From the NCBI RefSeq assembly GCF_000497045.1, contig NW_015961991.1, positions 496,812 to 560,811 of the forward strand: a DNA stretch of 64,000 nucleotides, in the 5' to 3' direction. Position numbers and translations under genes: made by a program. Shown one piece after another: positions 1 through 64,000 of the stretch. The DNA comes from Kalmanozyma brasiliensis GHG001. Taxonomy: Eukaryota > Basidiomycota > Ustilaginomycetes > Ustilaginales. The notes beneath the pieces were generated by a model that was not told the origin of the DNA, searched no databases, and saw nothing but the letters and a program-made list of their open reading frames with translations. How positions within the stretch are numbered: the stretch's first letter is position 1; the number at the start of each line of letters is the position of its first letter.

Positions 1-1984
1 TGTAGAACGTCAGGCTGATCGAGTCGTATGCCTCAAAATCGTAGGGGATCGTCTCGACCTGAGGACAAAGCCGCTTGGCCTGACCGAGGCTCATGCCGTT
101 GCGGACACCAAATTCACGCGCTTTGTAGCTGCAGGAAGCGATCTCGGATGTGCTCGAAGACTGATTGTCTGCAGGTCGCTTTTCGTCCCCCTCCTTGGCA
201 GCGGGGAGCCCGAAGCCGGTGCCGTGGCATACGACCACAGGTTTGTCCTGCAGATCTGGCCGCTTCCTCAGGCCAACGGCGACGAAAAAGCTGTCAAAGT
301 CGATATGCATGATGACACGCTGAACACCCTTGGGCAAGTCAGAGCTGCCTAGCGGTCGCCCTGCTTCGCGAAGGGCGGAGCTGACCATGTCTTGCAGGCT
401 GGTCTTCCAGGTGCTGAGATGATGGAGACGCGACTTGGCAAAGTAGCCGGCAAGGAAGCCTTCGCTGGTGGCAGTGTTCCTCTCTCTCCAGCTAGGACTT
501 GCGAGCAGGCGCGCAGCGTGAGTGTTGGATGGTCGCGATGCGTAGTGTCCTCTGCTAATGGCGTTGGCCGCCTTTTTGGAAGCAGGGTCCGTTCCGATGC
601 TGTAGTCGATCTTGTCCTTGGGTTTGGTTGGCGTCACGGTAGTTTCGTCGAGTGCCGGAGCTTCCTCTGTCGCACTGCTGGCAGCAGCATCAGGTGGATT
701 CGTCCCGGCGGCGGTCTTTTCGGGCTCGGACGACCTTTGTTTCTCCCATACGGGAGGAGTCGATGGTTCAGACATCGGTATTGGGGAAAGCGGTTTGATG
801 ACGTGCTCCTCGCCGAAGCGGACTCCCTTGGAGCTTGCGGGCTTCTTGGCCGGCTCTGCCTGTGTCGGCTCGAGGAAGGGACGAGGTACGCTCTTTGATG
901 CTTCTGACGGCGGCGGACCAGTCGCATTGCTTCTCTCGATGGGTACTTTGTCTTTGCGAGTGAAGCGATCCAAGAGATTGGTCTGGTTTGTGGGCTTGCC
1001 CCAAGGAGACTCGTCCTCGTCTCCAATCCGGGGAAGCTGTCTTGGCAGCTTTGCCGAACGATCGAGGTTGCGCCAGTCACCGAGTCCTTGCGCATTGTCC
1101 GATGCGGATTCGCCAGGCTTGCCGACCATGCTGATGGAGGTGTGTCCGTTCGACCCCGTGATGGCATCGCAGCGCCACTTGCGCCAATCCGCCTTTCTCC
1201 CCAGCTCGATGCTCTCCAAGATCCAACCGGGTAAGACCACCTTGTAGTCCTTGAATTCGATACGCTTCTTTGGTGTGAGGTTGGAGGCGACGATATGCGT
1301 GACTGGCGTCTTTTGATCGAGATAGGCCATGAGGTCGCCGCCGTGCAACACGAGCAAACGTCGTAGCTCGCTGTACGGAGGGTGAGTCTGGCCATTGATG
1401 TAGATGCAACAGCCCTTGAGGGCGTCCGAGCGCTTTCCTCCACTCTCTTCGATCTCTACTGCAAGTCCGTCCGGATTCTTGATGTTTGAATGGGTATCTT
1501 GGACGCGTAAGAGCGCTTCTTCCTCTTGCAGGAGCGAGGCTTCCTGCACCTTGAGCTTAGCACGCTTGTGTTTCATGTAGGAGCGAAAGTCGCCGTACTC
1601 GATCGGGTTGTATATTTCAGCTGCAAGATACTGCTTTTGAGGACCTTTGCTAGCTTCAGCTGTGCCGTCTGTTGGATGTGATTCCCCTGTTTCGCCCTTG
1701 GCTTCGGAATGCGTAGAGACCAGCATGCCGTGCTCGTCAACGCGGGAGCTGCGTAGATCATCGTCGTCCGGACCTTGTTCCAAGTCGGGTGGAGCGACCG
1801 TCGTCAGAGGTTTCTCATCGTCATCTTCATCGGCCCACTGCACCTTGCGCTTGCGAGCCGGACGCCGGCCCTCCCCACCATCCTCTTGTTTGACGCTCGC
1901 TGGCTGCATTGAGGGCGACGCTGAGTGTTCGTGCGCTATGCGCTGGGTATCCAAGAGAAGGCCAGAGTATGCCTCGAGGGCCAT
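1..1984 (-). CDS. REV1: DNA repair protein REV1 (translesion deoxycytidyl transferase), N-terminal part; C-terminus lost at window edge
   Basis: Rev1 is the Y-family dCMP transferase and Pol zeta scaffold that acts in nuclear translesion synthesis. The open frame runs uninterrupted from the ATG at 1982-1984 to the left edge (about 661 codons). The N-terminal lead ends in EYGDFRSYMKHKRAKLKVQE, the usual Rev1 motif before the BRCT domain. The BRCT domain follows at about residues 181-270, with GCCIYINGQTHPPYSELRR, THIVASNLTPKK and YKVVLPGWILESI. After a low-complexity linker comes SRLHHLSTWK (about residue 515), then the start of the polymerase palm with MHIDFDSFFVAVGL (from about residue 559), whose Asp residues bind metal, and SCSYKAREFGVRNGMSLGQA. 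The rest of the palm, the little finger and the Rev7/Y-polymerase-binding C-terminus lie outside the window. The ATG is the first in frame after a stop at 2024-2026. Identity is very likely. Confidence 0.93.
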   Translation of the reverse strand, partial: MALEAYSGLLLDTQRIAHEHSASPSMQPASVKQEDGGEGRRPARKRKVQWADEDDDEKPLTTVAPPDLEQGPDDDDLRSSRVDEHGMLVSTHSEAKGETGESHPTDGTAEASKGPQKQYLAAEIYNPIEYGDFRSYMKHKRAKLKVQEASLLQEEEALLRVQDTHSNIKNPDGLAVEIEESGGKRSDALKGCCIYINGQTHPPYSELRRLLVLHGGDLMAYLDQKTPVTHIVASNLTPKKRIEFKDYKVVLPGWILESIELGRKADWRKWRCDAITGSNGHTSISMVGKPGESASDNAQGLGDWRNLDRSAKLPRQLPRIGDEDESPWGKPTNQTNLLDRFTRKDKVPIERSNATGPPPSEASKSVPRPFLEPTQAEPAKKPASSKGVRFGEEHVIKPLSPIPMSEPSTPPVWEKQRSSEPEKTAAGTNPPDAAASSATEEAPALDETTVTPTKPKDKIDYSIGTDPASKKAANAISRGHYASRPSNTHAARLLASPSWRERNTATSEGFLAGYFAKSRLHHLSTWKTSLQDMVSSALREAGRPLGSSDLPKGVQRVIMHIDFDSFFVAVGLRKRPDLQDKPVVVCHGTGFGLPAAKEGDEKRPADNQSSSTSEIASCSYKAREFGVRNGMSLGQAKRLCPQVETIPYDFEAYDSISLTFY

Positions 1985-2391
1985 GTATCGCCATGCATGT
2001 CTACGGAGCAATGCAGGGCACCTCTAACGCCAGTAACACAGAAGTGGCAGACGATGTCGAGAAGGATGTAGAACTGATGAGGAAGCTTGACATGCGGCTC
2101 AGTCGTGCATTCGACCTGCATATCCTCCACCTCCAAAATTATCTAGCTTGTTAGGCCTTCGAAGACTGCGAAAGCCGGCTCAAATTCGCCGAAAGGAACC
2201 AAGTTTGGCCACAAAACACCGCTGTTCACATCACCACCACCATCCATCAACCCCCATCACTCGAGGCACCACCGCAACGCTCGGTTTCGTATGCAGGTGC
2301 CGTCACTCAGTCTAGGACTCCTATAGCTCGGCTGGGCCATTTCCAGCTGGCTGACCCCGCCGCTTCTCCGACGATCCGGCGTCTGGCAGCC
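1985..2391. other. Intergenic region between divergent REV1 and transporter genes
   Basis: About 400 bp separate two divergently transcribed genes, so both promoters should lie here. The plus-strand half is CA/TC-rich, as in 5' leaders of this genome. I see no further gene. Confidence 0.5.
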
Positions 2392-3936
2392 ATGGTTCAT
2401 CTTACATTTGCCGACGATGGAGCGCGGCATCCACCGCCTTCCTCCCATCTCCGTCAGCACTCCTCCGATCAACGTCAGAGAAGATCACGCATCGTCTCGA
2501 CCGCATCAATACCGCCCGAAGGGAGAGCCAGTCTGATCTCGAGCATCAGCAACCTCACCAACACCATCATCGGCACGGGCATGCTGGCCACCCCCGGCGC
2601 ATTCAAGTACACTGGTCTGCTGCTCGGTGCCTTTCTCATCCTCTTTTGCGGTCTGAGCGCCGCTCTTGGGCTCTATCTGCTCACAAGATGCGCGGCGCGG
2701 GTGGGCGGGAGAAAGAACAGCTTCTTCACCATTGCCAGCCAAGCGCTGCCGGCGGGAGCGTGGTACTTCGACCTCGCCATCGCGCTCAAGTGCTACGGCG
2801 TCAGCATCTCGTACCTCATCATCTGCGGCCAGCTCATGCCTCAGGTCATCATCAGCTTCTTTAGAGCTTTCCACAGAGACATACATCAGATTCCGACGCT
2901 CTTTCTCGATCGCAGCTTTTGGATTCTCGCCCTCATCATCCTGCTGATCCCGTTGTGCTTCTTGCGCCGACTGGACAGCTTGCGGCACACCTCGTACCTC
3001 AGCCTGCTAGCAGTGTTCTACCTGGTCATCATTGTGCTCCACTACAGCTTCAGCTCAGACGCCAGAGCTTCCCTTCCCCCTAAAGGCGACGTCGAGATGA
3101 TCAACGTCTCGTGGCATACCATCAGCATCTTCCCCGTCTTCGTGTTCGCCTTTACGTGCGCACAGAACATGCTCCCCGTCTATAACGAGCTCTTTCACAA
3201 CGTAGAGGGTCGAGTCAACACCGCCATCGGCTCTTCCATCGGCACGGGAGGCGTGGTGTACCTCATCGTGGGCGTGCTGGGCTATCTCAGCTTCGGCGGC
3301 AATGTAGGCGATAACATCATCGCCATGTATCCGAGCACCAGCCTCTTTGTCTGCTTTGGTCGCGTCAGCATCATCATCCTCACCATCTTTAGCTACCCGC
3401 TGCAGGTGCATCCGTGCAGGGCGAGTCTCGACAAGGTGTTCTCTAAAGCGAGCACTCGGCAGCAGATGCTGGACGATGCGGCTGCTTCAGCAATTTCGAC
3501 TCCGAGCGAGGTCGTCGAGCCGTATCGCGACAACGAGGATGAGGAAGAGGACGAGCGAGAGCCGCTGGCAAACGGTCACGCACCGCCCGAACCAGACCAG
3601 GAAATCCCACTCGCCAAATGGTGTCTCATGACAGCCGGCATCCTCAGCACCACCTTTGTCATCAGCCTGCTCGTCGACGACCTCTCCATCATCCTCGGCT
3701 TCGTCGGATCGGTAGGAAGCACCACGATCAGTTTTATTCTGCCCGGCGTGCTCTACGCGAGCCTGTTCCGGGACGAGCCCCAGTCAAGGCTGAGAAAGGC
3801 CGCCATCGCGTTGGCCGCGTGGGGCTGCGTGGTGCTCGTCGTCGCTTTGTCGGCGAATATTTTAAAGCTGATACATGCTCAGGTTCCCAATTCGCTCATT
3901 GTGACAAAGGTCACTGGTCGAGACTTGTTGTGGTAG
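2392..3936 (+). CDS. Vacuolar amino acid transporter, AVT/SLC38-like (AAAP family)
   Basis: 514-residue integral membrane protein. The N-terminus is hydrophilic and is followed by the family signature SNLTNTIIGTGMLATPGAFK (about residues 52-72), the unwound first helix of amino acid/auxin permeases. About 11 hydrophobic segments follow. A cytosolic acidic loop with a DNEDEEEDEREPL stretch lies around residues 380-395, before the last three segments. Relatives such as yeast Avt5/6/7 and animal SLC38 proteins move neutral or acidic amino acids across vacuolar or plasma membranes by proton or sodium coupling. The exact AVT subclass and substrate cannot be read from the sequence. The length is normal for the family. 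Confidence 0.85.
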   Translation: MVHLTFADDGARHPPPSSHLRQHSSDQRQRRSRIVSTASIPPEGRASLISSISNLTNTIIGTGMLATPGAFKYTGLLLGAFLILFCGLSAALGLYLLTRCAARVGGRKNSFFTIASQALPAGAWYFDLAIALKCYGVSISYLIICGQLMPQVIISFFRAFHRDIHQIPTLFLDRSFWILALIILLIPLCFLRRLDSLRHTSYLSLLAVFYLVIIVLHYSFSSDARASLPPKGDVEMINVSWHTISIFPVFVFAFTCAQNMLPVYNELFHNVEGRVNTAIGSSIGTGGVVYLIVGVLGYLSFGGNVGDNIIAMYPSTSLFVCFGRVSIIILTIFSYPLQVHPCRASLDKVFSKASTRQQMLDDAAASAISTPSEVVEPYRDNEDEEEDEREPLANGHAPPEPDQEIPLAKWCLMTAGILSTTFVISLLVDDLSIILGFVGSVGSTTISFILPGVLYASLFRDEPQSRLRKAAIALAAWGCVVLVVALSANILKLIHAQVPNSLIVTKVTGRDLLW

Positions 3937-4146
3937 ACGATTCCTTTTTACGCATAGATGTGGGACGGCGTAGATCGCCAATAGACAGCTTTAATGTGGT
4001 TTTGCGTGGAACGATGTGTGTGGCGTACGATGATACATTGCTCTTCGTGCGGATGATGCACGAGACCTGCTCGAGTGAATGTGAGATGTGGGTTTGGCTT
4101 TCCCTGCGACCTAATGGAGTGGGTGGCAGAGTGTCAGAGTGGGTGC

Positions 4147-5872
4147 TCAAGCCTGTGCGTCGCTCTGCAGGCTTGCCGACCTGGCTCTACTGAGGAAGCT
4201 GAATGGTGCCGAAGAGGACGACGGGCTCTGCTGGTTCTCCGACCTGCTCCTGCCGAGGTAGCTGAATGGCGCCGACGAGGTCGACGGCGGGTATGCGTGG
4301 GTGTTGACCAGCGTCTCTAGATCGTCCTCGCGATCCACCCAGACGCACGTTTCGATCGAGACGGTGATGGTGTTGTCCTTACCCCGCTGCGGGTGGTTGG
4401 CGATGGAACGCTTCTCGCTCTTGTGCGAGCCAGTCGACGTGGAGTAGCGGAGTGTTGGTCGCGCCGCGCTCTCGGTTTGCGCCGCTCGCGCCGGTCTTGG
4501 CGAAGCAGGAACGGGGGACAGCGCTTGTCGAAAGGTGCGCATGAGACCTAGACTGTGCGTCGGTGGAGTTTCGTCCATCCGCGTCACACCAATCCCCGAT
4601 ACGGCGCGGAAGACGTCGTCAAACGTCAGCACGCCCGCCACCGCCGTCACCCACGCCGCCGTCAACAGCGCCGTGGTGATGCAGAAGGCAACGATAAACG
4701 TCACGTCCGGCGCAGGACTCGTGCCTCCCCACACCCTCTTCCAAGGACCGACGAAGAGGTACAGCGGTGGCACCGAAAAGGCAAACAGAGCAGCGAGGAT
4801 GAGGAACATCTGAGAATGACCCACCATGACCATCATCCACGTCTTTTTGAAAGCAACGTAGCTGCTGCCGTGCAGATGCTTGGGTAGGCCGATGTGCCAG
4901 AGCGCACGAGCGAGGTGGAACGCACTCCGCTTGGAAGGCTGCTCAAAGTGTGGATCTGGGTAGATGGCAACGAGGTTGTCCATGAGGAAGATCTGATTGG
5001 GAATCGCGTACAGCACCAACATGGCGATGACCAGCACGATCAACACGATGTACGACGCCAGTGCCGCGCAGCAGAGTCGATAGATGTTGGCCATGTCGCA
5101 CCAGGCCACTTTGACAAAGTCGAGCGACTCCGGTGTTGGAGCGCTAGCAAGCCACTCCTGGGTATGATGCTGGATCAGAACCGCGTCGAAGATGTTGTGC
5201 CCCGGCGCGCGGGTCAGCTGCCTCTGCCGACCGTTGAGGACCGTGATGATGACGTTGTAGACCACCATGACGACGCCGACGCCGATCATGAAGGTGTTCA
5301 TCACCCACGCCGAGTGCGGCAGAGGCAGGTGCATCCAACCGAGGCTCCTTGTCGATGCCTCGCCGTTCTGCTTGGCGATGGTGAGGTTCGAGATGGGCGA
5401 GCGGGGTGAGCACGTGAGCACAAAGCTGTAAGCGCTGTAGAAGGCCCCCAGCGCAAGCGGCAGCCAAGGTAAGGGAATGAAAAAAAAGCCAGTCGGCAAA
5501 GCGCTTGCGGTTCATCTCGATGAAGAGCATCCAGCTGCAAAAGACGGCCCAGCCGAGCAGGTACACCGAGATGAGCGTCAACATCCACCAGATGGCGTTG
5601 GGGACAATGAAGGTTCCGTACGGAGTCCTGCGGAGGGTGATGATGTGCGTGTCTCTGACGCGACCCTTTTTGAGCATCACCGAGGCGCAGATGAGAAACG
5701 TGATGACGCTCTGTATGATGTCGAGGAGCATGTAGACCTCGACGGCTTTGTTGGAAGGAGGCCGGACGACGACATTGGCGTACTAGAGCAGCTGCGCATT
5801 GGTCTCGTAGTGGATCGGATAGACGAGCTGGTCGACGGTGATGGTGCGAAACAGATACGGTACGTGAACCAT
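4147..5872 (-). pseudogene. Seven-TM membrane protein gene with an in-frame stop and a one-base frameshift
   Basis: Reading from ATG 5870-5872, the coding frame meets TAG at 5783-5785. Clear membrane-protein coding continues in the same frame down to a run of eight A (eight T in the sense strand) at 5480-5487. There the sense switches by one base into the frame that runs on to the stop at 4147. Joined, this gives about 574 codons with seven hydrophobic segments (for example ALASYIVLIVLVIAMLVLYA) and a Ser/Arg-rich cytosolic tail. The tail carries a duplicated motif, SSAPFSYLGRSRS and SSAPFSFLSRARS. I do not recognise the family. Either the gene is decaying, or the homopolymer shift is an assembly error and the TAG lies in a small intron (an 81-nt GT..AG span ending at the TAG is possible but weak). 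Confidence 0.6.
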
Positions 5873-8137
5873 GTTTGGCTTGCACGGGGAGAGAGAGAAA
5901 GGCGGGGGCAAAGCAAAAAAGGCAGGTACGGGGAAGCAAGACGGACGCTGTGAGGAGCGGAGCAACTGTCGCAGCTCAGAAGGTCCGCTTGTTCATATAT
6001 GTTTGCATTAAGTGTCGTTTCTGAGCGCTTGAAGCGCGCAGCAAAGCAGTGTCGAGGGAGCGGAGCCGTGAGCCATCTCTTCTTCCCGTAGAGAGCCTGA
6101 CGAATGTACCGTTGCTCGCAGGCAGCAGGGATTCGTTCCGACGGATTCTATGGATTGAGCTCGCCTAATGCAGTCCGCTGTCTTCAGCATTGTCGCGACA
6201 GAACGACGAGACGCTCGTCATGAACAATTCGCTCTTGGCAGCGAATCATCTGCACGCCCCGCTATGACCTCTGTGCGTGCCATTGTGCTTTTCGTTGTGC
6301 GACAAAGAAGAGATTCGCCGTGGCTGCGAAGGGTCTGTTCCGATGATCTGCCGAGCGAGGATGCGAGGACTTCGCTTCGACGTCTGAATGGAACGGTTGA
6401 ACGACGAATGTGAACTAGCACATCGTAGACAAAGAGCGGTGACAAGCGATACGGGATCCATAGCGGGGAGACCGATCCATTGTTGTACGTACGTAAAGCT
6501 GGCCTCGTCGCGTTGTGACTCGGTGCACATCCAGCCGTCTGTCGCGACGCTGCTACTCGGATACATTCTACCATCCGATCCGGAAGCTGCGCCTCGTACA
6601 ACGCCCACAAGGCAGCTCTTGACAGCTGATCGCGGCGCGTGGCGCGAGAGGCGTATGGTGCTAGGCAAGGAACGTCGAGAGGAAGCGAGTTAGCGACTGG
6701 CGCGTGATCAGCAGCGTACAAGTGGAAAGTCAGCCGAGACGATCCGAGCGTGGGGATGGTGGAGACAAGACGAACGTCGGCAGGGTGTTGACAGCCAGAC
6801 AGCAAGAGGCGTGCAGACGAGTGTTGCTCCTAGATCGGTCACACAATTGAGCGGGTCTTGTCTCGAGGCGAGGCGATCCAAGCGTAGCGAAGCGCTTCTC
6901 GCAAAGAATGACAGCGGCGACATTCGCACGTAGAGAGGACCCCGCTTCTGCAGGCTTCTCCGCCCATTGTGCGGTGTTCGGTAGTGTCTGCTAGCACGCC
7001 GTCGCTCACGGTCGCAGAGCGTGCATGCCCAAGTCGGCCGGTTCTCAGCGCTGCAGCGTGCCTCTGACTAGTCTGGGAACGCCGCATTTGCCGAGACTAG
7101 CACCTTGTCAGCCTGTCAAGACCTTGGTCATTGTCATTATGCTGCATCCTTCTTTTGTCCAGAGCAGGCGCAGATCGGATCATGATCGGCGGTGCGCACT
7201 TGGTCCTTGACTCTGTGGACACAGATTGATTTCGCAGATGCGCGTCGCGTCTGCCGGCACTGGTGGCGTGGCAAGGTGGCAAGCAAAGCTCGTCGACATC
7301 TTTGGTGAACTTAACGGGATTGCCGCCGGCGGTGCTCGCAATGAAACGTGGCTATGCCGTGGGTAAAAAGTGGCGTGGGGGCTGCCCACTACTGGCTAAG
7401 TCACCGATGGGTGCTGTCAGCAGCCTCGTCTGGCTTGGCATGACAAGAGTCAGTCACGAGTGGCCTGAGAAAGCGGCAAGGCTGCTAAGCGAACCGAAAA
7501 TCCGAAAATTCCTGAGAAAAAAGGAGGGTCTGCTGACAGGTCACTCCGCGTTTGGCTGGTGCAGAAGCTCACCAAGGCACGCGGACAAACAGCTTTGACT
7601 CACAAAGGTCACACGGTCCACAGTCATCTTTGAGCAAAAGCATCCACACCGCCTTCGGCTCGTCCGTGTCCTTCTTCATTACTTCGCTCTCGTCTCGGTC
7701 GCCACCATCGCTCTTTCTCCTTCATCTCTGGCTGCGTCCTCTCGTCTCGTATACCCACGCAACATGGTCTGACGCCGATTCAATTAGCGGATCGCCACTG
7801 CACACGCTCCCACATCTGGCGTTTGTCTCGCCCACACCCCACCTCGACCCACATTGCTTCCCCGCAACCCCAAGCTAGTCCGATTTCACACTCTTTCGCC
7901 TGTCTCTTTGGACACCGTTCGTGGTAAGATCTCTTGACCGCTTCCATCTCGCATCTTTGCGCACACATCACCTTCCGTCACCCGATTGTCACCCGTACCG
8001 CAGCTGCATCGAACACCGCTACGAGGGATCCTGCAACGCCAGCATCATCCAAGTCCGAGCCCCTCACTTCGCGCAAGTCACATAAAGCCCAGGATCTCTT
8101 CCGCGACAGGTCCCTGCCATCCAACCACCACGCCAAC
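5873..8137. other. 2.26 kb gene-poor region
   Basis: Only short frames with random-looking composition are present on both strands. No domain, signal peptide, tRNA or repeat was recognised. The last 400 bp (C/T-rich with CA stretches) probably hold the promoter and 5' leader of the palmitoyltransferase gene that follows. The rest could be an old degenerate gene or an uncharacterised non-coding transcript. Confidence 0.4.
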
Positions 8138-9967
8138 ATGCGCGCCATCGCTCAGATCGTCCACTCCTCCTTTCGCCGCGTCGAGAATGCCGCCGACTGG
8201 CTCACCGGTCGTGCCGGCCCCGTCTTTGTTGCTATCTGCCTCATCCTCGTAGGTGGAGGAGTGTGGACCTTCTTCACTACCATGTTCTTGGAACTCGCTC
8301 CCGTCCCAACAGAGCTCGCCAACCTCTTCCACACCTATTCGCCAGCACACATCTCCTTAGGCCTCGTTCCGACCTTGTTCGACTCCACCCTCAAGGATCC
8401 CATCGCAACCCTGCGCTTCTTTTCATGGCTCCTCTTCTGCCTCTTCATCGTCTACAGCATCGCCTGGCACTACTACATGGCCTGCACCGTCCCACCAGGT
8501 TCCGTCTCCGAAGGGCTGGGCGATTCCGTGCCCGAGCGAAGAAGCGGTCCCGGCAGCCACATCTGGTGGGCGAGGTACAGAAGCAGAGCAGCCAAAGCCT
8601 CTGGCCCCAAGCTGCACCACCTCAGCTCAGCAGACAGTCACGTCATGGCGCACGGGCAGCCCGAAGCGGCCGCACCCGTCCGAGTCTCGTCCGTAGCCGA
8701 CCTCAACAAGCTCAATCAGGCCTTGGACGGGCTCGACAGCAACCGCGCAAGGTCAGCTTCCCTCAGCGCTGCGCTCAAACCGTCTCCCTCTGTCAATGCA
8801 TCCTTCTCGTCTTCGCATCGATCTTCCTCCAGCAGCGAAACAGGCACGCCTCGCAACTACCCCAGGAGCGACCTTCCCCTGTCCATACACGACGTCACCC
8901 CCAGCCTCGCAACAACGCCGGCACGCCTGGATCCCGAGCCGTCTACCAACTCGTACTTTGCTCGAGGTACCCGTCAGAGCCAAGAGAGCATCGAACGCGA
9001 CTCTACCGCTGCCGCGCCTGCAGCGGAGCCCCTGGCGGAAGTCGAGATCGACGAGGACGACGAAGACCTCTTCCCCTTGGCCGGCATGTGTCACAAGTGT
9101 CCCAAGATTCCGCTCGTCAAGGCGCTCAGCGTGCTTCCACCCGAGCTGCGCAAGATCGAGAAACAGCTCCGCACCAACAAGCCTTCGCAGACCTTCACCT
9201 CCAAGTTGTCCTCCGAGGATGTCGATGAAGGCGAAGCCGAGGTCCGACGATGGCTAGGCGATGCCGCGTCCGAAAAGCTCGTCGCCCCTCCCAAACCTGA
9301 ACGCTCCCACCACTGCCGCGCATGCAAGTCGTGCGCGCTCAAGTTCGACCACCACTGTCCCTGGCTCAACCAGTGCGTCGGTCTCGGCAACGAGCGCTAT
9401 TTCGTGCTTTTCATGGCCTGGCTCAGCTTTGGCTGCGGCATTGTCGTCTACTCGGGCTACGGCGTCGCGCGGCGGTCGCTCAGCTGGAGTGTGCAGTGGA
9501 ACTACCCGTATACACCGAGGGTGATGGTGATGCTGCTGTTCATCCTCGCGCTCGTCATGGGCTTCGCGCTCGCGGTCATGGCCGGCTGGCAGATGATCAT
9601 GGTCAGCAGAGGAGAGACGAGCGTCGAGTCGCAAGACAACGCGCACTACCGCGAGCTGGCCAGCAGGCGCGGACAGGAGTTCATCAATGTCTACGACGTC
9701 GGCTGGCGTCGCAACATCGAGCTCTTCTTCAATGTCGGGCCTGGATCGCCGTACAGATGGTACACGATCTTGCTGCCCATAAGAGTGCCGCCGTACTCGG
9801 ACGGATGGCACTTTGCGAAGCGTCGTGGTCTCAATGGGAAGCATGCCGGCATTGAGCTTCAGGAACAGCTTACGGATGAGGAGTTTGAAGATGAGCACTA
9901 CGAGGCGGATCAGAAGGCGGCAGGGAAGGGCAAGGGCAAGGATGCGGCGACCAAAGCGTCGTCTTAG
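8138..9967 (+). CDS. DHHC-type protein S-palmitoyltransferase with a split cysteine-rich domain
   Basis: 609-residue multipass membrane enzyme that transfers palmitate to cysteines of substrate proteins. Two TM segments lie near residues 27-50 and 88-110. A long Ser-rich cytosolic region follows, then the cysteine-rich domain and two further TM segments. The catalytic DHHC is at residues 404-407 within [17 protein letters not shown], preceded by [14 protein letters not shown]. The first zinc pair (MCHKCPKIP, about residue 322) is separated from the rest by roughly 65 residues, an unusual insertion. A TTxE-like ETSVES motif and [15 protein letters not shown] follow the last TM, as in Pfa3/Pfa4-type enzymes. 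ATG 8138 is chosen because it starts right before the first TM with a good context (CCAACATG). The PFA subclass is uncertain. Confidence 0.9.
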
Positions 9968-10212
9968 TCGATCAACCTCAAAAAGTGTCTGCGAAGCAGT
10001 CTGCAACGGTCCACACTGTCACGAATGTATACCCCAATTTCAATGTCTTTTGTAGCCAAAACCGCGTGCGTTGTGCACCAGCTCATCCTCGAACACACAA
10101 CTCGGGCAAGGCCACACGAAGTGAGTATCCCGTTCCCTTGGTGTCGAATGCCGTAGCTCAATCTGTTCGTCATGATGGATTGCTGGGAGCTATCAAGTAC
10201 ACATCGTCCGTC

Positions 10213-11517
10213 TCACAGCTTTGCGTCGTCCCTCGACGGCAGCACCCACCCAGCCTTTCGGATCGCCGTCTCGTTGATCTCCCCAACATTCCTGAACCCA
10301 GCTACGTTCATCAAGATATCAAACTCGGCGAGCAGACTCCTCATCACGTGCCGCACCCCCTCCTCGCCCTGAATCGACAGTCCGTAGATCCACAATCTAC
10401 CCACCATCACCGCCTTGGCTCCCAGCGCTAGGGCCTTGAATGCGTCGCTGGCGCCTCTCACGCCGGAATCGAACAGGATCTCCATGTCCTTGCCCACAGC
10501 AGCGACGATCTCGGGTAGCGCTTCCAAACTCGAAATACTCCCATCGACCTGACGACCCGCATGCGTAGTCACGACGATCCCATCGCACCCGACCTCCCTC
10601 GCCTTGATCGCGTCTTCCGCCGACAAGATCCCCTTGAGCAAAAACGGTTTGCCTCCTGAAATGCGCTTCCAGGTTTCGATGACCCAAGGCATTTTGTCCC
10701 AGCTGAAGGCTTTACCGTGCCAGATCTGGTCGATCCACGTCCTCCCCGCCGCCTTGATATCCTTCTTCGCATCGATCCCCCGTTCCTGCAGGATTTTGTT
10801 GAACACTGGGTCGCTGAGACCCATATCGTTTCCCACCCCCTTATAAAACCCGTAGTTACCAAGCGAGACGTCGAGGTGGCGCCATCCCAGTTGCCACGTG
10901 TCCAGGGTCAACATGCATACGTCGAACCCACTGTCCCAGGCGCGTTGAAGCAGCGATACGGCAAGATCATCTTGATGCGGCAGATAGAGTTGGAACCATC
11001 GTAGACCGTCGGGATGCTGAGCACCTTTACCTTCCTTCAATCCCGATTCGGCTCCTTGACGGTTCGCCGCCCCCGCATCTTCGATGGCAACACTCCCCGC
11101 AGTGGACAGCGTATACGGTAGCCCAAGTTCACCTGCCACCTTGGCTACGGCGATCTCGCCCTCTGGGTGGTAGATCTTATTAATCCCTACGGGCGAGAAG
11201 CAGATGGGTGCGGCGAGGGTTTTGCCGAACAAGGTGGTGGTGGTGTCCCGGTGTGTCGTGTCAACGAGCATTCGTGGGATGATGTTGTATGTATCAAAGG
11301 CGGTACGGTTGCGAACGTGCGTAGTGCCCAGACCGGCGTTGCACGAGGCATAGGACCAGCCGCCGGCGGTGAGCCGTTCGCGTGCGAGACGCTCGAGCTC
11401 CTCGGGATGCGTGTTGAAGGGCGGCAGCTGGTTGTCCTTCGTACCGCGCTCGAAGCATTCTCGTTGGTAGAGCGCCCAGTGCGGCGTGCTGCGCTTGGGA
11501 AGGTTGGTCGGGTCCAT
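10213..11517 (-). CDS. FMN-dependent 2-hydroxyacid oxidase/dehydrogenase, lactate 2-monooxygenase-like
   Basis: 434-residue TIM-barrel flavoenzyme of the FMN-dependent alpha-hydroxyacid dehydrogenase family, without the cytochrome b5 domain of mitochondrial L-lactate dehydrogenase. The N-terminal helix block (WALYQRECFERG) leads into AAPICFSPVGINKIYHPEGE and LPYTLSTAGSVAIED, which line the FMN site. WFQLYLPHQ contributes a flavin/substrate Tyr. VVTTHAGRQVDGSISSLEAL carries the catalytic His and the substrate-binding Arg (usually NHGGRQLD), and LFDSGVRGASDAFKALALGA is the FMN phosphate site. Such enzymes oxidise L-lactate or related 2-hydroxyacids to 2-oxoacids. The long version with an insertion around residues 225-270 fits the lactate monooxygenase-like subgroup. 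The substrate is inferred only. Confidence 0.88.
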   Translation of the reverse strand: MDPTNLPKRSTPHWALYQRECFERGTKDNQLPPFNTHPEELERLARERLTAGGWSYASCNAGLGTTHVRNRTAFDTYNIIPRMLVDTTHRDTTTTLFGKTLAAPICFSPVGINKIYHPEGEIAVAKVAGELGLPYTLSTAGSVAIEDAGAANRQGAESGLKEGKGAQHPDGLRWFQLYLPHQDDLAVSLLQRAWDSGFDVCMLTLDTWQLGWRHLDVSLGNYGFYKGVGNDMGLSDPVFNKILQERGIDAKKDIKAAGRTWIDQIWHGKAFSWDKMPWVIETWKRISGGKPFLLKGILSAEDAIKAREVGCDGIVVTTHAGRQVDGSISSLEALPEIVAAVGKDMEILFDSGVRGASDAFKALALGAKAVMVGRLWIYGLSIQGEEGVRHVMRSLLAEFDILMNVAGFRNVGEINETAIRKAGWVLPSRDDAKL

Positions 11518-12022
11518 TGTGATCGTTTGGGATGGGGATCAAGTCAATTGGATCGGAGGTAAGCGTCACCCCGTGATGGCGGATCAAGTACAACAAGGAT
11601 TATATACCCCGCCGGTCACCCTCCCAGCAATCCGGGCAGCTCACGCTTCACATCCCCAATCTCACTCACACTGCAGCCCCGCGAACAGAGCTCGACATGT
11701 CGTCAGCACCCACACTGCCGCCCGAAGGATGACAGCTTTCCCCGCACCGATCTGGCTGTTCTCGGTGACTAAAAAACTTGCGACCTTCTCCACATTTTTT
11801 CGAGGCCACGATTTCCGCACTTTTTTTCGGCATCTTTAAGCGAGTCTCGTTCTGACAGATCTGTTCGCCGCCAGTGACGTGACGTTCGCCGGCGGATCTG
11901 GGTTAGCTCCTCAGACTGCCAACCGCGGAGCCACTTTGGCGATGCATCGAACAGGCCCGGAATCCGAATTTGACGGATGTATGAGTTGGCGGGATCAACA
12001 CTAAAGCCGCGATGAGTGAGAG
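11518..12022. other. Intergenic region upstream of the hydroxyacid oxidase gene
   Basis: About 500 bp. It holds the promoter of the oxidase gene (minus strand) and the 3' end of the zinc-finger gene. A TATA-like TATATAATCC occurs on the minus strand near 11600. T/A homopolymer stretches lie near 11770-11830. No gene seen. Confidence 0.4.
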
Positions 12023-13528
12023 CTAGGAAACAGCCTGGGTGGGTCGCAAGATGACCTGCTGACCGGCGAAGGTCCAGCTGCGCGCAGGAATGCCTTTTAC
12101 CCCTTTGGATCTCGCATTCGTCTTGACGACTGACCGCAGACCGTCGTCATTAACGTTCTTGACCAGCGCCGATCCATCTAGCCCAACGAAAGGATCCCGA
12201 TCCTCCGGCTTCTCCTGCTCCTCCTTCTCCGCCTCGCCGCTCACCATCTCCACTGCTTTCGGCCGTACCAACTTGGTATGCTGTTTCACCTTGTGCGTCT
12301 TCATGTCGAGACTCAACACTTTGGCTGTTCTCTGGGCATCGCTTGCGATAGCTTTGGCCTTTTGCAGTGCGCCATGCTTGCCGATCACCGGGCCTGCGTG
12401 CGGGACTCCATTTGATGAAGTGGGGGGAACGGCTTCCATGCCAAGCTTGGGGAACAGAGCCGCTTCCTCTTCTCTCGCAGTGCGCGCCGAGGTCTTGTTG
12501 AGCTTCTTCTGCTCTCGTTGGATTTGGATTTGAAGGAGTTGCTGCTCGAAGAGGATCTCGCGCTCGGCGGTGAGCTTGGCGACGAGGTCGGAGCGCGCTG
12601 CAGCGCCCAGTAACGGTGAAGCGGAGCAAGACGGGCACGAGGACAGAGGGCTGAGCGGAGAAGGGTGAATCGCAGAGCAGAGGATGAGCCCGCACGAGTA
12701 GCAGAGCGGTGCATAGGGCGCGAGTGCGTGCCGACGGCCTTGGCAGAAGCACATCTTGCGGTTGATCGTGGTCGATGAAGAAGCTTCTGAGCTGGAAGAG
12801 AGCGTCGAAGTCAGCTCCTCGACGACGGCATCGATAGCGAGCATCTCGGCGGTTGGTGGTGGGGATGGCTGCGATTTGGCGTGGGAACCTGAGGCTGATG
12901 ATGGGTGATCGTCGAGGTCCATGAGAGCGGCAGCTGCAGCTTCGGAGTCATGAACAGCCTCTCCAGCTGTTGCAACGGGCTGAATCTTGGGGTCGCTTTC
13001 TATCGGCATCGCGTCCTTGACCGGCTGCTTTCCCTTCTTACCCCTACCTGTTCCCGCAAAAAACTCGTCTTCCCCCTGCTTCTTCCTATACACCGTCCCC
13101 ATCCCGCCAAAGGCCTCTGAGAGCCTCGCCATCTGCCCCTGCTCATCTTCTCCCGTTCCCTCCACCTTCCTCGGCGCCATTGTCTGCCCAATTCCCGCGC
13201 GCTCGGCCAGCGTCTTCTTCCCGCGCTTCTTCTGTGTTCTCGACCCCAGTGCTGGACTAGCCGACCTCGGCGTAGCTGATGCTGAAAGAGTGGGTGTCGT
13301 TGAGCCACTCGCACTAGCCTGCTGCCGAAAGCGCGAGCGGACAAAGTCGCGGACGAACGACTTGGCTAGCGGCGTATCGGTGCCGACGAGACCCTGCAGG
13401 TGGGTGCGCAGCGAGGATTCATCGTCGAACGAGTCGAGGAAGGGGATGATCTGTGTCTTGACCGTCTCCTTGTCCAGACCAAGCAGCGAGACCAGCTGCT
13501 CGGTCCATACTGGGCTGCTTTTCGCCAT
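12023..13528 (-). CDS. Activating signal cointegrator 1 (TRIP4)/Rqt4-like zinc finger protein
   Basis: 501 residues. The N-terminal helical CUE-like region (about 1-75: TEQLVSLLGLDKETVKTQII) precedes a disordered Ala/Ser-rich region. A C2HC5-type zinc finger lies at about 258-300, with MCFCQGRRHALAPYAPLC, YSCGLILC and SCPSC. A coiled-coil follows (AEREILFEQQLLQIQIQRE). Human TRIP4/ASC-1 and yeast Rqt4 share this finger and belong to the ASC-1/RQT complex, which splits stalled collided ribosomes; TRIP4 is also a transcription coactivator. ATG 13526-13528 is chosen because the conserved region begins there; the frame upstream has no family-like sequence. It is divergent from the CHCH protein gene. 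Confidence 0.87.
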   Translation of the reverse strand: MAKSSPVWTEQLVSLLGLDKETVKTQIIPFLDSFDDESSLRTHLQGLVGTDTPLAKSFVRDFVRSRFRQQASASGSTTPTLSASATPRSASPALGSRTQKKRGKKTLAERAGIGQTMAPRKVEGTGEDEQGQMARLSEAFGGMGTVYRKKQGEDEFFAGTGRGKKGKQPVKDAMPIESDPKIQPVATAGEAVHDSEAAAAALMDLDDHPSSASGSHAKSQPSPPPTAEMLAIDAVVEELTSTLSSSSEASSSTTINRKMCFCQGRRHALAPYAPLCYSCGLILCSAIHPSPLSPLSSCPSCSASPLLGAAARSDLVAKLTAEREILFEQQLLQIQIQREQKKLNKTSARTAREEEAALFPKLGMEAVPPTSSNGVPHAGPVIGKHGALQKAKAIASDAQRTAKVLSLDMKTHKVKQHTKLVRPKAVEMVSGEAEKEEQEKPEDRDPFVGLDGSALVKNVNDDGLRSVVKTNARSKGVKGIPARSWTFAGQQVILRPTQAVS

Positions 13529-13779
13529 GTTGCTAAGGAGAAGGCGCGATGAAAAAGTGGTGGTTGGTCGGGGAGGAAGGGCTGAGTTGGTGCGCAGCGC
13601 AAAAGTGTTGGTGTGGAGGCCAGATCTTGCTGAAATCGGCGTGCTGACGGCCACCAAAAAAGGTATCGGGCGATTTTCGCAGGTCGGAGTGGAGCAAGAG
13701 CACTTCTTCTTTGTCATTCGCTTTCTTCCTCCCACATCATCCTTTGCAACCCGCAACCTCGCTGAAACACACATCAAGC
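13529..13779. promoter_or_regulatory. Probable bidirectional promoter
   Basis: The start codons of the Rqt4-like gene (minus) and the twin-Cx9C gene (plus) are 251 bp apart, so both transcription starts must lie in this interval. No TATA element is obvious on either strand, as expected for housekeeping genes. Confidence 0.5.
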
Positions 13780-14151
13780 ATGGAATCCTCAATAGACCAA
13801 GTGGCCGCCAAGTGCGGCAAGCAGCTGGACACTTTTCAACGCTGCATCCTCGCCAACCAGCAGAACCCCTCGGCGTGCGAGCAGTACAAGACCGAGCTCT
13901 CGCGCTGCGCCGCCTCGGCCGTACCTCTGCTCAACGAGATCAAGAACCGCTGCGTCGCCCAGGTCATCGCGTACGACCGATGTCTCGAGCAATTCACGTC
14001 ACAAGGCGATGAGGCGCTCGAACGCAATTGCACGCCCAAGCTGCGCGACCTGTGGTTCTGCACCGAAAAGGTCAAGAGGGAGGTGGAGGAGAAGGGCAAT
14101 GCGGATGTGCAGAGGAGTAAGGAGCTGGGGAAGGAGGCGTTGACAAAGTGA
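13780..14151 (+). CDS. Small double-CHCH (four Cx9C) mitochondrial intermembrane space protein, CHCHD5/Mix14-like
   Basis: 123 residues with four Cx9C pairs in order: CGKQLDTFQRC, CEQYKTELSRC, CVAQVIAYDRC and CTPKLRDLWFC. Two consecutive coiled-coil-helix-coiled-coil-helix units of this spacing are characteristic of Mia40/Erv1 substrates such as CHCHD5 (yeast Mix14/Mic14), which fold by disulfide formation in the intermembrane space. There is no cleavable presequence, as usual for the class. The highly charged C-terminus ends in GKEALTK. The start at 13780 is the first ATG in frame. The biological role of this subfamily is poorly defined. Confidence 0.87.
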   Translation: MESSIDQVAAKCGKQLDTFQRCILANQQNPSACEQYKTELSRCAASAVPLLNEIKNRCVAQVIAYDRCLEQFTSQGDEALERNCTPKLRDLWFCTEKVKREVEEKGNADVQRSKELGKEALTK

Positions 14152-14333
14152 TGCGCGACGAATGATAATGCTGAGGATGATCCGATGGGGCGCGGTCTGG
14201 CACGGGCATGAAGGGCATGAGGGTACGACATTGCCGAACATGCGTGGTATATGACGTACGGGACATGAAAAGGAGTCATTCGAGCGCAATGGAAGGGCTC
14301 TGTGGGTCGTAAAGGGGAAGTCAACTCGAGGGG

Positions 14334-15842
14334 CTAGGCAGCCATAGCAGGTGCAGCGACAACGAGACCGCTCGACCGGGTTGCATCGACCATGGCGAGT
14401 TTCGGTGTCTCACCTGCAGCAGCTACGGTGGACGCCGACTCGACGGAGCTCGATCTCGCTCCAGTCTCGTTGATGGCCGTCGTACGACCCGCATCGGTGC
14501 TCGCAGCGCTGAGCTGGTGCTTCGGAGTCGACAGCCGTCTCAGCTTCTGCCAGACCTGCTGTGAAGACCTCTTCTCCAGCTCGACTTGGCCCTGACGAGA
14601 GGGAGCGCGAGACAGGCTGAAGCGCTTCGCGAGCGAGGCACGGCGTCTCCCAGGGTGTTCTTCTCCCGTGTCGACCGGGGGTGCATCCTCAGACACTGTT
14701 GCTGCGACCGCGCTGGCAGCCGCGGGGTCCTTCTGCTGCTCCACCGTCGCTTCACCTGCAGCATTCGCGCCCGTCTTCGCACCAAACCATCCTCCCCCTT
14801 CCACCGTCACCGTCAGCACCGCAGTCAACCCGTCCACCGCAATGCCATGGTTCACCCCCTCTGCACCTCCCTTCATCAGTCCCGCTACGAACATCACCTC
14901 CGACCTATACCGTTTCCCCATGAAACTCGTCCTACCATCCTTCCCCTTCCCCTGGGCCTTGCGCACCACCTCGTTCCTCCCAACATCATACCCGTCGGGA
15001 ACGATCATATGATGCTTGCTCAGCTTCTCCTCTTTGCTGGTAGCCAAGAACCATGCTCCGGAACCTTGTTGTTGCCAGGCCCTAACGTGGTTGCCTCCGA
15101 CGAGAGACTCTATGCATGTGCCAAAGACGTGATCGAGCGGCGTGTAGATCTGGCGAAAGATGAAGTCCTGATTGAGATCGCCACGGGGGTCGATGTGGGC
15201 GGTTTGATAGCCACCGCCGTGAAGACCGAGGCATTCGCGGTCGAAATCGAGCGACCGGAGGTAGGACTGGAAACCGGACCGCGTGAGGAGAAGGGGAGAG
15301 GAATGGGAGGAGAGGATGACGTTGAGCGGCTCTCCGAGTCCAGGTGGACCAGCACTGTCGAGCGAGGTGCCGGAGTAGACGCGCGGATCGACAAAGCCGT
15401 ACTGGTTCGTGGAGATCGTGGTCGTGCTGGTAGAGGGAGGAGGGGGGAAGTAGGGGATGCATGTTTGTGAGCCGTTCGTGAGGGTGGTGACGGTGGAGAT
15501 GAGGGTGGGGTCTGTGACGGTGGTTGTTGGGACAGAGGTGGTGATGCGAAGGACGGTGAGCGTGGTATCGTCGATCAGTGCCGGGTCGGACGGGTCTTCG
15601 AGGCCGAGTGTCCGGCCTTGCTCGTCTACCTGGACCGCGGGTATACCGTCGTCGGCGAGGATGTGAGAACGAGGCTTTGCCAGAGGAGCGGTCGCGAGGT
15701 CTACGTCGCCTTGCGCACCCTTTGGCTCGGCAGTATCGCCCTTGACCTGCTTCTGCGCATCTTCGCGAGCCTTGCGCGGGGTGATGTACTTCGACACTAC
15801 CGCTTTGAGCGGCCGAAAAGGCGTCTTGATAGTCGTTGGCAT
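14334..15842 (-). CDS. Conserved fungal protein of unknown function
   Basis: 502 residues, with no TM segment and no signal peptide. The N-terminal 120 residues are charged. The middle (about 150-365) looks like a folded domain, with LNVILSSHSSPLLLTRSGFQ, ECLGLHGGGYQTAHIDPRGD, SLVGGNHVRAWQQQGSGAWF and YRSEVMFVAGLMKGG. The C-terminal 130 residues are Ala/Ser/Arg-rich and disordered, with RRASLAKRFSLSRAPSRQG and other possible kinase sites. Codon use and the long clean frame support a real gene. I do not recognise the domain. The His/Gly-rich motif could be catalytic, but that is speculation. Confidence 0.75.
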   Translation of the reverse strand: MPTTIKTPFRPLKAVVSKYITPRKAREDAQKQVKGDTAEPKGAQGDVDLATAPLAKPRSHILADDGIPAVQVDEQGRTLGLEDPSDPALIDDTTLTVLRITTSVPTTTVTDPTLISTVTTLTNGSQTCIPYFPPPPSTSTTTISTNQYGFVDPRVYSGTSLDSAGPPGLGEPLNVILSSHSSPLLLTRSGFQSYLRSLDFDRECLGLHGGGYQTAHIDPRGDLNQDFIFRQIYTPLDHVFGTCIESLVGGNHVRAWQQQGSGAWFLATSKEEKLSKHHMIVPDGYDVGRNEVVRKAQGKGKDGRTSFMGKRYRSEVMFVAGLMKGGAEGVNHGIAVDGLTAVLTVTVEGGGWFGAKTGANAAGEATVEQQKDPAAASAVAATVSEDAPPVDTGEEHPGRRRASLAKRFSLSRAPSRQGQVELEKRSSQQVWQKLRRLSTPKHQLSAASTDAGRTTAINETGARSSSVESASTVAAAGETPKLAMVDATRSSGLVVAAPAMAA

Positions 15843-16408
15843 CGTTACACCTTGACGATACGACAGTCAGGCTGTTCGGATCCAATCCGGTGGGAGGGGC
15901 GGGACACCCAAGAAGACGGTCAACTCGAGCGTCTTTTATGTACGGCGCAGCAAGCAGTCATCGGAGTCTGATTCTTTGACATGGAATGCACTCCGCATGT
16001 CCATCCCCCTTCATGCACCGTCTCTGACGAGCTTCCTCGCGCCGTCCTGCGGCTTGCCTATCTCGCGCATCTGCAGCCGCCCATCAAGCTCGATCTGGTA
16101 TAAGCGAACAAGCTTCGAACCCCTATCGTGAACCTTGTTCGCAACGCACCACTCAACGTGGATGGCGAGCACGAAATGCGGCAAGAGAACGAACGTGCCA
16201 AGCCGAGAAGGACCCTTTCCTTTGTTGGACAGCTTCGCGCCCCCACCACGCATGGAATTCGGCGCTTAGGCGGGAACGTTTTCAGGGGTCCACGCAGCGC
16301 AGACACTCATGCATGCCCGTTCGCACATCCAGTAAAGGTGTGCGATTGACACAAGCTCCATCGACAAGATGCCAATCGACGCAATCCGCGCAAAAGTCTA
16401 TTCCATTT
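15843..16408. other. Intergenic region, nothing recognised
   Basis: It contains the promoter of the unknown-protein gene (minus strand) and the 3' flank of the mannosidase gene. Short frames are present but none has a credible domain or start context. Confidence 0.4.
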
Positions 16409-18496
16409 TCAACTGAAGCCAGTCTCGAACCGCGGTGTGAAGACCGGCAGGGGGTGCGCCTCGGTGTTCAACACCCACTTGTTCAACGGCAGCGTATCCC
16501 TGTCCCCAAAGAGCAGATACAGATACTTCAACGTCTCGGATAACCAGAACGTCTCCATCTTATCCATCTGCTTCGGTCGCTTCGAATCCACATCATCGAT
16601 ACTACTATACCCGCCGCTGGGGACCTTGCAGTGTTTCTCGAAGGCTTGGAAGATCTGCCAGCCCCACTCGCGATAGATCTCGTCGCCGGTGAGGGAGAAG
16701 GCGATGAAGAGGCTCTCGACGGTTTCGGGGCGCAGGATGTTGCGCGCGTCGATGAGCGGGTTGGGCCTTTTCGAGTAGGATGGCGGCGGCTTCTTGATGT
16801 ACCAATCCACGTTGCGCGGGATGGGCGCCCGGTTGGCAGCGAGCATCTGCGCCTCGGTGATGTTGGCGTCCGTGGGGGTGACGAAGAAGGCGATCTCGGG
16901 AGAGAGACCCGTGGCGGTGCGCGTGTAGGTGTCCATACAGGTGCGAACGAGCTCGTGGCCCAACCGCCAGTCTTCCCGGTCCGTCTCATCGCCCGTGCCC
17001 ACGTCCGAGATGGGCGGGAGAGGTCGCTTTGTCGTGTCACCAAAGATGTCGGTAAGGGAGGTGGAGCCGAGCATCATCGACCCGCCGAGGAAGCACACCA
17101 GATGGTCCTGCTTTGGGACGAGCTGCATGTACGGACGCCCGTCGGGCATGCGGCGCGGCGCCAGTTCGACGGTGAACATCAGCGGCGGCTTCGAGTGGAT
17201 CGACGGCTTGGTCAACAGCCGCTTGATGCCCCTGAGCGCATTGTCGTACATATCGCGGTAGACGTCCTCCGAGCGGCCCGTCTGGAGCCACTGCTTGATG
17301 AGGTACTCGTAGTATGAGTCGCCACGTGAGCCGAGTCGCACCTCGCCATTGTAAAAGTGACCGTTCATCGGGTTCAGGAATATGGGCAGCAGACCCTGGT
17401 AGTGGATCAAGCGCTTGGTGGCGTTGCGCACGACTTCCATAGGTCGCTCTGCGATGCGCCAGTACTCGTGCTCGCCCGTAAGATGCGCGAGGTATTTGAA
17501 CTCGAGCTGCACCGTCGTCGCTTCTGCAAGGCTGGACGAGTTGTTGTTGTTCAGATCCGGAAAAGCTTCGCCCGTCTCGAGGTCGACTTCGCGGAGCGGC
17601 ACACCGGAAGGCGTGTCGAAGGCCGGCTTGAGCCGCTCAGCCAGATCGACGGCTTTGTCGATGAACATCTGTGCGTCCTCCTCGTTGGGCGTGAATGCCG
17701 GGTGTGGTGGATCGCGAATCAATGCCGCAGCAGAGAGCAGACCGCCGAGGGTCCGAATGGTTGTCTCGAAGACGTTCATGCGTCCTGGCACGTCCCAGCT
17801 CAGCTCGTCGCGGACCCAGTCGCGAGCTTCCTCGTAGTCGTCTTTGAGTCCCATGAGGATGAGCGTGTCGAGCGTGTCGACGATGGTGTAGCCGATGCCT
17901 TGGCCATGCTTGCCGCTGAGGTTGGAGCCATGCTTGCTGATGGGATGATACTCGTCGTAGCCCCAGGCGTCTCGTCTGTAGGCGGACCAGGAGTGCTTGA
18001 AGGCGCCGAGGACCGCTTCTTGTCTGTCCGCATCGGCTCTGCGTAGTGGCTGATCAGGAAGGGGCCGTGTGGGCGGTAGCGAGTAGGGAAGAGAAGGCTC
18101 TCGTTTGTTGGAGGGATAGTAGGGCTTTTCTGCTTTACCCCAGAGGTCCTTCGGGACGGCAGGCTTACTGCTGCTGCCCGATGCGGGAGGTGATGAGGGA
18201 TGCTGCTGAGTTGGCCATGGCTGTTGTCGTGCTGAACTCGATCTGCCGAGAAGATAGAACGGAAGCTCGCCGCCATTCCTATATGTGAGGACGGCTAGGA
18301 GGAAGAGAGCCGCCGAACATGCCCACGACAGCCAACGCCACGAGGTTCGATACCGTGATGCAGGCTCTGACTTGGACGATTTGGCGGACTTTGGCGTTGT
18401 CCCCTTGTCGTTTGTGGATGCTCGTGGTGCTGATGTTTGCCGAGCGGTGGAACGCTTTTTGAGCTGATCGCCGTTGGCGTGGCTCTTGGGCGGCAT
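16409..18496 (-). CDS. Mannosyl-oligosaccharide alpha-1,2-mannosidase, GH47 class I
   Basis: 695-residue type II membrane protein that trims alpha-1,2-mannose from N-glycans in the ER or early Golgi. A short basic cytosolic tail precedes one TM anchor at about residues 54-71 (WLSWACSAALFLLAVL). A Pro/Ser stem and the (alpha/alpha)7 catalytic barrel follow. Family marks are HSWSAYRRDAWGYDE, YTIVDTLDTLILMGL, RMNVFETTIRTLGGL, RGDSYYEYLIKQWL, RPETVESLF and the C-terminal LNTEAHPLPVF with the calcium-binding Thr. ATG 18494-18496 is chosen as the first true ATG. The size is somewhat above the 550-650 of yeast Mns1-like enzymes because of the stem. An EDEM-type ERAD role is less likely because there is no C-terminal extension. 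Confidence 0.92.
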   Translation of the reverse strand: MPPKSHANGDQLKKRSTARQTSAPRASTNDKGTTPKSAKSSKSEPASRYRTSWRWLSWACSAALFLLAVLTYRNGGELPFYLLGRSSSARQQPWPTQQHPSSPPASGSSSKPAVPKDLWGKAEKPYYPSNKREPSLPYSLPPTRPLPDQPLRRADADRQEAVLGAFKHSWSAYRRDAWGYDEYHPISKHGSNLSGKHGQGIGYTIVDTLDTLILMGLKDDYEEARDWVRDELSWDVPGRMNVFETTIRTLGGLLSAAALIRDPPHPAFTPNEEDAQMFIDKAVDLAERLKPAFDTPSGVPLREVDLETGEAFPDLNNNNSSSLAEATTVQLEFKYLAHLTGEHEYWRIAERPMEVVRNATKRLIHYQGLLPIFLNPMNGHFYNGEVRLGSRGDSYYEYLIKQWLQTGRSEDVYRDMYDNALRGIKRLLTKPSIHSKPPLMFTVELAPRRMPDGRPYMQLVPKQDHLVCFLGGSMMLGSTSLTDIFGDTTKRPLPPISDVGTGDETDREDWRLGHELVRTCMDTYTRTATGLSPEIAFFVTPTDANITEAQMLAANRAPIPRNVDWYIKKPPPSYSKRPNPLIDARNILRPETVESLFIAFSLTGDEIYREWGWQIFQAFEKHCKVPSGGYSSIDDVDSKRPKQMDKMETFWLSETLKYLYLLFGDRDTLPLNKWVLNTEAHPLPVFTPRFETGFS

Positions 18497-19112
18497 GTCC
18501 GCGGGTAGGTCGACCGATCGCCAGCCCAAGAAACAGGCTTGGTGTGAGCGGGCTAGACGTGAGAGGGGGATGGCGAGAAGGAACGGCGCGAGAACGAGGT
18601 GGAAGGCAGAGTGGAAGCGCTCTCTAGAAGAAACAGCCGGCTCAAAGCGCGAAGGTCAGGGTCGCGTGCGGAGGTGTGTCGGCGTGGAAGCCGCCGCACG
18701 GACAAGATGGGCGCGGAGAAGCCGTTCTGGAGGTTGTCGATTTTCTTCTGAAAATTCAAGAGCAGGCGTCAAAAAGTCGCCGACAGGTGCTAGGGCTGCC
18801 TACAGTCATGCGGCGCGACATGTCGACCGCATGGTCACTCGTGTATCTCGGCATGGCCGTCGTGGCGGCTGGGAAAGCATGCACATGAGTCGGAGCAAGT
18901 CGGGTCGGAGTTGCCGCGAGCCAGACCCAAGGGCGTCGGTCGCGGACAAACCGACCGTAGTCGCTCGCTGTGTCTGCCATGGCGCCGATGCAGCGCTGTG
19001 TTGTCAAGTGACCTTATGAGACCGTCTATGTTACAAGTAGATCAGGGCGGGAGATGGAAGAAGCCAGGCCGAGGAGCGTGCCCACTTTGTGAAGGTGGCA
19101 AGATTGGGCTGG
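18497..19112. other. Intergenic region upstream of the mannosidase gene
   Basis: About 600 bp between the mannosidase start and the URM1 stop. It is G/A-rich on the plus strand. No gene, repeat or RNA was recognised. Confidence 0.4.
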
Positions 19113-19439
19113 TCACCCACCGTGCAGCGTGCTGATGAAGACAACCTCGTCGCCATCCTGCAAAACGTAGTCGCCTTCGCCTTCGAGCTCCCAGTCGCTG
19201 TTGTTGATGAGGACAAGAATGCCTGGTCGGACCGAGTCGCCGTCGACAAAGAGCTCCTCTCGTTCGGTGATGAGGTTCTTGCGGATGTATTCGATCAAGA
19301 ACGTGACATTAGTCTCGGTGCCCGCCGCATCCTTGCGTGGCAGGGTGAGAGAGTGCCTCTTGTCTTGCGGTGGTGCCAGCAGCAACTCGGTGCCGCCTCC
19401 AAACTCGACCTTGACCTTGACCGTCTCTGTCGACGCCAT
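19113..19439 (-). CDS. URM1: Ubiquitin-related modifier 1 (Urm1)
   Basis: 108-residue beta-grasp protein ending in the obligatory diglycine ([10 protein letters not shown]). Urm1 is the sulfur carrier for 2-thiolation of wobble uridines in tRNA-Lys, -Glu and -Gln, and is also conjugated to proteins. Uba4 activates it by C-terminal thiocarboxylation. Visible family marks are [14 protein letters not shown] at the first strand, [40 protein letters not shown] and [15 protein letters not shown]. The length and C-terminus match the family exactly. Confidence 0.95.
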
Positions 19440-20110
19440 CCTTGCCGCGATATTGCGTCGGCGTTGCGCTCGTCTGTTGTCCGCCGTCCGCGTGTGTCAG
19501 GGTGGGGTTTCGATGGAGCTTCAAGAGAAGAAAGCGTGCGTACCCGACCAACCTCGAAAGAGTTCTGGCCAGATCGGAAATCGGACGCACCAGCTCAGGG
19601 TCCATCTTAGGCCTAACATTTGGAACTCAAGCGCAAAGTTGCACTTTGGTCACGCTCCCACAGCGCGTCCTGTGTGTGTGATACGATGACTTCATCGCAC
19701 CGAGCAACTCTAGACCCTGGTCACTCGTCACCCACCTCCATCGCAGTGGTGTACAACCGGGGCAACATGATCTCATCCCAATGGAGCGGAACCTGAACCG
19801 AGCGGCCACTCCAACCGCCGGCATTGCCGTTCCCTCGCAAGATTGCGTTTTTCAAGTCGATGGCGTGCACAGCCCTGTCCCCACTCATGGGTTCAACCGG
19901 CGGTCGGTTGTCAAGCTGAAATGACGCTTGTTTTCCCCTTTCTCACATGTCCCTTTCCAACCCCGCGTGGCCTCGCTGTTTTCTTGGCCAGTTTGTCTCA
20001 TATGTCTCTTGGCCCTCGTCAACCTTCCTTATCTCTTCCCACTTCATCCTTCTACTTCCCTCCATCCAACGGCTGCAACGTCTACGTGGCATCCACATGC
20101 TGTCGTCGTG
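19440..20110. other. Intergenic region with divergent promoters of URM1 and the IQM-like gene
   Basis: About 670 bp. The right half has a C/T-rich leader before ATG 20111. An open frame extends upstream of that ATG but lacks an ATG and looks like leader sequence. Nothing else recognised. Confidence 0.4.
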
Positions 20111-21991
20111 ATGACCGCCACGCAAGTCCGCACCATCCCTCCCGTCGTCGAGGCTCAGCAGTCGAAAGAGAGCAAAGAGATCCATACCAGTGAAGATACC
20201 CCTGCTCGCGAGACACCCTCAACCAAGATGGAGGAGAACAACGATACCTCCAAGGCGCAACCCAATGGTGATGAGCAACAAGCATCAGCGCACGACCATC
20301 AGCAATCGTCCGTGGTGAAATCCGAATCAAAAGAAGAGCCCAAACACGAGCACAACCACGACAATGACGATGACAAGGCCGCTGCGCTGCTCATCCAGCG
20401 CAACTACCGCGGCTATCGCACACGCCGTCAGCTTGACGGCTGCAACATCTCAGCCGACACGCGCTGGTCCGATGCCGTCCATCGCATGCGTCTCGAGCAG
20501 GCCAACAAGCACTCTGCCAACGACCGCAACGATGCCAGTTCTCGATGGAAGCGCGGCAAGCTTCTCGCTGGTCAGCTCTCCGGTGGCGAAAAGATGGATC
20601 CATCCTCCGAAAAGGACGGCGGCAACGGCCGGACCGACGAACCCGTCGAAGGCGGACCGTCGCTCGAATCGCCCAAGAAGGAGGAGGACGAGCACTCGAT
20701 CGTCGGCGCCGACACCAAGGTCGGCGACGTCCCCGGCGCCCAGGACGGCGGCAAGGTGGACAACATCCGCAGCATCGCCGATCGCAACCAGAAGGGCTTG
20801 AAGATGATCGAATGGTGGACGCGCGGTGGCAAGGCGCAGGAGCTGAGCAAGATGATGGAGGAACAGTACTGGTTGGAGATGGTCGATCGAAAGCATCGAT
20901 ACGGTTCCAATCTCAAGTACTACCACCAAGCATGGCAGCAGGCGGACACGAAGGATAACTTCTTCAAGTGGCTCGACGAGGGCGAGGGGAAGGAGGTCAG
21001 CATCGACGATTGCCCGCGGGAGAGGCTCGATTCCGAGTGCGTCATCTACCTCAGCTCCGAACAGAGGCGCAACTACATCGTCGACATTGAAGATGGCAAG
21101 CTCATCTGGCGGCGCAACGGCAAGCCGGTCGATACGGCGCGCAACAAGCACAAGGACATGGGCAAAGGTCGCGGCATCGTCGACATTGGCGAGGAAGAGC
21201 AAGAAGAAATCCGCGCCGACCGCGAACGTCGCGCCCTTCAACGTGGTGTCTCCGAAAGTTCGCTCGATTCCTACCTCGACGGCACCTCCTCCTCCTCCTC
21301 TTCCGACTCGTCCGATGGCGAAGAGATGTCCAAAGACGAGCGCAAGGACGAAGCGAAGCACTACCAATCCAAACGAAGCGGCAAATCTCGCCACCTCGAC
21401 GCTCTCAGCCCCTCCAACTGGTCCGACATGCTTCTCCGCAAAACCATCGGCAACAACACCTGGATCTACGTCTTCAACTCGCGCCACGAACTCTACATCG
21501 GTCTCAAGCAGACGGGGTATTTTCAGCACTCGAGCTTTTTGTATGGTGGCAGAGTGCTCTCAGCGGGACTGCTCAAGGTGGACAATGGTACATTGACGAG
21601 CTTGTCGCCACTGTCGGGGCATTACCGGGCTGGAACGGCGCATTTCCGGTACTTTGTCAAGAAGCTGCAGGATTCAGGGGTCGATTTGGATCGCGTAGCG
21701 CTGTCCAAGAGTCTACTGATGCTGGCAGGGATGGAAAAGTACGGAAAGGTCATGAGCAAGGCTAAGTCGTCAAAGAAGCAGGATAAGAAGAAGAAGGAGA
21801 AGAACCGAACCGATGCGAACGGAGACGACGAGCAAGGGAAGGAGAAGGAGTCGCTGGCAAAGAGGCTCAAGCAGAAGTTGAGTCTGGGGTCGAAGAAGGG
21901 CAAGGACGACGAGGTTGATGCTGGTGAGGAAGCCGATACCGAGGACAAGCCGAGCGGCTTCGCGAGGCTGAAGGAGAAGCTCAGGTCTTAG
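20111..21991 (+). CDS. IQ-motif calmodulin-binding protein, IQM-like
   Basis: 626 residues. A charged disordered N-terminus is followed by one IQ motif (AAALLIQRNYRGYRTRRQL, about residues 92-110). A conserved domain shared with plant IQM proteins follows: YWLEMVDRKHRYGSNLKYYH, FFKWLDEGEGKEVSIDDCPR, DSECVIYLSSEQRRNYIV, then after a Ser-rich insert TWIYVFNSRHELYIGLKQTG, YFQHSSFLYGGRVLSAGLL and LSPLSGHYRAGTAHFRYFV. The C-terminus is Lys-rich and may bind acidic partners or act in nuclear import. Plant IQM1 binds calmodulin and stimulates catalase; the fungal role is not established. ATG 20111 is the first true ATG of the frame. A poly-Ser run (TSSSSSSDSSDGEE) sits in the insert. Confidence 0.85.
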   Translation: MTATQVRTIPPVVEAQQSKESKEIHTSEDTPARETPSTKMEENNDTSKAQPNGDEQQASAHDHQQSSVVKSESKEEPKHEHNHDNDDDKAAALLIQRNYRGYRTRRQLDGCNISADTRWSDAVHRMRLEQANKHSANDRNDASSRWKRGKLLAGQLSGGEKMDPSSEKDGGNGRTDEPVEGGPSLESPKKEEDEHSIVGADTKVGDVPGAQDGGKVDNIRSIADRNQKGLKMIEWWTRGGKAQELSKMMEEQYWLEMVDRKHRYGSNLKYYHQAWQQADTKDNFFKWLDEGEGKEVSIDDCPRERLDSECVIYLSSEQRRNYIVDIEDGKLIWRRNGKPVDTARNKHKDMGKGRGIVDIGEEEQEEIRADRERRALQRGVSESSLDSYLDGTSSSSSSDSSDGEEMSKDERKDEAKHYQSKRSGKSRHLDALSPSNWSDMLLRKTIGNNTWIYVFNSRHELYIGLKQTGYFQHSSFLYGGRVLSAGLLKVDNGTLTSLSPLSGHYRAGTAHFRYFVKKLQDSGVDLDRVALSKSLLMLAGMEKYGKVMSKAKSSKKQDKKKKEKNRTDANGDDEQGKEKESLAKRLKQKLSLGSKKGKDDEVDAGEEADTEDKPSGFARLKEKLRS

Positions 21992-22121
21992 AGTTTCGGC
22001 ACGACTCGATACATGATACCAAAATGCGCACTTTTCTCAGACAAGGATGGTTTGAAGAAGGATGGACGATTGAGAGGTATGCTACAGTGAGAAGACGAGA
22101 TGCAGATGCGAAGGGTTGAGA

Positions 22122-22658
22122 TCAGAAGAAGGCGTAGCTCCTCTCGCTCGAGGTGAAGGACTGGATCGAGTCCCTGTTCTGCTGCTTCGTCCTGCCGACG
22201 GCCTCGTCGAATTCGAAAGCGCCGACGCGGTTCAGCTCGTCCATCGTTTGGCCTGCCCACGAGTGCGTCGAGTAGCGGCTGGCAATGCTCTCCTCGCCCG
22301 CCTCCTGGCGCTCCACCTGCTGGCTTGCGGCCTGCTCTTCGACCTCGCTCCACCAGTCCTGCTCCTGGGCGACGGGTCGAGAGATTGTAGCTTTGAGCTC
22401 GGCTTTGCTGCTTTCGCTGCGGCTGTGCTTGATCAAGGTCGAGCCATAGTTTCGTACCGTCTTGAGCGAGGATGTGAGAAGGTGTGTACGCTCGTCGGCC
22501 TCGAGCGTCGAAGTGGACGCGACCGAGGGTGAGGCGGAGGGGGCACGACGGTGAAGAGGGATGGCGTGGATGATGGCTCGTGCAACCGAGACCATTAGGT
22601 CTTGAGGCTCATTCTGAGCGATACTAGGGAAACGAGGGGCAGAGATGAGGGCAAGCAT
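22122..22658 (-). CDS. Small hypothetical protein with an acidic dileucine motif
   Basis: 178 residues, soluble, no TM segment. EADERTHLL resembles the [DE]xxxL[LI] sorting signal read by AP-3 on the way to the vacuole. The C-terminal half is Gln/Glu-rich, with EQDWWSEVEEQAASQQ and THSWAGQTMDELNRVGAF, and it ends in SSERSYAFF. It is convergent with the IQM-like gene (131 bp between the stops). A real gene is likely from composition and ATG context, but I recognise no family. Confidence 0.6.
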   Translation of the reverse strand: MLALISAPRFPSIAQNEPQDLMVSVARAIIHAIPLHRRAPSASPSVASTSTLEADERTHLLTSSLKTVRNYGSTLIKHSRSESSKAELKATISRPVAQEQDWWSEVEEQAASQQVERQEAGEESIASRYSTHSWAGQTMDELNRVGAFEFDEAVGRTKQQNRDSIQSFTSSERSYAFF

Positions 22659-23342
22659 TGTTGTGATGTGCTAAGTGGTTCGTGTGTTAGAGGTGGTGTT
22701 GTGTGTGAGTGGGATGTGATGAATGAGGAGAACGAGTCGACCATCGCCGAAACGAGGTCTGCTTATATGTCTTTGAAGCCTCATGATGCTCCACGCTACA
22801 TCGTGTCAGGAAGCTCATCCTATTGAGCTTGATGAGGGTATGATCGTGACGAGGTGAACGACACATGTCAGCGGATTGATCACGAAGCGCCCCCGGATGA
22901 GCCTTCTGACACTTTCTCCAGCCAAAGTCGAGCTCGCATGCACGCCTGCATGAGCTGCATGAGTTGATCAACGATTCGACACGCGTGTCAGGTCTCTAAT
23001 CACCGCAACGGAAAGTCGGATCGAGGTGAGGGGAAGGTGAAAGGGAAGCCCTTTTCTGATCGTCGCGACGCGTCGTGCTCATTAACGCCAAAAATGAATC
23101 TCAGCAATTTTGATCAAGGAGCTGACAGATGGCATTGCAGGTGCGTGTTGGCTTGGATACGAGGCAATTGTATACACGAGGCAAAGGACATTGAGACGGC
23201 TGGGAAAACCCTCCCCAACACGTTGTGGATCGTCGGGTGAAAAACCCAGCAACTATGTACATGAGAAACACATGAAAAGAAGATCAAGCCTAATGGAGAC
23301 AATCACACATCGCCTGATAAGAGGACGCGAGCTTGCTGCAGC
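22659..23342. other. Intergenic region before the family P island
   Basis: About 680 bp with lower GC than the flanking genes. It marks the passage from housekeeping genes to the accessory island. The minus-strand TATA-like CATATAAGC near 22762-22770 could serve the small dileucine protein gene. No gene found. Confidence 0.4.
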
Positions 23343-24107
23343 TCAGTCAAAAGACAGTTCGTCTTCGATCGTAGGTGATTCTTCCTGAAAAGCTTCAGGG
23401 GACTCGTAGTTCTTGATAGTTGCCTCGTCGGTCACGATCCGGAGCTTTCCAACGAAAATTCTGGGCATTTTGACGCCAGTCACCCGGTAGAACTTGGCCC
23501 ACACTGTTTTAACCTCTCCGAGTCGATCCTTGTTCTCCGCAACGTAAGCACCGAGGAGATAGCTGAGTCTACTGTCGCTCGGACCAGGGATAAGATCGTC
23601 GAAACGCCAGACTCTTGGTCGGTAGGGCAACCCTTTTGAGTCAAAGATGCCCTCGAAGCCCGGAAATTGAATCGGATGCTTGAGGAGCTCGAGCATCTCA
23701 GCCAGCGCATCCTTGTTTGGGCAACGAATGTTGACTGTCGGCCCATCAAACATGATCACAGGCGGATCCTGGACCTGAAATACCTCGAATCCGTCCATCA
23801 TCTTGTACAGCGTCGACATCACTTGATCTTGCCAGCCATCGACCTGCTCCTGATCCTGAGCGATGTTCCTAAGCTTGTGGACCATCGGTTCGGATGATAG
23901 CTTGCTGCTTCCTTTCAGGTAAAGGTCTATGAAGTCAAAGTCTGAGCATTTGACCTTGTCCCAGAAGTGAATAACTTCGCATCGAGGCTCGGTGACCTCT
24001 TCAGGAGGCGATCTGTGGTGGCTTGGGTGATTGCCGCCGTTCACGCTCGATTCGTCACCCGAGCTAATTGGCTCTCGAGCGACACTGTCGGGCTCGATGC
24101 CGTTCAT
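23343..24107 (-). CDS. Family P paralogue 1 (unknown function, possible RRM/Gag-like fold)
   Basis: 254 residues from ATG 24105-24107, with no signal peptide. A disordered N-terminus (about 1-45) leads to CEVIHFWDKV. A core follows with QDPPVIMFDGPTVNIRCPN, KGLPYRPRVWRFDDL, YVAENKDRLGEVKTVWAKFY and RIFVGKLRIVTDEATI. The same signature set recurs in the genes at 26511, 27918 and 29351. The order (strand, helix, strand, Gly-Leu-Pro, helix, 'DRLG..kxVW', strand) resembles the RRM-like module of ORF1/Gag proteins of LINE-type retroelements, but no zinc knuckle is present. That fold is inference. A TATA-like CATAAAAAGG lies about 90 bp upstream (24194-24203). Confidence 0.75.
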   Translation of the reverse strand: MNGIEPDSVAREPISSGDESSVNGGNHPSHHRSPPEEVTEPRCEVIHFWDKVKCSDFDFIDLYLKGSSKLSSEPMVHKLRNIAQDQEQVDGWQDQVMSTLYKMMDGFEVFQVQDPPVIMFDGPTVNIRCPNKDALAEMLELLKHPIQFPGFEGIFDSKGLPYRPRVWRFDDLIPGPSDSRLSYLLGAYVAENKDRLGEVKTVWAKFYRVTGVKMPRIFVGKLRIVTDEATIKNYESPEAFQEESPTIEDELSFD

Positions 24108-25483
24108 TGTCGTAGTTAATTCGGACAATTAAAGAGGGAAGGCTTGGCCGGTGCCTGTTAGGCTGAAGACAAACTGCCTCAACCTCAAAGCGGCCTTTTT
24201 ATGCTTTCTCAAAGATCAGACTGCGCAATGGTCGTGCCCGGAGCCTGAAGTCGTTCGAGGTATGCTTCACCCCTTGTCTTGCCAATTGGACCGTCAAAAA
24301 CCATCTATGGGAGTGCGGGCGTCCCCAAATCGGCAGCCGCTTGAACAAGTTTTGGCTTGCCACGATAGCTTCGTGGTGGGGACGGCAGCCTTGATACGGT
24401 CACGTGTGGGGCGGACTGACCGACGGAAGCATCAGGGGTTTCAAGACTGGGTGCACCCTGCTTTGTGGTGGGCGTGTCCGTCCTTGGTGCGGGTCCGACA
24501 TCTTGCACTCCTTCTTGAAGCGCTCGCCATTGAGATGTCGGGTCTCGCTTGAGGGTTCAGGGTAAATTCAAGCGCTGGGTATGGACACGGAGAGGCCAAC
24601 GGAAGTCCGAGGATCGACGGCGTGGCTTTGGAGTCACGCGGTATGGTGGGTATCGCGAATTGTGCCTGACAACAGACCCGAACTTACGCAGTCGGGCCAG
24701 AACGAGGCACCGAGCCGAAGCCGAGGACGCCGGTGTCGGCAACATCTCTGCAAGTCGCCGAATCCACCCACCGCTTGGCAGACTGATTTGAGAAATGACA
24801 CGTCCGAGCAGACTTCACACAACGCCACGAATCGCATTCCGCAGGAATTGACGAGTCCAGTTGGGTACAACCCTGGCACCGGTAAAAGCGTTCGTGTCCA
24901 CCGCCAACAGCTACACTTCACCAGCTCTATTCCTCCAGAACGCCCATGCCTGCTTGCTCTCGGGGCTGTGCTCGTCGACGACGGAAACCGAAGCTTTCTG
25001 CAAGTAGATTATCCGGCCTGACTCTCACCGCGTCGTACAGTACTTGCTGGCCTTCCCTCGGACGCCAAACCACCAGAGGAATTGCTTCGGCTTATGCGTT
25101 CCGACGGATAAGCCGCCCGCTGGCTGACAGCACGCAAGCGAAGTTGATGGAGCGACTCCATACAAGCAAGCGTTGCTGCCACCTTATATAGCTTCGCTTT
25201 GCCCCAAGCGTACGGTCGTCACGTCATTCTGTCTCATCATCAACTTTGCTGAAACAAACAGCCGCGTCGTCCAACTCAGCCGCCGGTCCGGACCCCAAGC
25301 AGTATTCGCATCCTTTTGGGATACGCAACATCGCATCGAGTGTTACTCACGTGGTTACACTCTTGCTCATGAATCGGCGCGGGAGGCGATCCGGAAGAGG
25401 TCATCTTCATCATTCACGTTAGCTTTGTGCGTGTTGAAGTAGCGCCTGCAATAGCTCGGCCTGTGGGTATTCGCACAGCTGCA
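24108..25483. other. 1.38 kb gene-poor spacer within the accessory island
   Basis: Short frames on both strands look random. The minus strand has a good TATATAAGG at 25183-25191, but no plausible coding sequence follows it, so a dead promoter of a lost gene is possible. GC is lower than in the housekeeping part. Confidence 0.4.
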
Positions 25484-26044
25484 TCATACGATGCTGTGCA
25501 CCTTGTCGACAGGGATCAACGTTTCCAGCCTCTGGAACTCGACGACTGCATCCGTGTGACTGATCGTGTCCATCTTCAGCAGCTCGATTCGACCGCCCTT
25601 GTGCTTCCAGAAAGCCCAGACGTCCTTGCCGTTGGGAGCGCCCTGGCCAATCCTCGTCAGCCCGAAGTCCTCGCTCACGCCGCTGGCGGGCGTGATTCTC
25701 GAGAGGTAGTAGGTGGACGTCATGCCCTTGCGGCCGAACAACGATAGAGGGCTTCGATGCTTGATCTTGCCCACGAGTCGGACGCCCGAACCATAGAGCG
25801 CTTCGTCATGCAGTGTCTGCGCTAGGCGCGAGTCGCGTCGTCGGTAAAAGGCGAGGTCGTTGTGCGGAAAGTCGACGACAGCTTGTTTGTGCTTCCAGAG
25901 AGGTAGACCAGAGCGGATGTACATGTCGGCATCGTCGCCTCGAAGCTTGTCAATGTCGACCTCTTCGTTGGCAAGCGAGAGGAACACCCAAGAGAAAGCG
26001 ACGATGCAGAGCGTAAGAATCGTACCGCGAAAGGCGGGAACCAT
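25484..26044 (-). CDS. Secreted cysteine-free protein, group B-like candidate effector
   Basis: 186 residues from ATG 26042-26044. Residues 1-26 form a typical signal peptide (GTILTLCIVAFSWVFLSLA). The only Cys lies in that peptide, so the mature protein has none. The C-terminal part, GKDVWAFWKHKGGRIELLKMD, matches the hallmark of the secreted proteins at 59501 (AYAFWHVKKGGDRKLLRLD) and 60649 (LYAFWKVDKRGSPKLLRLD). No enzymatic domain was recognised. CATAAAGG on the minus strand (26119-26126) gives a TATA-like element about 80 bp upstream. A secreted effector role is inferred from size, secretion and clustering. Confidence 0.75.
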   Translation of the reverse strand: MVPAFRGTILTLCIVAFSWVFLSLANEEVDIDKLRGDDADMYIRSGLPLWKHKQAVVDFPHNDLAFYRRRDSRLAQTLHDEALYGSGVRLVGKIKHRSPLSLFGRKGMTSTYYLSRITPASGVSEDFGLTRIGQGAPNGKDVWAFWKHKGGRIELLKMDTISHTDAVVEFQRLETLIPVDKVHSIV

Positions 26045-26510
26045 GTTGATGAGGGTGGCGGCGGTATGAGCACAAGATCTGGAAGAGCGCCAAGTCGAGT
26101 CGAAGGGGTCCGCCTTGCCTTTATGTGATGCTGTGCGCGCGCGACGCCTCCGGCTCACGGGCTGCTGTTGCCGGTCAAGCTGCTTCGTATCATGCCGATA
26201 TCATCGCTTCATCTTTGCTCTGTGGCGGCTCGGCGCGGTCGCCAAATGCGAATATCGGCGTCAAGAGCTGGTCATGTGTGCACTGGGTCGATAGGGTTTG
26301 CGCGACGGCATCAGGTCCGAGGGCCATTCACACTTCTTCAGGAAGCTCTAACCTCATATCTTCATCCCAGACGTCATCGAGCTGGAAAACTTTTGTTGGC
26401 TTTGCTGTGCTCTTACAAGATCAGAAGATGCTACGTCGAAGCCCATGCGTGCCTCTGCTTAGATCGAGCCCGGGACGCTCGTTGGTTTGAGGCATTGATT
26501 CTGCACATCT
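26045..26510. other. Intergenic region, promoter of the secreted protein gene
   Basis: It contains the TATA-like CATAAAGG (minus strand) for the gene ending at 25484 and the 3' flank of family P paralogue 2. Nothing else seen. Confidence 0.4.
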
Positions 26511-27401
26511 TTAGGAGTCGTAGTCGATCATCTCGGGCTTGACGGAAAGGAAAGGAGGAAGCATGTCATTTTTGCCTCTTTTGAGCTTTTCGAGAAGACC
26601 GATGAAGATGCATGCGTCTCCAGTAAAGATCCTCTCGTCAGCCGAGTCGTCCTGCAAGGTGTAGTACTGCGCAATGACGATCATGTTTCTCTTGTCAAAG
26701 TGGTCCGGAACTGCCTTTGCATACTCCTCGACCTCTTGCTCGAACGCTTTCATAGTGTGTTGAGGTAAGCCGTAAAAGCGGTACGCGGCGGTGTCGTTGC
26801 TGTTGAATGCCTTGGAGTCGACCCACATTCTCAGACCGTTGATGTGGGGAGCCGATTCCCAGAGCTTGTCGGCAACGTCATAGTTCTTGCAGCACACTTC
26901 GACGATCGTTCCTTTGAAGGAGATGCATGGAGCAATAGATCGACAACCTTCGAGCTCCTTTTCCCGCATGTAGCGGACAATCTCATTCGTGATGTACTCC
27001 TTTTCGATTGGCTGAAGGTCGGTGGCCGTCTCCTTGCGCTCATAACCAATCATGTCGGGCAGTCCGAAGCCCATTGTATTGGCCGAGCTGTTCCAAGGGG
27101 AAGCTTTGTCAAGCAGATAATCGATGTTGACGTCTGCCTTGCTTGGGTTGTAGACAATGTCCCAGAAGTGGCGCAAAAAACGATGAGCGGGAGAGGTCGC
27201 TGCGTTTGCGGCAGGTGGGTGGTCGATGGGACGGTCAACGTTGGTCCAGCTGCTTTCGTTTGCAGCTTGAGGCCTCTCGTCGTCTGTGTGGAGGGTCTGA
27301 TGATCAGGAGGAAGGGAAGCGTGTTTGGTAGTGCAGCCGAGCTTGATGCAGCGGCTCTCATCCGCAACGCGAGGCTTGCTGTCGTCCTTGTTGACGCTCA
27401 T
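26511..27401 (-). CDS. Family P paralogue 2 (unknown function)
   Basis: 296 residues from ATG 27399-27401. Hydrophilic N-terminus (1-75), then HRFLRHFWDIVYNPSKADV, the counterpart of the HFW box in paralogues 1 and 3. Further on are APCISFKGTIVEVCCKNYD, YRFYGLPQHTMKAFEQEVE and RIFTGDACIFIGLLEKL, aligning with the 'fdG..v.irC', 'GlP' and 'fxGxxxI' boxes. It ends in LPPFLSVKPEMIDYDS. This is the most diverged copy: the DRLG-VWAKF box is replaced by DHFDKRNMIVIAQYY. No signal peptide or TM. A TATA-like GATAAAAG (minus, 27489-27496) lies about 90 bp upstream. Confidence 0.7.
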   Translation of the reverse strand: MSVNKDDSKPRVADESRCIKLGCTTKHASLPPDHQTLHTDDERPQAANESSWTNVDRPIDHPPAANAATSPAHRFLRHFWDIVYNPSKADVNIDYLLDKASPWNSSANTMGFGLPDMIGYERKETATDLQPIEKEYITNEIVRYMREKELEGCRSIAPCISFKGTIVEVCCKNYDVADKLWESAPHINGLRMWVDSKAFNSNDTAAYRFYGLPQHTMKAFEQEVEEYAKAVPDHFDKRNMIVIAQYYTLQDDSADERIFTGDACIFIGLLEKLKRGKNDMLPPFLSVKPEMIDYDS

Positions 27402-27917
27402 GTTGGAACGAAGATCAATCGAAGAGATGAGTTGGTCTCGGTGAGGGGAAGGTCGTTCGGAACGAGCTCGTCTTGGGTCGTCGAAAGGCTTTTATCGCAA
27501 TCGTAGGAAGTGCGAATTGCTGCTTAGCAGAGAGATGCTCAGTCTTTGCGCAGCGAGAAAATTGTCCAATCGTCGCTGCATCAAAGAATGCCAGCAGAAC
27601 ACGGCTGGCTTCTCTTCGTAAGTCACATTTCATCTCGTGAACCATCACATGAGATGCACTGACTCGACGGGCGCCTGGCTGCATGTGACTTGCGCGAAAT
27701 TGACAGAGCGCTTCGTCAAGGATGAAATGCACATGCAGACGACTCATGCTGCTTCCGTCGTATCTTCTACGGGCACAAGTCACGACGACGAAGTAGTCAG
27801 TTGACTCGCACGATTGGAATACAGTGGGGTGCGACAACGATAGGGATAGAAGATCATTGTAATCATACAGCAGCGACAGAGGATTCGTTGTGTGAAGGGG
27901 ACAAGTGGCTGCGTTGT
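27402..27917. other. Intergenic spacer between family P paralogues 2 and 3
   Basis: About 515 bp with the probable promoter of paralogue 2. No convincing gene, although one minus-strand frame spans most of it; composition argues against coding. Confidence 0.4.
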
Positions 27918-28661
27918 CTACCACAAGTACGGCTGCTCAATGCACCAGCGCGGCGAGATGCCGTCAAAGAGCGGAAGAGGAGAATCATCGCAGATGGTCG
28001 CCCTTTCGGTCAAAAAGATGAGAGCACCGGAAAGATGCCTCGTACTGCTGCCCTCCTCCTTGCGGAATCTTGCCCAAACGGCTCGAGCCCTGCCGAGTCG
28101 ATCCTCGTTTTCGTCGATGTATTCATTGAGGCGAGGAAGAAGCTGCGCCTCGTCATTGTGTCGCGAAAGACCCAGGAAGGTCCAAAACGCCGGCTGGAAG
28201 GGAAAGCCTCTCAACTGGATTCTGATGGAGAAGGGAGCGGTCGAGTCGAAGTTGGCTAGACACGCAAGACTCGTCTCAAGAGTGGCATTGTCGGTGCAGC
28301 GGATGCTGATGAGCGAGCCTTCGTGGGTAACGAGAGGAAGATCCTCGGGTTGGACGTCCATCGATCCGTAGAGCCAAGACGTGAACCCAGTCTGCTCCGT
28401 TTCGCTGAGTTCGTGAGGAACCGACACGTCTGTGATCGTCGTGCGCGCTTGGATGCTGTGTGTCATGTCCACAGGCGAGACCTCGACGGGGTCAAAGATG
28501 TATTCGTCGCTGAGCGTGAGGTCGTTGGAGATGATCCTCTCCCAAAAATGGATGATCCGAGGCGGCGCAGGAGCCACCTTGCTCGACGATTGGGTGGACA
28601 GCAGCTTGCGCGGTGCTTTGCCCCCGGTGCTCTTTCGTGCAGTTGTCTTGGTTCGCGCCAT
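27918..28661 (-). CDS. Family P paralogue 3 with a histone H3 N-terminal tail mimic
   Basis: 247 residues from ATG 28659-28661 in one uninterrupted frame. After Met, ARTKTTARKSTGGKAPRK matches the first 18 residues of histone H3 with a single change (Q5 to T). Residues 19-31 stay similar (LLSTQSSSKVAPA against QLATKAARKSAPA), keeping K27 but losing K23 and R26. The tail is joined directly to RIIHFWERI, the start of the family P domain. That domain continues with HEGSLISIRCTDN, RGFPFQPAFWTFLGL, YIDENEDRLGRARAVWARFR and HLSGALIFLTERATI. There is no histone fold, signal peptide or TM. Met followed by Ala favours Met removal, which would expose a true H3-like terminus. Chromatin enzymes or readers could therefore act on or bind this protein; that is inference. 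Confidence 0.8.
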   Translation of the reverse strand: MARTKTTARKSTGGKAPRKLLSTQSSSKVAPAPPRIIHFWERIISNDLTLSDEYIFDPVEVSPVDMTHSIQARTTITDVSVPHELSETEQTGFTSWLYGSMDVQPEDLPLVTHEGSLISIRCTDNATLETSLACLANFDSTAPFSIRIQLRGFPFQPAFWTFLGLSRHNDEAQLLPRLNEYIDENEDRLGRARAVWARFRKEEGSSTRHLSGALIFLTERATICDDSPLPLFDGISPRWCIEQPYLW

Positions 28662-29350
28662 TTCGCTTCTTCTTTAAGAGAGAGCAGCAGCCGTTCAGAG
28701 CGCGTCAGCTCCCGCAGCAAACGATTGATTCCACCAGAGCCACTTACAGAGACGAGCGAGGTATGGAAGGTAGGTTGTTGCGGTGCTCAAAGAAGGCGAT
28801 ATCTGCGACTTGGCGATGTATGAATCGGTGATGAACAAGGGCCGAAAGGATCGTCCTCGATGAAGCGCAGAGCGGCAAAGCGCAGTCGGACGGGCGCTCG
28901 GGCCTCCGTCCCACGATGTCGAAAGATCGCCATCAAGCTTCATCCTTGTCAAAGGGGAAATGCGCAGGCATCGACACTATATGGGCGGGCGGAAGAGCGC
29001 AGTGTGTCGACTCGCTGGTCAGAGCTCGGAGCTGCCGACACCAAAGTGCCAAACTTGAGACTGTGGATACGCCGACAGGTGCCGGAAGAGCCGACGAGGA
29101 AGACTGTCTTGGTTTGCCCTCTCAACCCAGTGTGGCGAAATCAGCTGCGCGTGCGCAGCCACTTCATCTCGTTCGGACAATGTTGGTCTTGGCCTTCAGT
29201 CAGAGGCTCAACGTCTTCTGCTCGCATTCTGGATTAGATTCGGACCCACACATTTGCTCAAGTCACAGCGCTGCGGAGCAACACTCTATCGTCACATGCA
29301 ACGCTGAACCAGTCCTTTCGGGAGTGAAATCTTGAGATTGCAATGATCAC
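28662..29350. other. Intergenic spacer upstream of the H3-mimic gene
   Basis: About 690 bp. It should hold the promoter of the H3-mimic gene (minus strand); unlike its neighbours I see no clear TATA-like element 70-100 bp upstream. No gene recognised. Confidence 0.4.
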
Positions 29351-30421
29351 TCAGACGGCCGTGCCAAACTTGTGCAGACCCTGCAAGCTGGGAAGACGAC
29401 GAGGCTTGTTGCCCTGGAAGATTGGCAGGGTCTTGTTGCCAGAGTTACGAAAGGTCTCTGCGTCGGTCACGATGATGACATCGCCTGTGAAATATGACTT
29501 GTCGACACAGGGAATGCTTTCGACGCTGGCGTATGCGATTCGCCACTTGCCGAGTGCATGTACGTTTCGGTCAGCGTAGCTCTGGACGTCCTTGGCGAGC
29601 TGAAGTAGGTCTTGACGAACGGACAGGCCTTTCAGGGACCAGAAGATAGGCGTGAAGGGCATTCCTTTGGTCTTGATCTGAGCATTGAGAGGCCCAAGCT
29701 TGCCATACTTCTCGATCTTCTGGAAGAGGCCTCCGAGGTCACCTTGGTTTGCGCAAGTGACGAGCAGATCGGGACCATCGAAGTTGATCACAGGCGGCGC
29801 CGCGGTGAGTAGATGCTTGGTGAACAGGCTTGTGATGTAGGTTCGGTCGTCTGTGTCGAGGCGATGAGCACGCAGCTTCTCGCCGGAAGCAGCGCTGATG
29901 GCAATCTCGTGCGTCATCTTGCGAAGTGACATCGGCTTGCGATTAAACATGTATGAGCTCCTAGGGTCAAACTGACAGCGAAGCAGCTCGACGGGTTCGA
30001 GCACAACCGTGCATTTGGGACCCTGGAGACTTGACGCCACAGCCGAAGCGTGCAGCAGCATGGCTTGAACACGCTCGTCGTCAGCAGAGGGAGAATTGAC
30101 GACGTCTTGGCCTTCGACGGCCTCTGTCTCGTGACTTTCACTTACGACCTCCTCGATAGCGTCGGGGCCGTCTCGAGGCTCTACGTAGGCCGGCTCCTGA
30201 CCCCTTGCGGCAACTTCCTTGGCATCCTCGGAGGTCGTCGTGAGAGCTGCGACATCATCGGAGCTCTTCTGAAGCACTTCGTCGGTCTCGAGTGCGTACT
30301 GCACGGTAGTGCGCGTCACGTCCTGCTGCGCAGAGGATTCTTCGTCTTTCGCCGCAAGATCCGTGTCGACAAGGGCGGAGAAGTAGTCGACCGCTGGTTT
30401 GATGTAGCCGAGTAGATCCAT
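29351..30421 (-). CDS. Family P paralogue 4 with a long acidic N-terminus (unknown function)
   Basis: 356 residues from ATG 30419-30421. Residues 1-135 are acidic and disordered (ATTTSEDAKEVAARGQE, EEVVSESHETEAVEGQD), an extension absent from the other copies. The family core follows: APPVINFDGPDLLVTCANQG, KTKGMPFTPIFWSLKGLSV, YADRNVHALGKWRIAYASV, YFTGDVIIVTDAETF and LPIFQGNKPRRLPS. The PPVIxFDGP box is nearly identical to paralogue 1. The overall order, ending in a 'tGxxxIvtd...LPiF.G' unit, resembles RRM-type Gag-like domains. No signal peptide or TM. Function unknown. Confidence 0.75.
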   Translation of the reverse strand: MDLLGYIKPAVDYFSALVDTDLAAKDEESSAQQDVTRTTVQYALETDEVLQKSSDDVAALTTTSEDAKEVAARGQEPAYVEPRDGPDAIEEVVSESHETEAVEGQDVVNSPSADDERVQAMLLHASAVASSLQGPKCTVVLEPVELLRCQFDPRSSYMFNRKPMSLRKMTHEIAISAASGEKLRAHRLDTDDRTYITSLFTKHLLTAAPPVINFDGPDLLVTCANQGDLGGLFQKIEKYGKLGPLNAQIKTKGMPFTPIFWSLKGLSVRQDLLQLAKDVQSYADRNVHALGKWRIAYASVESIPCVDKSYFTGDVIIVTDAETFRNSGNKTLPIFQGNKPRRLPSLQGLHKFGTAV

Positions 30422-30943
30422 TTTGACGAAGCTGCCTCGTGGCACGATACAGCGTTCTGCGACAAGCAAAGCAGGCTGTGACGATCGTGAGGGGAAGAAA
30501 GAAGTGCGTTTGACCTGCGACGTAGCTTTGTACGTCCCTGGGAACTCGATGTGCGGAATCTTCCGGAGCTAAGTTACCCTAGCGCAAAGGGTTGGCACAG
30601 TGGGTCAAGGCTTTGATAAAAGGAAGGTGCGCCATCTCGGAGCAGCTTCGATCGATGCTTGTTTGACCATTGACCCACAACAAACGAGTGGTCCGCGCCT
30701 GCGCGCAATCTCCCTGCGCATCAATGCATTGAGTCGATCAGCTTGATGACGGGCGGACTCTTGCGCCGAGTGCGCGACCTACTCAGACGATGAAGCTTGT
30801 TCGCGGCCTTTTGAAACTTCATCTGACGGAACCATGTGCGCAAAAAGCGTTGAATGCAGAGGGCCGAAGAGGACTAGTATACAGGTCGAATGTTGGAATG
30901 CGATGCGATGAAGAACGAAGATGCAGGTAGACGGCGGTCGAGA
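30422..30943. other. Intergenic region at the right end of the family P island
   Basis: About 520 bp; promoter of paralogue 4 on the minus strand. No gene, repeat boundary or target-site duplication could be recognised. Confidence 0.4.
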
Positions 30944-31543
30944 TCAATCGGATTTGCGTGTTTCGCTGGCGCGCGAGGAAGAGCGCTGCAGCTCCTCTCT
31001 GTCGACTGGGTCGACGTTCTCGAGGTCTCGCATCATGCGGTCGCGATTGTAGGCTAACACTTTTGCGGCCTTGCTTCCAACGGATCTGCTGGGTTTGCCA
31101 TCTGCGGCGAGGCTGACACGCTTCGACTTGGGCGAGGAAGCCGCCGGGCTGCTGTTTGGACTGGAATAGGAAGTATAGACGGAGCCTCCTCTCGAGGTGG
31201 TGCTGAATTTCCCGTTGATCTTCCAGCCGGAGCTTGAAGCTGCATCGCTGGATAAAACGTGGGACTGCGACTCTCTGAAGCCGTCGAGCAGCTGTTCCTT
31301 TTCGTCGTCACCTTCGGTATCGTCTGCATCGTGGTCGGCATGGCCGAAGCCGTTTGCTTGCGGGAATTCCGACGGCTGACTAAAGCTGTAGAGGATCCAG
31401 CCGAATGCGACAACGAGAAAGAGGCATGGAATGACGAGAAAGGCCCACGAGAGCGAGACGATGCTGCCAGATGCCTCTTCGTGCAGGCTCGGGCCCGGTA
31501 GCCGCACGCTCAGCAGCTCGCGAGCGGATGTGACGAAAGGCAT
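30944..31543 (-). CDS. Single-pass membrane protein of unknown function
   Basis: 199 residues from ATG 31541-31543. A short N-terminus precedes one strong TM segment at about residues 29-52 (SLSWAFLVIPCLFLVVAFGW). A hydrophilic Ser-rich cytosolic region follows, with HADHDADDTEGDDEKEQLL (acidic dileucine-like) and several basic/Ser phosphosite-like motifs (SPKSKRVSLAADGKPSRS). The frame is also open upstream of this ATG, but the sequence there is not membrane- or signal-like. Family not recognised. Confidence 0.6.
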   Translation of the reverse strand: MPFVTSARELLSVRLPGPSLHEEASGSIVSLSWAFLVIPCLFLVVAFGWILYSFSQPSEFPQANGFGHADHDADDTEGDDEKEQLLDGFRESQSHVLSSDAASSSGWKINGKFSTTSRGGSVYTSYSSPNSSPAASSPKSKRVSLAADGKPSRSVGSKAAKVLAYNRDRMMRDLENVDPVDREELQRSSSRASETRKSD

Positions 31544-32849
31544 GATTGTCGGGATCTGACCGATGCTGTGTTGACCTGCTGTGACTAAGCGCGCCGCCGT
31601 GAATGGACCGTGTATCGAAAGGGCCGGTCGATGCAAGCGTGCGAACAGTGCCGTCTGGTGAAGTTGGCCAGTGCAAACGAGGAACGGCCCAAGTGAGATG
31701 GATGGAACGACAACGATCTCGCTCGGTGCGCTGCTTCAAGATGAGGTCGATGATGAGCCGCTTCGATGCTCAGCTGATGAGGGCGACGATGTCAAAGGAA
31801 GGTCGGTACCGTCGTGGTCTGATATCGCAAAGCCGATGTGCGGAACGAGATGCAACAAAAGTAAGCTCGTGCATGCCGAGACGTGCCTCTCAACCAGCCG
31901 AGCGGGAGGCGTTTCACCTTGAGGGATAATTCGCGTGTCGCTGTAAGATTTCTGTTTTTGTCGGACGACGGGGCTGAAGAAAAATGGAGATCTGCAGATC
32001 GCTCACCGCCATCTGGTGCCGAAGTTTGAAGCCGAAGATCACCCAACTCGGCAAGGCGCCACTTTATCGCCATCCGACGAAACCTCGGCTTCACTCTGAA
32101 GTGACACCAAATTTCTCACGCTAAACGCATGCACACACGCCCGCTGTCAACGTCATTGCTTCGACCTCGCGCTCATCTGCTTTGCACGCTTGATCCCCTC
32201 TCGGAGTGACACAAGGCTCACAAAGGTCCGAACCATCTGATGACGATGTCAACTACAATCATGAAGAGAAGGAGGCACCCTCGATGTCATTTTGCTCGAA
32301 GGCGGTGCTATGCTTGTGATGCGCGTTGTCCGAGCTTTAAATTTGGCACATTCGAATTTCTTGCTGAGAAAGTTTGCATCAACGCACAGTTCAACGGCTC
32401 ACGACGTCTTCATGCAGATTTTGGTTCTCGCACCCCTTTTTTCTGTGGTGCCAGCCTGCAAAGCTGCAGCGCCAAGTCACCGAAGTGCGATTTTCCAAAG
32501 TGTTCGTTTGGCTCGGCTCTCTTCTTCCAAACTCAGCCGCCGCTCTGAGGGGTTCTTGACAGCAAAGACCAACACTTCGGCTCGTGACAGCGGTCGTCCG
32601 ACGTGCTCACTCACTTGCCCTTTGTCACTCGCTCGCTCGCTCCAGCTGAACCACGAAACCGACGTCCTTCCACATCCCTTCCTGATCTCTGCCATCCACA
32701 TCTCGAATCGCATCAGCAACGCACTCTCCTTCATCGCGAAATCCGATCCACTCTCCTGAACACCACATCGAATCACAGAAACAACATCGATCCCCTCCCG
32801 TCCTTTCCGCAACTAGATCCATTGCCGCAACCAGCAGCTCCTCACCACC
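31544..32849. other. 1.3 kb intergenic region upstream of the mechanosensitive channel gene
   Basis: Divergent promoters of the membrane protein and the MscS gene. The last 300 bp are C/T- and CA-rich, like long 5' leaders in this genome. Several short frames exist on both strands but none has a domain. No RNA gene seen. Confidence 0.4.
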
Positions 32850-35540
32850 ATGTCGGCGTCGTGGACTCGCGTGCCTGGCGATGGAGGCACTTCCGCTTCA
32901 GAACGCGCAGTGAGAGCATCTGAAGACAGTGCCACGCTCAACCAGCCCATGAGGACCTACGACGCTCCGCTGGCCGGTCAGCCCATCGGTCCCAGCGCAT
33001 ACTACCCCACCACGGCTGACTACAAGTCCGAAAAGGACTATGCCTACCCTTCCAGCTACGGCGGTGCAGGTCAGTGGGCCAACGATGGCGGCTCGCCCAA
33101 CTCGAACAACACTTATCCTCCTGCACAGGTAGCCCAGCAGTACCATCAACACCGACAACAGCCCTCGCACGCCTCGGATCTGTCCAGTCGTGTCGAAGCC
33201 GCCATGCACAAGGGCAAGGAGGCCGCTTACGGCAAGCGTCCTTCCGTAAAGCGCAACGACAGCGACTCCTGGGAGCGTCTTCTCAAAGGCGCTGGCTACT
33301 CGAGCGAATCCGCCAATGCCAGCTTTGTCGGTCTCAACGGTCGCCACGCCGGTGGGCCCAAGCTCGTCCACCCTTCGGTTCGACTCTTGTTCTACATCAT
33401 TGTCCCTACCGCCCTTTTCTGGATCCCTGGTATCGTTGCCCTACTCATCTACGATGCCCGTCCTGCAAATGACTTCAAGAAGCCTGCTGTGCTGGAAGTC
33501 GGCATCTTTTGGTGGTCCGTCTGGCTCAGCTCGATCTGGATCGGCTGGTGGGTCTGTCGCGTCGGTGCAATCCTCGTCCCCAGAATCCTGCGTTGGACCA
33601 TCGGAAATGTGCATCAAAAACTGCGACGCTACTGCGAGTTCCTCGTCGCTACGGAAAAGTTCGTAGCATTCTTCATGTGGACCATTCTCCTCGTCGGTCT
33701 CTGGTTCGGAATCGTCATTGGCAACTTCCAGGGTGCTGACAAGTCGGCCATCGAGCAAGCCTCCTTGACGCCCACCAACTCGACCAGCACGAGTTCCACC
33801 ACGATTGTCACACAAAAGAACGACAGCTCCTGGCCTTCCACCAGCGACTTTATGCTCTCCGGTTACCGTCTCTGGTTTGGTGTGTGCATCAGTGCTGCCA
33901 TCTTGCTCGCCGAAAAGCTCGTCATCCAAGGCATCGCCTACAACTTCCACCGCGTCTCCTACGAGGACCGCATCTCGACGTCCAAGTTCAACATCAAGGT
34001 TCTTACTACGCTCTACGAGAACTCGAAGAACATTCAGCGCAAGGACACCTACATTGCTGCCGAGCACGAGGCGAAGCGCAAGGCGACCGGTCTTCACGTC
34101 GCACGTCAACGTCTTCGCAAGACCCGTGAGAAGGTGCGTGATGCAGCCTTGCAGAGCACGAGCGTGCTTGGAACCGTTGCAAGCGAGATTGCCGGCCAAG
34201 GCGTCTCGCAGCCCGGCAACCCTCGCTCGGTGGTCGCCGCATCGCTCAACTCCCGCAAGCAGACGCAGGCGCTAGCACGAAGGATCTGGTACAGCTTCTG
34301 CCCGCCTGGCAAGTCTGAGATCATTGTCGACGATATCGCCCACTGCTTTCCCGACGCCGTCACAGCCGAAGTCGCATTCGAGATTTTTGACCGTGACCTC
34401 AATGGGGACATCAACAAGGACGAGCTCGAGTCGGCCTGCATCGAGATTCATCGCGAACGACTCGCGCTGCAGCATTCGATGCGCGACGTCGACTCGGCTG
34501 TTGGACGACTCGACTCGATCTTCATGAGCGTCTACGTGCTCGTCTCAGCCATCATCATTGCAGCCATGCTTTCCATCGCCTTCAGCACGCTCGTCACCTC
34601 CTTCGGCACGCTTATACTCGGTCTCTCGTGGCTCATCGGCTCGACCGCTCAGGAGACGCTTGGCGCTATCATCTTCCTCTTCATCAAGCATCCCTACGAC
34701 GTAGGGGATCGTGTCGACGTGGGCGATGATCAGTACATCGTCAAGGAGATGCGCCTGCTCACCACCGTCTTCAAAACGACCAACGGCAAGAATGTCATGA
34801 TCAGCCACAACCAGCTTGCTACCAAGCCGATCGTCAATCTGCGCCGATCTGGATCCATCGAAGAGTCGTTCAAGTTCGAAGTAGCCTACGGCACTTCTTT
34901 TGCGCAGATCGAGGCGCTGCGAACCAAGATGGTACACTGGCTCGACGGCGAGAAGCGCGATTTCCTTCCCGGCTTGGACATCAATGTCGTCGACTTCCAG
35001 GAGCAAGGCAGTCTGTTGCTCTCCGCAGGCATCCGATACAAGTCCAATTGGCAGCAGGGTGGACTGAAGGCGCAGCGACGCAACCGATGGCTGTGCCAGC
35101 TCAAGGTGTTCTTGGCCGAGTGCAGGATCTACGGTCCCAAGGGCGATCCCAAGGAGACCTCGCTCAACCATGTCACCATGGTTCCATACCCAGCACCGGA
35201 CTCGGTCAACACGTTCACGAGCGCCGAAGTGGGTGTGCAGAGCACGCTGGGCGAAGGCGATCGTGCATACAAGTTCATGGACACGGGCGCCACTTTCGGT
35301 GGTCATGATGTCTTTGACGAGGCTGGCAACGACGGCTCGATCGCTCCTGGTACTGCTCCGCCGTCGCGACCCATGTCGCCAGCCAACGCGCTCGAGCAGG
35401 GTCGTCTGCGAGGTCGAAGCCGTAGCCCTGGCGGCATGCCCGTTTCGTCTTCTGGCCCTGCTCCCCCTTACGCAATGTCTCGCCGAGGAGTGGGTCTCAG
35501 TGAGACGTACGAGCTGAAGGACCAGCCTCGACGCATCTAG
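32850..35540 (+). CDS. Mechanosensitive ion channel protein, MscS/MSY type with EF-hand
   Basis: 896 residues, like fission yeast Msy1/Msy2, which sit in ER/cortical membranes and control calcium and volume under hypo-osmotic shock. A disordered N-terminus (1-165) precedes four TM segments (LLFYIIVPTALFWIPGIVAL; WSVWLSSIWIGWWVCRVGAI; a third near 270; LWFGVCISAAILLAEKLVIQ). One EF-hand lies at about 512-525 (FDRDLNGDINKDELE, with Asp/Asn ligands in place). The pore unit follows with VYVLVSAIIIAAMLSIAF and LGLSWLIGSTAQETLGAIIF, then the MscS beta domain HPYDVGDRVDVGDDQYIVKE. The Ser/Pro-rich C-terminus is likely cytosolic. The length is usual for fungal MSY proteins. Confidence 0.93.
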   Translation: MSASWTRVPGDGGTSASERAVRASEDSATLNQPMRTYDAPLAGQPIGPSAYYPTTADYKSEKDYAYPSSYGGAGQWANDGGSPNSNNTYPPAQVAQQYHQHRQQPSHASDLSSRVEAAMHKGKEAAYGKRPSVKRNDSDSWERLLKGAGYSSESANASFVGLNGRHAGGPKLVHPSVRLLFYIIVPTALFWIPGIVALLIYDARPANDFKKPAVLEVGIFWWSVWLSSIWIGWWVCRVGAILVPRILRWTIGNVHQKLRRYCEFLVATEKFVAFFMWTILLVGLWFGIVIGNFQGADKSAIEQASLTPTNSTSTSSTTIVTQKNDSSWPSTSDFMLSGYRLWFGVCISAAILLAEKLVIQGIAYNFHRVSYEDRISTSKFNIKVLTTLYENSKNIQRKDTYIAAEHEAKRKATGLHVARQRLRKTREKVRDAALQSTSVLGTVASEIAGQGVSQPGNPRSVVAASLNSRKQTQALARRIWYSFCPPGKSEIIVDDIAHCFPDAVTAEVAFEIFDRDLNGDINKDELESACIEIHRERLALQHSMRDVDSAVGRLDSIFMSVYVLVSAIIIAAMLSIAFSTLVTSFGTLILGLSWLIGSTAQETLGAIIFLFIKHPYDVGDRVDVGDDQYIVKEMRLLTTVFKTTNGKNVMISHNQLATKPIVNLRRSGSIEESFKFEVAYGTSFAQIEALRTKMVHWLDGEKRDFLPGLDINVVDFQEQGSLLLSAGIRYKSNWQQGGLKAQRRNRWLCQLKVFLAECRIYGPKGDPKETSLNHVTMVPYPAPDSVNTFTSAEVGVQSTLGEGDRAYKFMDTGATFGGHDVFDEAGNDGSIAPGTAPPSRPMSPANALEQGRLRGRSRSPGGMPVSSSGPAPPYAMSRRGVGLSETYELKDQPRRI

Positions 35541-36671
35541 ACGGATTGTTGCGGACTAGCATAACTCCTTGGACTGCATTCTCTACATCTGCATATATAT
35601 AACACCCATCATCTTCTCCCAGCATTCTCATCCTTCTCATCGTTGCATCGGTCTCGTTTTTCATCGCACATGGACTTTCAATCGACTTCATCAACCATTC
35701 AGGGAGTACAGGAAGCAGACGGCCGTGGGAAGGGCAATGAAAGCACCACCTCAGCGGAGCAAAAGACTGATGAGCCGCGTATCGGCATGAGGGAACGAAG
35801 GAGCTGCAGCAGTGAAGCAGCTGATTCCTGTGGGGTGGGAGACAGAATGGATGAGCCGAGAACAAAGGAAGGAAGATGCGCTGTTTCTGCCCCAGATCAG
35901 ACCGGCTTGGCTGTCTTTTGGCTGTCGACCCAAGGAAAACTTGATAGGCGTGATGGACATGACCGTGAGCAAGGAGAATCGCCATTAAACGAGACGAGTC
36001 TGCCCTCTGAGCCGAGTTCCCACGGGACGTTGTCGCTTTGCCGGCTGCCGCCATTCTCTACTGCCCTGTTCCCATCGCCTTTGCCTTCAATGTCATTGCC
36101 TGCCGATCGGATCATGGCGCGTCGTCGTCCGAGGTTCAAGCCCAGCGCGGTGGCAAGACACATTCTACAACATCGACACGCTTGTGGAGCACCGCAGCAT
36201 GCCACCTTGCATTGTCGCAAAACGACCGTGGCGATGCCGTCGCAGGCAAGTCGTGCGAAGCCAGAGGATGGTGCCTCTCTCTCGAATTTTCGACGAATTT
36301 GTTACGCCGTCTAGAACATCGCCCATGAATTTTGAATTTGACCCACCGGAGTCGCGGACCGGAGCAGCCGTCGGTGGAATGCACAGACTCGAGATGCCCC
36401 CGCGGGCGTTTGCTGCCTTTGCCCCCGCAGGCATGACATTCTCCAATCGCCCGTCCTGCCGCCGAAACGGCGACTTGTCCGTAGCATTGAAGATCTTCGG
36501 GAGAGACGGGAACTTATAAAGACCAAGGTGAGCCTTCTTCTTGCAACCTTTACAACCTCAACCTAGTCGCCATATCACCGAAACCTTCTTCCTGCTTGTC
36601 GACAGCCACCTTCCTCCGCAAGCCCCTTCAGGTCAACCTTCACATCAAACTCATACCGCAACACTCTCACC
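35541..36671. other. 1.13 kb intergenic region
   Basis: One plus-strand frame of about 220 codons (35643-36314) crosses it but lacks a domain and an ATG at its start, and its composition is unlike a gene. The last 130 bp form a CA/TC-rich leader for the dehydrogenase gene. A TATA-like TTATAAAG lies at 36515-36522, about 150 bp upstream of its ATG. Confidence 0.4.
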
Positions 36672-37508
36672 ATGTCGGCCACGGACGCAGCCTGCGAAAA
36701 GACGCCCTCGTCATCATCGTTGGGTCTCTTCAACCTCTCTGGCAAGACTGCGCTGCTCACCGGTGGCACGCGCGGTATCGGCCAAGCGTGTGCCGTTGCG
36801 CTCGTTGAAGCTGGTGCTTCCGTCATCCTTGCTGTTCGCCCTGGCACCTCCTCCTCGGACTCTCACCCTGCCCTTCAGCCCCTGACTGCGGTGGCCAACC
36901 AGTCCTCGTCGCAAAAGCACTCGACCGTCGATGCGGACCTCTCGGACCTCTCGCAGGTCAAGACGCTGTTCGACCGTGCGCTCGCGCAGTCGCCCACCTC
37001 TGCCATCGACATTGTCGTCAACTGCGGTGGCATCCAGCGTCGTCATCCGTCGACCGACTTCCCCGAGTCCGACTGGGACGAGGTGCTCAACGTCAACCTC
37101 AAGGCTGTGTGGCTGCTGAGCCAGGCTGCGGGTCGTCACATGGTGCCCCGACGCTCCGGCAAGATCATCAACTTTGGCTCGCTGCTCACGTTCCAGGGTG
37201 GCCTCACCGTCCCCGCTTACGCATCGGCGAAGGGTGCAGTGGGTCAGCTGACCAAGGCGCTCAGCAACGAGTGGTCCAAGCACAACGTCCAGGTCAACGG
37301 CATCGCTCCCGGCTACATTGCAACGGATATGAACGAGAAGCTCCTCGCGGATCCTACGCGATTGAGACAGATCAGCGAGAGAATCCCAGCCGGCAGGTGG
37401 GGCGAGCCGGCCGATTTCAAGGGCCCTCTGCTCTTCTTGGCCAGTCAGGCGAGCCAGTATGTTAGTGGAGAGATGCTCGTCGTCGACGGCGGCTGGATGG
37501 GCCGTTGA
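36672..37508 (+). CDS. Short-chain dehydrogenase, 2-dehydro-3-deoxy-D-gluconate 5-dehydrogenase (KduD)-like
   Basis: 278-residue classical SDR. The cofactor site is TGGTRGIGQA (about residue 34), followed by NCGG. The catalytic Ser is in NFGSLLTFQGG and the YxxxK in YASAKGAV. KduD-type marks are GGIQRRHPSTDFPESDWDEV, NEWSKHNVQVNGIAPGYIAT, RIPAGRWGEP and YVSGEMLVVDGGWMGR at the C-terminus. KduD uses NAD(H) on the 5-keto group of hexulosonates from pectin/uronate breakdown (gluconate 5-dehydrogenase is close). No partner gene of uronate catabolism is adjacent. A 25-residue insertion after the first strands (about 58-80, Ser/Gln-rich) is unusual. No targeting signal seen. Confidence 0.85.
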   Translation: MSATDAACEKTPSSSSLGLFNLSGKTALLTGGTRGIGQACAVALVEAGASVILAVRPGTSSSDSHPALQPLTAVANQSSSQKHSTVDADLSDLSQVKTLFDRALAQSPTSAIDIVVNCGGIQRRHPSTDFPESDWDEVLNVNLKAVWLLSQAAGRHMVPRRSGKIINFGSLLTFQGGLTVPAYASAKGAVGQLTKALSNEWSKHNVQVNGIAPGYIATDMNEKLLADPTRLRQISERIPAGRWGEPADFKGPLLFLASQASQYVSGEMLVVDGGWMGR

Positions 37509-37876
37509 TCGTTGGACATTTGTAAGCTCCGAGCTCGACCGTACTATAGAAGTGATTCCTTGCACACCCGACAGCAAGTCGAAGACGTCCGTGGAGCTGT
37601 TTCCTAGCGAGGTGGTGAGAGAAGCTTATCGAAAAGCAGCATGTGTCGAACGAGGACGTTGAGAAGTACCTGAACCCGATGCAAGGCATACACTACGAGC
37701 CGGTCCGCGGGTCAATGCTTGAAAGGCGGGAAAATTAACCGGCTTCCAACGCGGGTTTCCGGCTCGCTTGGACCACTTTCTCGACACCTGAACCCTTGAT
37801 TCCTCGCACAAGGGTCTTGTCGACACCACCACCATCCTCCCTCACCCTTCATTTGCTCCGACTAATCTCGCCCATC
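37509..37876. other. Intergenic region
   Basis: 3' flank of the dehydrogenase gene and promoter/leader of the adenylate kinase gene. Nothing else recognised. Confidence 0.4.
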
Positions 37877-38737
37877 ATGGCGGCCGTTGCCTCCTTCCAG
37901 TCTCTTCGGCTCGGCAGCTGCCTCCGCTCGAGGCCCTGCCCCCTTGCTCGCACCACAGGCATCCGCCACTTCAGCGCCTCCCATGCTCGCCGTTCTGACT
38001 CTCAGATGCGCATGCTCATCGTGGGCTCGCCCGGATCCGGAAAGGGCACGCAGTCCACCCGTCTTCTCAAGGAATACTCCTTCTCCGTGCTCTCAGCAGG
38101 CGACGTTCTGCGCTCTCACATCTCGCGCCGCACCGAGATCGGGCAGCGCGCTGACGCAGTCATCAAGCAAGGCGGGCTTATGCCGGATGCGGTCATGATG
38201 GATCTCATCGGTTCGGAAGTCAAGACGCTGGCGGATAGCGACTGGTTGCTCGACGGCTTCCCACGTACACTCGGACAGGCAGAGATGCTCGACAGCATGC
38301 TCGAGCAGAGCGGTAAAGCGTTGCGGCTGGTCATCAACCTCGACGTGCCAGAAGATGTGATCCTGGATCGAATCCTGCAGCGATGGACCCATCTGCCGTC
38401 AGGGAGAGTGTACAATCTCTCGTACAACCCGCCAAAAGTGGAGGGCAAGGACGATGTGACTGGAGAACCGCTGTCGAAGCGAGAAGACGACAATGTAGAG
38501 ACGTTTGGGAAGCGATTGAAGTCGTTCCATGCGCAGACGGAACCCATGTTGGAGCACTACAGGAAGAAGTCCGGGAGCATCGTTGATGTCGACTGTCGTA
38601 GCAACACGAATCCGGAAGAGACAGCCAAAGGCGATGCGCTCTTCGTCAACCTCAAGGGAGATACGTCGAACCAGATCTGGCCGCATCTGCTCAAAGTCGT
38701 CCAGAGCAGGTTTCCCCATCTCAAATCAGCCACTTAG
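37877..38737 (+). CDS. Mitochondrial adenylate kinase / GTP:AMP phosphotransferase (AK3/ADK2 type)
   Basis: 286 residues. An Arg/Ser-rich presequence (about 1-43: RSRPCPLARTTGIRHFSASH) points to the mitochondrial matrix. The P-loop GSPGSGKGTQS is at about residue 50; the AMP-binding part has LSAGDVLRSHISRRTEIG and DGFPRTLGQAEMLD. The long LID domain has RWTHLPSGRVYNLSYNPPK and DDVTGEPLSKREDDN, as in AK3-type enzymes that use GTP or ATP to phosphorylate AMP. No LID zinc cysteines are present, as usual for the eukaryotic group. ATG 37877 (CATCATGG) is chosen because it begins the presequence. Confidence 0.92.
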   Translation: MAAVASFQSLRLGSCLRSRPCPLARTTGIRHFSASHARRSDSQMRMLIVGSPGSGKGTQSTRLLKEYSFSVLSAGDVLRSHISRRTEIGQRADAVIKQGGLMPDAVMMDLIGSEVKTLADSDWLLDGFPRTLGQAEMLDSMLEQSGKALRLVINLDVPEDVILDRILQRWTHLPSGRVYNLSYNPPKVEGKDDVTGEPLSKREDDNVETFGKRLKSFHAQTEPMLEHYRKKSGSIVDVDCRSNTNPEETAKGDALFVNLKGDTSNQIWPHLLKVVQSRFPHLKSAT

Positions 38738-38776
38738 ATGCTCAAAAAGATATCATATTCGTACAAGTACAGGTGT

Positions 38777-41452
38777 TCACTCGCTCGACTCTTGAGCCTG
38801 CCGTTGTGGCTCGCTCGATAGCGACAGCGTCCTCGATCTTTGCAGCTGCACCTGCTTGAACCCCTCCACGCGATCCTTCAGACCCTGAAAGCCTTCTAAA
38901 AGCGTCCGAAGTTGATGCTCGAACTCCAGATTCGCCACGACGAGCTTGGCCACCTTGTCGTGCTCTGGGTTGGCCGTTTTCCGTATCGCCGCGTGCAGGT
39001 TCTGAAGTGCTGTTTCCGGATCCAGCCTCTCGCTCGTCGCGGAGGTGGAGGAGGGCGGTTGGCGCGAGTTGTAGTAGTGCCGCAGCGCAGGAATGTCCGC
39101 CATGGCTTGCGAGATGGATGTCTCGTGCAGATGGAGGACTTGGACGGAATGTTGAAAGGTTTGTAACGCGGCTAGGGCGAGCTTTTGGGGTGTGGAGACG
39201 AGCGCATCTTCCATGCGAGCGGCGGCGTGCGGCGGCAGCAGGAGGTGCGGATGCGAGAGGTCGTCCATGGAACTTGGCTCGTCGATGCGTGGCAAGGCAG
39301 ACTCGTGCATGGCCTCAGGCGATCCGCTTCGAGCTGCTCCTTCGATGCATGCCTCCATGCTCTTTCTCGCCGCCGTCGCAGCCTCGGCAATGTCATTGGG
39401 TAGGCTGTGTTGAGCAAGATCGCCTTCGCTCTTGCGCTGCAGCTGGCGTGGTCGACTGCGGCGTCGTGCACGTGTTGCTTTCGCTTTCTTGCCAAGGTCA
39501 GCTGTAGCGGTCGCTTCCAGATCCTCCTCCTCGTCCTCACTCCGTCGCTGCTCCTCCTCCTTGCGCTTCCGCGACCGCAACCGCCTCTTGCGCGCCCTCG
39601 CCTCTGCTCTGGTGAACAGTCTCGACGTCGACTTCGTCAGAACCCTGTGAAAGACGCTTCCAAAGGCATCCTGCACCACCGCCAGTAGGATCGTCAGTAC
39701 CGCCACGCCCATCAGTCCCCAAATGACAAAGATCGCCCTACCGAGCTGCGTCGCCGGGTGATAGTCCCCGTACCCGATCGTGATCATCGCAATGAAGCAG
39801 AACCACAGTGCGCCGCCGTAGCTCCAACGCTCGGCGTAGGTGAAGGCGATGGCGCCGAGCAGCCAGAAGGCGATGGTGACCGAAGCGGCGAGGGCGAGCT
39901 TCATGCGTGCCGAACTGATGGCTTCGCGGCGGGCGTGTTCTTCGAAATGGCGAAAGTCTTCTTCTGTGCGCCGTTTTGCGGTGAGGAGGTGCTGTTGGAG
40001 CAGGCTGATCTCGCGTTGGAGGGCGGGGTCGCCGGCGGTCGCCGGACCCGGTTCGGTGTCCTTTTCGATGACGGCGGCATTGGAGGAAGAGGATGCAGCG
40101 CTAGTGTCGGCCGACGAATCGGTTCCTTTCCCAGCACCACCAGCGACCTGCGCCTCCATCCTCGCTAGCGCTTGGGCAAAGTCGTTCCCTTCGTCCTCCC
40201 CTTTCTGACCTGTCGTGGTGTGGACCGTGGTGGGTCCAAAAGTGAATGTGCGAGGCATGATCTTTCTGAGCGCACGATCCTGACGTTTCATCTCCTGATG
40301 TGCCGCTTTGCGGTCTGCAATACGTCGCCTCCTCTCTTTGCTCCGCGCCATGAGGGCCGCCTGGAACGTCTCCAGCATCGTGTTTCGCGCCGACGACACC
40401 ACGAGCGCAACCAGCACGATACCTGTGGGCGCATACAGGATCACTAGCACCTTGCCTCCCGGACTTGGGGGCACGACATCTCCAAAGCCTACCGTCAGGA
40501 TCGTCGCCGTGCTAAAGTAGAGCGCGGTGATGAAGTCGATCTGGATGACGTAGACAAAGATGAGGCTGCCGAGAGACAGGTAGAGCAGCAAGCCCATGCC
40601 TGCGAGCACCAACCCCTTTTGCAGCTGCGTCAGCCCGGAGCCTGCATGTCGGAAGTCCCTGGTGCGCACAAAGTCGGCGACGAGACTGATGGTCACCAAC
40701 GTGCTCGTGATGGTCGACGCACACACCATCCAGTAGGCCGCGCTGAGCGAGAGACCGTCCTTCTTCGGCCCGTAGATGCCACCAAACGTTGCGAGGGCGA
40801 CGACGTTGATCAGATCGTGCAAGACGAAACCGGTGATGGCGAGGGCGATACTTTGGCGCGGTCGGAGAATTTCGAGAAAGCGCATGACGATAGCTGCGTT
40901 GCCGACCACGGCAGCCGAGAGCGAGATGGCGAGGCCAACGGTGAGGATGGGCGGGTTGTCGATAAAGCGTTCTACGATGCCATTCGAGTCGATCTTAGCA
41001 TACCATTTTGAGGTCAAGCCTGGCACTTCAAGGACGATGGAGAAGGGTGCGAGAAGCCCCGAGAAGATGGGTGTCTTGCGCACCCGCCACGCATGTCCCA
41101 GCTTCGACTCGCCTTGGGAGTTGTGGTCGTCGTGCCGCGTGGTCAGGGACGAGCTGAAAGGCGGTGCATCATTGACACTGAGGAACGTCTGCAGGGTGTT
41201 CGAGTGAGGCAAACCGCTGCTGGTGTAGGTGGGCGGGTGATGCGATTCGTCCGGCGCAGACGGAGGCTTGCGACGCCGGAAGGGCGAACGTCCTCGCTCC
41301 CTGTTAGCGTCGTGGGAGACCTGCAGCGACTTGATTGGTGGAAGGTGCGATGTGATGTGGGTCGGCTGGAGCGAGGCTGCACTAGGTAGCATTGCAGGCC
41401 CCTCGGAAGCCGTTGCTCTATCTGCAGCGGTGGCAATGTCGGTGTTGCTCAT
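38777..41452 (-). CDS. Two-pore outward-rectifying potassium channel, TOK type
   Basis: 891 residues from ATG 41450-41452. TOK channels (yeast Tok1) are fungal-only plasma membrane K+ channels with eight TM segments and two pore loops. Here the first pore has the selectivity motif TVGFGDVVPP (about residue 320) and the second TIGYGDYHPA (about residue 556). A long cytosolic loop between them (about 370-510) is charged and Ala/Ser-rich. The N-terminal 150 residues and the long C-terminal tail (about 620-891), with RARKRRLRSRKRKEEEQRR and coiled-coil stretches, are cytosolic. The tail is longer than in yeast Tok1. It is convergent with the adenylate kinase gene (39 bp between stops). Confidence 0.93.
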   Translation of the reverse strand: MSNTDIATAADRATASEGPAMLPSAASLQPTHITSHLPPIKSLQVSHDANRERGRSPFRRRKPPSAPDESHHPPTYTSSGLPHSNTLQTFLSVNDAPPFSSSLTTRHDDHNSQGESKLGHAWRVRKTPIFSGLLAPFSIVLEVPGLTSKWYAKIDSNGIVERFIDNPPILTVGLAISLSAAVVGNAAIVMRFLEILRPRQSIALAITGFVLHDLINVVALATFGGIYGPKKDGLSLSAAYWMVCASTITSTLVTISLVADFVRTRDFRHAGSGLTQLQKGLVLAGMGLLLYLSLGSLIFVYVIQIDFITALYFSTATILTVGFGDVVPPSPGGKVLVILYAPTGIVLVALVVSSARNTMLETFQAALMARSKERRRRIADRKAAHQEMKRQDRALRKIMPRTFTFGPTTVHTTTGQKGEDEGNDFAQALARMEAQVAGGAGKGTDSSADTSAASSSSNAAVIEKDTEPGPATAGDPALQREISLLQQHLLTAKRRTEEDFRHFEEHARREAISSARMKLALAASVTIAFWLLGAIAFTYAERWSYGGALWFCFIAMITIGYGDYHPATQLGRAIFVIWGLMGVAVLTILLAVVQDAFGSVFHRVLTKSTSRLFTRAEARARKRRLRSRKRKEEEQRRSEDEEEDLEATATADLGKKAKATRARRRSRPRQLQRKSEGDLAQHSLPNDIAEAATAARKSMEACIEGAARSGSPEAMHESALPRIDEPSSMDDLSHPHLLLPPHAAARMEDALVSTPQKLALAALQTFQHSVQVLHLHETSISQAMADIPALRHYYNSRQPPSSTSATSERLDPETALQNLHAAIRKTANPEHDKVAKLVVANLEFEHQLRTLLEGFQGLKDRVEGFKQVQLQRSRTLSLSSEPQRQAQESSE

Positions 41453-42247
41453 GCTGGGCAATACTGAAGTGTGGCTGTATGCTATGTCTATGTCATTCTA
41501 GCTGTTGATCAGTCGGCGAAGAGCAGGGACAATGCGCGCTGCTTGCTGTGTTCTGGCAGTCGATCGTGATGATAGCGGCGGATGCATCGCTGAGGTGTGC
41601 CGAGTCGACGATGATGGGGCTCTTGGCGGTGGTCGGTCAAGGTGATTGTGATGAGGACAGAGGAGATAAGCTGAGATGGTCCACGGCCCGGCGGGAAAAG
41701 CGTGCGGAAATTTCAGCCGGCGCGGCATGCAGGGTCTCACCGCTGCGTCCAACACGTGCATGCGGCAAGCCAACAGCGCTGACAGCTGCAAGGGTGAAAC
41801 ATGATTCGTCACTAGGACGACGGTGAGATGCTCCTACCTTCGTGCGGTCACAGCGGTGTCATCAACTTCTGCCCGAAAAGCAGCACAACGCAGCAGTAGA
41901 AGCTGCCAGGTGGACACAGGTGGGACGAAGGGCGTAGATTGAAGCGTTTGCATCTCAACCAACCCACCGGCGCAATGGCGGTGGGTTTTGTTTGCCTCGA
42001 CTTGGACACTGCACAAACACCAGCCAAGCGGTATCAGTGAGAACGAATGACATGCAGAGCGGAGGATGGTCGGTGAGCTCGGGGACATCCTGCATTGGCC
42101 TCAGCTGCTTGTGGTACAATGCTTCAAGTCGTACGTAAGTGGGCCTCCTCGGGTCGCTCTCCCTGCCCTGCCGAGTGCATAAACCTCTCTTTCGAATCCG
42201 TCGTCCTACTATCACCAGGTTCAAGCTTATGTCACTGCATCGTCAAC
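41453..42247. other. Intergenic region with divergent promoters
   Basis: About 800 bp between TOK and a small secreted protein gene. The plus strand has CATAAA at 42178-42183, 70 bp before the next ATG. No other gene recognised. Confidence 0.45.
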
Positions 42248-42532
42248 ATGCGCTTCACTACAATCTTTCTCATCGTCACTGCGTTGACCTTTGCGCTCTC
42301 GACTCCGACTCCGCGCGGACACGCCTCCTCGCTTCATCTCAAGTCTCGACAGCTGGAAGAAGAGCTCATCCAAGGCGCCGAAGACAGCATCGAGCTTTTC
42401 GACTATCCACGCGTCCACGATACGACGGAGCAGATCCATGAACGAACGCAGAACGTCAATGAATCCAAGATCATAGCTGCCGTGAGGCGGAAGGAAGTAA
42501 GGCAGCGCATGCCGGCATCGTACAGCCCGTAG
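42248..42532 (+). CDS. Very small secreted protein
   Basis: 94 residues from ATG 42248. A clear signal peptide (MRFTTIFLIVTALTFALS) is followed by a short mature chain without Cys, rich in Glu/Ser/Arg (QLEEELIQGAEDSIELFDY, TEQIHERTQNVNESKI). A dibasic-like KSRQ at about residue 37 could be a processing site. No family recognised. A TATA-like element sits 70 bp upstream, as for the other secreted genes of this window. Confidence 0.65.
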   Translation: MRFTTIFLIVTALTFALSTPTPRGHASSLHLKSRQLEEELIQGAEDSIELFDYPRVHDTTEQIHERTQNVNESKIIAAVRRKEVRQRMPASYSP

Positions 42533-43038
42533 TTCGCAGCAGAGGGAGGGGGATGACATAGCAGGGTGGCATTATGGGGTAGGGAGATGGATGTGGGCGT
42601 CGTCTGCGGTCGAAGCATTGCAACGAGGGTAAGGGGGAGTGTCCTAGCCACTTACCGGTCGTTTCCCATCCTTGCAGTCGGTTGTTGTTGATCCAAAATA
42701 CAGTGACTCTGCTCGACGTGTCCTGCTACTAAGCTACCACCAGCGTATGAGGACGGCGCTGCGTTGTCGAGCGGCAACAATCGCAGCTGCATGAAGTCAG
42801 TGGGCTTATGAATTGATCATCGAAGATGCAATGAGGTCTTTTGGGGCTAAGTCTGATCTCATTTGTTTCCTTCTCGCTCGAGACTTTACTTGCCCCTGAG
42901 ATGTCTAGCTCATCGTCCTTCGTAGAGCTCGGCTCAGAGTGGGCTAACAGTCCTCATGCCACGTCTTCCTTGCACTTTTTCCTCCCGGCAGTCCTTCCGT
43001 TCCTTCCGCTCCTCTCGTCGAACCGTTTTTGTGACATC
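42533..43038. other. Intergenic region
   Basis: About 500 bp; promoter of the next secreted protein gene. The frame of that gene stays open for 66 codons upstream of its ATG, but only the ATG at 43039 yields a signal peptide. Confidence 0.4.
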
Positions 43039-44070
43039 ATGCGGTCTACATCAACAATTCTCATTATCGCTCTCCTCGCACTCTCGCTCTTGCAATCAGC
43101 GTTGGCAACGGTGATCGAAGATCCGCTGCTGGCGCAAGCAAACAGTTTTGGTTGGCTTGCGATTCGCAACTTTACCTACTGCCTCTCGACCTCGCCCGAT
43201 CCGCCCAACAAGCCCCGAGGCATCCAGCCCAAGCGCGACATGTACACACCGGTAGACCGAGCATCGAGTGGCATGGGCGACAGCGTCGTTGTGCTGTACC
43301 ATCCCGAGGAGACGAGTCGGCCGATTGCATGGTGCAATACTCTCGTGGCATTTCAGAGCATGCCACATGTCAGGTGCCATGGTGCTCTGCCGACGTGTCA
43401 GCGGTGCGATGCGGTGCGTAGCCCGACCGACCGGGGTGCTAGCTGGGGACAGGAGGTCAGAGACGGTGCGAGCAGGGCGCCGAGTGGCAAGCTAGGACAG
43501 TCGACACGAGTGAAGTCGAACTCGTACGACAGTCCAACGTTACAGCGCAGAACCGACGATGCTCTCCAGGCTCTGCCGGGACAGTCCTACTCAGGGCCAC
43601 GGCTGACACCTCGACCCTTCGGCAGCACCGTCGTTCACAACGACCTCGCCTCGGACGCAGAACTCGAAGCCGCCATCTCGGAATTCCAAGACTTTTGCGA
43701 GAACAAGCTCACCCTCGCCGTCCGCGCCGACTGTCCTCTTCACGTCGTCAGGAGCTGGTACGACGAGCCACCGTTTGACTTGCATCGCTTCTGCATGGCG
43801 CTGACGGTGCCGCAAGGGTACAGTTCGCAAATGATAGGTGGTCGACTCAACCATGCCGCAGAGGGTGATACATTAGACGGCACAGGAACAGACACAGGGA
43901 GACTGGACGGGAGTGATGATCCTCGCAATGCAGGTGAGGCTGAAGATGTTGCGGGTGGGACTGGTGCCAACAGCGCATACGATACAGGTGCTGACGATAA
44001 GGAGGAGACGACCACGTCAACAGCTGCGCGGTCGCAGCCGCTATGGAAGAAGGACGGAGGCTTGCAGTGA
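43039..44070 (+). CDS. Secreted protein with several cysteines, unknown function
   Basis: 343 residues. The signal peptide is at 1-24 (STILIIALLALSLLQSALA). The mature N-terminal half has NFTYCLSTSPD and then WCNTLVAF, HVRCHGALPTCQRCDAV. A second conserved-looking block with FQDFCENKLTLAVRADCPL and LHRFCMALTVPQGYSSQ follows after a variable linker. The cysteines are suitable for disulfides in the apoplast, in contrast to the cysteine-free groups at 54-64 kb. The C-terminal 80 residues are disordered, Gly/Asp/Thr-rich. The CxxC pair (CQRC) could be a metal or redox site. No family recognised; an effector role is possible. Confidence 0.65.
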   Translation: MRSTSTILIIALLALSLLQSALATVIEDPLLAQANSFGWLAIRNFTYCLSTSPDPPNKPRGIQPKRDMYTPVDRASSGMGDSVVVLYHPEETSRPIAWCNTLVAFQSMPHVRCHGALPTCQRCDAVRSPTDRGASWGQEVRDGASRAPSGKLGQSTRVKSNSYDSPTLQRRTDDALQALPGQSYSGPRLTPRPFGSTVVHNDLASDAELEAAISEFQDFCENKLTLAVRADCPLHVVRSWYDEPPFDLHRFCMALTVPQGYSSQMIGGRLNHAAEGDTLDGTGTDTGRLDGSDDPRNAGEAEDVAGGTGANSAYDTGADDKEETTTSTAARSQPLWKKDGGLQ

Positions 44071-45163
44071 GTAGAGCAGAGGGTCGATATGGCGACGCAG
44101 ATCTGACGACTGGCAAGCGGGCCCCATTACCCTGTTTTGTGCAACCGAACTTCGAACAATTTCGTGGCCGCATTTTTGGTGCTGATTTTCCCGAAAGGAG
44201 AATTCTTTCGCTTGAAATTCGCAGCCTCTGCATAGACCCGTTGCTACGACTGCAGTGCTCGACGAGATTGCCTGGCTGGGGTGATGGCCAAGTCGGCGTG
44301 TTTCCGTCTCATGTCGTGTAGGAGGGTGACGTGCTGCAAGTCATAGAGTACGGTGATCTTCGGGCGGCATGAAATCAAAGCCAAGCGAGGCGATGCACGA
44401 TGCACGCCAAGCAACACAATAAATCGCAACGCCGAGCTGTCACGCTTGGATTTTGCGTCTCCGCCCGCCGCACTATGCGCCTTTGTCCGTAGGACAATGG
44501 ATTGGCTGTGCTTTCGGATCTGCGATCTGCTTGCTCTCCCTCTGATCGCATTGCCGAGACGAAGCCGATCACTTGGATCGCCATAAAGGAGGCTGAGTCA
44601 AGGCTCGGATCAGCCCGAAAGAAGAAAGACGTAACGCGCTTCGGCCTCGCTTATGCACTTTGGGACGACTTGGCTTGGTGGCTGCTGTTCCTGCTGCTCG
44701 CCAGCGAGGGCAACTGCGCATGCACAAACCCTGGCGTCCCTGATCGGAAGATTCTCCAAACGACAAAAAAGGGTTCGCCAAGCAAAGACCATCACAGACC
44801 AACTCGGGATCGCCGCCTTGCAACCATGTGATGACGATAAGCCATTCGGGTTCATTGCTTCTTGGCGTTCATCATCGGTCTCTGTTGTGCGATGCGCAGA
44901 GCGGCTATCTGCCCGAGTGACTGGATTCTCATTGTCTGCCCGCGCAGAACCTCTCTACCACAATGAAAGCGTCAAACAAACATTCGAGAACAGGATAGCC
45001 GCTCTGCTCAGCCGAGCTGGCCGGATCCTCATCAGCACCCACAAGATCGGATCCTTGATCCTGCCCCTTTCCTTCGTGCTCTCCTTGATCAGCGACCACC
45101 ACCACTACATCCGACACGTCTCACCATTACGGCTCGACAGCTCGCGCGAGCGTGGCGACGATC
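44071..45163. other. 1.1 kb intergenic region
   Basis: Short frames only. The right part (44990-45160) is a C/T/A-rich leader before the hydrolase gene. A plus-strand frame overlaps the hydrolase start but has no coding character. Nothing else recognised. Confidence 0.4.
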
Positions 45164-46687
45164 ATGAAGACATTCGATCCCTCCTCCTCGTCATCAGCGT
45201 TGGTGCTCGGCCTGGTAGCAGCATCACTCGCCAGCATCCCTTCGGCCAACGCAGACATCACACAGCGCCCCTCCAACCTGCATCGACGTCAAGCCGCCTC
45301 ACGAGCCCGTGGCAACACGGCAGATCAGATCGCCATCTACCAGCAAGCATTCACCGACCCCGTCGGCGCCGCCCAAGCCGCCAACGCGCTTCCTTTCATC
45401 GCCAACCAGTTCGCCACGGGCTCCTTGCCCGAGTACAACCTGGCCGAAGATGCTGCACAGCTGCCATGGAACACCAACGTGCCGTTTGTTCCCGAAGCTG
45501 CTGTCGATGGAAGCGACGCCGGTGGGTGGCAGGCTCTGCCCACCATCGACGGCATGACGTTGAACCGCACCTTTGCCGTACGACCCGGTGTGACGATGCC
45601 GTTCTACCAGTCGTCCGGCTACGATAGCAACAGAGTGAAGCGCGCCGTGATGATCATGCCGGGCAAGCCGAGAGACTGCTGGAAGTACACCTCGCTGGTT
45701 CAGAACGCCCTCGAAGTATACATTACCAACCCTGCGAGCGCGGGCAGCAACGCTGATGGGTCTTCCTCGGGTGGCGAGAGAACCAGCAAAGACGACGTAC
45801 TCATCCTCGGACCGTGCTGGATGAACACCAACGACCGTGAAGCCGGAGCGATCCAGGATGGCGAGCTGTACTGGTACCGCGGGCAGTGGCAGTCGGGCAT
45901 GGCATCGCGTGGTCCCGGCGACACGGCGCTCTCCTCCTACCAGGTGATGGACTCATTCATGGACACGCTGTTCGACAAGTCGCAGTTCCCCGCGCTCGAA
46001 ACCGTCGTCGTCGCAGGTCACTCGCTCGGCGCGCAGATGGCTCAGCGCTATGCCGTCGCCAAACAACCTGCAAGCTACGACACCAACATCAGCTTCTGGA
46101 TCGGCAACCCTGGCTCGTACGCCTGGCTCTCCCCGTCGCGACCCAATCAGAACAACGCCAGCTGCGCCGACGAGTACGACGACTGGCCTCACGGTCTCAG
46201 CGGTACCGGTCTACCCCCGTACGCACGCGAACGCGTCCGAGACGACAAGCAGCAGATCGTCAACGCCTTCCTCTCGCGCAACGTCCACTACAGTCTCGGG
46301 CTCCTCGACAATGGACGTGGTGACACATCGTGCCCCGGATCCTACCAGGGAGCTAACCACCTCGAACGCGGGGCTCACTTTGTTGAGGCTGTTGCCGATC
46401 TGGCTGGAGGAAGACTGCCAAGGACGCACTCGGCCAACTTCATGCCCAACGTCTCGCACAACGACTACTCGATGCTGAGCTACAACATCTCGCTCTTCAG
46501 GCTGTTTGAGGAGACGCCTGTCGGTGCGGTGGGCAGCTCGTCGAACATGAACGGCGGAGCAAGGGGCAATTCGACCACGAATGCGCAGGGGAACAGCGGC
46601 AACACTTCTCCAGCGTCGTCATATAAGGCAGGCGGATTGGCTGCTGGCGCAGTCGCTGCCCTTGCCTTTGGGATGAGCTTGCTTTGA
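45164..46687 (+). CDS. Secreted alpha/beta-hydrolase-like protein, probably GPI-anchored
   Basis: 507 residues from ATG 45164. Signal peptide at about 1-30 (SALVLGLVAASLASIPSANA), followed by LHRRQ, a possible Kex2 site. The hydrolase core shows VKRAVMIMPGKPRDCWKYTS, the oxyanion/first strand region, and a nucleophile elbow VVVAGHSLGAQMAQRYA (Ser about residue 287, GxSxG-type). SFWIGNPGSYAWLSP follows. The likely catalytic His is in RNVHYSLGLLDNGRGDTSCP or GANHLERGAHFVEA. The C-terminus is Asn/Gly/Ser-rich and ends in a hydrophobic tail (AGGLAAGAVAALAFGMSLL), as in GPI-anchored wall proteins. The substrate is unknown. Several NxS/T sites fit secretion. Confidence 0.8.
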   Translation: MKTFDPSSSSSALVLGLVAASLASIPSANADITQRPSNLHRRQAASRARGNTADQIAIYQQAFTDPVGAAQAANALPFIANQFATGSLPEYNLAEDAAQLPWNTNVPFVPEAAVDGSDAGGWQALPTIDGMTLNRTFAVRPGVTMPFYQSSGYDSNRVKRAVMIMPGKPRDCWKYTSLVQNALEVYITNPASAGSNADGSSSGGERTSKDDVLILGPCWMNTNDREAGAIQDGELYWYRGQWQSGMASRGPGDTALSSYQVMDSFMDTLFDKSQFPALETVVVAGHSLGAQMAQRYAVAKQPASYDTNISFWIGNPGSYAWLSPSRPNQNNASCADEYDDWPHGLSGTGLPPYARERVRDDKQQIVNAFLSRNVHYSLGLLDNGRGDTSCPGSYQGANHLERGAHFVEAVADLAGGRLPRTHSANFMPNVSHNDYSMLSYNISLFRLFEETPVGAVGSSSNMNGGARGNSTTNAQGNSGNTSPASSYKAGGLAAGAVAALAFGMSLL

Positions 46688-46881
46688 GGACAGATTCTTG
46701 CTGGTCAAGAACTGCGATTGTTTCACTTTGCTTCATCGTAGAGTGATTGCATGGACATTCTACAATGCTGGTCTGGGTGAATGACGTCCCAGTTGACATG
46801 ATTTGACATTGTCCCATCACGGCGGGGGATCCCTAGTGTTGACAGGCATAGTACACCGCATTGAGGTTGGCGCGAGAAAGC

Positions 46882-47421
46882 TCACTTGAGGGTGGGCGCG
46901 ATCTTGAACGCGCCCTTGATGAACACCGTGATGATATATGCGATGCCGAACTGGAACACGGCGGTCCTCGCAAAGCTGTTGGCGTAACCGGTCGTCTTGA
47001 GGTAGAGCACGCTGTAGATGGCCCTTGACGCCAGCCAGCCAACGACGAACCTGTTGATGGTGTTGACATCGAGACCCGTGTAGTTGGCCCAGATGACCGT
47101 CGCCACGAAGAGGGGCACGTTCTCGAAGCCGTTCGCCTGGCAAGACTGTCCACGGAGGATGGTGAGCTCGAGCGGCGAGAGCTTTTCTTTCTGACCCTTG
47201 GCGATCAGGGACTGGACCCAGAAGCGAGGGTTGACGTTCGACCATCCACCCTGAACCTTGTTCGATTCAGCCAGGTAGATCGTGTACCAATGAGGCAGCG
47301 CCGCGATGAGCAGGGAAAGGGGGACCGAGGTCCACGAGAGGTTGTAGAAGATATCCTTGTTGCCCGTCGCCGAAGCGACCAGGTCGCGCACGAAGGGGAG
47401 GGAGTAGATCGCAGCCGACAT
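46882..47421 (-). CDS. MAPEG family membrane protein
   Basis: 179 residues with four hydrophobic segments. Marks are PHWYTIYLAESNKVQGGWSN, NPRFWVQSLI and, most telling, ILRGQSCQANGFENVPLFVA, the MAPEG-type glutathione/nucleotide-binding ERxxxAxxNxxE-like segment. FVVGWLASRAIYSVLYL follows. Members (microsomal GST, leukotriene C4 synthase relatives) act in membranes on lipophilic electrophiles; fungal members of this branch are uncharacterised. The length is typical. Confidence 0.82.
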   Translation of the reverse strand: MSAAIYSLPFVRDLVASATGNKDIFYNLSWTSVPLSLLIAALPHWYTIYLAESNKVQGGWSNVNPRFWVQSLIAKGQKEKLSPLELTILRGQSCQANGFENVPLFVATVIWANYTGLDVNTINRFVVGWLASRAIYSVLYLKTTGYANSFARTAVFQFGIAYIITVFIKGAFKIAPTLK

Positions 47422-47847
47422 ATTGAAGCTTGTTGCGAAAGTGTTTGGGGGTAAGCGGTGAGGAAGATGGGAAGGTGATGGATGGACGAGGATGTCTTAT
47501 ACCAAGCAGTGGAGGATGATTGCGGCTGCTGAAAGTGGGGATGCGGCTGCTTGGCACGGATTCTAGAAATTGAGCCTATTTCACGCGATGGTTTTGGATC
47601 TGATTCCGGCTCGTGCGTCATGGCTTCCACGACCCCGCAGCGAAACAAGGGTCGAGTTACCGCATTCTGCATTAATGGGCCGGAAAGATTGTCGATGAGA
47701 AGCACGAGCTTCATTGTCCTCACTTTGTCTGGACCGCACGTCCGTTTTGGTGCGCTCACACTACCTACTTGCCGATGCATTGCTATTGGTACTGCTTCGT
47801 TGCTACAAGACATGCTGATCATCGATAGGCGGTGAAAGCCAGAAACT
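47422..47847. other. Intergenic region
   Basis: About 425 bp between the MAPEG start and the transhydrogenase stop, both on the minus strand. It holds the MAPEG promoter. No gene recognised. Confidence 0.4.
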
Positions 47848-49380
47848 TTAGTACGAGAGCGACTTCTCCAGAATCCGGGCGAGGTGCTCGTGGCCATCGC
47901 TGCCCATCACATCGCCGATACCGGGTGCCAGATCCAGAACCCTCCTCTGCGGAATGGTACCCTTGACGAGCGCCGAGACGTGTTCCTGCTTGTACCCGAT
48001 CTTCTCCAGACCCCTTGGCACGCCCAATTCAGCCAAGAACCTGGCAATCCTGTCGTACACCAGAGCGCCGACCTCTGCGTCTGGCAGGCGAGAGATATCG
48101 GTGCTCTCGCTCCCGTTCTGGTAGCCGTCGAAGATGGCAGCGACCTCGCGGTGACGGTCTGGCGCGGAAGGGGCGGTGAACTCGAACACCGCTGGTCCCG
48201 TCAGCGCAACGGAGACACCGTGGGGCACGATAGGATGGTCCACCTCGTACCCAGGGTGCTGGTACTTGCCGAACTTCTTGTTGAGACCAGAGATCGGGTA
48301 CGACATGCCGTGGCAGAGATGCACACCGGCATTGCCGAAGCCGATACCGGCGAAAGTGGCAGCGAGTAGCATCTGACCGCGCGCCTCGGTGTCAGTGCGA
48401 TCGCGGGCGACTCTGGGAAGGTACTTGACCGTCTGCTTGAGCGCCCAGAGGGAGAAGACGTCCGAGATGGGGTTGCGGCCCTGGTAAGCGGGGCGCTGCA
48501 GCGGGTTGGCCGGGCGGGGGGTGCGCTCTGTGTATGGGATAGCAGTGTAGCTCTCGAGCGCGTGGAAGAGCACGTCGAGACCAGCAGAGACGTGGACAGC
48601 GGTAGGGCAAGTCTCGGTGTTGAGCGGGTCGACAATACCGAGTAGTGGGCGAAGTGCACGCGACGCGATACCCGTCTTGGACTCCGTGGCGGTGTGGTCA
48701 AAGATGGCTGTTCCCGTCGTCTCGGATCCAGTGCCGGCGGTGGTGGGCACACACAGCAGCGGACGCAGCACCTTGTCAATGGGCGTGCCGCGTCCGATGG
48801 GCGCATTGACGAACTCCAAGAGATCCGCCTCAGGGTAACACGTGAATAGGTTGGCCACCTTGCACGTGTCCATGACACTTCCACCACCCACCGCGAGGAA
48901 GTGCGAAAAGTCGTTCTCGCGTGCAAACTTGATCGCCTCGCCCCACGAGTACTCATTCGGCTCCACGCGCACCTTGTCGAAGATCTCGTACTTGACGCCG
49001 GCCTTTTCGAGACCTTCGATGGACTGCTTCATTGCGGTGAGGTTGCGCACGGTTGCATCAGTGAAAACGCCCACCTTGCGCGCCTTCATGTTGGCGAAAT
49101 CCATGCCGACCTCGTTAGTGACACCTTCGCCGAAGCGGACGTTGGAGGCAGCGAGCTCGAATGCATATTCCTTCTGGACTAGATTGTCGACGGGCGTAGC
49201 ATAACCACGGGCGTTGGCACCGGGCTGCGCGTTGTGCTTGCTAATCATGTTGAGACCGGCACGGGCCATGTTGGCTCCGCCGCGGGCGACCGAGCATCCG
49301 TGACAAGGGCAACCGGCCACATGCGAGAGACGCATGAGGTTGGCGATGCTGCTGCGACTGGCGGGTCCTGGTTTTGGCAT
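47848..49380 (-). CDS. Hydroxyacid-oxoacid transhydrogenase, mitochondrial (ADHFE1/HOT-like)
   Basis: 510-residue iron-dependent (group III) alcohol dehydrogenase. The N-terminus is Arg/Ala-rich with few acids (residues 1-60), a likely mitochondrial presequence. The conserved core starts at EYAFELAASNVRFGEGVT, with VGVFTDATVRNL, FLAVGGGSVMDTCKVANL (nucleotide site), LCVPTTAGTGSETTGTAIF, DVLFHALESYTAI (metal-binding) and HLCHGMSYPISGLN and the His-containing GYEVDHPIVPHGVS (metal His residues). HOT couples oxidation of 4-hydroxybutyrate to succinic semialdehyde with reduction of 2-oxoglutarate to D-2-hydroxyglutarate. Length and motifs match animal ADHFE1 closely. Confidence 0.92.
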   Translation of the reverse strand: MPKPGPASRSSIANLMRLSHVAGCPCHGCSVARGGANMARAGLNMISKHNAQPGANARGYATPVDNLVQKEYAFELAASNVRFGEGVTNEVGMDFANMKARKVGVFTDATVRNLTAMKQSIEGLEKAGVKYEIFDKVRVEPNEYSWGEAIKFARENDFSHFLAVGGGSVMDTCKVANLFTCYPEADLLEFVNAPIGRGTPIDKVLRPLLCVPTTAGTGSETTGTAIFDHTATESKTGIASRALRPLLGIVDPLNTETCPTAVHVSAGLDVLFHALESYTAIPYTERTPRPANPLQRPAYQGRNPISDVFSLWALKQTVKYLPRVARDRTDTEARGQMLLAATFAGIGFGNAGVHLCHGMSYPISGLNKKFGKYQHPGYEVDHPIVPHGVSVALTGPAVFEFTAPSAPDRHREVAAIFDGYQNGSESTDISRLPDAEVGALVYDRIARFLAELGVPRGLEKIGYKQEHVSALVKGTIPQRRVLDLAPGIGDVMGSDGHEHLARILEKSLSY

Positions 49381-50009
49381 GTTGGACGATGGTTCGTGGG
49401 ATGGTGGTGGTGGGCAGAAAGCAACGTCAAAGAGGCGCGCACGGTGTTTGGATGTGTGCGGGGTTCGCGCTCAACCGGCTGTCTGCGCCGAGTTACCGAG
49501 CTGTCTGGTGACCCTTTTGGAAATTGCTTACTCTCGTCGAATGGCGCTTGCCGCGCTTCCGAATTTGCGGGGAAAGCGGATTTTCTGTTGGTCGAGATTT
49601 CCTTCTCGTCCGCCTCATTCAGGCACACACGACATCGAGTTCAAGACTACGCACTTCAGTGTCCGGCTATGCACAGCAACACAATGGCCATGGGCCGCTC
49701 AGAACGTTCTTGATTTTAGCAAAGTAACATATCATGAGAAGCAGACATTGCTGCAGGTTTCTAGGTTCGGTGCCCACATGAGTCAATCTAAAGCACGAAG
49801 AATGGACTTTGAGTGACGGGAGCGTGACATGTAAGCGATGTCAGGGGCGGACGCCATATCAAGGAAGTCATCTCGTTGACCTCCACCGAACAAGTTCAAG
49901 GCGCTGGAGAGGCCAGAGATCGCGGCCGATACCCTGGTGGACGGCATAGAGGAGCAGAAGAAGAAGACGGACCGAGAGCAGCGGTTGAAGCTGCTGCAAC
50001 GAGGAGAAG
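49381..50009. other. Intergenic region upstream of the transhydrogenase gene
   Basis: Promoter of the transhydrogenase on the minus strand. From about 49860 the plus strand has a Glu/Lys/Arg-coding stretch that seems to lead into the HNH-like relic. Nothing else recognised. Confidence 0.35.
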
Positions 50010-50372
50010 GGGCGGGGAGCGATTACCCACGTTGGGCTTCGCGTGCCCTACGTGCCGATGAAGGTCGGAAAGGAGGAGACAGTCAAGATGCTGATGGACG
50101 AGATGACTTGGCTGGGGCTCTAATCGATGTCGGTGGTTCAGCGCCCCAATTACAACTGCCGGCCCACGCTCAAGATCGATGGAAGGCAGGTCCTCCTCTC
50201 CAAGCATCTGCGCCCGACAAGCAGCGCCAAAGTGGTCAACCACGTCAACGGCGACATCTTGGAACACAGAATGGTCAACCTTGAGGTCAAGGATCGCGCT
50301 GCGAATTCGCAGGACACGCACTCGGAGTCCAGAGGCTTCCTCGGTGTGTACGCGACAGCAGTAGGTGGGTAA
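50010..50372 (+). pseudogene. Degenerate HNH/AP2-like endonuclease fragment
   Basis: In the frame of ATG 50127, VNHVNGDILEHRMVNLEVKD resembles the HNH core 'vdHinGdxxdNRixNLxv' of homing-type endonucleases, and SRGFLGVYA resembles the AP2-like DNA-binding strand that often follows it. Upstream, the same frame reads LRVPYVPMKVGKEETVKML and then meets TAA at 50121-50123, just before the ATG. The fragment stops at 50372 without further domain. I take it as a relic of a mobile or captured nuclease. The homology is by eye only and weak. Confidence 0.35.
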
Positions 50373-50582
50373 ATTGTCGGTATCGAGGTCAAGGGGGAGG
50401 TACGACAGGCCACATTAAATTCCGCGCCTAGAAGGATCTGGAGGGAGCCCTAGTGCTTCGCGACCTCGCTGCTAAACGACCTCGCTGCGATCAAGCAGCA
50501 TGAAGCTACTGCCATGGTCAACTTCATGACCGCAAGAATGAGTACGGAAGGACGGACACGGTCGAGGAATTTCTGGCGAGCG

Positions 50583-50620
50583 AAAAAAAAAAAAACCAAA
50601 AGGCAAAAAGAATAAAAAAA
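50583..50620 (+). repeat. Poly(A)/A-rich tract
   Basis: Thirteen consecutive A at 50583-50595, followed by further A-rich sequence. It lies 210 bp downstream of the HNH-like relic and 110 bp upstream of a tRNA gene. It could be the 3' tail of a retroposed element, but no target-site duplication was identified. Confidence 0.4.
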
Positions 50621-50731
50621 TTAAATCACACTTTGGGTTACACAAACTCACGAGATCGCTCTGCTAATACTGAAACCTGAGGGTCACACCATATGATACA
50701 TGCCCAAACACGTTTCCCTCGGGCGACGATG

Positions 50732-50886
50732 AGACTAGTAGCGAAGTGGTCAAACGCGAGAGATTTAAGTGTTAGGTCTTGGCTCGTTTGCCGGGATGTG
50801 GTGATGGCTCGCTCAGTGTGATTAATGCCAGATCCTTACCTATTCCTCTTCCTTAGGGTTCGTGGGTTCGAACCCCACCTAGTCTA
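50732..50886 (+). tRNA. tRNA-Leu(UAA) with an intron of about 74 nt
   Basis: The acceptor arms AGACTAG (50732-50738) and CTAGTCT (50879-50885) pair fully. The A-box TAGCGAAGTGG, D-arm GCG/CGC and anticodon stem AGAGA are followed by loop TTTAAG, placing anticodon TAA at 50766-50768. The 3' stem half CCTCT resumes at 50845, with one A-C mismatch at the base of the loop, so an intron spans about 50770-50843. A class II variable arm (CCTTAGGG) and T-arm GTGGG-TTCGAAC-CCCAC (B-box) follow. Pol III T-runs come directly after (TTTT at 50890, TTTTTT at 50898). The intron is long for a fungal tRNA. Confidence 0.72.
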
Positions 50887-51249
50887 TTCTTTTCGGCTTT
50901 TTTAACACCTTATGTACCCTGTCCTCACTTCGGACCTTGCTCCGATTTGTTTCAAAGGACTTGAGCGCCTCACAAGGGTTGTACGACCCTCAAGCAGGAT
51001 TTTAAGTTAGCCGAAAAGGGTCGCACAAGTGGGCAAGGCCCTCGTGGTCTGAGCCGGAATTTCGTTTTTCTATTTTATTCCTCTCGGAATTTCGGTGTTT
51101 GGAGCCCGCTGATTTCCCTTCCACTCATCTTGCGGGGTTTGAAGGAGACCCCTGTCCGTTCAACCATCGACTTGGTGTTGGTCTCTTGTCTCGGTCTTGC
51201 AGACGCAAACCTTCCTAGCTTCGCCGTACATTCGTCAAGCACACGTGCA
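50887..51249. other. Intergenic region after the tRNA gene
   Basis: It begins with the T-rich Pol III terminator, then about 340 bp with no recognised gene. The frame of the next gene is open upstream of its ATG, but the sequence there is not family-like. Confidence 0.4.
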
Positions 51250-52098
51250 ATGGTGCGAGTGATCTCGCTTGGCTCATCCTTCGCTGCAGGGCCCGGCATC
51301 GACCCTCAAAGCAACCTCGATGCAGGGCGAAGCTTCAACAACTACCCCAACCTCTTCGCGCGCAAGCTCGGCCTCGATCCTACCGATACCTCTCAGTTTC
51401 TCGACCTGACTGTTTCAGGCGCGACGCTGCTCAACGTCAACACGGACCCCCAGACTGCGGGTAATACGACGTTTCCGCCTCAGCTCGATTCCCTTCCTCC
51501 TGTGCAAGATGGCGATGACGGCAGCGACCTGGTCATCACCATCACGGGCGGTGGCAACGACATGTTCTACATCGGCAGCATGTTCGCCTGGACGCTCAAG
51601 CACACGCTGTGGGGCAAGCTGGTCACATGGCTGCTGATGAGGCGGGAAGAACGCGAGTGGCTCGAGCAACCAACAGTCGCGACGCCGGAGCAGGTCAGCC
51701 AGCGCTTCGCGTTTCTTCTCGACAGCCTCAGACAAAGGTACCCCAAAGCAAAGATCTACCTCGTTGAGTACTTCGCCATGATTGGCCCCGACACTGTTGC
51801 TGGGAAAGACGTTGGCTGGGATCAACAGCAGATACAGCGGTATGAGGAGACGGCGGAACTGCTGCAGAAGCTATACAAACAGGCAGCGGGGGATCGACGC
51901 GGGGTTCATGTCGTTCCGTTGGCAGAGGTGTCGAAGAAGCACGCACTGGGGTCGCCGGAGCCGTGGGTGTCGGATGGCTCGCTCTTGAACTTCTACAGGC
52001 ACGGGGCATACCATCCTAACCTCAGAGGGATGCAGGCGGCAAGCGAGATCCTTTTGGACTTCCACGAGAAGCTGCAGTCGCAAGATAAGTGTCCATGA
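51250..52098 (+). CDS. SGNH/GDSL-type hydrolase
   Basis: 282 residues from ATG 51250 (GCAATGG). Block I is near the N-terminus: VISLGSSFAAGPGIDP, with the catalytic Ser in GSSFAAG (GDSL variant). Block II Gly is in LTVSGATLLN, block III Asn in ITGGGNDMFY, and block V DxxH-like Asp/His in YRHGAYHPNLRGMQ. The family covers esterases, lipases and polysaccharide deacetylases. No signal peptide is seen in this model; if translation began upstream, a hydrophobic stretch (LVLVSCLGLADA) would become N-terminal, so secretion remains open. The substrate is unknown. Confidence 0.83.
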   Translation: MVRVISLGSSFAAGPGIDPQSNLDAGRSFNNYPNLFARKLGLDPTDTSQFLDLTVSGATLLNVNTDPQTAGNTTFPPQLDSLPPVQDGDDGSDLVITITGGGNDMFYIGSMFAWTLKHTLWGKLVTWLLMRREEREWLEQPTVATPEQVSQRFAFLLDSLRQRYPKAKIYLVEYFAMIGPDTVAGKDVGWDQQQIQRYEETAELLQKLYKQAAGDRRGVHVVPLAEVSKKHALGSPEPWVSDGSLLNFYRHGAYHPNLRGMQAASEILLDFHEKLQSQDKCP

Positions 52099-52528
52099 AG
52101 GCATCGTCCTCGTTCTCAGGCCACGCAGGTGAAATATAACAGTGGCCAAAAAATTGACCGGCAGTCGGAGCAAGGATTTACGCGACGCCGGTCAAGGGCG
52201 ACGTGGGGAAACTTGCACGGTCTGGCTCGTGCACCTGGACGCCGCTTAATCCGGTTAAGCATCTCAGGCTATCATTCCAGCACGAAACCATTGCGCTTGG
52301 TCACCGACCAGAACCCCGCATTATGTGCCACTCGCTTGGGAAAACCAACGCTTGTTCGACTTCGCCGTGCCAGCAGTAGGCGCAGTCGTATCAATAAGTT
52401 GACCGTTTGTCTGTGTCGAGTCGGATGAATCTCTTCGAACGCCGTCATCTTGGCTCCTCTTATGATCCCTCTCGTCCTTCCTTCCCACTCTCATCCTCTT
52501 GTCATTTCTGTAATAAGAAAACGCAGCC
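52099..52528. other. Intergenic region
   Basis: 3' flank of the SGNH gene and promoter/leader of the acyl-CoA ligase gene. Nothing else recognised. Confidence 0.4.
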
Positions 52529-54298
52529 ATGCCGTCGTACACACCGCCGCGTTCCTCCCAGCCGCCCACAGGCGTGCCTTTCGAGCTCTCGCTCTCGACT
52601 CACCCCTCCACGCCGCACCACCGCTCTTCGCTCACGCCTGTCTCGTTTCTGCTCCGTGCTGCGCTTATCACGCCGCGCAAGCTCGCCATCGACCATCCCG
52701 AGCGCGGCTATGGTTTCACGTACGAGCAGTGGGCAACGCGCTGCCTCTCGCTCGCCTTCGCCATCCTCAGCGTGCCTGGGTTCAAGGCTGGCGATCGGGT
52801 AGCGGTCATCTCGCCCAACGCACCCTTGATTGCCGACGCTCACTGGGGTATTCCCGCCGTCGGAGGCATCATTACGCCCATCAACATCAGGAACACCCCC
52901 AAAGAGGTTGCCTACGTGCTCGAGCACTCGGGTAGCACAATCATCCTGTGCGATCACGAGTTCACCCACCTCCTCCCCGAGGCGAACGGCAAGGTCAAGG
53001 TGGTGGTCAGCAAAGACTCGGGTGGTCAAGACAAGAACGATGAGTACGAACACTTCCTCGATCAGGGCTGGCAGGCGTGGCAGCGAGCACAGCAGGCGGA
53101 GCTCGACAAGTTCAAGTCGCGCACCAAGCCGTCGGCGGAGCCCAAGACGGGCTGGAAGCTGCTCAACGCTCCTCTGGACGAAGAGGCGGCCATCGCCCTC
53201 TGCTACACTTCTGGTACCACCGGTCGACCCAAAGGCGTCTTGACGAACCATCGTGGTGCCTATTTGTCGGCGATCAGCAACGCTTTCGAAGCAAACATCA
53301 CTGCCGACTCGCGCTACCTCTGGGTTCTTCCCATGTTCCATGCATGCGGCTGGACGTTCCCTTGGGCGGTCACCGCCGCGCTCGGCACTCATCACACCAT
53401 TCGCAAAGTCGACAACACTGTCATCTGGGATGCGCTGCGTAACCACGGCGTGACGCACTACTGCGGCGCGCCGACCGTTCAGATTGGCCTGGTGAACCAC
53501 CCCGACGCCAAGAAGCTCGATCACAAGGTCAATGTGGCCGTTGCAGCCAGTGCTCCGACTGCCAACCTGCTGGCCAAGATGGAGGGTCTCAACCTGCATC
53601 CCGTGCACGTTTACGGTCTCACCGAGACGTACGGTCCGTTCACACGTCGATACTTCGAGCCCGAGTGGGCAAAATTGGACGTCGACGCTCGCGCGCGCAT
53701 GATGGCTCGCCAAGGTCACGCATACTTGACCTCAGACGAGGTGCGAGTGGTGCGCACTGACTCATCTACCACGTCGACCGAGGACCTCATCGATGTCGAG
53801 CGCAACGGCAAGGAAACAGGCGAGATTGTCATTCGCGGTAACATGACCATGCTCGGCTACTACAACGACCCCTCTGCCACCTCGAAAGCCGTCATGAAGG
53901 GGTGGTTCCACACAGGCGACCTGGCGGTCCGACACCCAGGCGGCGAGATCCAGATCCTCGATCGCGGAAAGGACATCATCATCTCCGGCGGCGAAAACAT
54001 CTCGTCCCTCATGGTGGAACAGGAGCTCGCGGCACATGGCGATGTGCTGGAATGCTGCGTCATCGCAAGAGCGCACGAGAAGTGGGGCGAACGAGGCCAC
54101 GCTTTCGTCGTCCTCACAGAGCAGTCCAAGGGTAAGAAAGGAAAGGAATTCATCGAGGAGCTCAGGAAACACTGTAAAGGAAGGATGTCAGGTTTCGCCG
54201 TACCAGAGTGGTTCGAGATCGTAGAGGAGCTGCCCAAGACAAGCACGGGCAAGGTGCAGAAGAACGTGCTCAGGGCGCGATTTGCTAGCAAGCTGTAA
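52529..54298 (+). CDS. Peroxisomal AMP-forming acyl-CoA synthetase
   Basis: 589-residue ANL-superfamily ligase. P-loop motif CYTSGTTGRPKGVLTNHRG (about residue 225), LPMFHACGWTFPWAV, VYGLTETYGPF (A5 motif), GWFHTGDLAVRHPGG (A7), ILDRGKDIIISGGENISS (A8) and PKTSTGKVQKNVLR (A10 Lys) are all intact. The last three residues are SKL, a canonical type 1 peroxisomal targeting signal. Medium-chain, short-chain or oxalate-like substrates are all possible; plant AAE-type ligases look similar. It probably activates acids for peroxisomal beta-oxidation. It borders the secreted-protein array but is not part of it. Confidence 0.93.
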   Translation: MPSYTPPRSSQPPTGVPFELSLSTHPSTPHHRSSLTPVSFLLRAALITPRKLAIDHPERGYGFTYEQWATRCLSLAFAILSVPGFKAGDRVAVISPNAPLIADAHWGIPAVGGIITPINIRNTPKEVAYVLEHSGSTIILCDHEFTHLLPEANGKVKVVVSKDSGGQDKNDEYEHFLDQGWQAWQRAQQAELDKFKSRTKPSAEPKTGWKLLNAPLDEEAAIALCYTSGTTGRPKGVLTNHRGAYLSAISNAFEANITADSRYLWVLPMFHACGWTFPWAVTAALGTHHTIRKVDNTVIWDALRNHGVTHYCGAPTVQIGLVNHPDAKKLDHKVNVAVAASAPTANLLAKMEGLNLHPVHVYGLTETYGPFTRRYFEPEWAKLDVDARARMMARQGHAYLTSDEVRVVRTDSSTTSTEDLIDVERNGKETGEIVIRGNMTMLGYYNDPSATSKAVMKGWFHTGDLAVRHPGGEIQILDRGKDIIISGGENISSLMVEQELAAHGDVLECCVIARAHEKWGERGHAFVVLTEQSKGKKGKEFIEELRKHCKGRMSGFAVPEWFEIVEELPKTSTGKVQKNVLRARFASKL

Positions 54299-54377
54299 TG
54301 ACCCATGTAGGGAGATGATTAATGTATTGATAGAGACGTATTTGAAATGCCGTGACCTGGGGAGCGCTCGAGGAGAC

Positions 54378-54600
54378 TCAGCGATGCTGCTGGAAAGCGG
54401 GATACATCACATTCTTGAGCAGCTCTGGTGCCTCGTGCGGTAGGAACATGCCACCTAGCAGCGCGTATGTGAGCCTGGCCTCGCCGTACGACTCTGGCTT
54501 GTTGGACATCATGGCCTCATGCGGCACCCAAAAGATCGAGCCTTTGCTTGACCCTCGCAGATGTGTGCCACTGTAACATTTCGCGGTGCATCGCAAACGC
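54378..54600 (-). pseudogene. C-terminal relic of a group A secreted protein gene
   Basis: Translated on the minus strand, SIFWVPHEAMMSNKPES and YALLGGMFLPHEAPELLK match the last 70 residues of the intact group A gene next door (ADFWVFHEALADL and LGLLGGMFLPKSASLTL). The N-terminal three quarters, including the signal peptide, are missing; only about 50 bp separate the open part from the stop of the neighbouring gene at 54745. It is probably a truncated tandem copy, not expressed as a secreted protein. Confidence 0.7.
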
Positions 54601-54744
54601 AAGCTGACGTCCCTGTCTCCAACTTCACGCAACCCAAGCGTCGCGCCGCAAACCTTTCCCAGCGTCGAGACAGACTCGATTATCATCATAGATCAGTCAA
54701 AATGGATTGCTCTCGAGGGTCACACTTCACATTAGATCAGCTCG

Positions 54745-55776
54745 TCAATAAGCATGCCAAAGAAGGCCAGCGAGAGCCGGCTGAATGACCCCGTCTGTGC
54801 TGAGAGTTAAGGAGGCGCTCTTGGGTAAGAACATGCCGCCCAAGAGCCCCAGACTTGCCACTCCACCCTTGTCGAGGTCCGCCAGTGCTTCGTGGAACAC
54901 CCAAAAGTCAGCTCTATGCGCGATTAGCGGGCTGTCTGCGTTTGACGGATGTACCTGCGTCATCATGATGTGCCTCTCTGCTCCGTCACCTGCACTCGGC
55001 AGCGTCAGTTTCCAAATGGTTGGCTGTCGGCTTCGATGCTGCTGCACCGCGTTCACGACTTGAAAACGCAGCCGTTGCCGTATGTTTGCCGACATACGAA
55101 GTTCTTGCGTCGCTTGGTCTGGATGTGCGCGCACCGGTGGCCAAAGGAACTCGCCTTCGTTGATGTGGTCTTCAGGGCGGTATCCCGGGATGAGCCTGGC
55201 TGTCCAGCCAGCGGATCTCAGATGTGGTACAACGCGCTCTTGAATTCGTTGCAGGATGTCAGGGCTGGGACGAAAGAGCGTGTTGTCAATCAGGAGCGTG
55301 TTGCCGTCGAGATAGTGCTCGAAATTGACGGGATGGAAATGTCCGTAATGAATCGTCGACCGGAAGAGCGGCATGTCGAGCGGATAGGGCCTGCTTTGGA
55401 AATGCTGTCTACCAACCAGCAAAGGACCCCAAGTACGACCGTCTGCCGTGGTGAACGGGTGCACCTGGTCGCCGTCGTGGAAAAGCTCGTTTGCAGTGAG
55501 TTGAGCGGCGGGTTGAATGAGTCCGTCTGATGAAGAGCCGGCACCGCTACCATGGGGTCTTGAGCCGCTCAAGAGCGCCTCGGAGAACTCCTCGTCGGTC
55601 GGCAATCGATTCGTAGAGTGTGAACGTCCGAACGGGCTTGGGCCAAATGAAGACAATGTCGGTGAAAAGGGGCTCCACCCCTCGCCCCCGATGGCATTGT
55701 TATCCATCGCCAGCACGAACGTGCTGATTAAAAGGATCGAGAGTATGGAGAGCGACATCGCGCTGTACCGCTGCAT
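54745..55776 (-). CDS. Secreted protein, group A (candidate effector)
   Basis: 343 residues; signal peptide within 1-23 (MSLSILSILLISTFVLA; a second Met at residue 7). The mature chain has no Cys. A disordered Ser/Pro/Gly region (24-100) precedes the group A core: TWGPLLVGRQHFQSRPYPLD, LFRPSPDILQRIQERV, INEGEFLWPPVRA, RHIMMTQVHPSNADSP, ADFWVFHEALADLDKGG and LGLLGGMFLPKSA. These boxes recur in order in the genes at 56239, 57894 and 62289. No known domain was recognised. The function is unknown; secretion, clustering and rapid divergence suggest a virulence effector. A minus-strand TATAAG (55852-55857) lies about 80 bp upstream. Confidence 0.8.
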   Translation of the reverse strand: MQRYSAMSLSILSILLISTFVLAMDNNAIGGEGWSPFSPTLSSFGPSPFGRSHSTNRLPTDEEFSEALLSGSRPHGSGAGSSSDGLIQPAAQLTANELFHDGDQVHPFTTADGRTWGPLLVGRQHFQSRPYPLDMPLFRSTIHYGHFHPVNFEHYLDGNTLLIDNTLFRPSPDILQRIQERVVPHLRSAGWTARLIPGYRPEDHINEGEFLWPPVRAHPDQATQELRMSANIRQRLRFQVVNAVQQHRSRQPTIWKLTLPSAGDGAERHIMMTQVHPSNADSPLIAHRADFWVFHEALADLDKGGVASLGLLGGMFLPKSASLTLSTDGVIQPALAGLLWHAY

Positions 55777-56238
55777 CTTGGTTCAGTGCTTTCTAGAAGA
55801 GCTTGGAAGGTGAGCGAGATTTGCGGACGATCCGATGAGAGAATTTGTGTTCTTATACAGTATACTGTAGATCTGAACGGTGGCCACCGTAGAGGATTTT
55901 TTGCACAACGGACTTCGTGAAGTTCAACAAACGGTGCAAAGCCTGGTCCGTTCATTAAGCAACCAGTTAATCAAGCTCGATTCAATGTGACACAGCATCC
56001 TCATTGTCTGGCCATGGGTGGTACCGCTTGCAACAATCAAGTCGGTTGCTAAGCCTCTGTTGGCGGGTACGTTGCCAGATAGAGGCTGTGGGTTGCGCTT
56101 ACTATATTACAGGCGCACCTCCTTGACGATGTGCTGATCGTCTCTTACGTCGGCAATATCCCCTACATCGTGTGGGTGTTTGATGAAGAGGAAAAAGCAG
56201 AATGAAAGATGTCCCACGCCGGGGCACACGTCCGGTCC
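55777..56238. other. Spacer in the secreted-protein array
   Basis: Promoter of the gene at 54745, with TATAAG on the minus strand at 55852-55857. The rest is AT-richer than the genes and shows no feature. Confidence 0.4.
55852..55857 (-). promoter_or_regulatory. TATA box
   Basis: TATAAG within GTATAAGAAC on the minus strand, about 80 bp before the ATG of the group A gene at 55776. Confidence 0.5.
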
Positions 56239-57231
56239 TCAGTGAGGCACATACTGGACCATCTGCCCCGACTCCAACAGAGCCTGCTTCGCTCCTCTTG
56301 GCAGCAACATAACGCCAAGCAATGCCATACCTTTACGGGTCGTCATCTGACCCCCAACCCTCCTGTCAAAGAGCCTGGGCTCGTAGAACATCCACAGGGA
56401 GTTTTTCGGCATTCTGACATCCACCGTCGTGAAAGGCTTCGGATCTGACATGGTGATCAAAACAGACCTCGGCTGTGCTTCGGATGTGGATGGGATCGCG
56501 AGTCTGAAGAAACCTGATGCGAATCGGTTTGCCCTGAGCCGATTGTAGATCACTCTTTTGTACTTTGTATCGAGAGTTCTGGCGTTGATAGCCAGTCCGC
56601 GTGCGGTGCGTCGTACGGGAGGCCACAGGAACATGCCGTGATAGAAGTACTTGTCCCGCTGTGGAAGTGGGGTCTGGAGGCGGACGTCTCGGGCGTGAAG
56701 AACGCGCTTGATCGTCGTTGCAATGCTCTCAAGCATCTCTGGCTCTGGACGATAGACGAACGGATCCGCTGAGAGTCTCGATGGCACTCCCGGCCAGATT
56801 CGACGGTTGCTGTTCTCAAGTTCCGCCGGTCGAGTCCCGTCCTGAGTATACAGGTTGGTGAGCTCGTGCATCCACAAGGGATACTCTTTCGGCTGGAACT
56901 TTTCGCGATGTAGGTTGTACGGGCCCCATTGCAGACCAGACTCGTCGTGGAAAGCGGGAATGCTATTGCGCAAGCTTGACGATGCGCCTGCGTCAAATGT
57001 AGCACCAAAACGTGTTCGGGGAGAAGGAAGGGCGCTGGAGCTTGGAATGTCGGCTCCCGGAGTATCAAGCTGGGGCCCAACGGGCTGAGATCGGTACGCG
57101 CTCTGCTCCCTAATTGGATCCATCCGAACGCTGGGAATGGTCGGGCTGTTTGGGTCCATCGCTGCCGACCAGGCGACAAAGCTGACCAGCAGAGCGTACG
57201 AGAAGACCGTGAACGGAATGTAGGTCATCAT
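56239..57231 (-). CDS. Secreted protein, group A (candidate effector)
   Basis: 330 residues; signal peptide 1-24 (FTVFSYALLVSFVAWSAA). No Cys in the mature chain. After a variable Pro/Ser region come the group A boxes: LQWGPYNLHREKFQPKEYPL, FVYRPEPEMLESIATTI, YFYHGMFLWPPVRRTARG, RSVLITMSDPKPFTT, NSLWMFYEPRLFDRRVG and MALLGVMLLPRGAKQALLES. It is closest in its boxes to the gene at 57894. No known domain. The minus-strand TATAAG at 57328-57333 is about 100 bp upstream of the ATG. Unknown function, inferred effector. Confidence 0.8.
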   Translation of the reverse strand: MMTYIPFTVFSYALLVSFVAWSAAMDPNSPTIPSVRMDPIREQSAYRSQPVGPQLDTPGADIPSSSALPSPRTRFGATFDAGASSSLRNSIPAFHDESGLQWGPYNLHREKFQPKEYPLWMHELTNLYTQDGTRPAELENSNRRIWPGVPSRLSADPFVYRPEPEMLESIATTIKRVLHARDVRLQTPLPQRDKYFYHGMFLWPPVRRTARGLAINARTLDTKYKRVIYNRLRANRFASGFFRLAIPSTSEAQPRSVLITMSDPKPFTTVDVRMPKNSLWMFYEPRLFDRRVGGQMTTRKGMALLGVMLLPRGAKQALLESGQMVQYVPH

Positions 57232-57893
57232 CTCGGGACAAAGTACGTCAAAGGTCGTTGGAAGTGTTTGTATTCAACGACCGAGATTGCTGAGGTTGAG
57301 ACCGAGCACGTTTGCAGAAGCTTTCACCTTATAAGAGATCAGGATGTCAAACTTGTTCTTAATGCGGAGCACCGATCAGCGCCATCAGCGCCAGACCGTT
57401 GTCGAGGACTCAGAGATCGAGAGCTTTCAATGTTGCAACAGTGAAATGAAGGGTGGATCAATTGACAGTCGCCGGCGCCGTTGCCGAGGGATTGGCTCGC
57501 CTAATCAACTTGTCGCACGACGACTCCATCAGCATTTTGTGAGCCTCTGATACGGTCACAGCTGCTTCTCACGCCACTTTCATATACAAGGAATAGCTCT
57601 GGACTGTCGTGAGCGATGCAGCCAGTCTGGGAAGGGAGCAAGGACGAGAGCTCGCGAAGCTTCTCTTACAGCCCAAAAAAATCTGGATCGGCCCCTCGCT
57701 GTATCTGACGGGTGCGGTTGAAACTCCGCTCAATTGTTCCGACTCGCTTTTTTATGCATCAAACGGCTGTCATCCGTGACAATCGCTGTGTGCTCTTGCA
57801 AGGGATGTGAGTTCTCTAGTGTGGCGAAGCACGAATAAGCTCTCGATTAGCACTACATCTAAGCTGCCAAACACATGTGATTCGTGAACGCGA
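57232..57893. other. Spacer in the secreted-protein array
   Basis: About 660 bp with the promoter of the gene ending at 56239. No gene. The stretch 57700-57890 is AT-rich. Confidence 0.4.
57328..57333 (-). promoter_or_regulatory. TATA box
   Basis: TATAAG within CTTATAAGGTG on the minus strand, about 100 bp before the ATG of the group A gene at 57231. Confidence 0.5.
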
Positions 57894-58883
57894 TCAAAGA
57901 TGTTTGAAGACCGTGATGTCGCCGGATCCCAAGAGAGTCCGCTGTGCGCCCTTTGGCAGAAACATGGCGCCCAAGAACGCTGTCATCTTTCTCGTTCGAT
58001 GTGGGGGCTGTCTGCGCTCGTAAAAGAGCCAGAGCACCGACTCGGGACGGCGCTGCCCATGAATCGGCGTCAAGGCCTCATTCTTGACGACCGTTGTTCC
58101 CAAGATGGACCGCGGTCCCGTCGAAGAGTCAACGGTGAACAGATACAAGTTTGGTGGCGCTTTGATGACCCTCCGCAGTCGATCGCGTGGGATCTTGAGC
58201 AAATGGTTCTCGAGAATTTCTTTCGGCATTTGGTAGCCGGAAAGCGAGTTCTCGAGCGGAGGCCAGAGGTACATGCCTTGGAGGAATCCGGGGTGGTTGC
58301 GATGCACCTCTTTGGCATTCCATCCCGTGCTGTGAAGTCGGCCGAGGATCTTTGAACGAAGACGTTGTAGCACCTCAGGCTCGGGACGATACACAGCTGG
58401 CAGCCAGGGATATCTTGAGGCAAATCGCCTGGACGGAGGGGCGAAGGCGACCGGCATCGATTGGTCGCGCTGGTAGATGTCTGCCAGGGTCGGCTCGTGC
58501 AGTGGGTAGAAGTGCAGCTGAAACTTGGATGCATGAACCGGATAGGGACCCCACTCGACTCCCAATGCATCTCTATGCGTAGGCACATGGCCTAGCTTTG
58601 CACCTGAAGCGACTGCAGGGCGTCGTGATGGGCGTGCGATGCGCAAAGATACTTCACGGTGTTTCCTTTCAGGAACAGCGTCTCGAGCAGGAATCTCGTT
58701 CGAGTTGGCGCTGCTGGTATCGTCCGAGCCTGGCGTCCACGGACTGTCTCCGTGCTCGGAAGAGAACTCGTTTCCGGAAGAAAGTTCGTCATGAGCCTTT
58801 GACGGCGCAGCTGCCAGTAGAGCGGTTACGGCGAACACCGAGAGCAGCCAGAGTGCGAACGACTGTTTCCTCATCTTGTACAT
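57894..58883 (-). CDS. Secreted protein, group A (candidate effector)
   Basis: 329 residues from ATG 58881-58883 (or 326 from the next ATG). Signal peptide ALWLLSVFAVTALLAAAPS. Cys-free mature chain. Group A boxes: VEWGPYPVHASKFQLHFYPL, AVYRPEPEVLQRLRSKI, PGFLQGMYLWPPLENSLSG, RSILGTTVVKNEALTP, ESVLWLFYERRQPPHRT and TAFLGAMFLPKGAQRTLL. The YRPEPE box is shared with the genes at 56239 and 62289. A basic GRLHSTGWNAKEVHRNHPG segment precedes the WPP box. A minus-strand CATAAAA at 58954-58960 lies about 75 bp upstream. Function unknown. Confidence 0.8.
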   Translation of the reverse strand: MYKMRKQSFALWLLSVFAVTALLAAAPSKAHDELSSGNEFSSEHGDSPWTPGSDDTSSANSNEIPARDAVPERKHREVSLRIARPSRRPAVASGAKLGHVPTHRDALGVEWGPYPVHASKFQLHFYPLHEPTLADIYQRDQSMPVAFAPPSRRFASRYPWLPAVYRPEPEVLQRLRSKILGRLHSTGWNAKEVHRNHPGFLQGMYLWPPLENSLSGYQMPKEILENHLLKIPRDRLRRVIKAPPNLYLFTVDSSTGPRSILGTTVVKNEALTPIHGQRRPESVLWLFYERRQPPHRTRKMTAFLGAMFLPKGAQRTLLGSGDITVFKHL

Positions 58884-59500
58884 TGACACGTGAGAGGGAT
58901 GACGTTTCAAACGAGGCAAACTTACACCTGAGACTCGCTCACAACTTGCGATGTTTTATGCCCGCTCGCCATCACCTTCGCACGCTTCTCTCCGACTCGA
59001 TCGAAGCCTTATCGATCATACTCCGGCTATTCCGCATACCATTTCGACGGTCGATCACTCAGCACGATGAAACGCCGCCGAGCGTAATAATGTTGTTCGC
59101 CGTGTTTTTGCCTTGCGACGGGATAGGTCTCGAGACTCGTGCGCCATGGCATCAAAGCCTATATATATATGAAGCGCCATTGATGCAATGCCATCGATTG
59201 CATTGCTATTGTCTGCGAAGCGATGACGGAACGCTACTGGCGCATTGTTGGTGCGCCCTGTGCTTTTGTTTGCAATCGATAAACGCCATTGATGTGAATG
59301 TCTGCCTTGCTCTTGTGTAGAACAGCCACCCACCGTGATGCTTGCGGATCATGAGACCTTTTCACGGCAACACATGTCAACGGGAGAATCGAAGAGACGC
59401 CGACTCGCCTGGCGTCTATATCAACTCGGCTTCAAAGAGCGTTGAGCGTCATTCTCCTCCACGCCGCCAACCAACCGCATCCCGTCATTTTTTGTTCAAG
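58884..59500. other. Divergent promoter region between group A and group B genes
   Basis: It contains the minus-strand CATAAAA (58954-58960) and plus-strand TATAT (59417-59421, 84 bp before ATG 59501). A TATATATATAT run lies near 59160 and an imperfect inverted repeat around GCAATG..CATTGC near 59190-59210. No gene. Confidence 0.45.
58954..58960 (-). promoter_or_regulatory. TATA-like element
   Basis: CATAAAA on the minus strand, about 75 bp before the ATG of the group A gene at 58883. Confidence 0.4.
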
Positions 59501-59992
59501 ATGGTTGCCATCCTCCGAGCCCTGGCCTTCGAACTGCTTACCTTTGGCGTCCACAGCGTCATCGCGCCGCAGCCCACCCTCGACCGCCAACAAAAGCGAC
59601 ACTACGACGCTTCCAAGCGCTTCCTGCGCACTATCTACGGTTACGAAGAGTACGAACCGGTCGAGCGACTTGCGCACTTCCTTCCCGCTCATCCACAGCT
59701 CGAGCAGCACGCCTGGCAGCACGCTCTTGCTCATGGAAACGGACCCGTCCATTGGACCATGAGCTCGAATGAGAAGAATCTTTTCGCAACCACACGCATC
59801 CCGAGCAACAGCCGGCTGGGACGAACTTGGAACTTGGATTGGGTCGACTGGCCCAGAGACGCGTATGCCTTCTGGCACGTCAAGAAGGGCGGCGATAGGA
59901 AGCTTTTGCGCTTGGACGTGTGGCCTTCGCAGCCAATTCCGGCTCCGGTCGAAGCTGTATCCGCCGAATGGCTGATGCAGCGCGCTCACTAG
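59501..59992 (+). CDS. Secreted protein, group B (candidate effector)
   Basis: 163 residues from ATG 59501. A hydrophobic start, MVAILRALAFELLTFGVHSV, is a probable signal peptide, somewhat atypical because of a Glu. No Cys at all. The mature part has HYDASKRFLRTIYGYEEYE, NGPVHWTMSSNEKNLFATTR, SRLGRTWNLDWVDWPRDAYA and FWHVKKGGDRKLLRLDVW. The same order occurs at 60649 (NGPVHVSYG, NLGRTWGLG, LYAFWKVDKRGSPKLLRLD) and in part at 25484. The frame is open upstream of the ATG, but no earlier Met yields a signal peptide. Function unknown. Confidence 0.75.
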   Translation: MVAILRALAFELLTFGVHSVIAPQPTLDRQQKRHYDASKRFLRTIYGYEEYEPVERLAHFLPAHPQLEQHAWQHALAHGNGPVHWTMSSNEKNLFATTRIPSNSRLGRTWNLDWVDWPRDAYAFWHVKKGGDRKLLRLDVWPSQPIPAPVEAVSAEWLMQRAH

Positions 59993-60648
59993 GCGCCTGA
60001 AGCTCACAGCACCGCTCATGTCTTTTGTGTAACTGTCCGACTTTCACTTCTCCTCTGGTCACACCGCTATCAAGGTATCGTTCATTTGAATGCAGTATCA
60101 CGATCATCTCCCGAATGCTCTGGTGTGGTTCTCAAGCCGTTGTTCTGTGCGACCAGAACAGCGTGCTCTTCCCGATGAAAAGTCCAGAACTTCGACAGTG
60201 GAGACATCCGAGGTGTAGCTTCATCAACCGAATGCGTGTCATTGACACTCAAATCGCAGGCCGCGACTCGACTGCGTATCATTGACAACAAAATACGCCT
60301 ATGGTCGAGAGCGTTGCGGGTGGGCAGACGGTTACTATGCAGCCGAGCTATCCCGTCCTTGCAGCTTCTTCAATCGCGATCGCACGCCTCGCTCTGATAC
60401 CGACGGAACTTGGTGGTACCATCTGCAACGACAGTGCCTACGAGTGATACAGAGCCCTTTCACTCTGTCCCCGACGATGAGGCCCGGTCTTTCTTCGGCA
60501 GCGCAAAGAGGTGAGCGGTGTGTCTTGGTCGGACTTGGCCGCTCTCTTCAACGTCGATGCGAAGATATAAGGCGGTCATCTCACGGCAAGTCCCCAACCG
60601 ACTCAACAACAACTCTCGCAAAGACCTCTCGCCAAGCAACCGTACACA
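59993..60648. other. Spacer between the two group B genes
   Basis: About 650 bp; promoter of the second group B gene with ATATAAGG at 60565-60572. No gene recognised. Confidence 0.4.
60566..60571 (+). promoter_or_regulatory. TATA box
   Basis: TATAAG within GATATAAGGCGG, 83 bp before the ATG of the group B gene at 60649. Confidence 0.5.
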
Positions 60649-61170
60649 ATGGTGTCCATCATTCGAAGCGTCCTCCTCGTGGCCTTTGCCGCCTTCGCGC
60701 TCGCCGTTCCGCAGCCGAGGCTCGACAGCGAAGCGCTGGAGCACTACGAAAACATGCATGGCTTCCTGTCGAACCGCTACCCTGCGGCGGACCAGGGCAC
60801 AGTTGCTCTTTCCACTCGACGGGAGTACTACTCGCACCTTCTCTCCAGCCACACGAACGGCGAAACGGAGGCAAAGGTCTTTTCGCAGACCAGCCCCAAC
60901 GGGCCGGTGCACGTCTCGTACGGAGCTCGATCGCGTACTGCGTACGTGACGACCAAGATTCCGCACGACAGCAATCTCGGGAGGACTTGGGGGCTGGGTG
61001 TGCCGAGCATCGCCGACAACGGAGAGCGACGCTATCGCGACCTGTACGCGTTCTGGAAGGTGGACAAGAGAGGCTCGCCCAAGCTGCTCAGACTCGACAC
61101 TTGGTTGGCGGGAGGGCTCACGCCTCAGGTCATGAGTTGGGACGCCGTCAGGCACTTGCTGCGTGGATGA
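60649..61170 (+). CDS. Secreted protein, group B (candidate effector)
   Basis: 173 residues; clear signal peptide IIRSVLLVAFAAFALA, cleaved before VPQPRLDSEALEHYENMHG. No Cys. It shares with the gene at 59501 a helical N-terminal block (LEHYENMHGFLSNRYP), NGPVHVSYGARSRTAYVTTK, HDSNLGRTWGLGVPS and the hallmark RDLYAFWKVDKRGSPKLLRL. The last 25 residues vary. It is tandem with the other group B gene in the same orientation, which suggests local duplication. Function unknown; effector role inferred. Confidence 0.8.
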   Translation: MVSIIRSVLLVAFAAFALAVPQPRLDSEALEHYENMHGFLSNRYPAADQGTVALSTRREYYSHLLSSHTNGETEAKVFSQTSPNGPVHVSYGARSRTAYVTTKIPHDSNLGRTWGLGVPSIADNGERRYRDLYAFWKVDKRGSPKLLRLDTWLAGGLTPQVMSWDAVRHLLRG

Positions 61171-61326
61171 GCGTCGATCAGTCGACGAGGAGAGACCTTG
61201 ATGATGATCTCGCAAATAACGCACAAAGAATTGTCGCCGAGCGATAAAGTCAAGCATCAGCTGTAACGAATCAGGCCAGCGTTGCTATCGCCTCTCTCAG
61301 TCCCCTTTGCCCCTTTCCCCACACGC

Positions 61327-61836
61327 TCATCGTGCCTTGTCTAAGACCTCCTCCAGCGGCTGCCAGCTCCACCTCAGTCCTGTGTACTGCAGCAGATCGA
61401 CGTGCACCAATCTAGCCCTGTTTCCCTCCCACGTCCAGAGAAAGCTCGCAATCTTATGCTCCCCTGCAGGAGGATGATGCCATAGGCCCATCTCTTCGTA
61501 GAGCGCATTGAGGGGATGAGCGGTGCTGAAAAAGTAGGGCTGGTGGTCGTGTGTGAGCCGACCGACGAGGAAAGAGGGAGGGTTGGTGCGGATGAAGCCT
61601 TTGGTTTGAGCAAGCTCCCATGCGGAAGTGACCACGTCGGGGGTGCTGAGGATGTGATAGTCTTGGAGGCGGCGGAATGTAAAGCCTGCCTCGGTATGGA
61701 GGCTGCTCTGAAGCGCGCGGGTCGCTTGAAGCATCTCGGCGTCGCGGGTGGTCGTGCCAACGCACCCGGAAAGGATTGCGATCGCCAAAGCGATAAAGAT
61801 GAGCGGCGAACCCCTGTAGAGTGAGAGGGTCGACAT
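61327..61836 (-). CDS. Secreted protein, group C (candidate effector)
   Basis: 169 residues from ATG 61834-61836. Signal peptide SPLIFIALAIAILSGCVG holds the only Cys. The mature part has FTFRRLQDYHILSTPDVVTS, AWELAQTKG, HDHQPYFFSTAHPLNALYEE and KIASFLWTWEGNRARLVHVD. It is clearly paralogous to the gene starting at 63724 (FTYRHLSSLPLLATPDLAAT, AWEHALTDG, PYFFS). The FLWTWEGN..LVHVDLL segment parallels the group B 'FWxxkxgxxxLLrlD' signature, so B and C may be distant relatives. Another in-frame ATG at 61935 would add 33 residues and spoil the signal peptide. Confidence 0.75.
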   Translation of the reverse strand: MSTLSLYRGSPLIFIALAIAILSGCVGTTTRDAEMLQATRALQSSLHTEAGFTFRRLQDYHILSTPDVVTSAWELAQTKGFIRTNPPSFLVGRLTHDHQPYFFSTAHPLNALYEEMGLWHHPPAGEHKIASFLWTWEGNRARLVHVDLLQYTGLRWSWQPLEEVLDKAR

Positions 61837-62288
61837 GGTTGCGTGTTCGAGCTGTAACGTGTTGTTACGTTGCTTGAACGAAGATGGAGATTGAGCGATA
61901 GGGTCGTTGGAGCGGGTCGGTGCACACGTCGTCATTTAAGGAGGGTATGGATAGAGGTGGGAGCGCAAAAGCTGTGGATGAAGCTAGAGGTCGCCACCTT
62001 GACTTTCATCTCGCTCCGTCCCGCCCACATTAGACTGCAGTGAGAGTGTGGGAGGTGGTGGTGTAGAGCAAGTGAGAGAGCATCTTTCACAACGCTGTGG
62101 CGGCGACGGAGTGGGCATCTTTTACAACGCTTTGTTGGCAACAAAGTTGAGGCCTCAGAGCCCTTCGAAATTAGGTTTCGCGGCTGAGCAGACACGATGG
62201 CAGAACAGACATCGATGCGATCCTCGTTAGTAGAGCTCGACGTCGACTTGTACCAACCAGCTCGTTCCTTCTTCTTGCCAACACAGCC
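61837..62288. other. Divergent promoter region between group C and group A genes
   Basis: About 450 bp. A minus-strand TTAAA sits about 100 bp before the group C ATG. No clear TATA box was found for the gene at 62289. No gene. Confidence 0.4.
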
Positions 62289-63239
62289 ATGCTCTCCCTG
62301 TTCTACGTCAGCGCCTGTGCTGGCCTTGTGCTGGCCTCGACATTGACCCGCATCAAAGCGATAAACGAACTTGCACCGCACCATTTCGTTCCAGTCTGGG
62401 AAGCCTTTCCTGGCCGACCCAATCCCATTCACCAACGCTTCGAGCCGGCCAACTCTCCCGCCTCGGGCCCTAGTACGCCCATACAGCCAGCGAGTCCTAT
62501 TCGTGCAGAAGACGCTCCTCTGCAGCTCCACCCGTACCTCTTCCAGCCGGTCGCCTACCCTACTCGCATGCCCGAGCTCGCGCATCTCTACACGGACTCG
62601 ACGCTCCCCGCGGACTGGACGGAGGAGAATCAGGCCTACACGAGTCGCTACCGGTTCAGCCGCATTGAAAGTCGGCCTTTGCTGTACCGTCCTGAACCTG
62701 CGCTGCTCGAGGGCATCGGCGGCACCATTGTTGGCGATCTCGGCAGCAACGGCGTGACTCTCAAGACGGCCCGCACAGGAGGCGCCAGGTACACCGAAGG
62801 CGTCTTCCTCTGGCCGCCGCTGCATTACGCGGAGAACGGCCAACTGCACATGCCCGCGAATGTCCTCGAACCTCGTCTGTCCGACATCCCCAACTCGCGC
62901 ATCCGGACCAAACCCGAAGCGCCGGAGCTGTACAGCCTCGATGTGCCAGTGGAGGGCCAGGTTCGACGCGTTCTCGCTACGCGTGCTCAAATCCAGTCGT
63001 TCACCACCCTCTCCCGTGCCCACCGCCACAGTAGCGCCCTGTGGCTGTTCTACGAATCGAGGATTCTGCATCCCGAAGAGATGGAGCCGCGAAAGACGCT
63101 CGCGTTTCTCGGCGCCATGCTCCTCCCCACCCAGGCAAGGGACGTGCTGTTGGCGACGCAAAGGTTTCAGAGCTACGTCCCTGGGGAGGACGATGCGGCG
63201 GTGGAAGGGTTGCTCCGTTTGACCCTGGGTGCGCGGTAG
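62289..63239 (+). CDS. Secreted protein, group A (candidate effector), opposite orientation
   Basis: 316 residues; signal peptide MLSLFYVSACAGLVLAS holds the only Cys. Group A boxes: FQPVAYPTRMPELAHLYTD, LLYRPEPALLEGIGGTI, RYTEGVFLWPPLHYAENG, SSALWLFYESRILHPEE and LAFLGAMLLPTQARDVLLAT. The usual GPY/HxxKF part is reduced to APLQLHPYLFQPVAYPTRM. It is the only group A gene on the plus strand, separated from the other three by group B and C genes, so an inversion or an independent insertion has occurred. Function unknown. Confidence 0.8.
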   Translation: MLSLFYVSACAGLVLASTLTRIKAINELAPHHFVPVWEAFPGRPNPIHQRFEPANSPASGPSTPIQPASPIRAEDAPLQLHPYLFQPVAYPTRMPELAHLYTDSTLPADWTEENQAYTSRYRFSRIESRPLLYRPEPALLEGIGGTIVGDLGSNGVTLKTARTGGARYTEGVFLWPPLHYAENGQLHMPANVLEPRLSDIPNSRIRTKPEAPELYSLDVPVEGQVRRVLATRAQIQSFTTLSRAHRHSSALWLFYESRILHPEEMEPRKTLAFLGAMLLPTQARDVLLATQRFQSYVPGEDDAAVEGLLRLTLGAR

Positions 63240-63723
63240 GTATCCATTCAGGGCGCTCCCCCAAAAGAGGGTCCTTCGTCACGCCAAGTTATTGTTAGCG
63301 CCAATGCATTGTCATGACACGAACTCTGCTTGATGAGTGGGGGTGATGAGGATCTGGTCGATCAAGCACCCCCGTTGTTGCCCCTGTGAGGCTACGTGGG
63401 CTGTAAGAATCGAGGTTGGTGCAAACGCGCTGCAGGTGTTGTTGGAGTCTTGGACGACGACCTACCCTGCCTGCATGATGATTGTCGGCGGACGCTCTTC
63501 ATCATGGTGCCCTGCCGCGCTACACAGTGGGCGGTATCCGTGGATCACCCGACAACGGCGCAGGATCGACAACTTGCCTTTGTGCTACTGCTGCTGTGTG
63601 ACGCGCCAGTAGCTTGTGCCGCCACCCTTTTCGAGCTGTATAAAGACACCCACATCTGATCTTGTTCGATTCTCCCTTCAGCACCATCCAAGCCCTCTGT
63701 ATCCGCCATCCATTCGTTGCACA
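63240..63723. other. Spacer with the promoter of the last group C gene
   Basis: About 480 bp with TATAAA at 63639-63644. No gene recognised. Confidence 0.45.
63639..63644 (+). promoter_or_regulatory. TATA box
   Basis: TATAAA within CTGTATAAAGAC, 85 bp before the ATG of the group C gene at 63724. Confidence 0.55.
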
Positions 63724-64000
63724 ATGCTTCTTCTGCCGATCCTCTTCCTCTTCGCCACCCTCGCTCTCGTCCGCGCAACCGATGACCAGCACATGCTGGA
63801 GCTATCGCGCGCGCGAGCGGGCTCCATCTACGCGGATCACTCGTTCACCTACCGACACCTCTCCTCCCTCCCTCTCCTCGCCACGCCCGACCTTGCCGCC
63901 ACGGCTTGGGAGCACGCACTCACCGACGGCGTGGTGTACACCGCCACCCTTCAAGCAAAGGGCAAGAAGGATGTTCCGTACTTTTTCAGCGTTATTCACC
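63724..64000 (+). CDS. Secreted protein, group C (candidate effector), cut by the right window edge
   Basis: 92 codons visible, open to the edge. Signal peptide LPILFLFATLALVRA is followed by TDDQHMLELSRARAGSIYAD. FTYRHLSSLPLLATPDLAAT, AWEHALTDGVVYTATLQAKG and VPYFFSVIH align with the group C gene at 61327. No Cys in the visible mature part. The array therefore continues beyond the window. Confidence 0.75.
   Translation, partial: MLLLPILFLFATLALVRATDDQHMLELSRARAGSIYADHSFTYRHLSSLPLLATPDLAATAWEHALTDGVVYTATLQAKGKKDVPYFFSVIH

Follow-up and report, generated by a model that had tools for sequence, protein, structure and literature searches.

We found an open reading frame encoding a protein that begins with an almost complete histone H3 tail and continues, in the same frame, into a domain that is not a histone. 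The window, meaning the whole 64,000-nt stretch of DNA analysed, corresponds to G000:C25:496812-560811 of a 17.27-Mb genome in 26 contigs. The frame is a single exon of 247 codons at 27918..28661 on the minus strand, matches G000:C25 at 100%, and is translated as MARTKTTARKSTGGKAPRKLLSTQSSSKVAPAPPRIIHFWE... Translation and alignment to H3 show that 17 of the 18 residues following the initiator Met are those of H3 (28605..28661, minus strand). We consider the chance to be about even that this protein is an intracellular, soluble H3-tail decoy or adaptor: the H3 enzymes of the fungus would modify it, and it would take readers of the H3 tail to the target of its domain. This reading is built on sequence comparison and structure prediction.

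The sole change within H3 residues 1-18 is Q5T (H3 numbering, Met not counted), which leaves an unbroken stretch of 13 residues from H3 6 to 18. Over residues 1-32 after Met, 23 are identical to the product of the H3 gene on contig C26 and 22 to that of the H3 gene on C22, and all of these identities lie within the first 31. The counts of 17/18 and 23/31 given by the first-pass annotation are thus right against the C26 gene, with 22 as the second count against the C22 gene. The translation also bears out its list of retained residues (R2, K4, R8, K9, S10, T11, K14, R17, K18, and K27) and the loss of K23 and R26; changed positions include Q5->T, Q19->L, K23->Q, R26->S, and S28->V. Past K18 the likeness to H3 fades, with L20, T22, and K27 kept, followed by APA at 29-31. 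The APA may be sequence of the protein's own family, here called family P, because two paralogues partly share it directly before the same FW motif (AAPAY in L012 and RAPTF in L011, a broken copy). We therefore took Met plus H3 1-27 as the tail (28578..28661, minus strand), of which 20 of 27 residues are identical to H3, using the H3 and family alignments and the structure prediction, in which it is disordered.

The similarity to H3 is beyond chance. With the family composition, the binomial probability of at least 17 of 18 identities at one site is 2.5e-20, which rules out a chance origin of the likeness. Using the protein as a query, phmmer returned a best H3 match of E 1.5e-6 in the PDB and a best histone match of E 6.5e-6 among 5.77e9 proteins. 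The protein thus shares with H3 the N-terminal tail (17/18 residues, phmmer E 1.5e-6), and its histone fold is missing, with no PF00125 match at E<=10 in Pfam. The uninterrupted frame and this missing fold agree with the first reading of a tail joined in frame to a family P domain, and an H3-like sequence on a non-histone protein is what is expected of a histone mimic. From 417 candidates, a single-query search with the protein (P0001) retained 55 proteins at E<=10, namely itself and 54 others. PF00125 is carried by 52 of these 54, and P0028 and P0031 have no Pfam match. P0028, a 178-residue NCBI entry in which an H3 tail up to K18 gives way to glutamine-rich sequence that is not histone, is probably a gene-model chimera. 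In P0031, ordinary H3 continues over the 40 residues shown.

Among the family P members with a readable N-terminus, one has the tail. Four copies were found in the window, two on C3 (one of them broken), one on C11, and a broken one on C8. The other three in the window, all on the minus strand, lie at 23343..24107 and 29351..30421, both recovered by genome search and family alignment, and at 26511..27401, which is 18% identical in the family alignment and absent from the genome-search matches. The N-termini of all six paralogues in which this region can be read have 0-2 of the 18 H3 identities; that of the C8 copy is unreadable. The claim that paralogues 1, 2, and 4 of the window lack the tail therefore holds, and the same is true of three copies outside the window. 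The simplest reading is that the tail was acquired within family P, with loss in the other members as the alternative. The broken C8 copy (G000:C8:496035-497731) lies near the contig end at 498365, about 1 kb from a DNA-methylase fragment. No promoter common to the H3-tail gene and its paralogues emerged from blastn (best E 1.5).

Alignment and structure prediction place the family P domain at residues 36-240 (27942..28556, minus strand). The prediction consists of two ferredoxin/RRM-like units and a disordered tail, with residues 1-28 below pLDDT 50. The Pfam RRM profile gave no match at E<=10 to the H3-tail protein or to six family sequences, a PDB profile search with family P gave 0 matches, and a viral fold library gave none at E<=0.001. 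Among 7995 scored candidates, a six-sequence family profile recovered two proteins, P0056 (91% identical to L010) and P0057, which is the window's own. Neither the single-query nor the six-sequence profile search, both word-based, found a named relative of family P; these searches rely on shared 5-residue words and can miss distant orthologues. In the same protein database, the best 120 of 627 matches to the neighbouring IQ protein include eight species at 76-81% identity, all of which we take to be smuts: Pseudozyma hubeiensis, Sporisorium graminicola, S. scitamineum, S. reilianum, Ustilago trichophora, U. tritici, Ustilago sp. UG-2017b, and Moesziomyces antarcticus. On this basis the fungus is most probably related to the smuts.

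We then considered whether the frame is expressed as read. It runs without interruption, and four codons separate its ATG from an in-frame TAA further upstream. Reading the sequence upstream, we noted a candidate 76-nt 5' UTR intron (28672..28747, minus strand; GTAAGT ... CTGAC ... AAAG, with CTGAC as the branch site) that would end 10 nt before the ATG and add no residues, and a weaker donor, GTGGGA, that would add 11-13 codons. The gene could be dead or could start elsewhere, so that the tail is never present on a protein; family P does contain broken copies (L011 and that on C8), and three ATGs lie within 500 nt upstream. We regard this as very unlikely, given the intact 247-codon frame, a domain that can be aligned across the family, and a start context, CGAAATGG, that we judge to be good.

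Relatives of the organism include plant pathogens, and by eye the window contains ORFs of secreted appearance, both of which could fit an effector that imitates plant H3 in plant nuclei. However, by simple hydropathy, which is not a signal-peptide predictor, the N-terminus lacks a hydrophobic stretch, its first 40 residues reaching at best a mean of 0.05 over 15 residues, and for this reason a host-directed effector seems highly improbable. A signal peptide was rejected on the hydropathy of these 40 residues only. Separately, we observed that four ORFs of 316-343 residues with hydrophobic N-termini, at 54745-55776, 56239-57231, and 57894-58883 on the minus strand and 62289-63239 on the plus strand, look by eye like one family. 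Smaller ORFs at 25484-26044, 59351-59992, 60649-61170, and 61327-61935 resemble one another by eye and have hydrophobic stretches near the start; one lies between family P genes, and these four are possibly a second secreted family.

The tail might instead serve only as a nuclear-import signal that brings the family P domain into the nucleus without any H3 signalling, since Kap123 and Kap-beta2 are known to recognise the H3 tail on their cargo. H3 1-28 is reported to direct import, with K14 and K23 as the residues recognised (PMC5677370). The H3-tail protein has a net charge of +9 over its first 35 residues, keeps K14 with its small neighbours, and has K27 at a spacing allowed by the published consensus, in which the second lysine follows after six or more residues (PMC5677370). 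On the other hand, the second lysine of the Kap123 pair, K23, is Q here, and K23Q lowered Kap123 affinity (PMC5677370). Import also does not need 17 of 18 H3 residues, and the contacts named in the passages on this signal do not include K4, K9, or a free N-terminus (PMC5677370). Import alone is a serious rival that we judge possible, if on the unlikely side.

The decoy or adaptor reading follows from the extent of the match: since the start of the protein equals the H3 tail at 17 of 18 residues, the machinery with which the fungus marks its histones would probably handle it as H3. Removal of the Met would expose A1-R2-T3-K4, with Q5T adjoining. Because H3 6-18 is unbroken, the likeliest events would be K9 methylation with reading by HP1, and acetylation of K14 and K18; K27, which has lost its ARKS context, would be an unlikely site of signalling. 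The domain might carry bound H3-tail readers to a target of its own or might sequester them, and local recruitment would be likelier than competition with abundant H3.

We searched the genome for proteins that could write or read such marks. Its SET proteins include one of Set1 type (SET, N-SET, SET_assoc), one with Pre-SET/SET, one of Set2 type (SET, AWS, SRI), and one with AWS/SET, and two HP1-like proteins have chromo and chromoshadow domains; 4 of 13 SET matches were classified, as were 3 loci out of 8 chromo matches. It is possible that the Set1-type and Pre-SET/SET enzymes and the HP1-like proteins act on the tail. An Argonaute (Piwi/PAZ) is also encoded, as are DNA methylases (one on C13, an SNF2-linked one on C5, and a fragment on C8) and an SRA protein with no other Pfam domain in its ORF. 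The SNF2-linked methylase (L036:3044-9997) and the SRA protein (L038:2026-3378) occur together in this genome with the HP1-like proteins. We take the former to be a DNMT5 arrangement, and together with the SRA protein it looks like a DNMT5-type maintenance methylation system. A 659-residue frame at L030:1554-3530 (G000:C9) combines a 5-hmdU DNA kinase helical domain (PF18723, E 3.6e-94) with a chromodomain. RNAi and heterochromatin genes are reported as lost in U. maydis and kept in U. hordei (PMC7763443), and this genome resembles that of U. hordei.

A more specific model can be put forward tentatively, as one that we think rather unlikely to hold. The H3 tail would have been moved onto a two-ferredoxin/RRM-like module and selected as an off-nucleosome platform, in which K9 methylation would load HP1 and the module would take silencing to RNA or protein targets. 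If this were true, heterochromatin marks would be written and read without a nucleosome.

To trace the origin of the tail, we compared its codons with those of the genome's H3 genes. Two were found, on C22 and C26, one with a 92-nt intron after GGK; they have 26 of 31 codons in common. Over 36 codons, the H3-tail gene matches them at 70 and 72 of 108 bases. At shared residues within the first 19 codons it uses the same codon 6 times (C26) and 7 times (C22), where codon usage predicts 6.65 and 6.99, and over 33 codons 8 and 9 times, where 9.17 and 9.32 are expected. The S10 codon is AGC in the H3-tail gene and TCC in both H3 genes. As codon identity is only at the level of codon usage, the gene is neither a misassembly with the two H3 genes nor a recent copy of either. 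When the gene, extended by 1000 bases of upstream sequence, was compared by blastn with the two H3 genes and a CENP-A-like gene, all matches were at chance level, the best at E 0.047 in the upstream part and two touching the tail end at E 7 and E 2. Hence the first-pass annotation's idea of capture from the genome's own H3, whose proposed alignment was run here, received no support at the DNA level. CENP-A was rejected as a donor, as the gene read as CENP-A (L003) starts with MAARPRPSLADTSYATSY and has no H3-like tail. Ancient capture, a foreign donor, and convergence remain as candidate origins.

A foreign or variant H3 gene could have supplied the tail fairly recently, with no H3-like function and with persistence by drift. 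Such a source fits the chance-level codon identity to the genome's H3 genes. T5 also occurs in 6 of the 54 H3-like non-self entries, three of them from Digitaria, Urochloa, and Eleusine, presumably all grasses. The six T5 variants (P0015, P0030, P0039, P0047, P0053, and P0054) share the MARTKTTARKSTGGK start with the H3-tail protein but carry PF00125, which it lacks. T5 in the grass entries is a lead to the donor and not a test. Past T5, however, the grass tails are no closer to that of the H3-tail protein, and in GC3 the tail does not stand apart from the domain (0.71 against 0.69); we find this origin unlikely. P0039, an H3-fold protein on 31 contigs, diverges past K18 in the segment SLSGQKGRKQASQ; it has T5, S21, and Q23 in common with the H3-tail protein.

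In the first 18 codons after Met, the H3-tail gene and the C22 H3 gene differ at 10 third positions and the proteins at one residue. When neutral drift from the C22 gene was simulated, at least 17 of 18 residues were kept in 0/3000 runs at 10 third-position differences, in 23/3000 at five, and in 244/3000 at three. This suggests that selection kept the peptide, if the tail descends from the genome's H3 genes; were the donor foreign, this argument for selection would fall.

If the protein is a mimic, it would be an unusually long natural one. By combining a free N-terminus (after Met removal) with K4, K9, S10, K14, and K18, such a non-histone protein would amount to a natural experiment with the H3 code off the nucleosome, and to a test of whether recruiting writers and readers takes more than the tail. 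A hidden cross-reacting target would also arise in antibody-based H3 work on this organism.

Known histone mimics are, to our knowledge, short motifs, and those of influenza NS1 and the stretches in Swi6 and Clr4 are short. The sole Pfam match of the H3-tail protein is PF15715 (PAF15/PCLAF; E 0.084, 14.1 bits, below the cut-off of 23.4), which by its Pfam name likewise has a histone-like N-terminus on a small non-histone protein but differs in the rest. PAF15 is described as a UHRF1 substrate, and the UHRF1 TTD as binding the LIG1 mimic (PMC6316679). Influenza NS1 also carries an H3-tail-like sequence on an unrelated protein, but its mimic is carboxy-terminal and viral (PMC12937675), whereas that of the H3-tail protein is N-terminal, long, and in a fungal genome. 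Among fungal proteins, an H3 mimic is reported inside fission-yeast Swi6/HP1 (PMC7192584) and a pseudosubstrate stretch in the autoregulatory loop of fission-yeast Clr4 (PMC10135481). Unlike the H3-tail protein, these are intramolecular regulators inside known heterochromatin proteins. The first-pass statement that such a mimic is undescribed in fungi consequently calls for caution, given that of Swi6/HP1 (PMC7192584). Among the literature matches listed there was no title on a long H3 tail at the N-terminus of a non-histone protein, and a search on histone mimicry in smuts found nothing. Also close in kind are the G9a/GLP-type mimics (G9a, WIZ, LIG1), which, like the H3-tail protein, place an ARK(S/T)-type site on a non-histone protein; the ARKS-type sites of WIZ and LIG1 are reported to be methylated by EHMT enzymes (PMC10611923). 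Those of G9a, WIZ, and LIG1 are short internal motifs, whereas the H3-tail protein carries 18 N-terminal residues spanning K4 to K18. Histone mimicry as such is established, and we rate this protein, from its sequence, as new in the length, position, and completeness of its tail.
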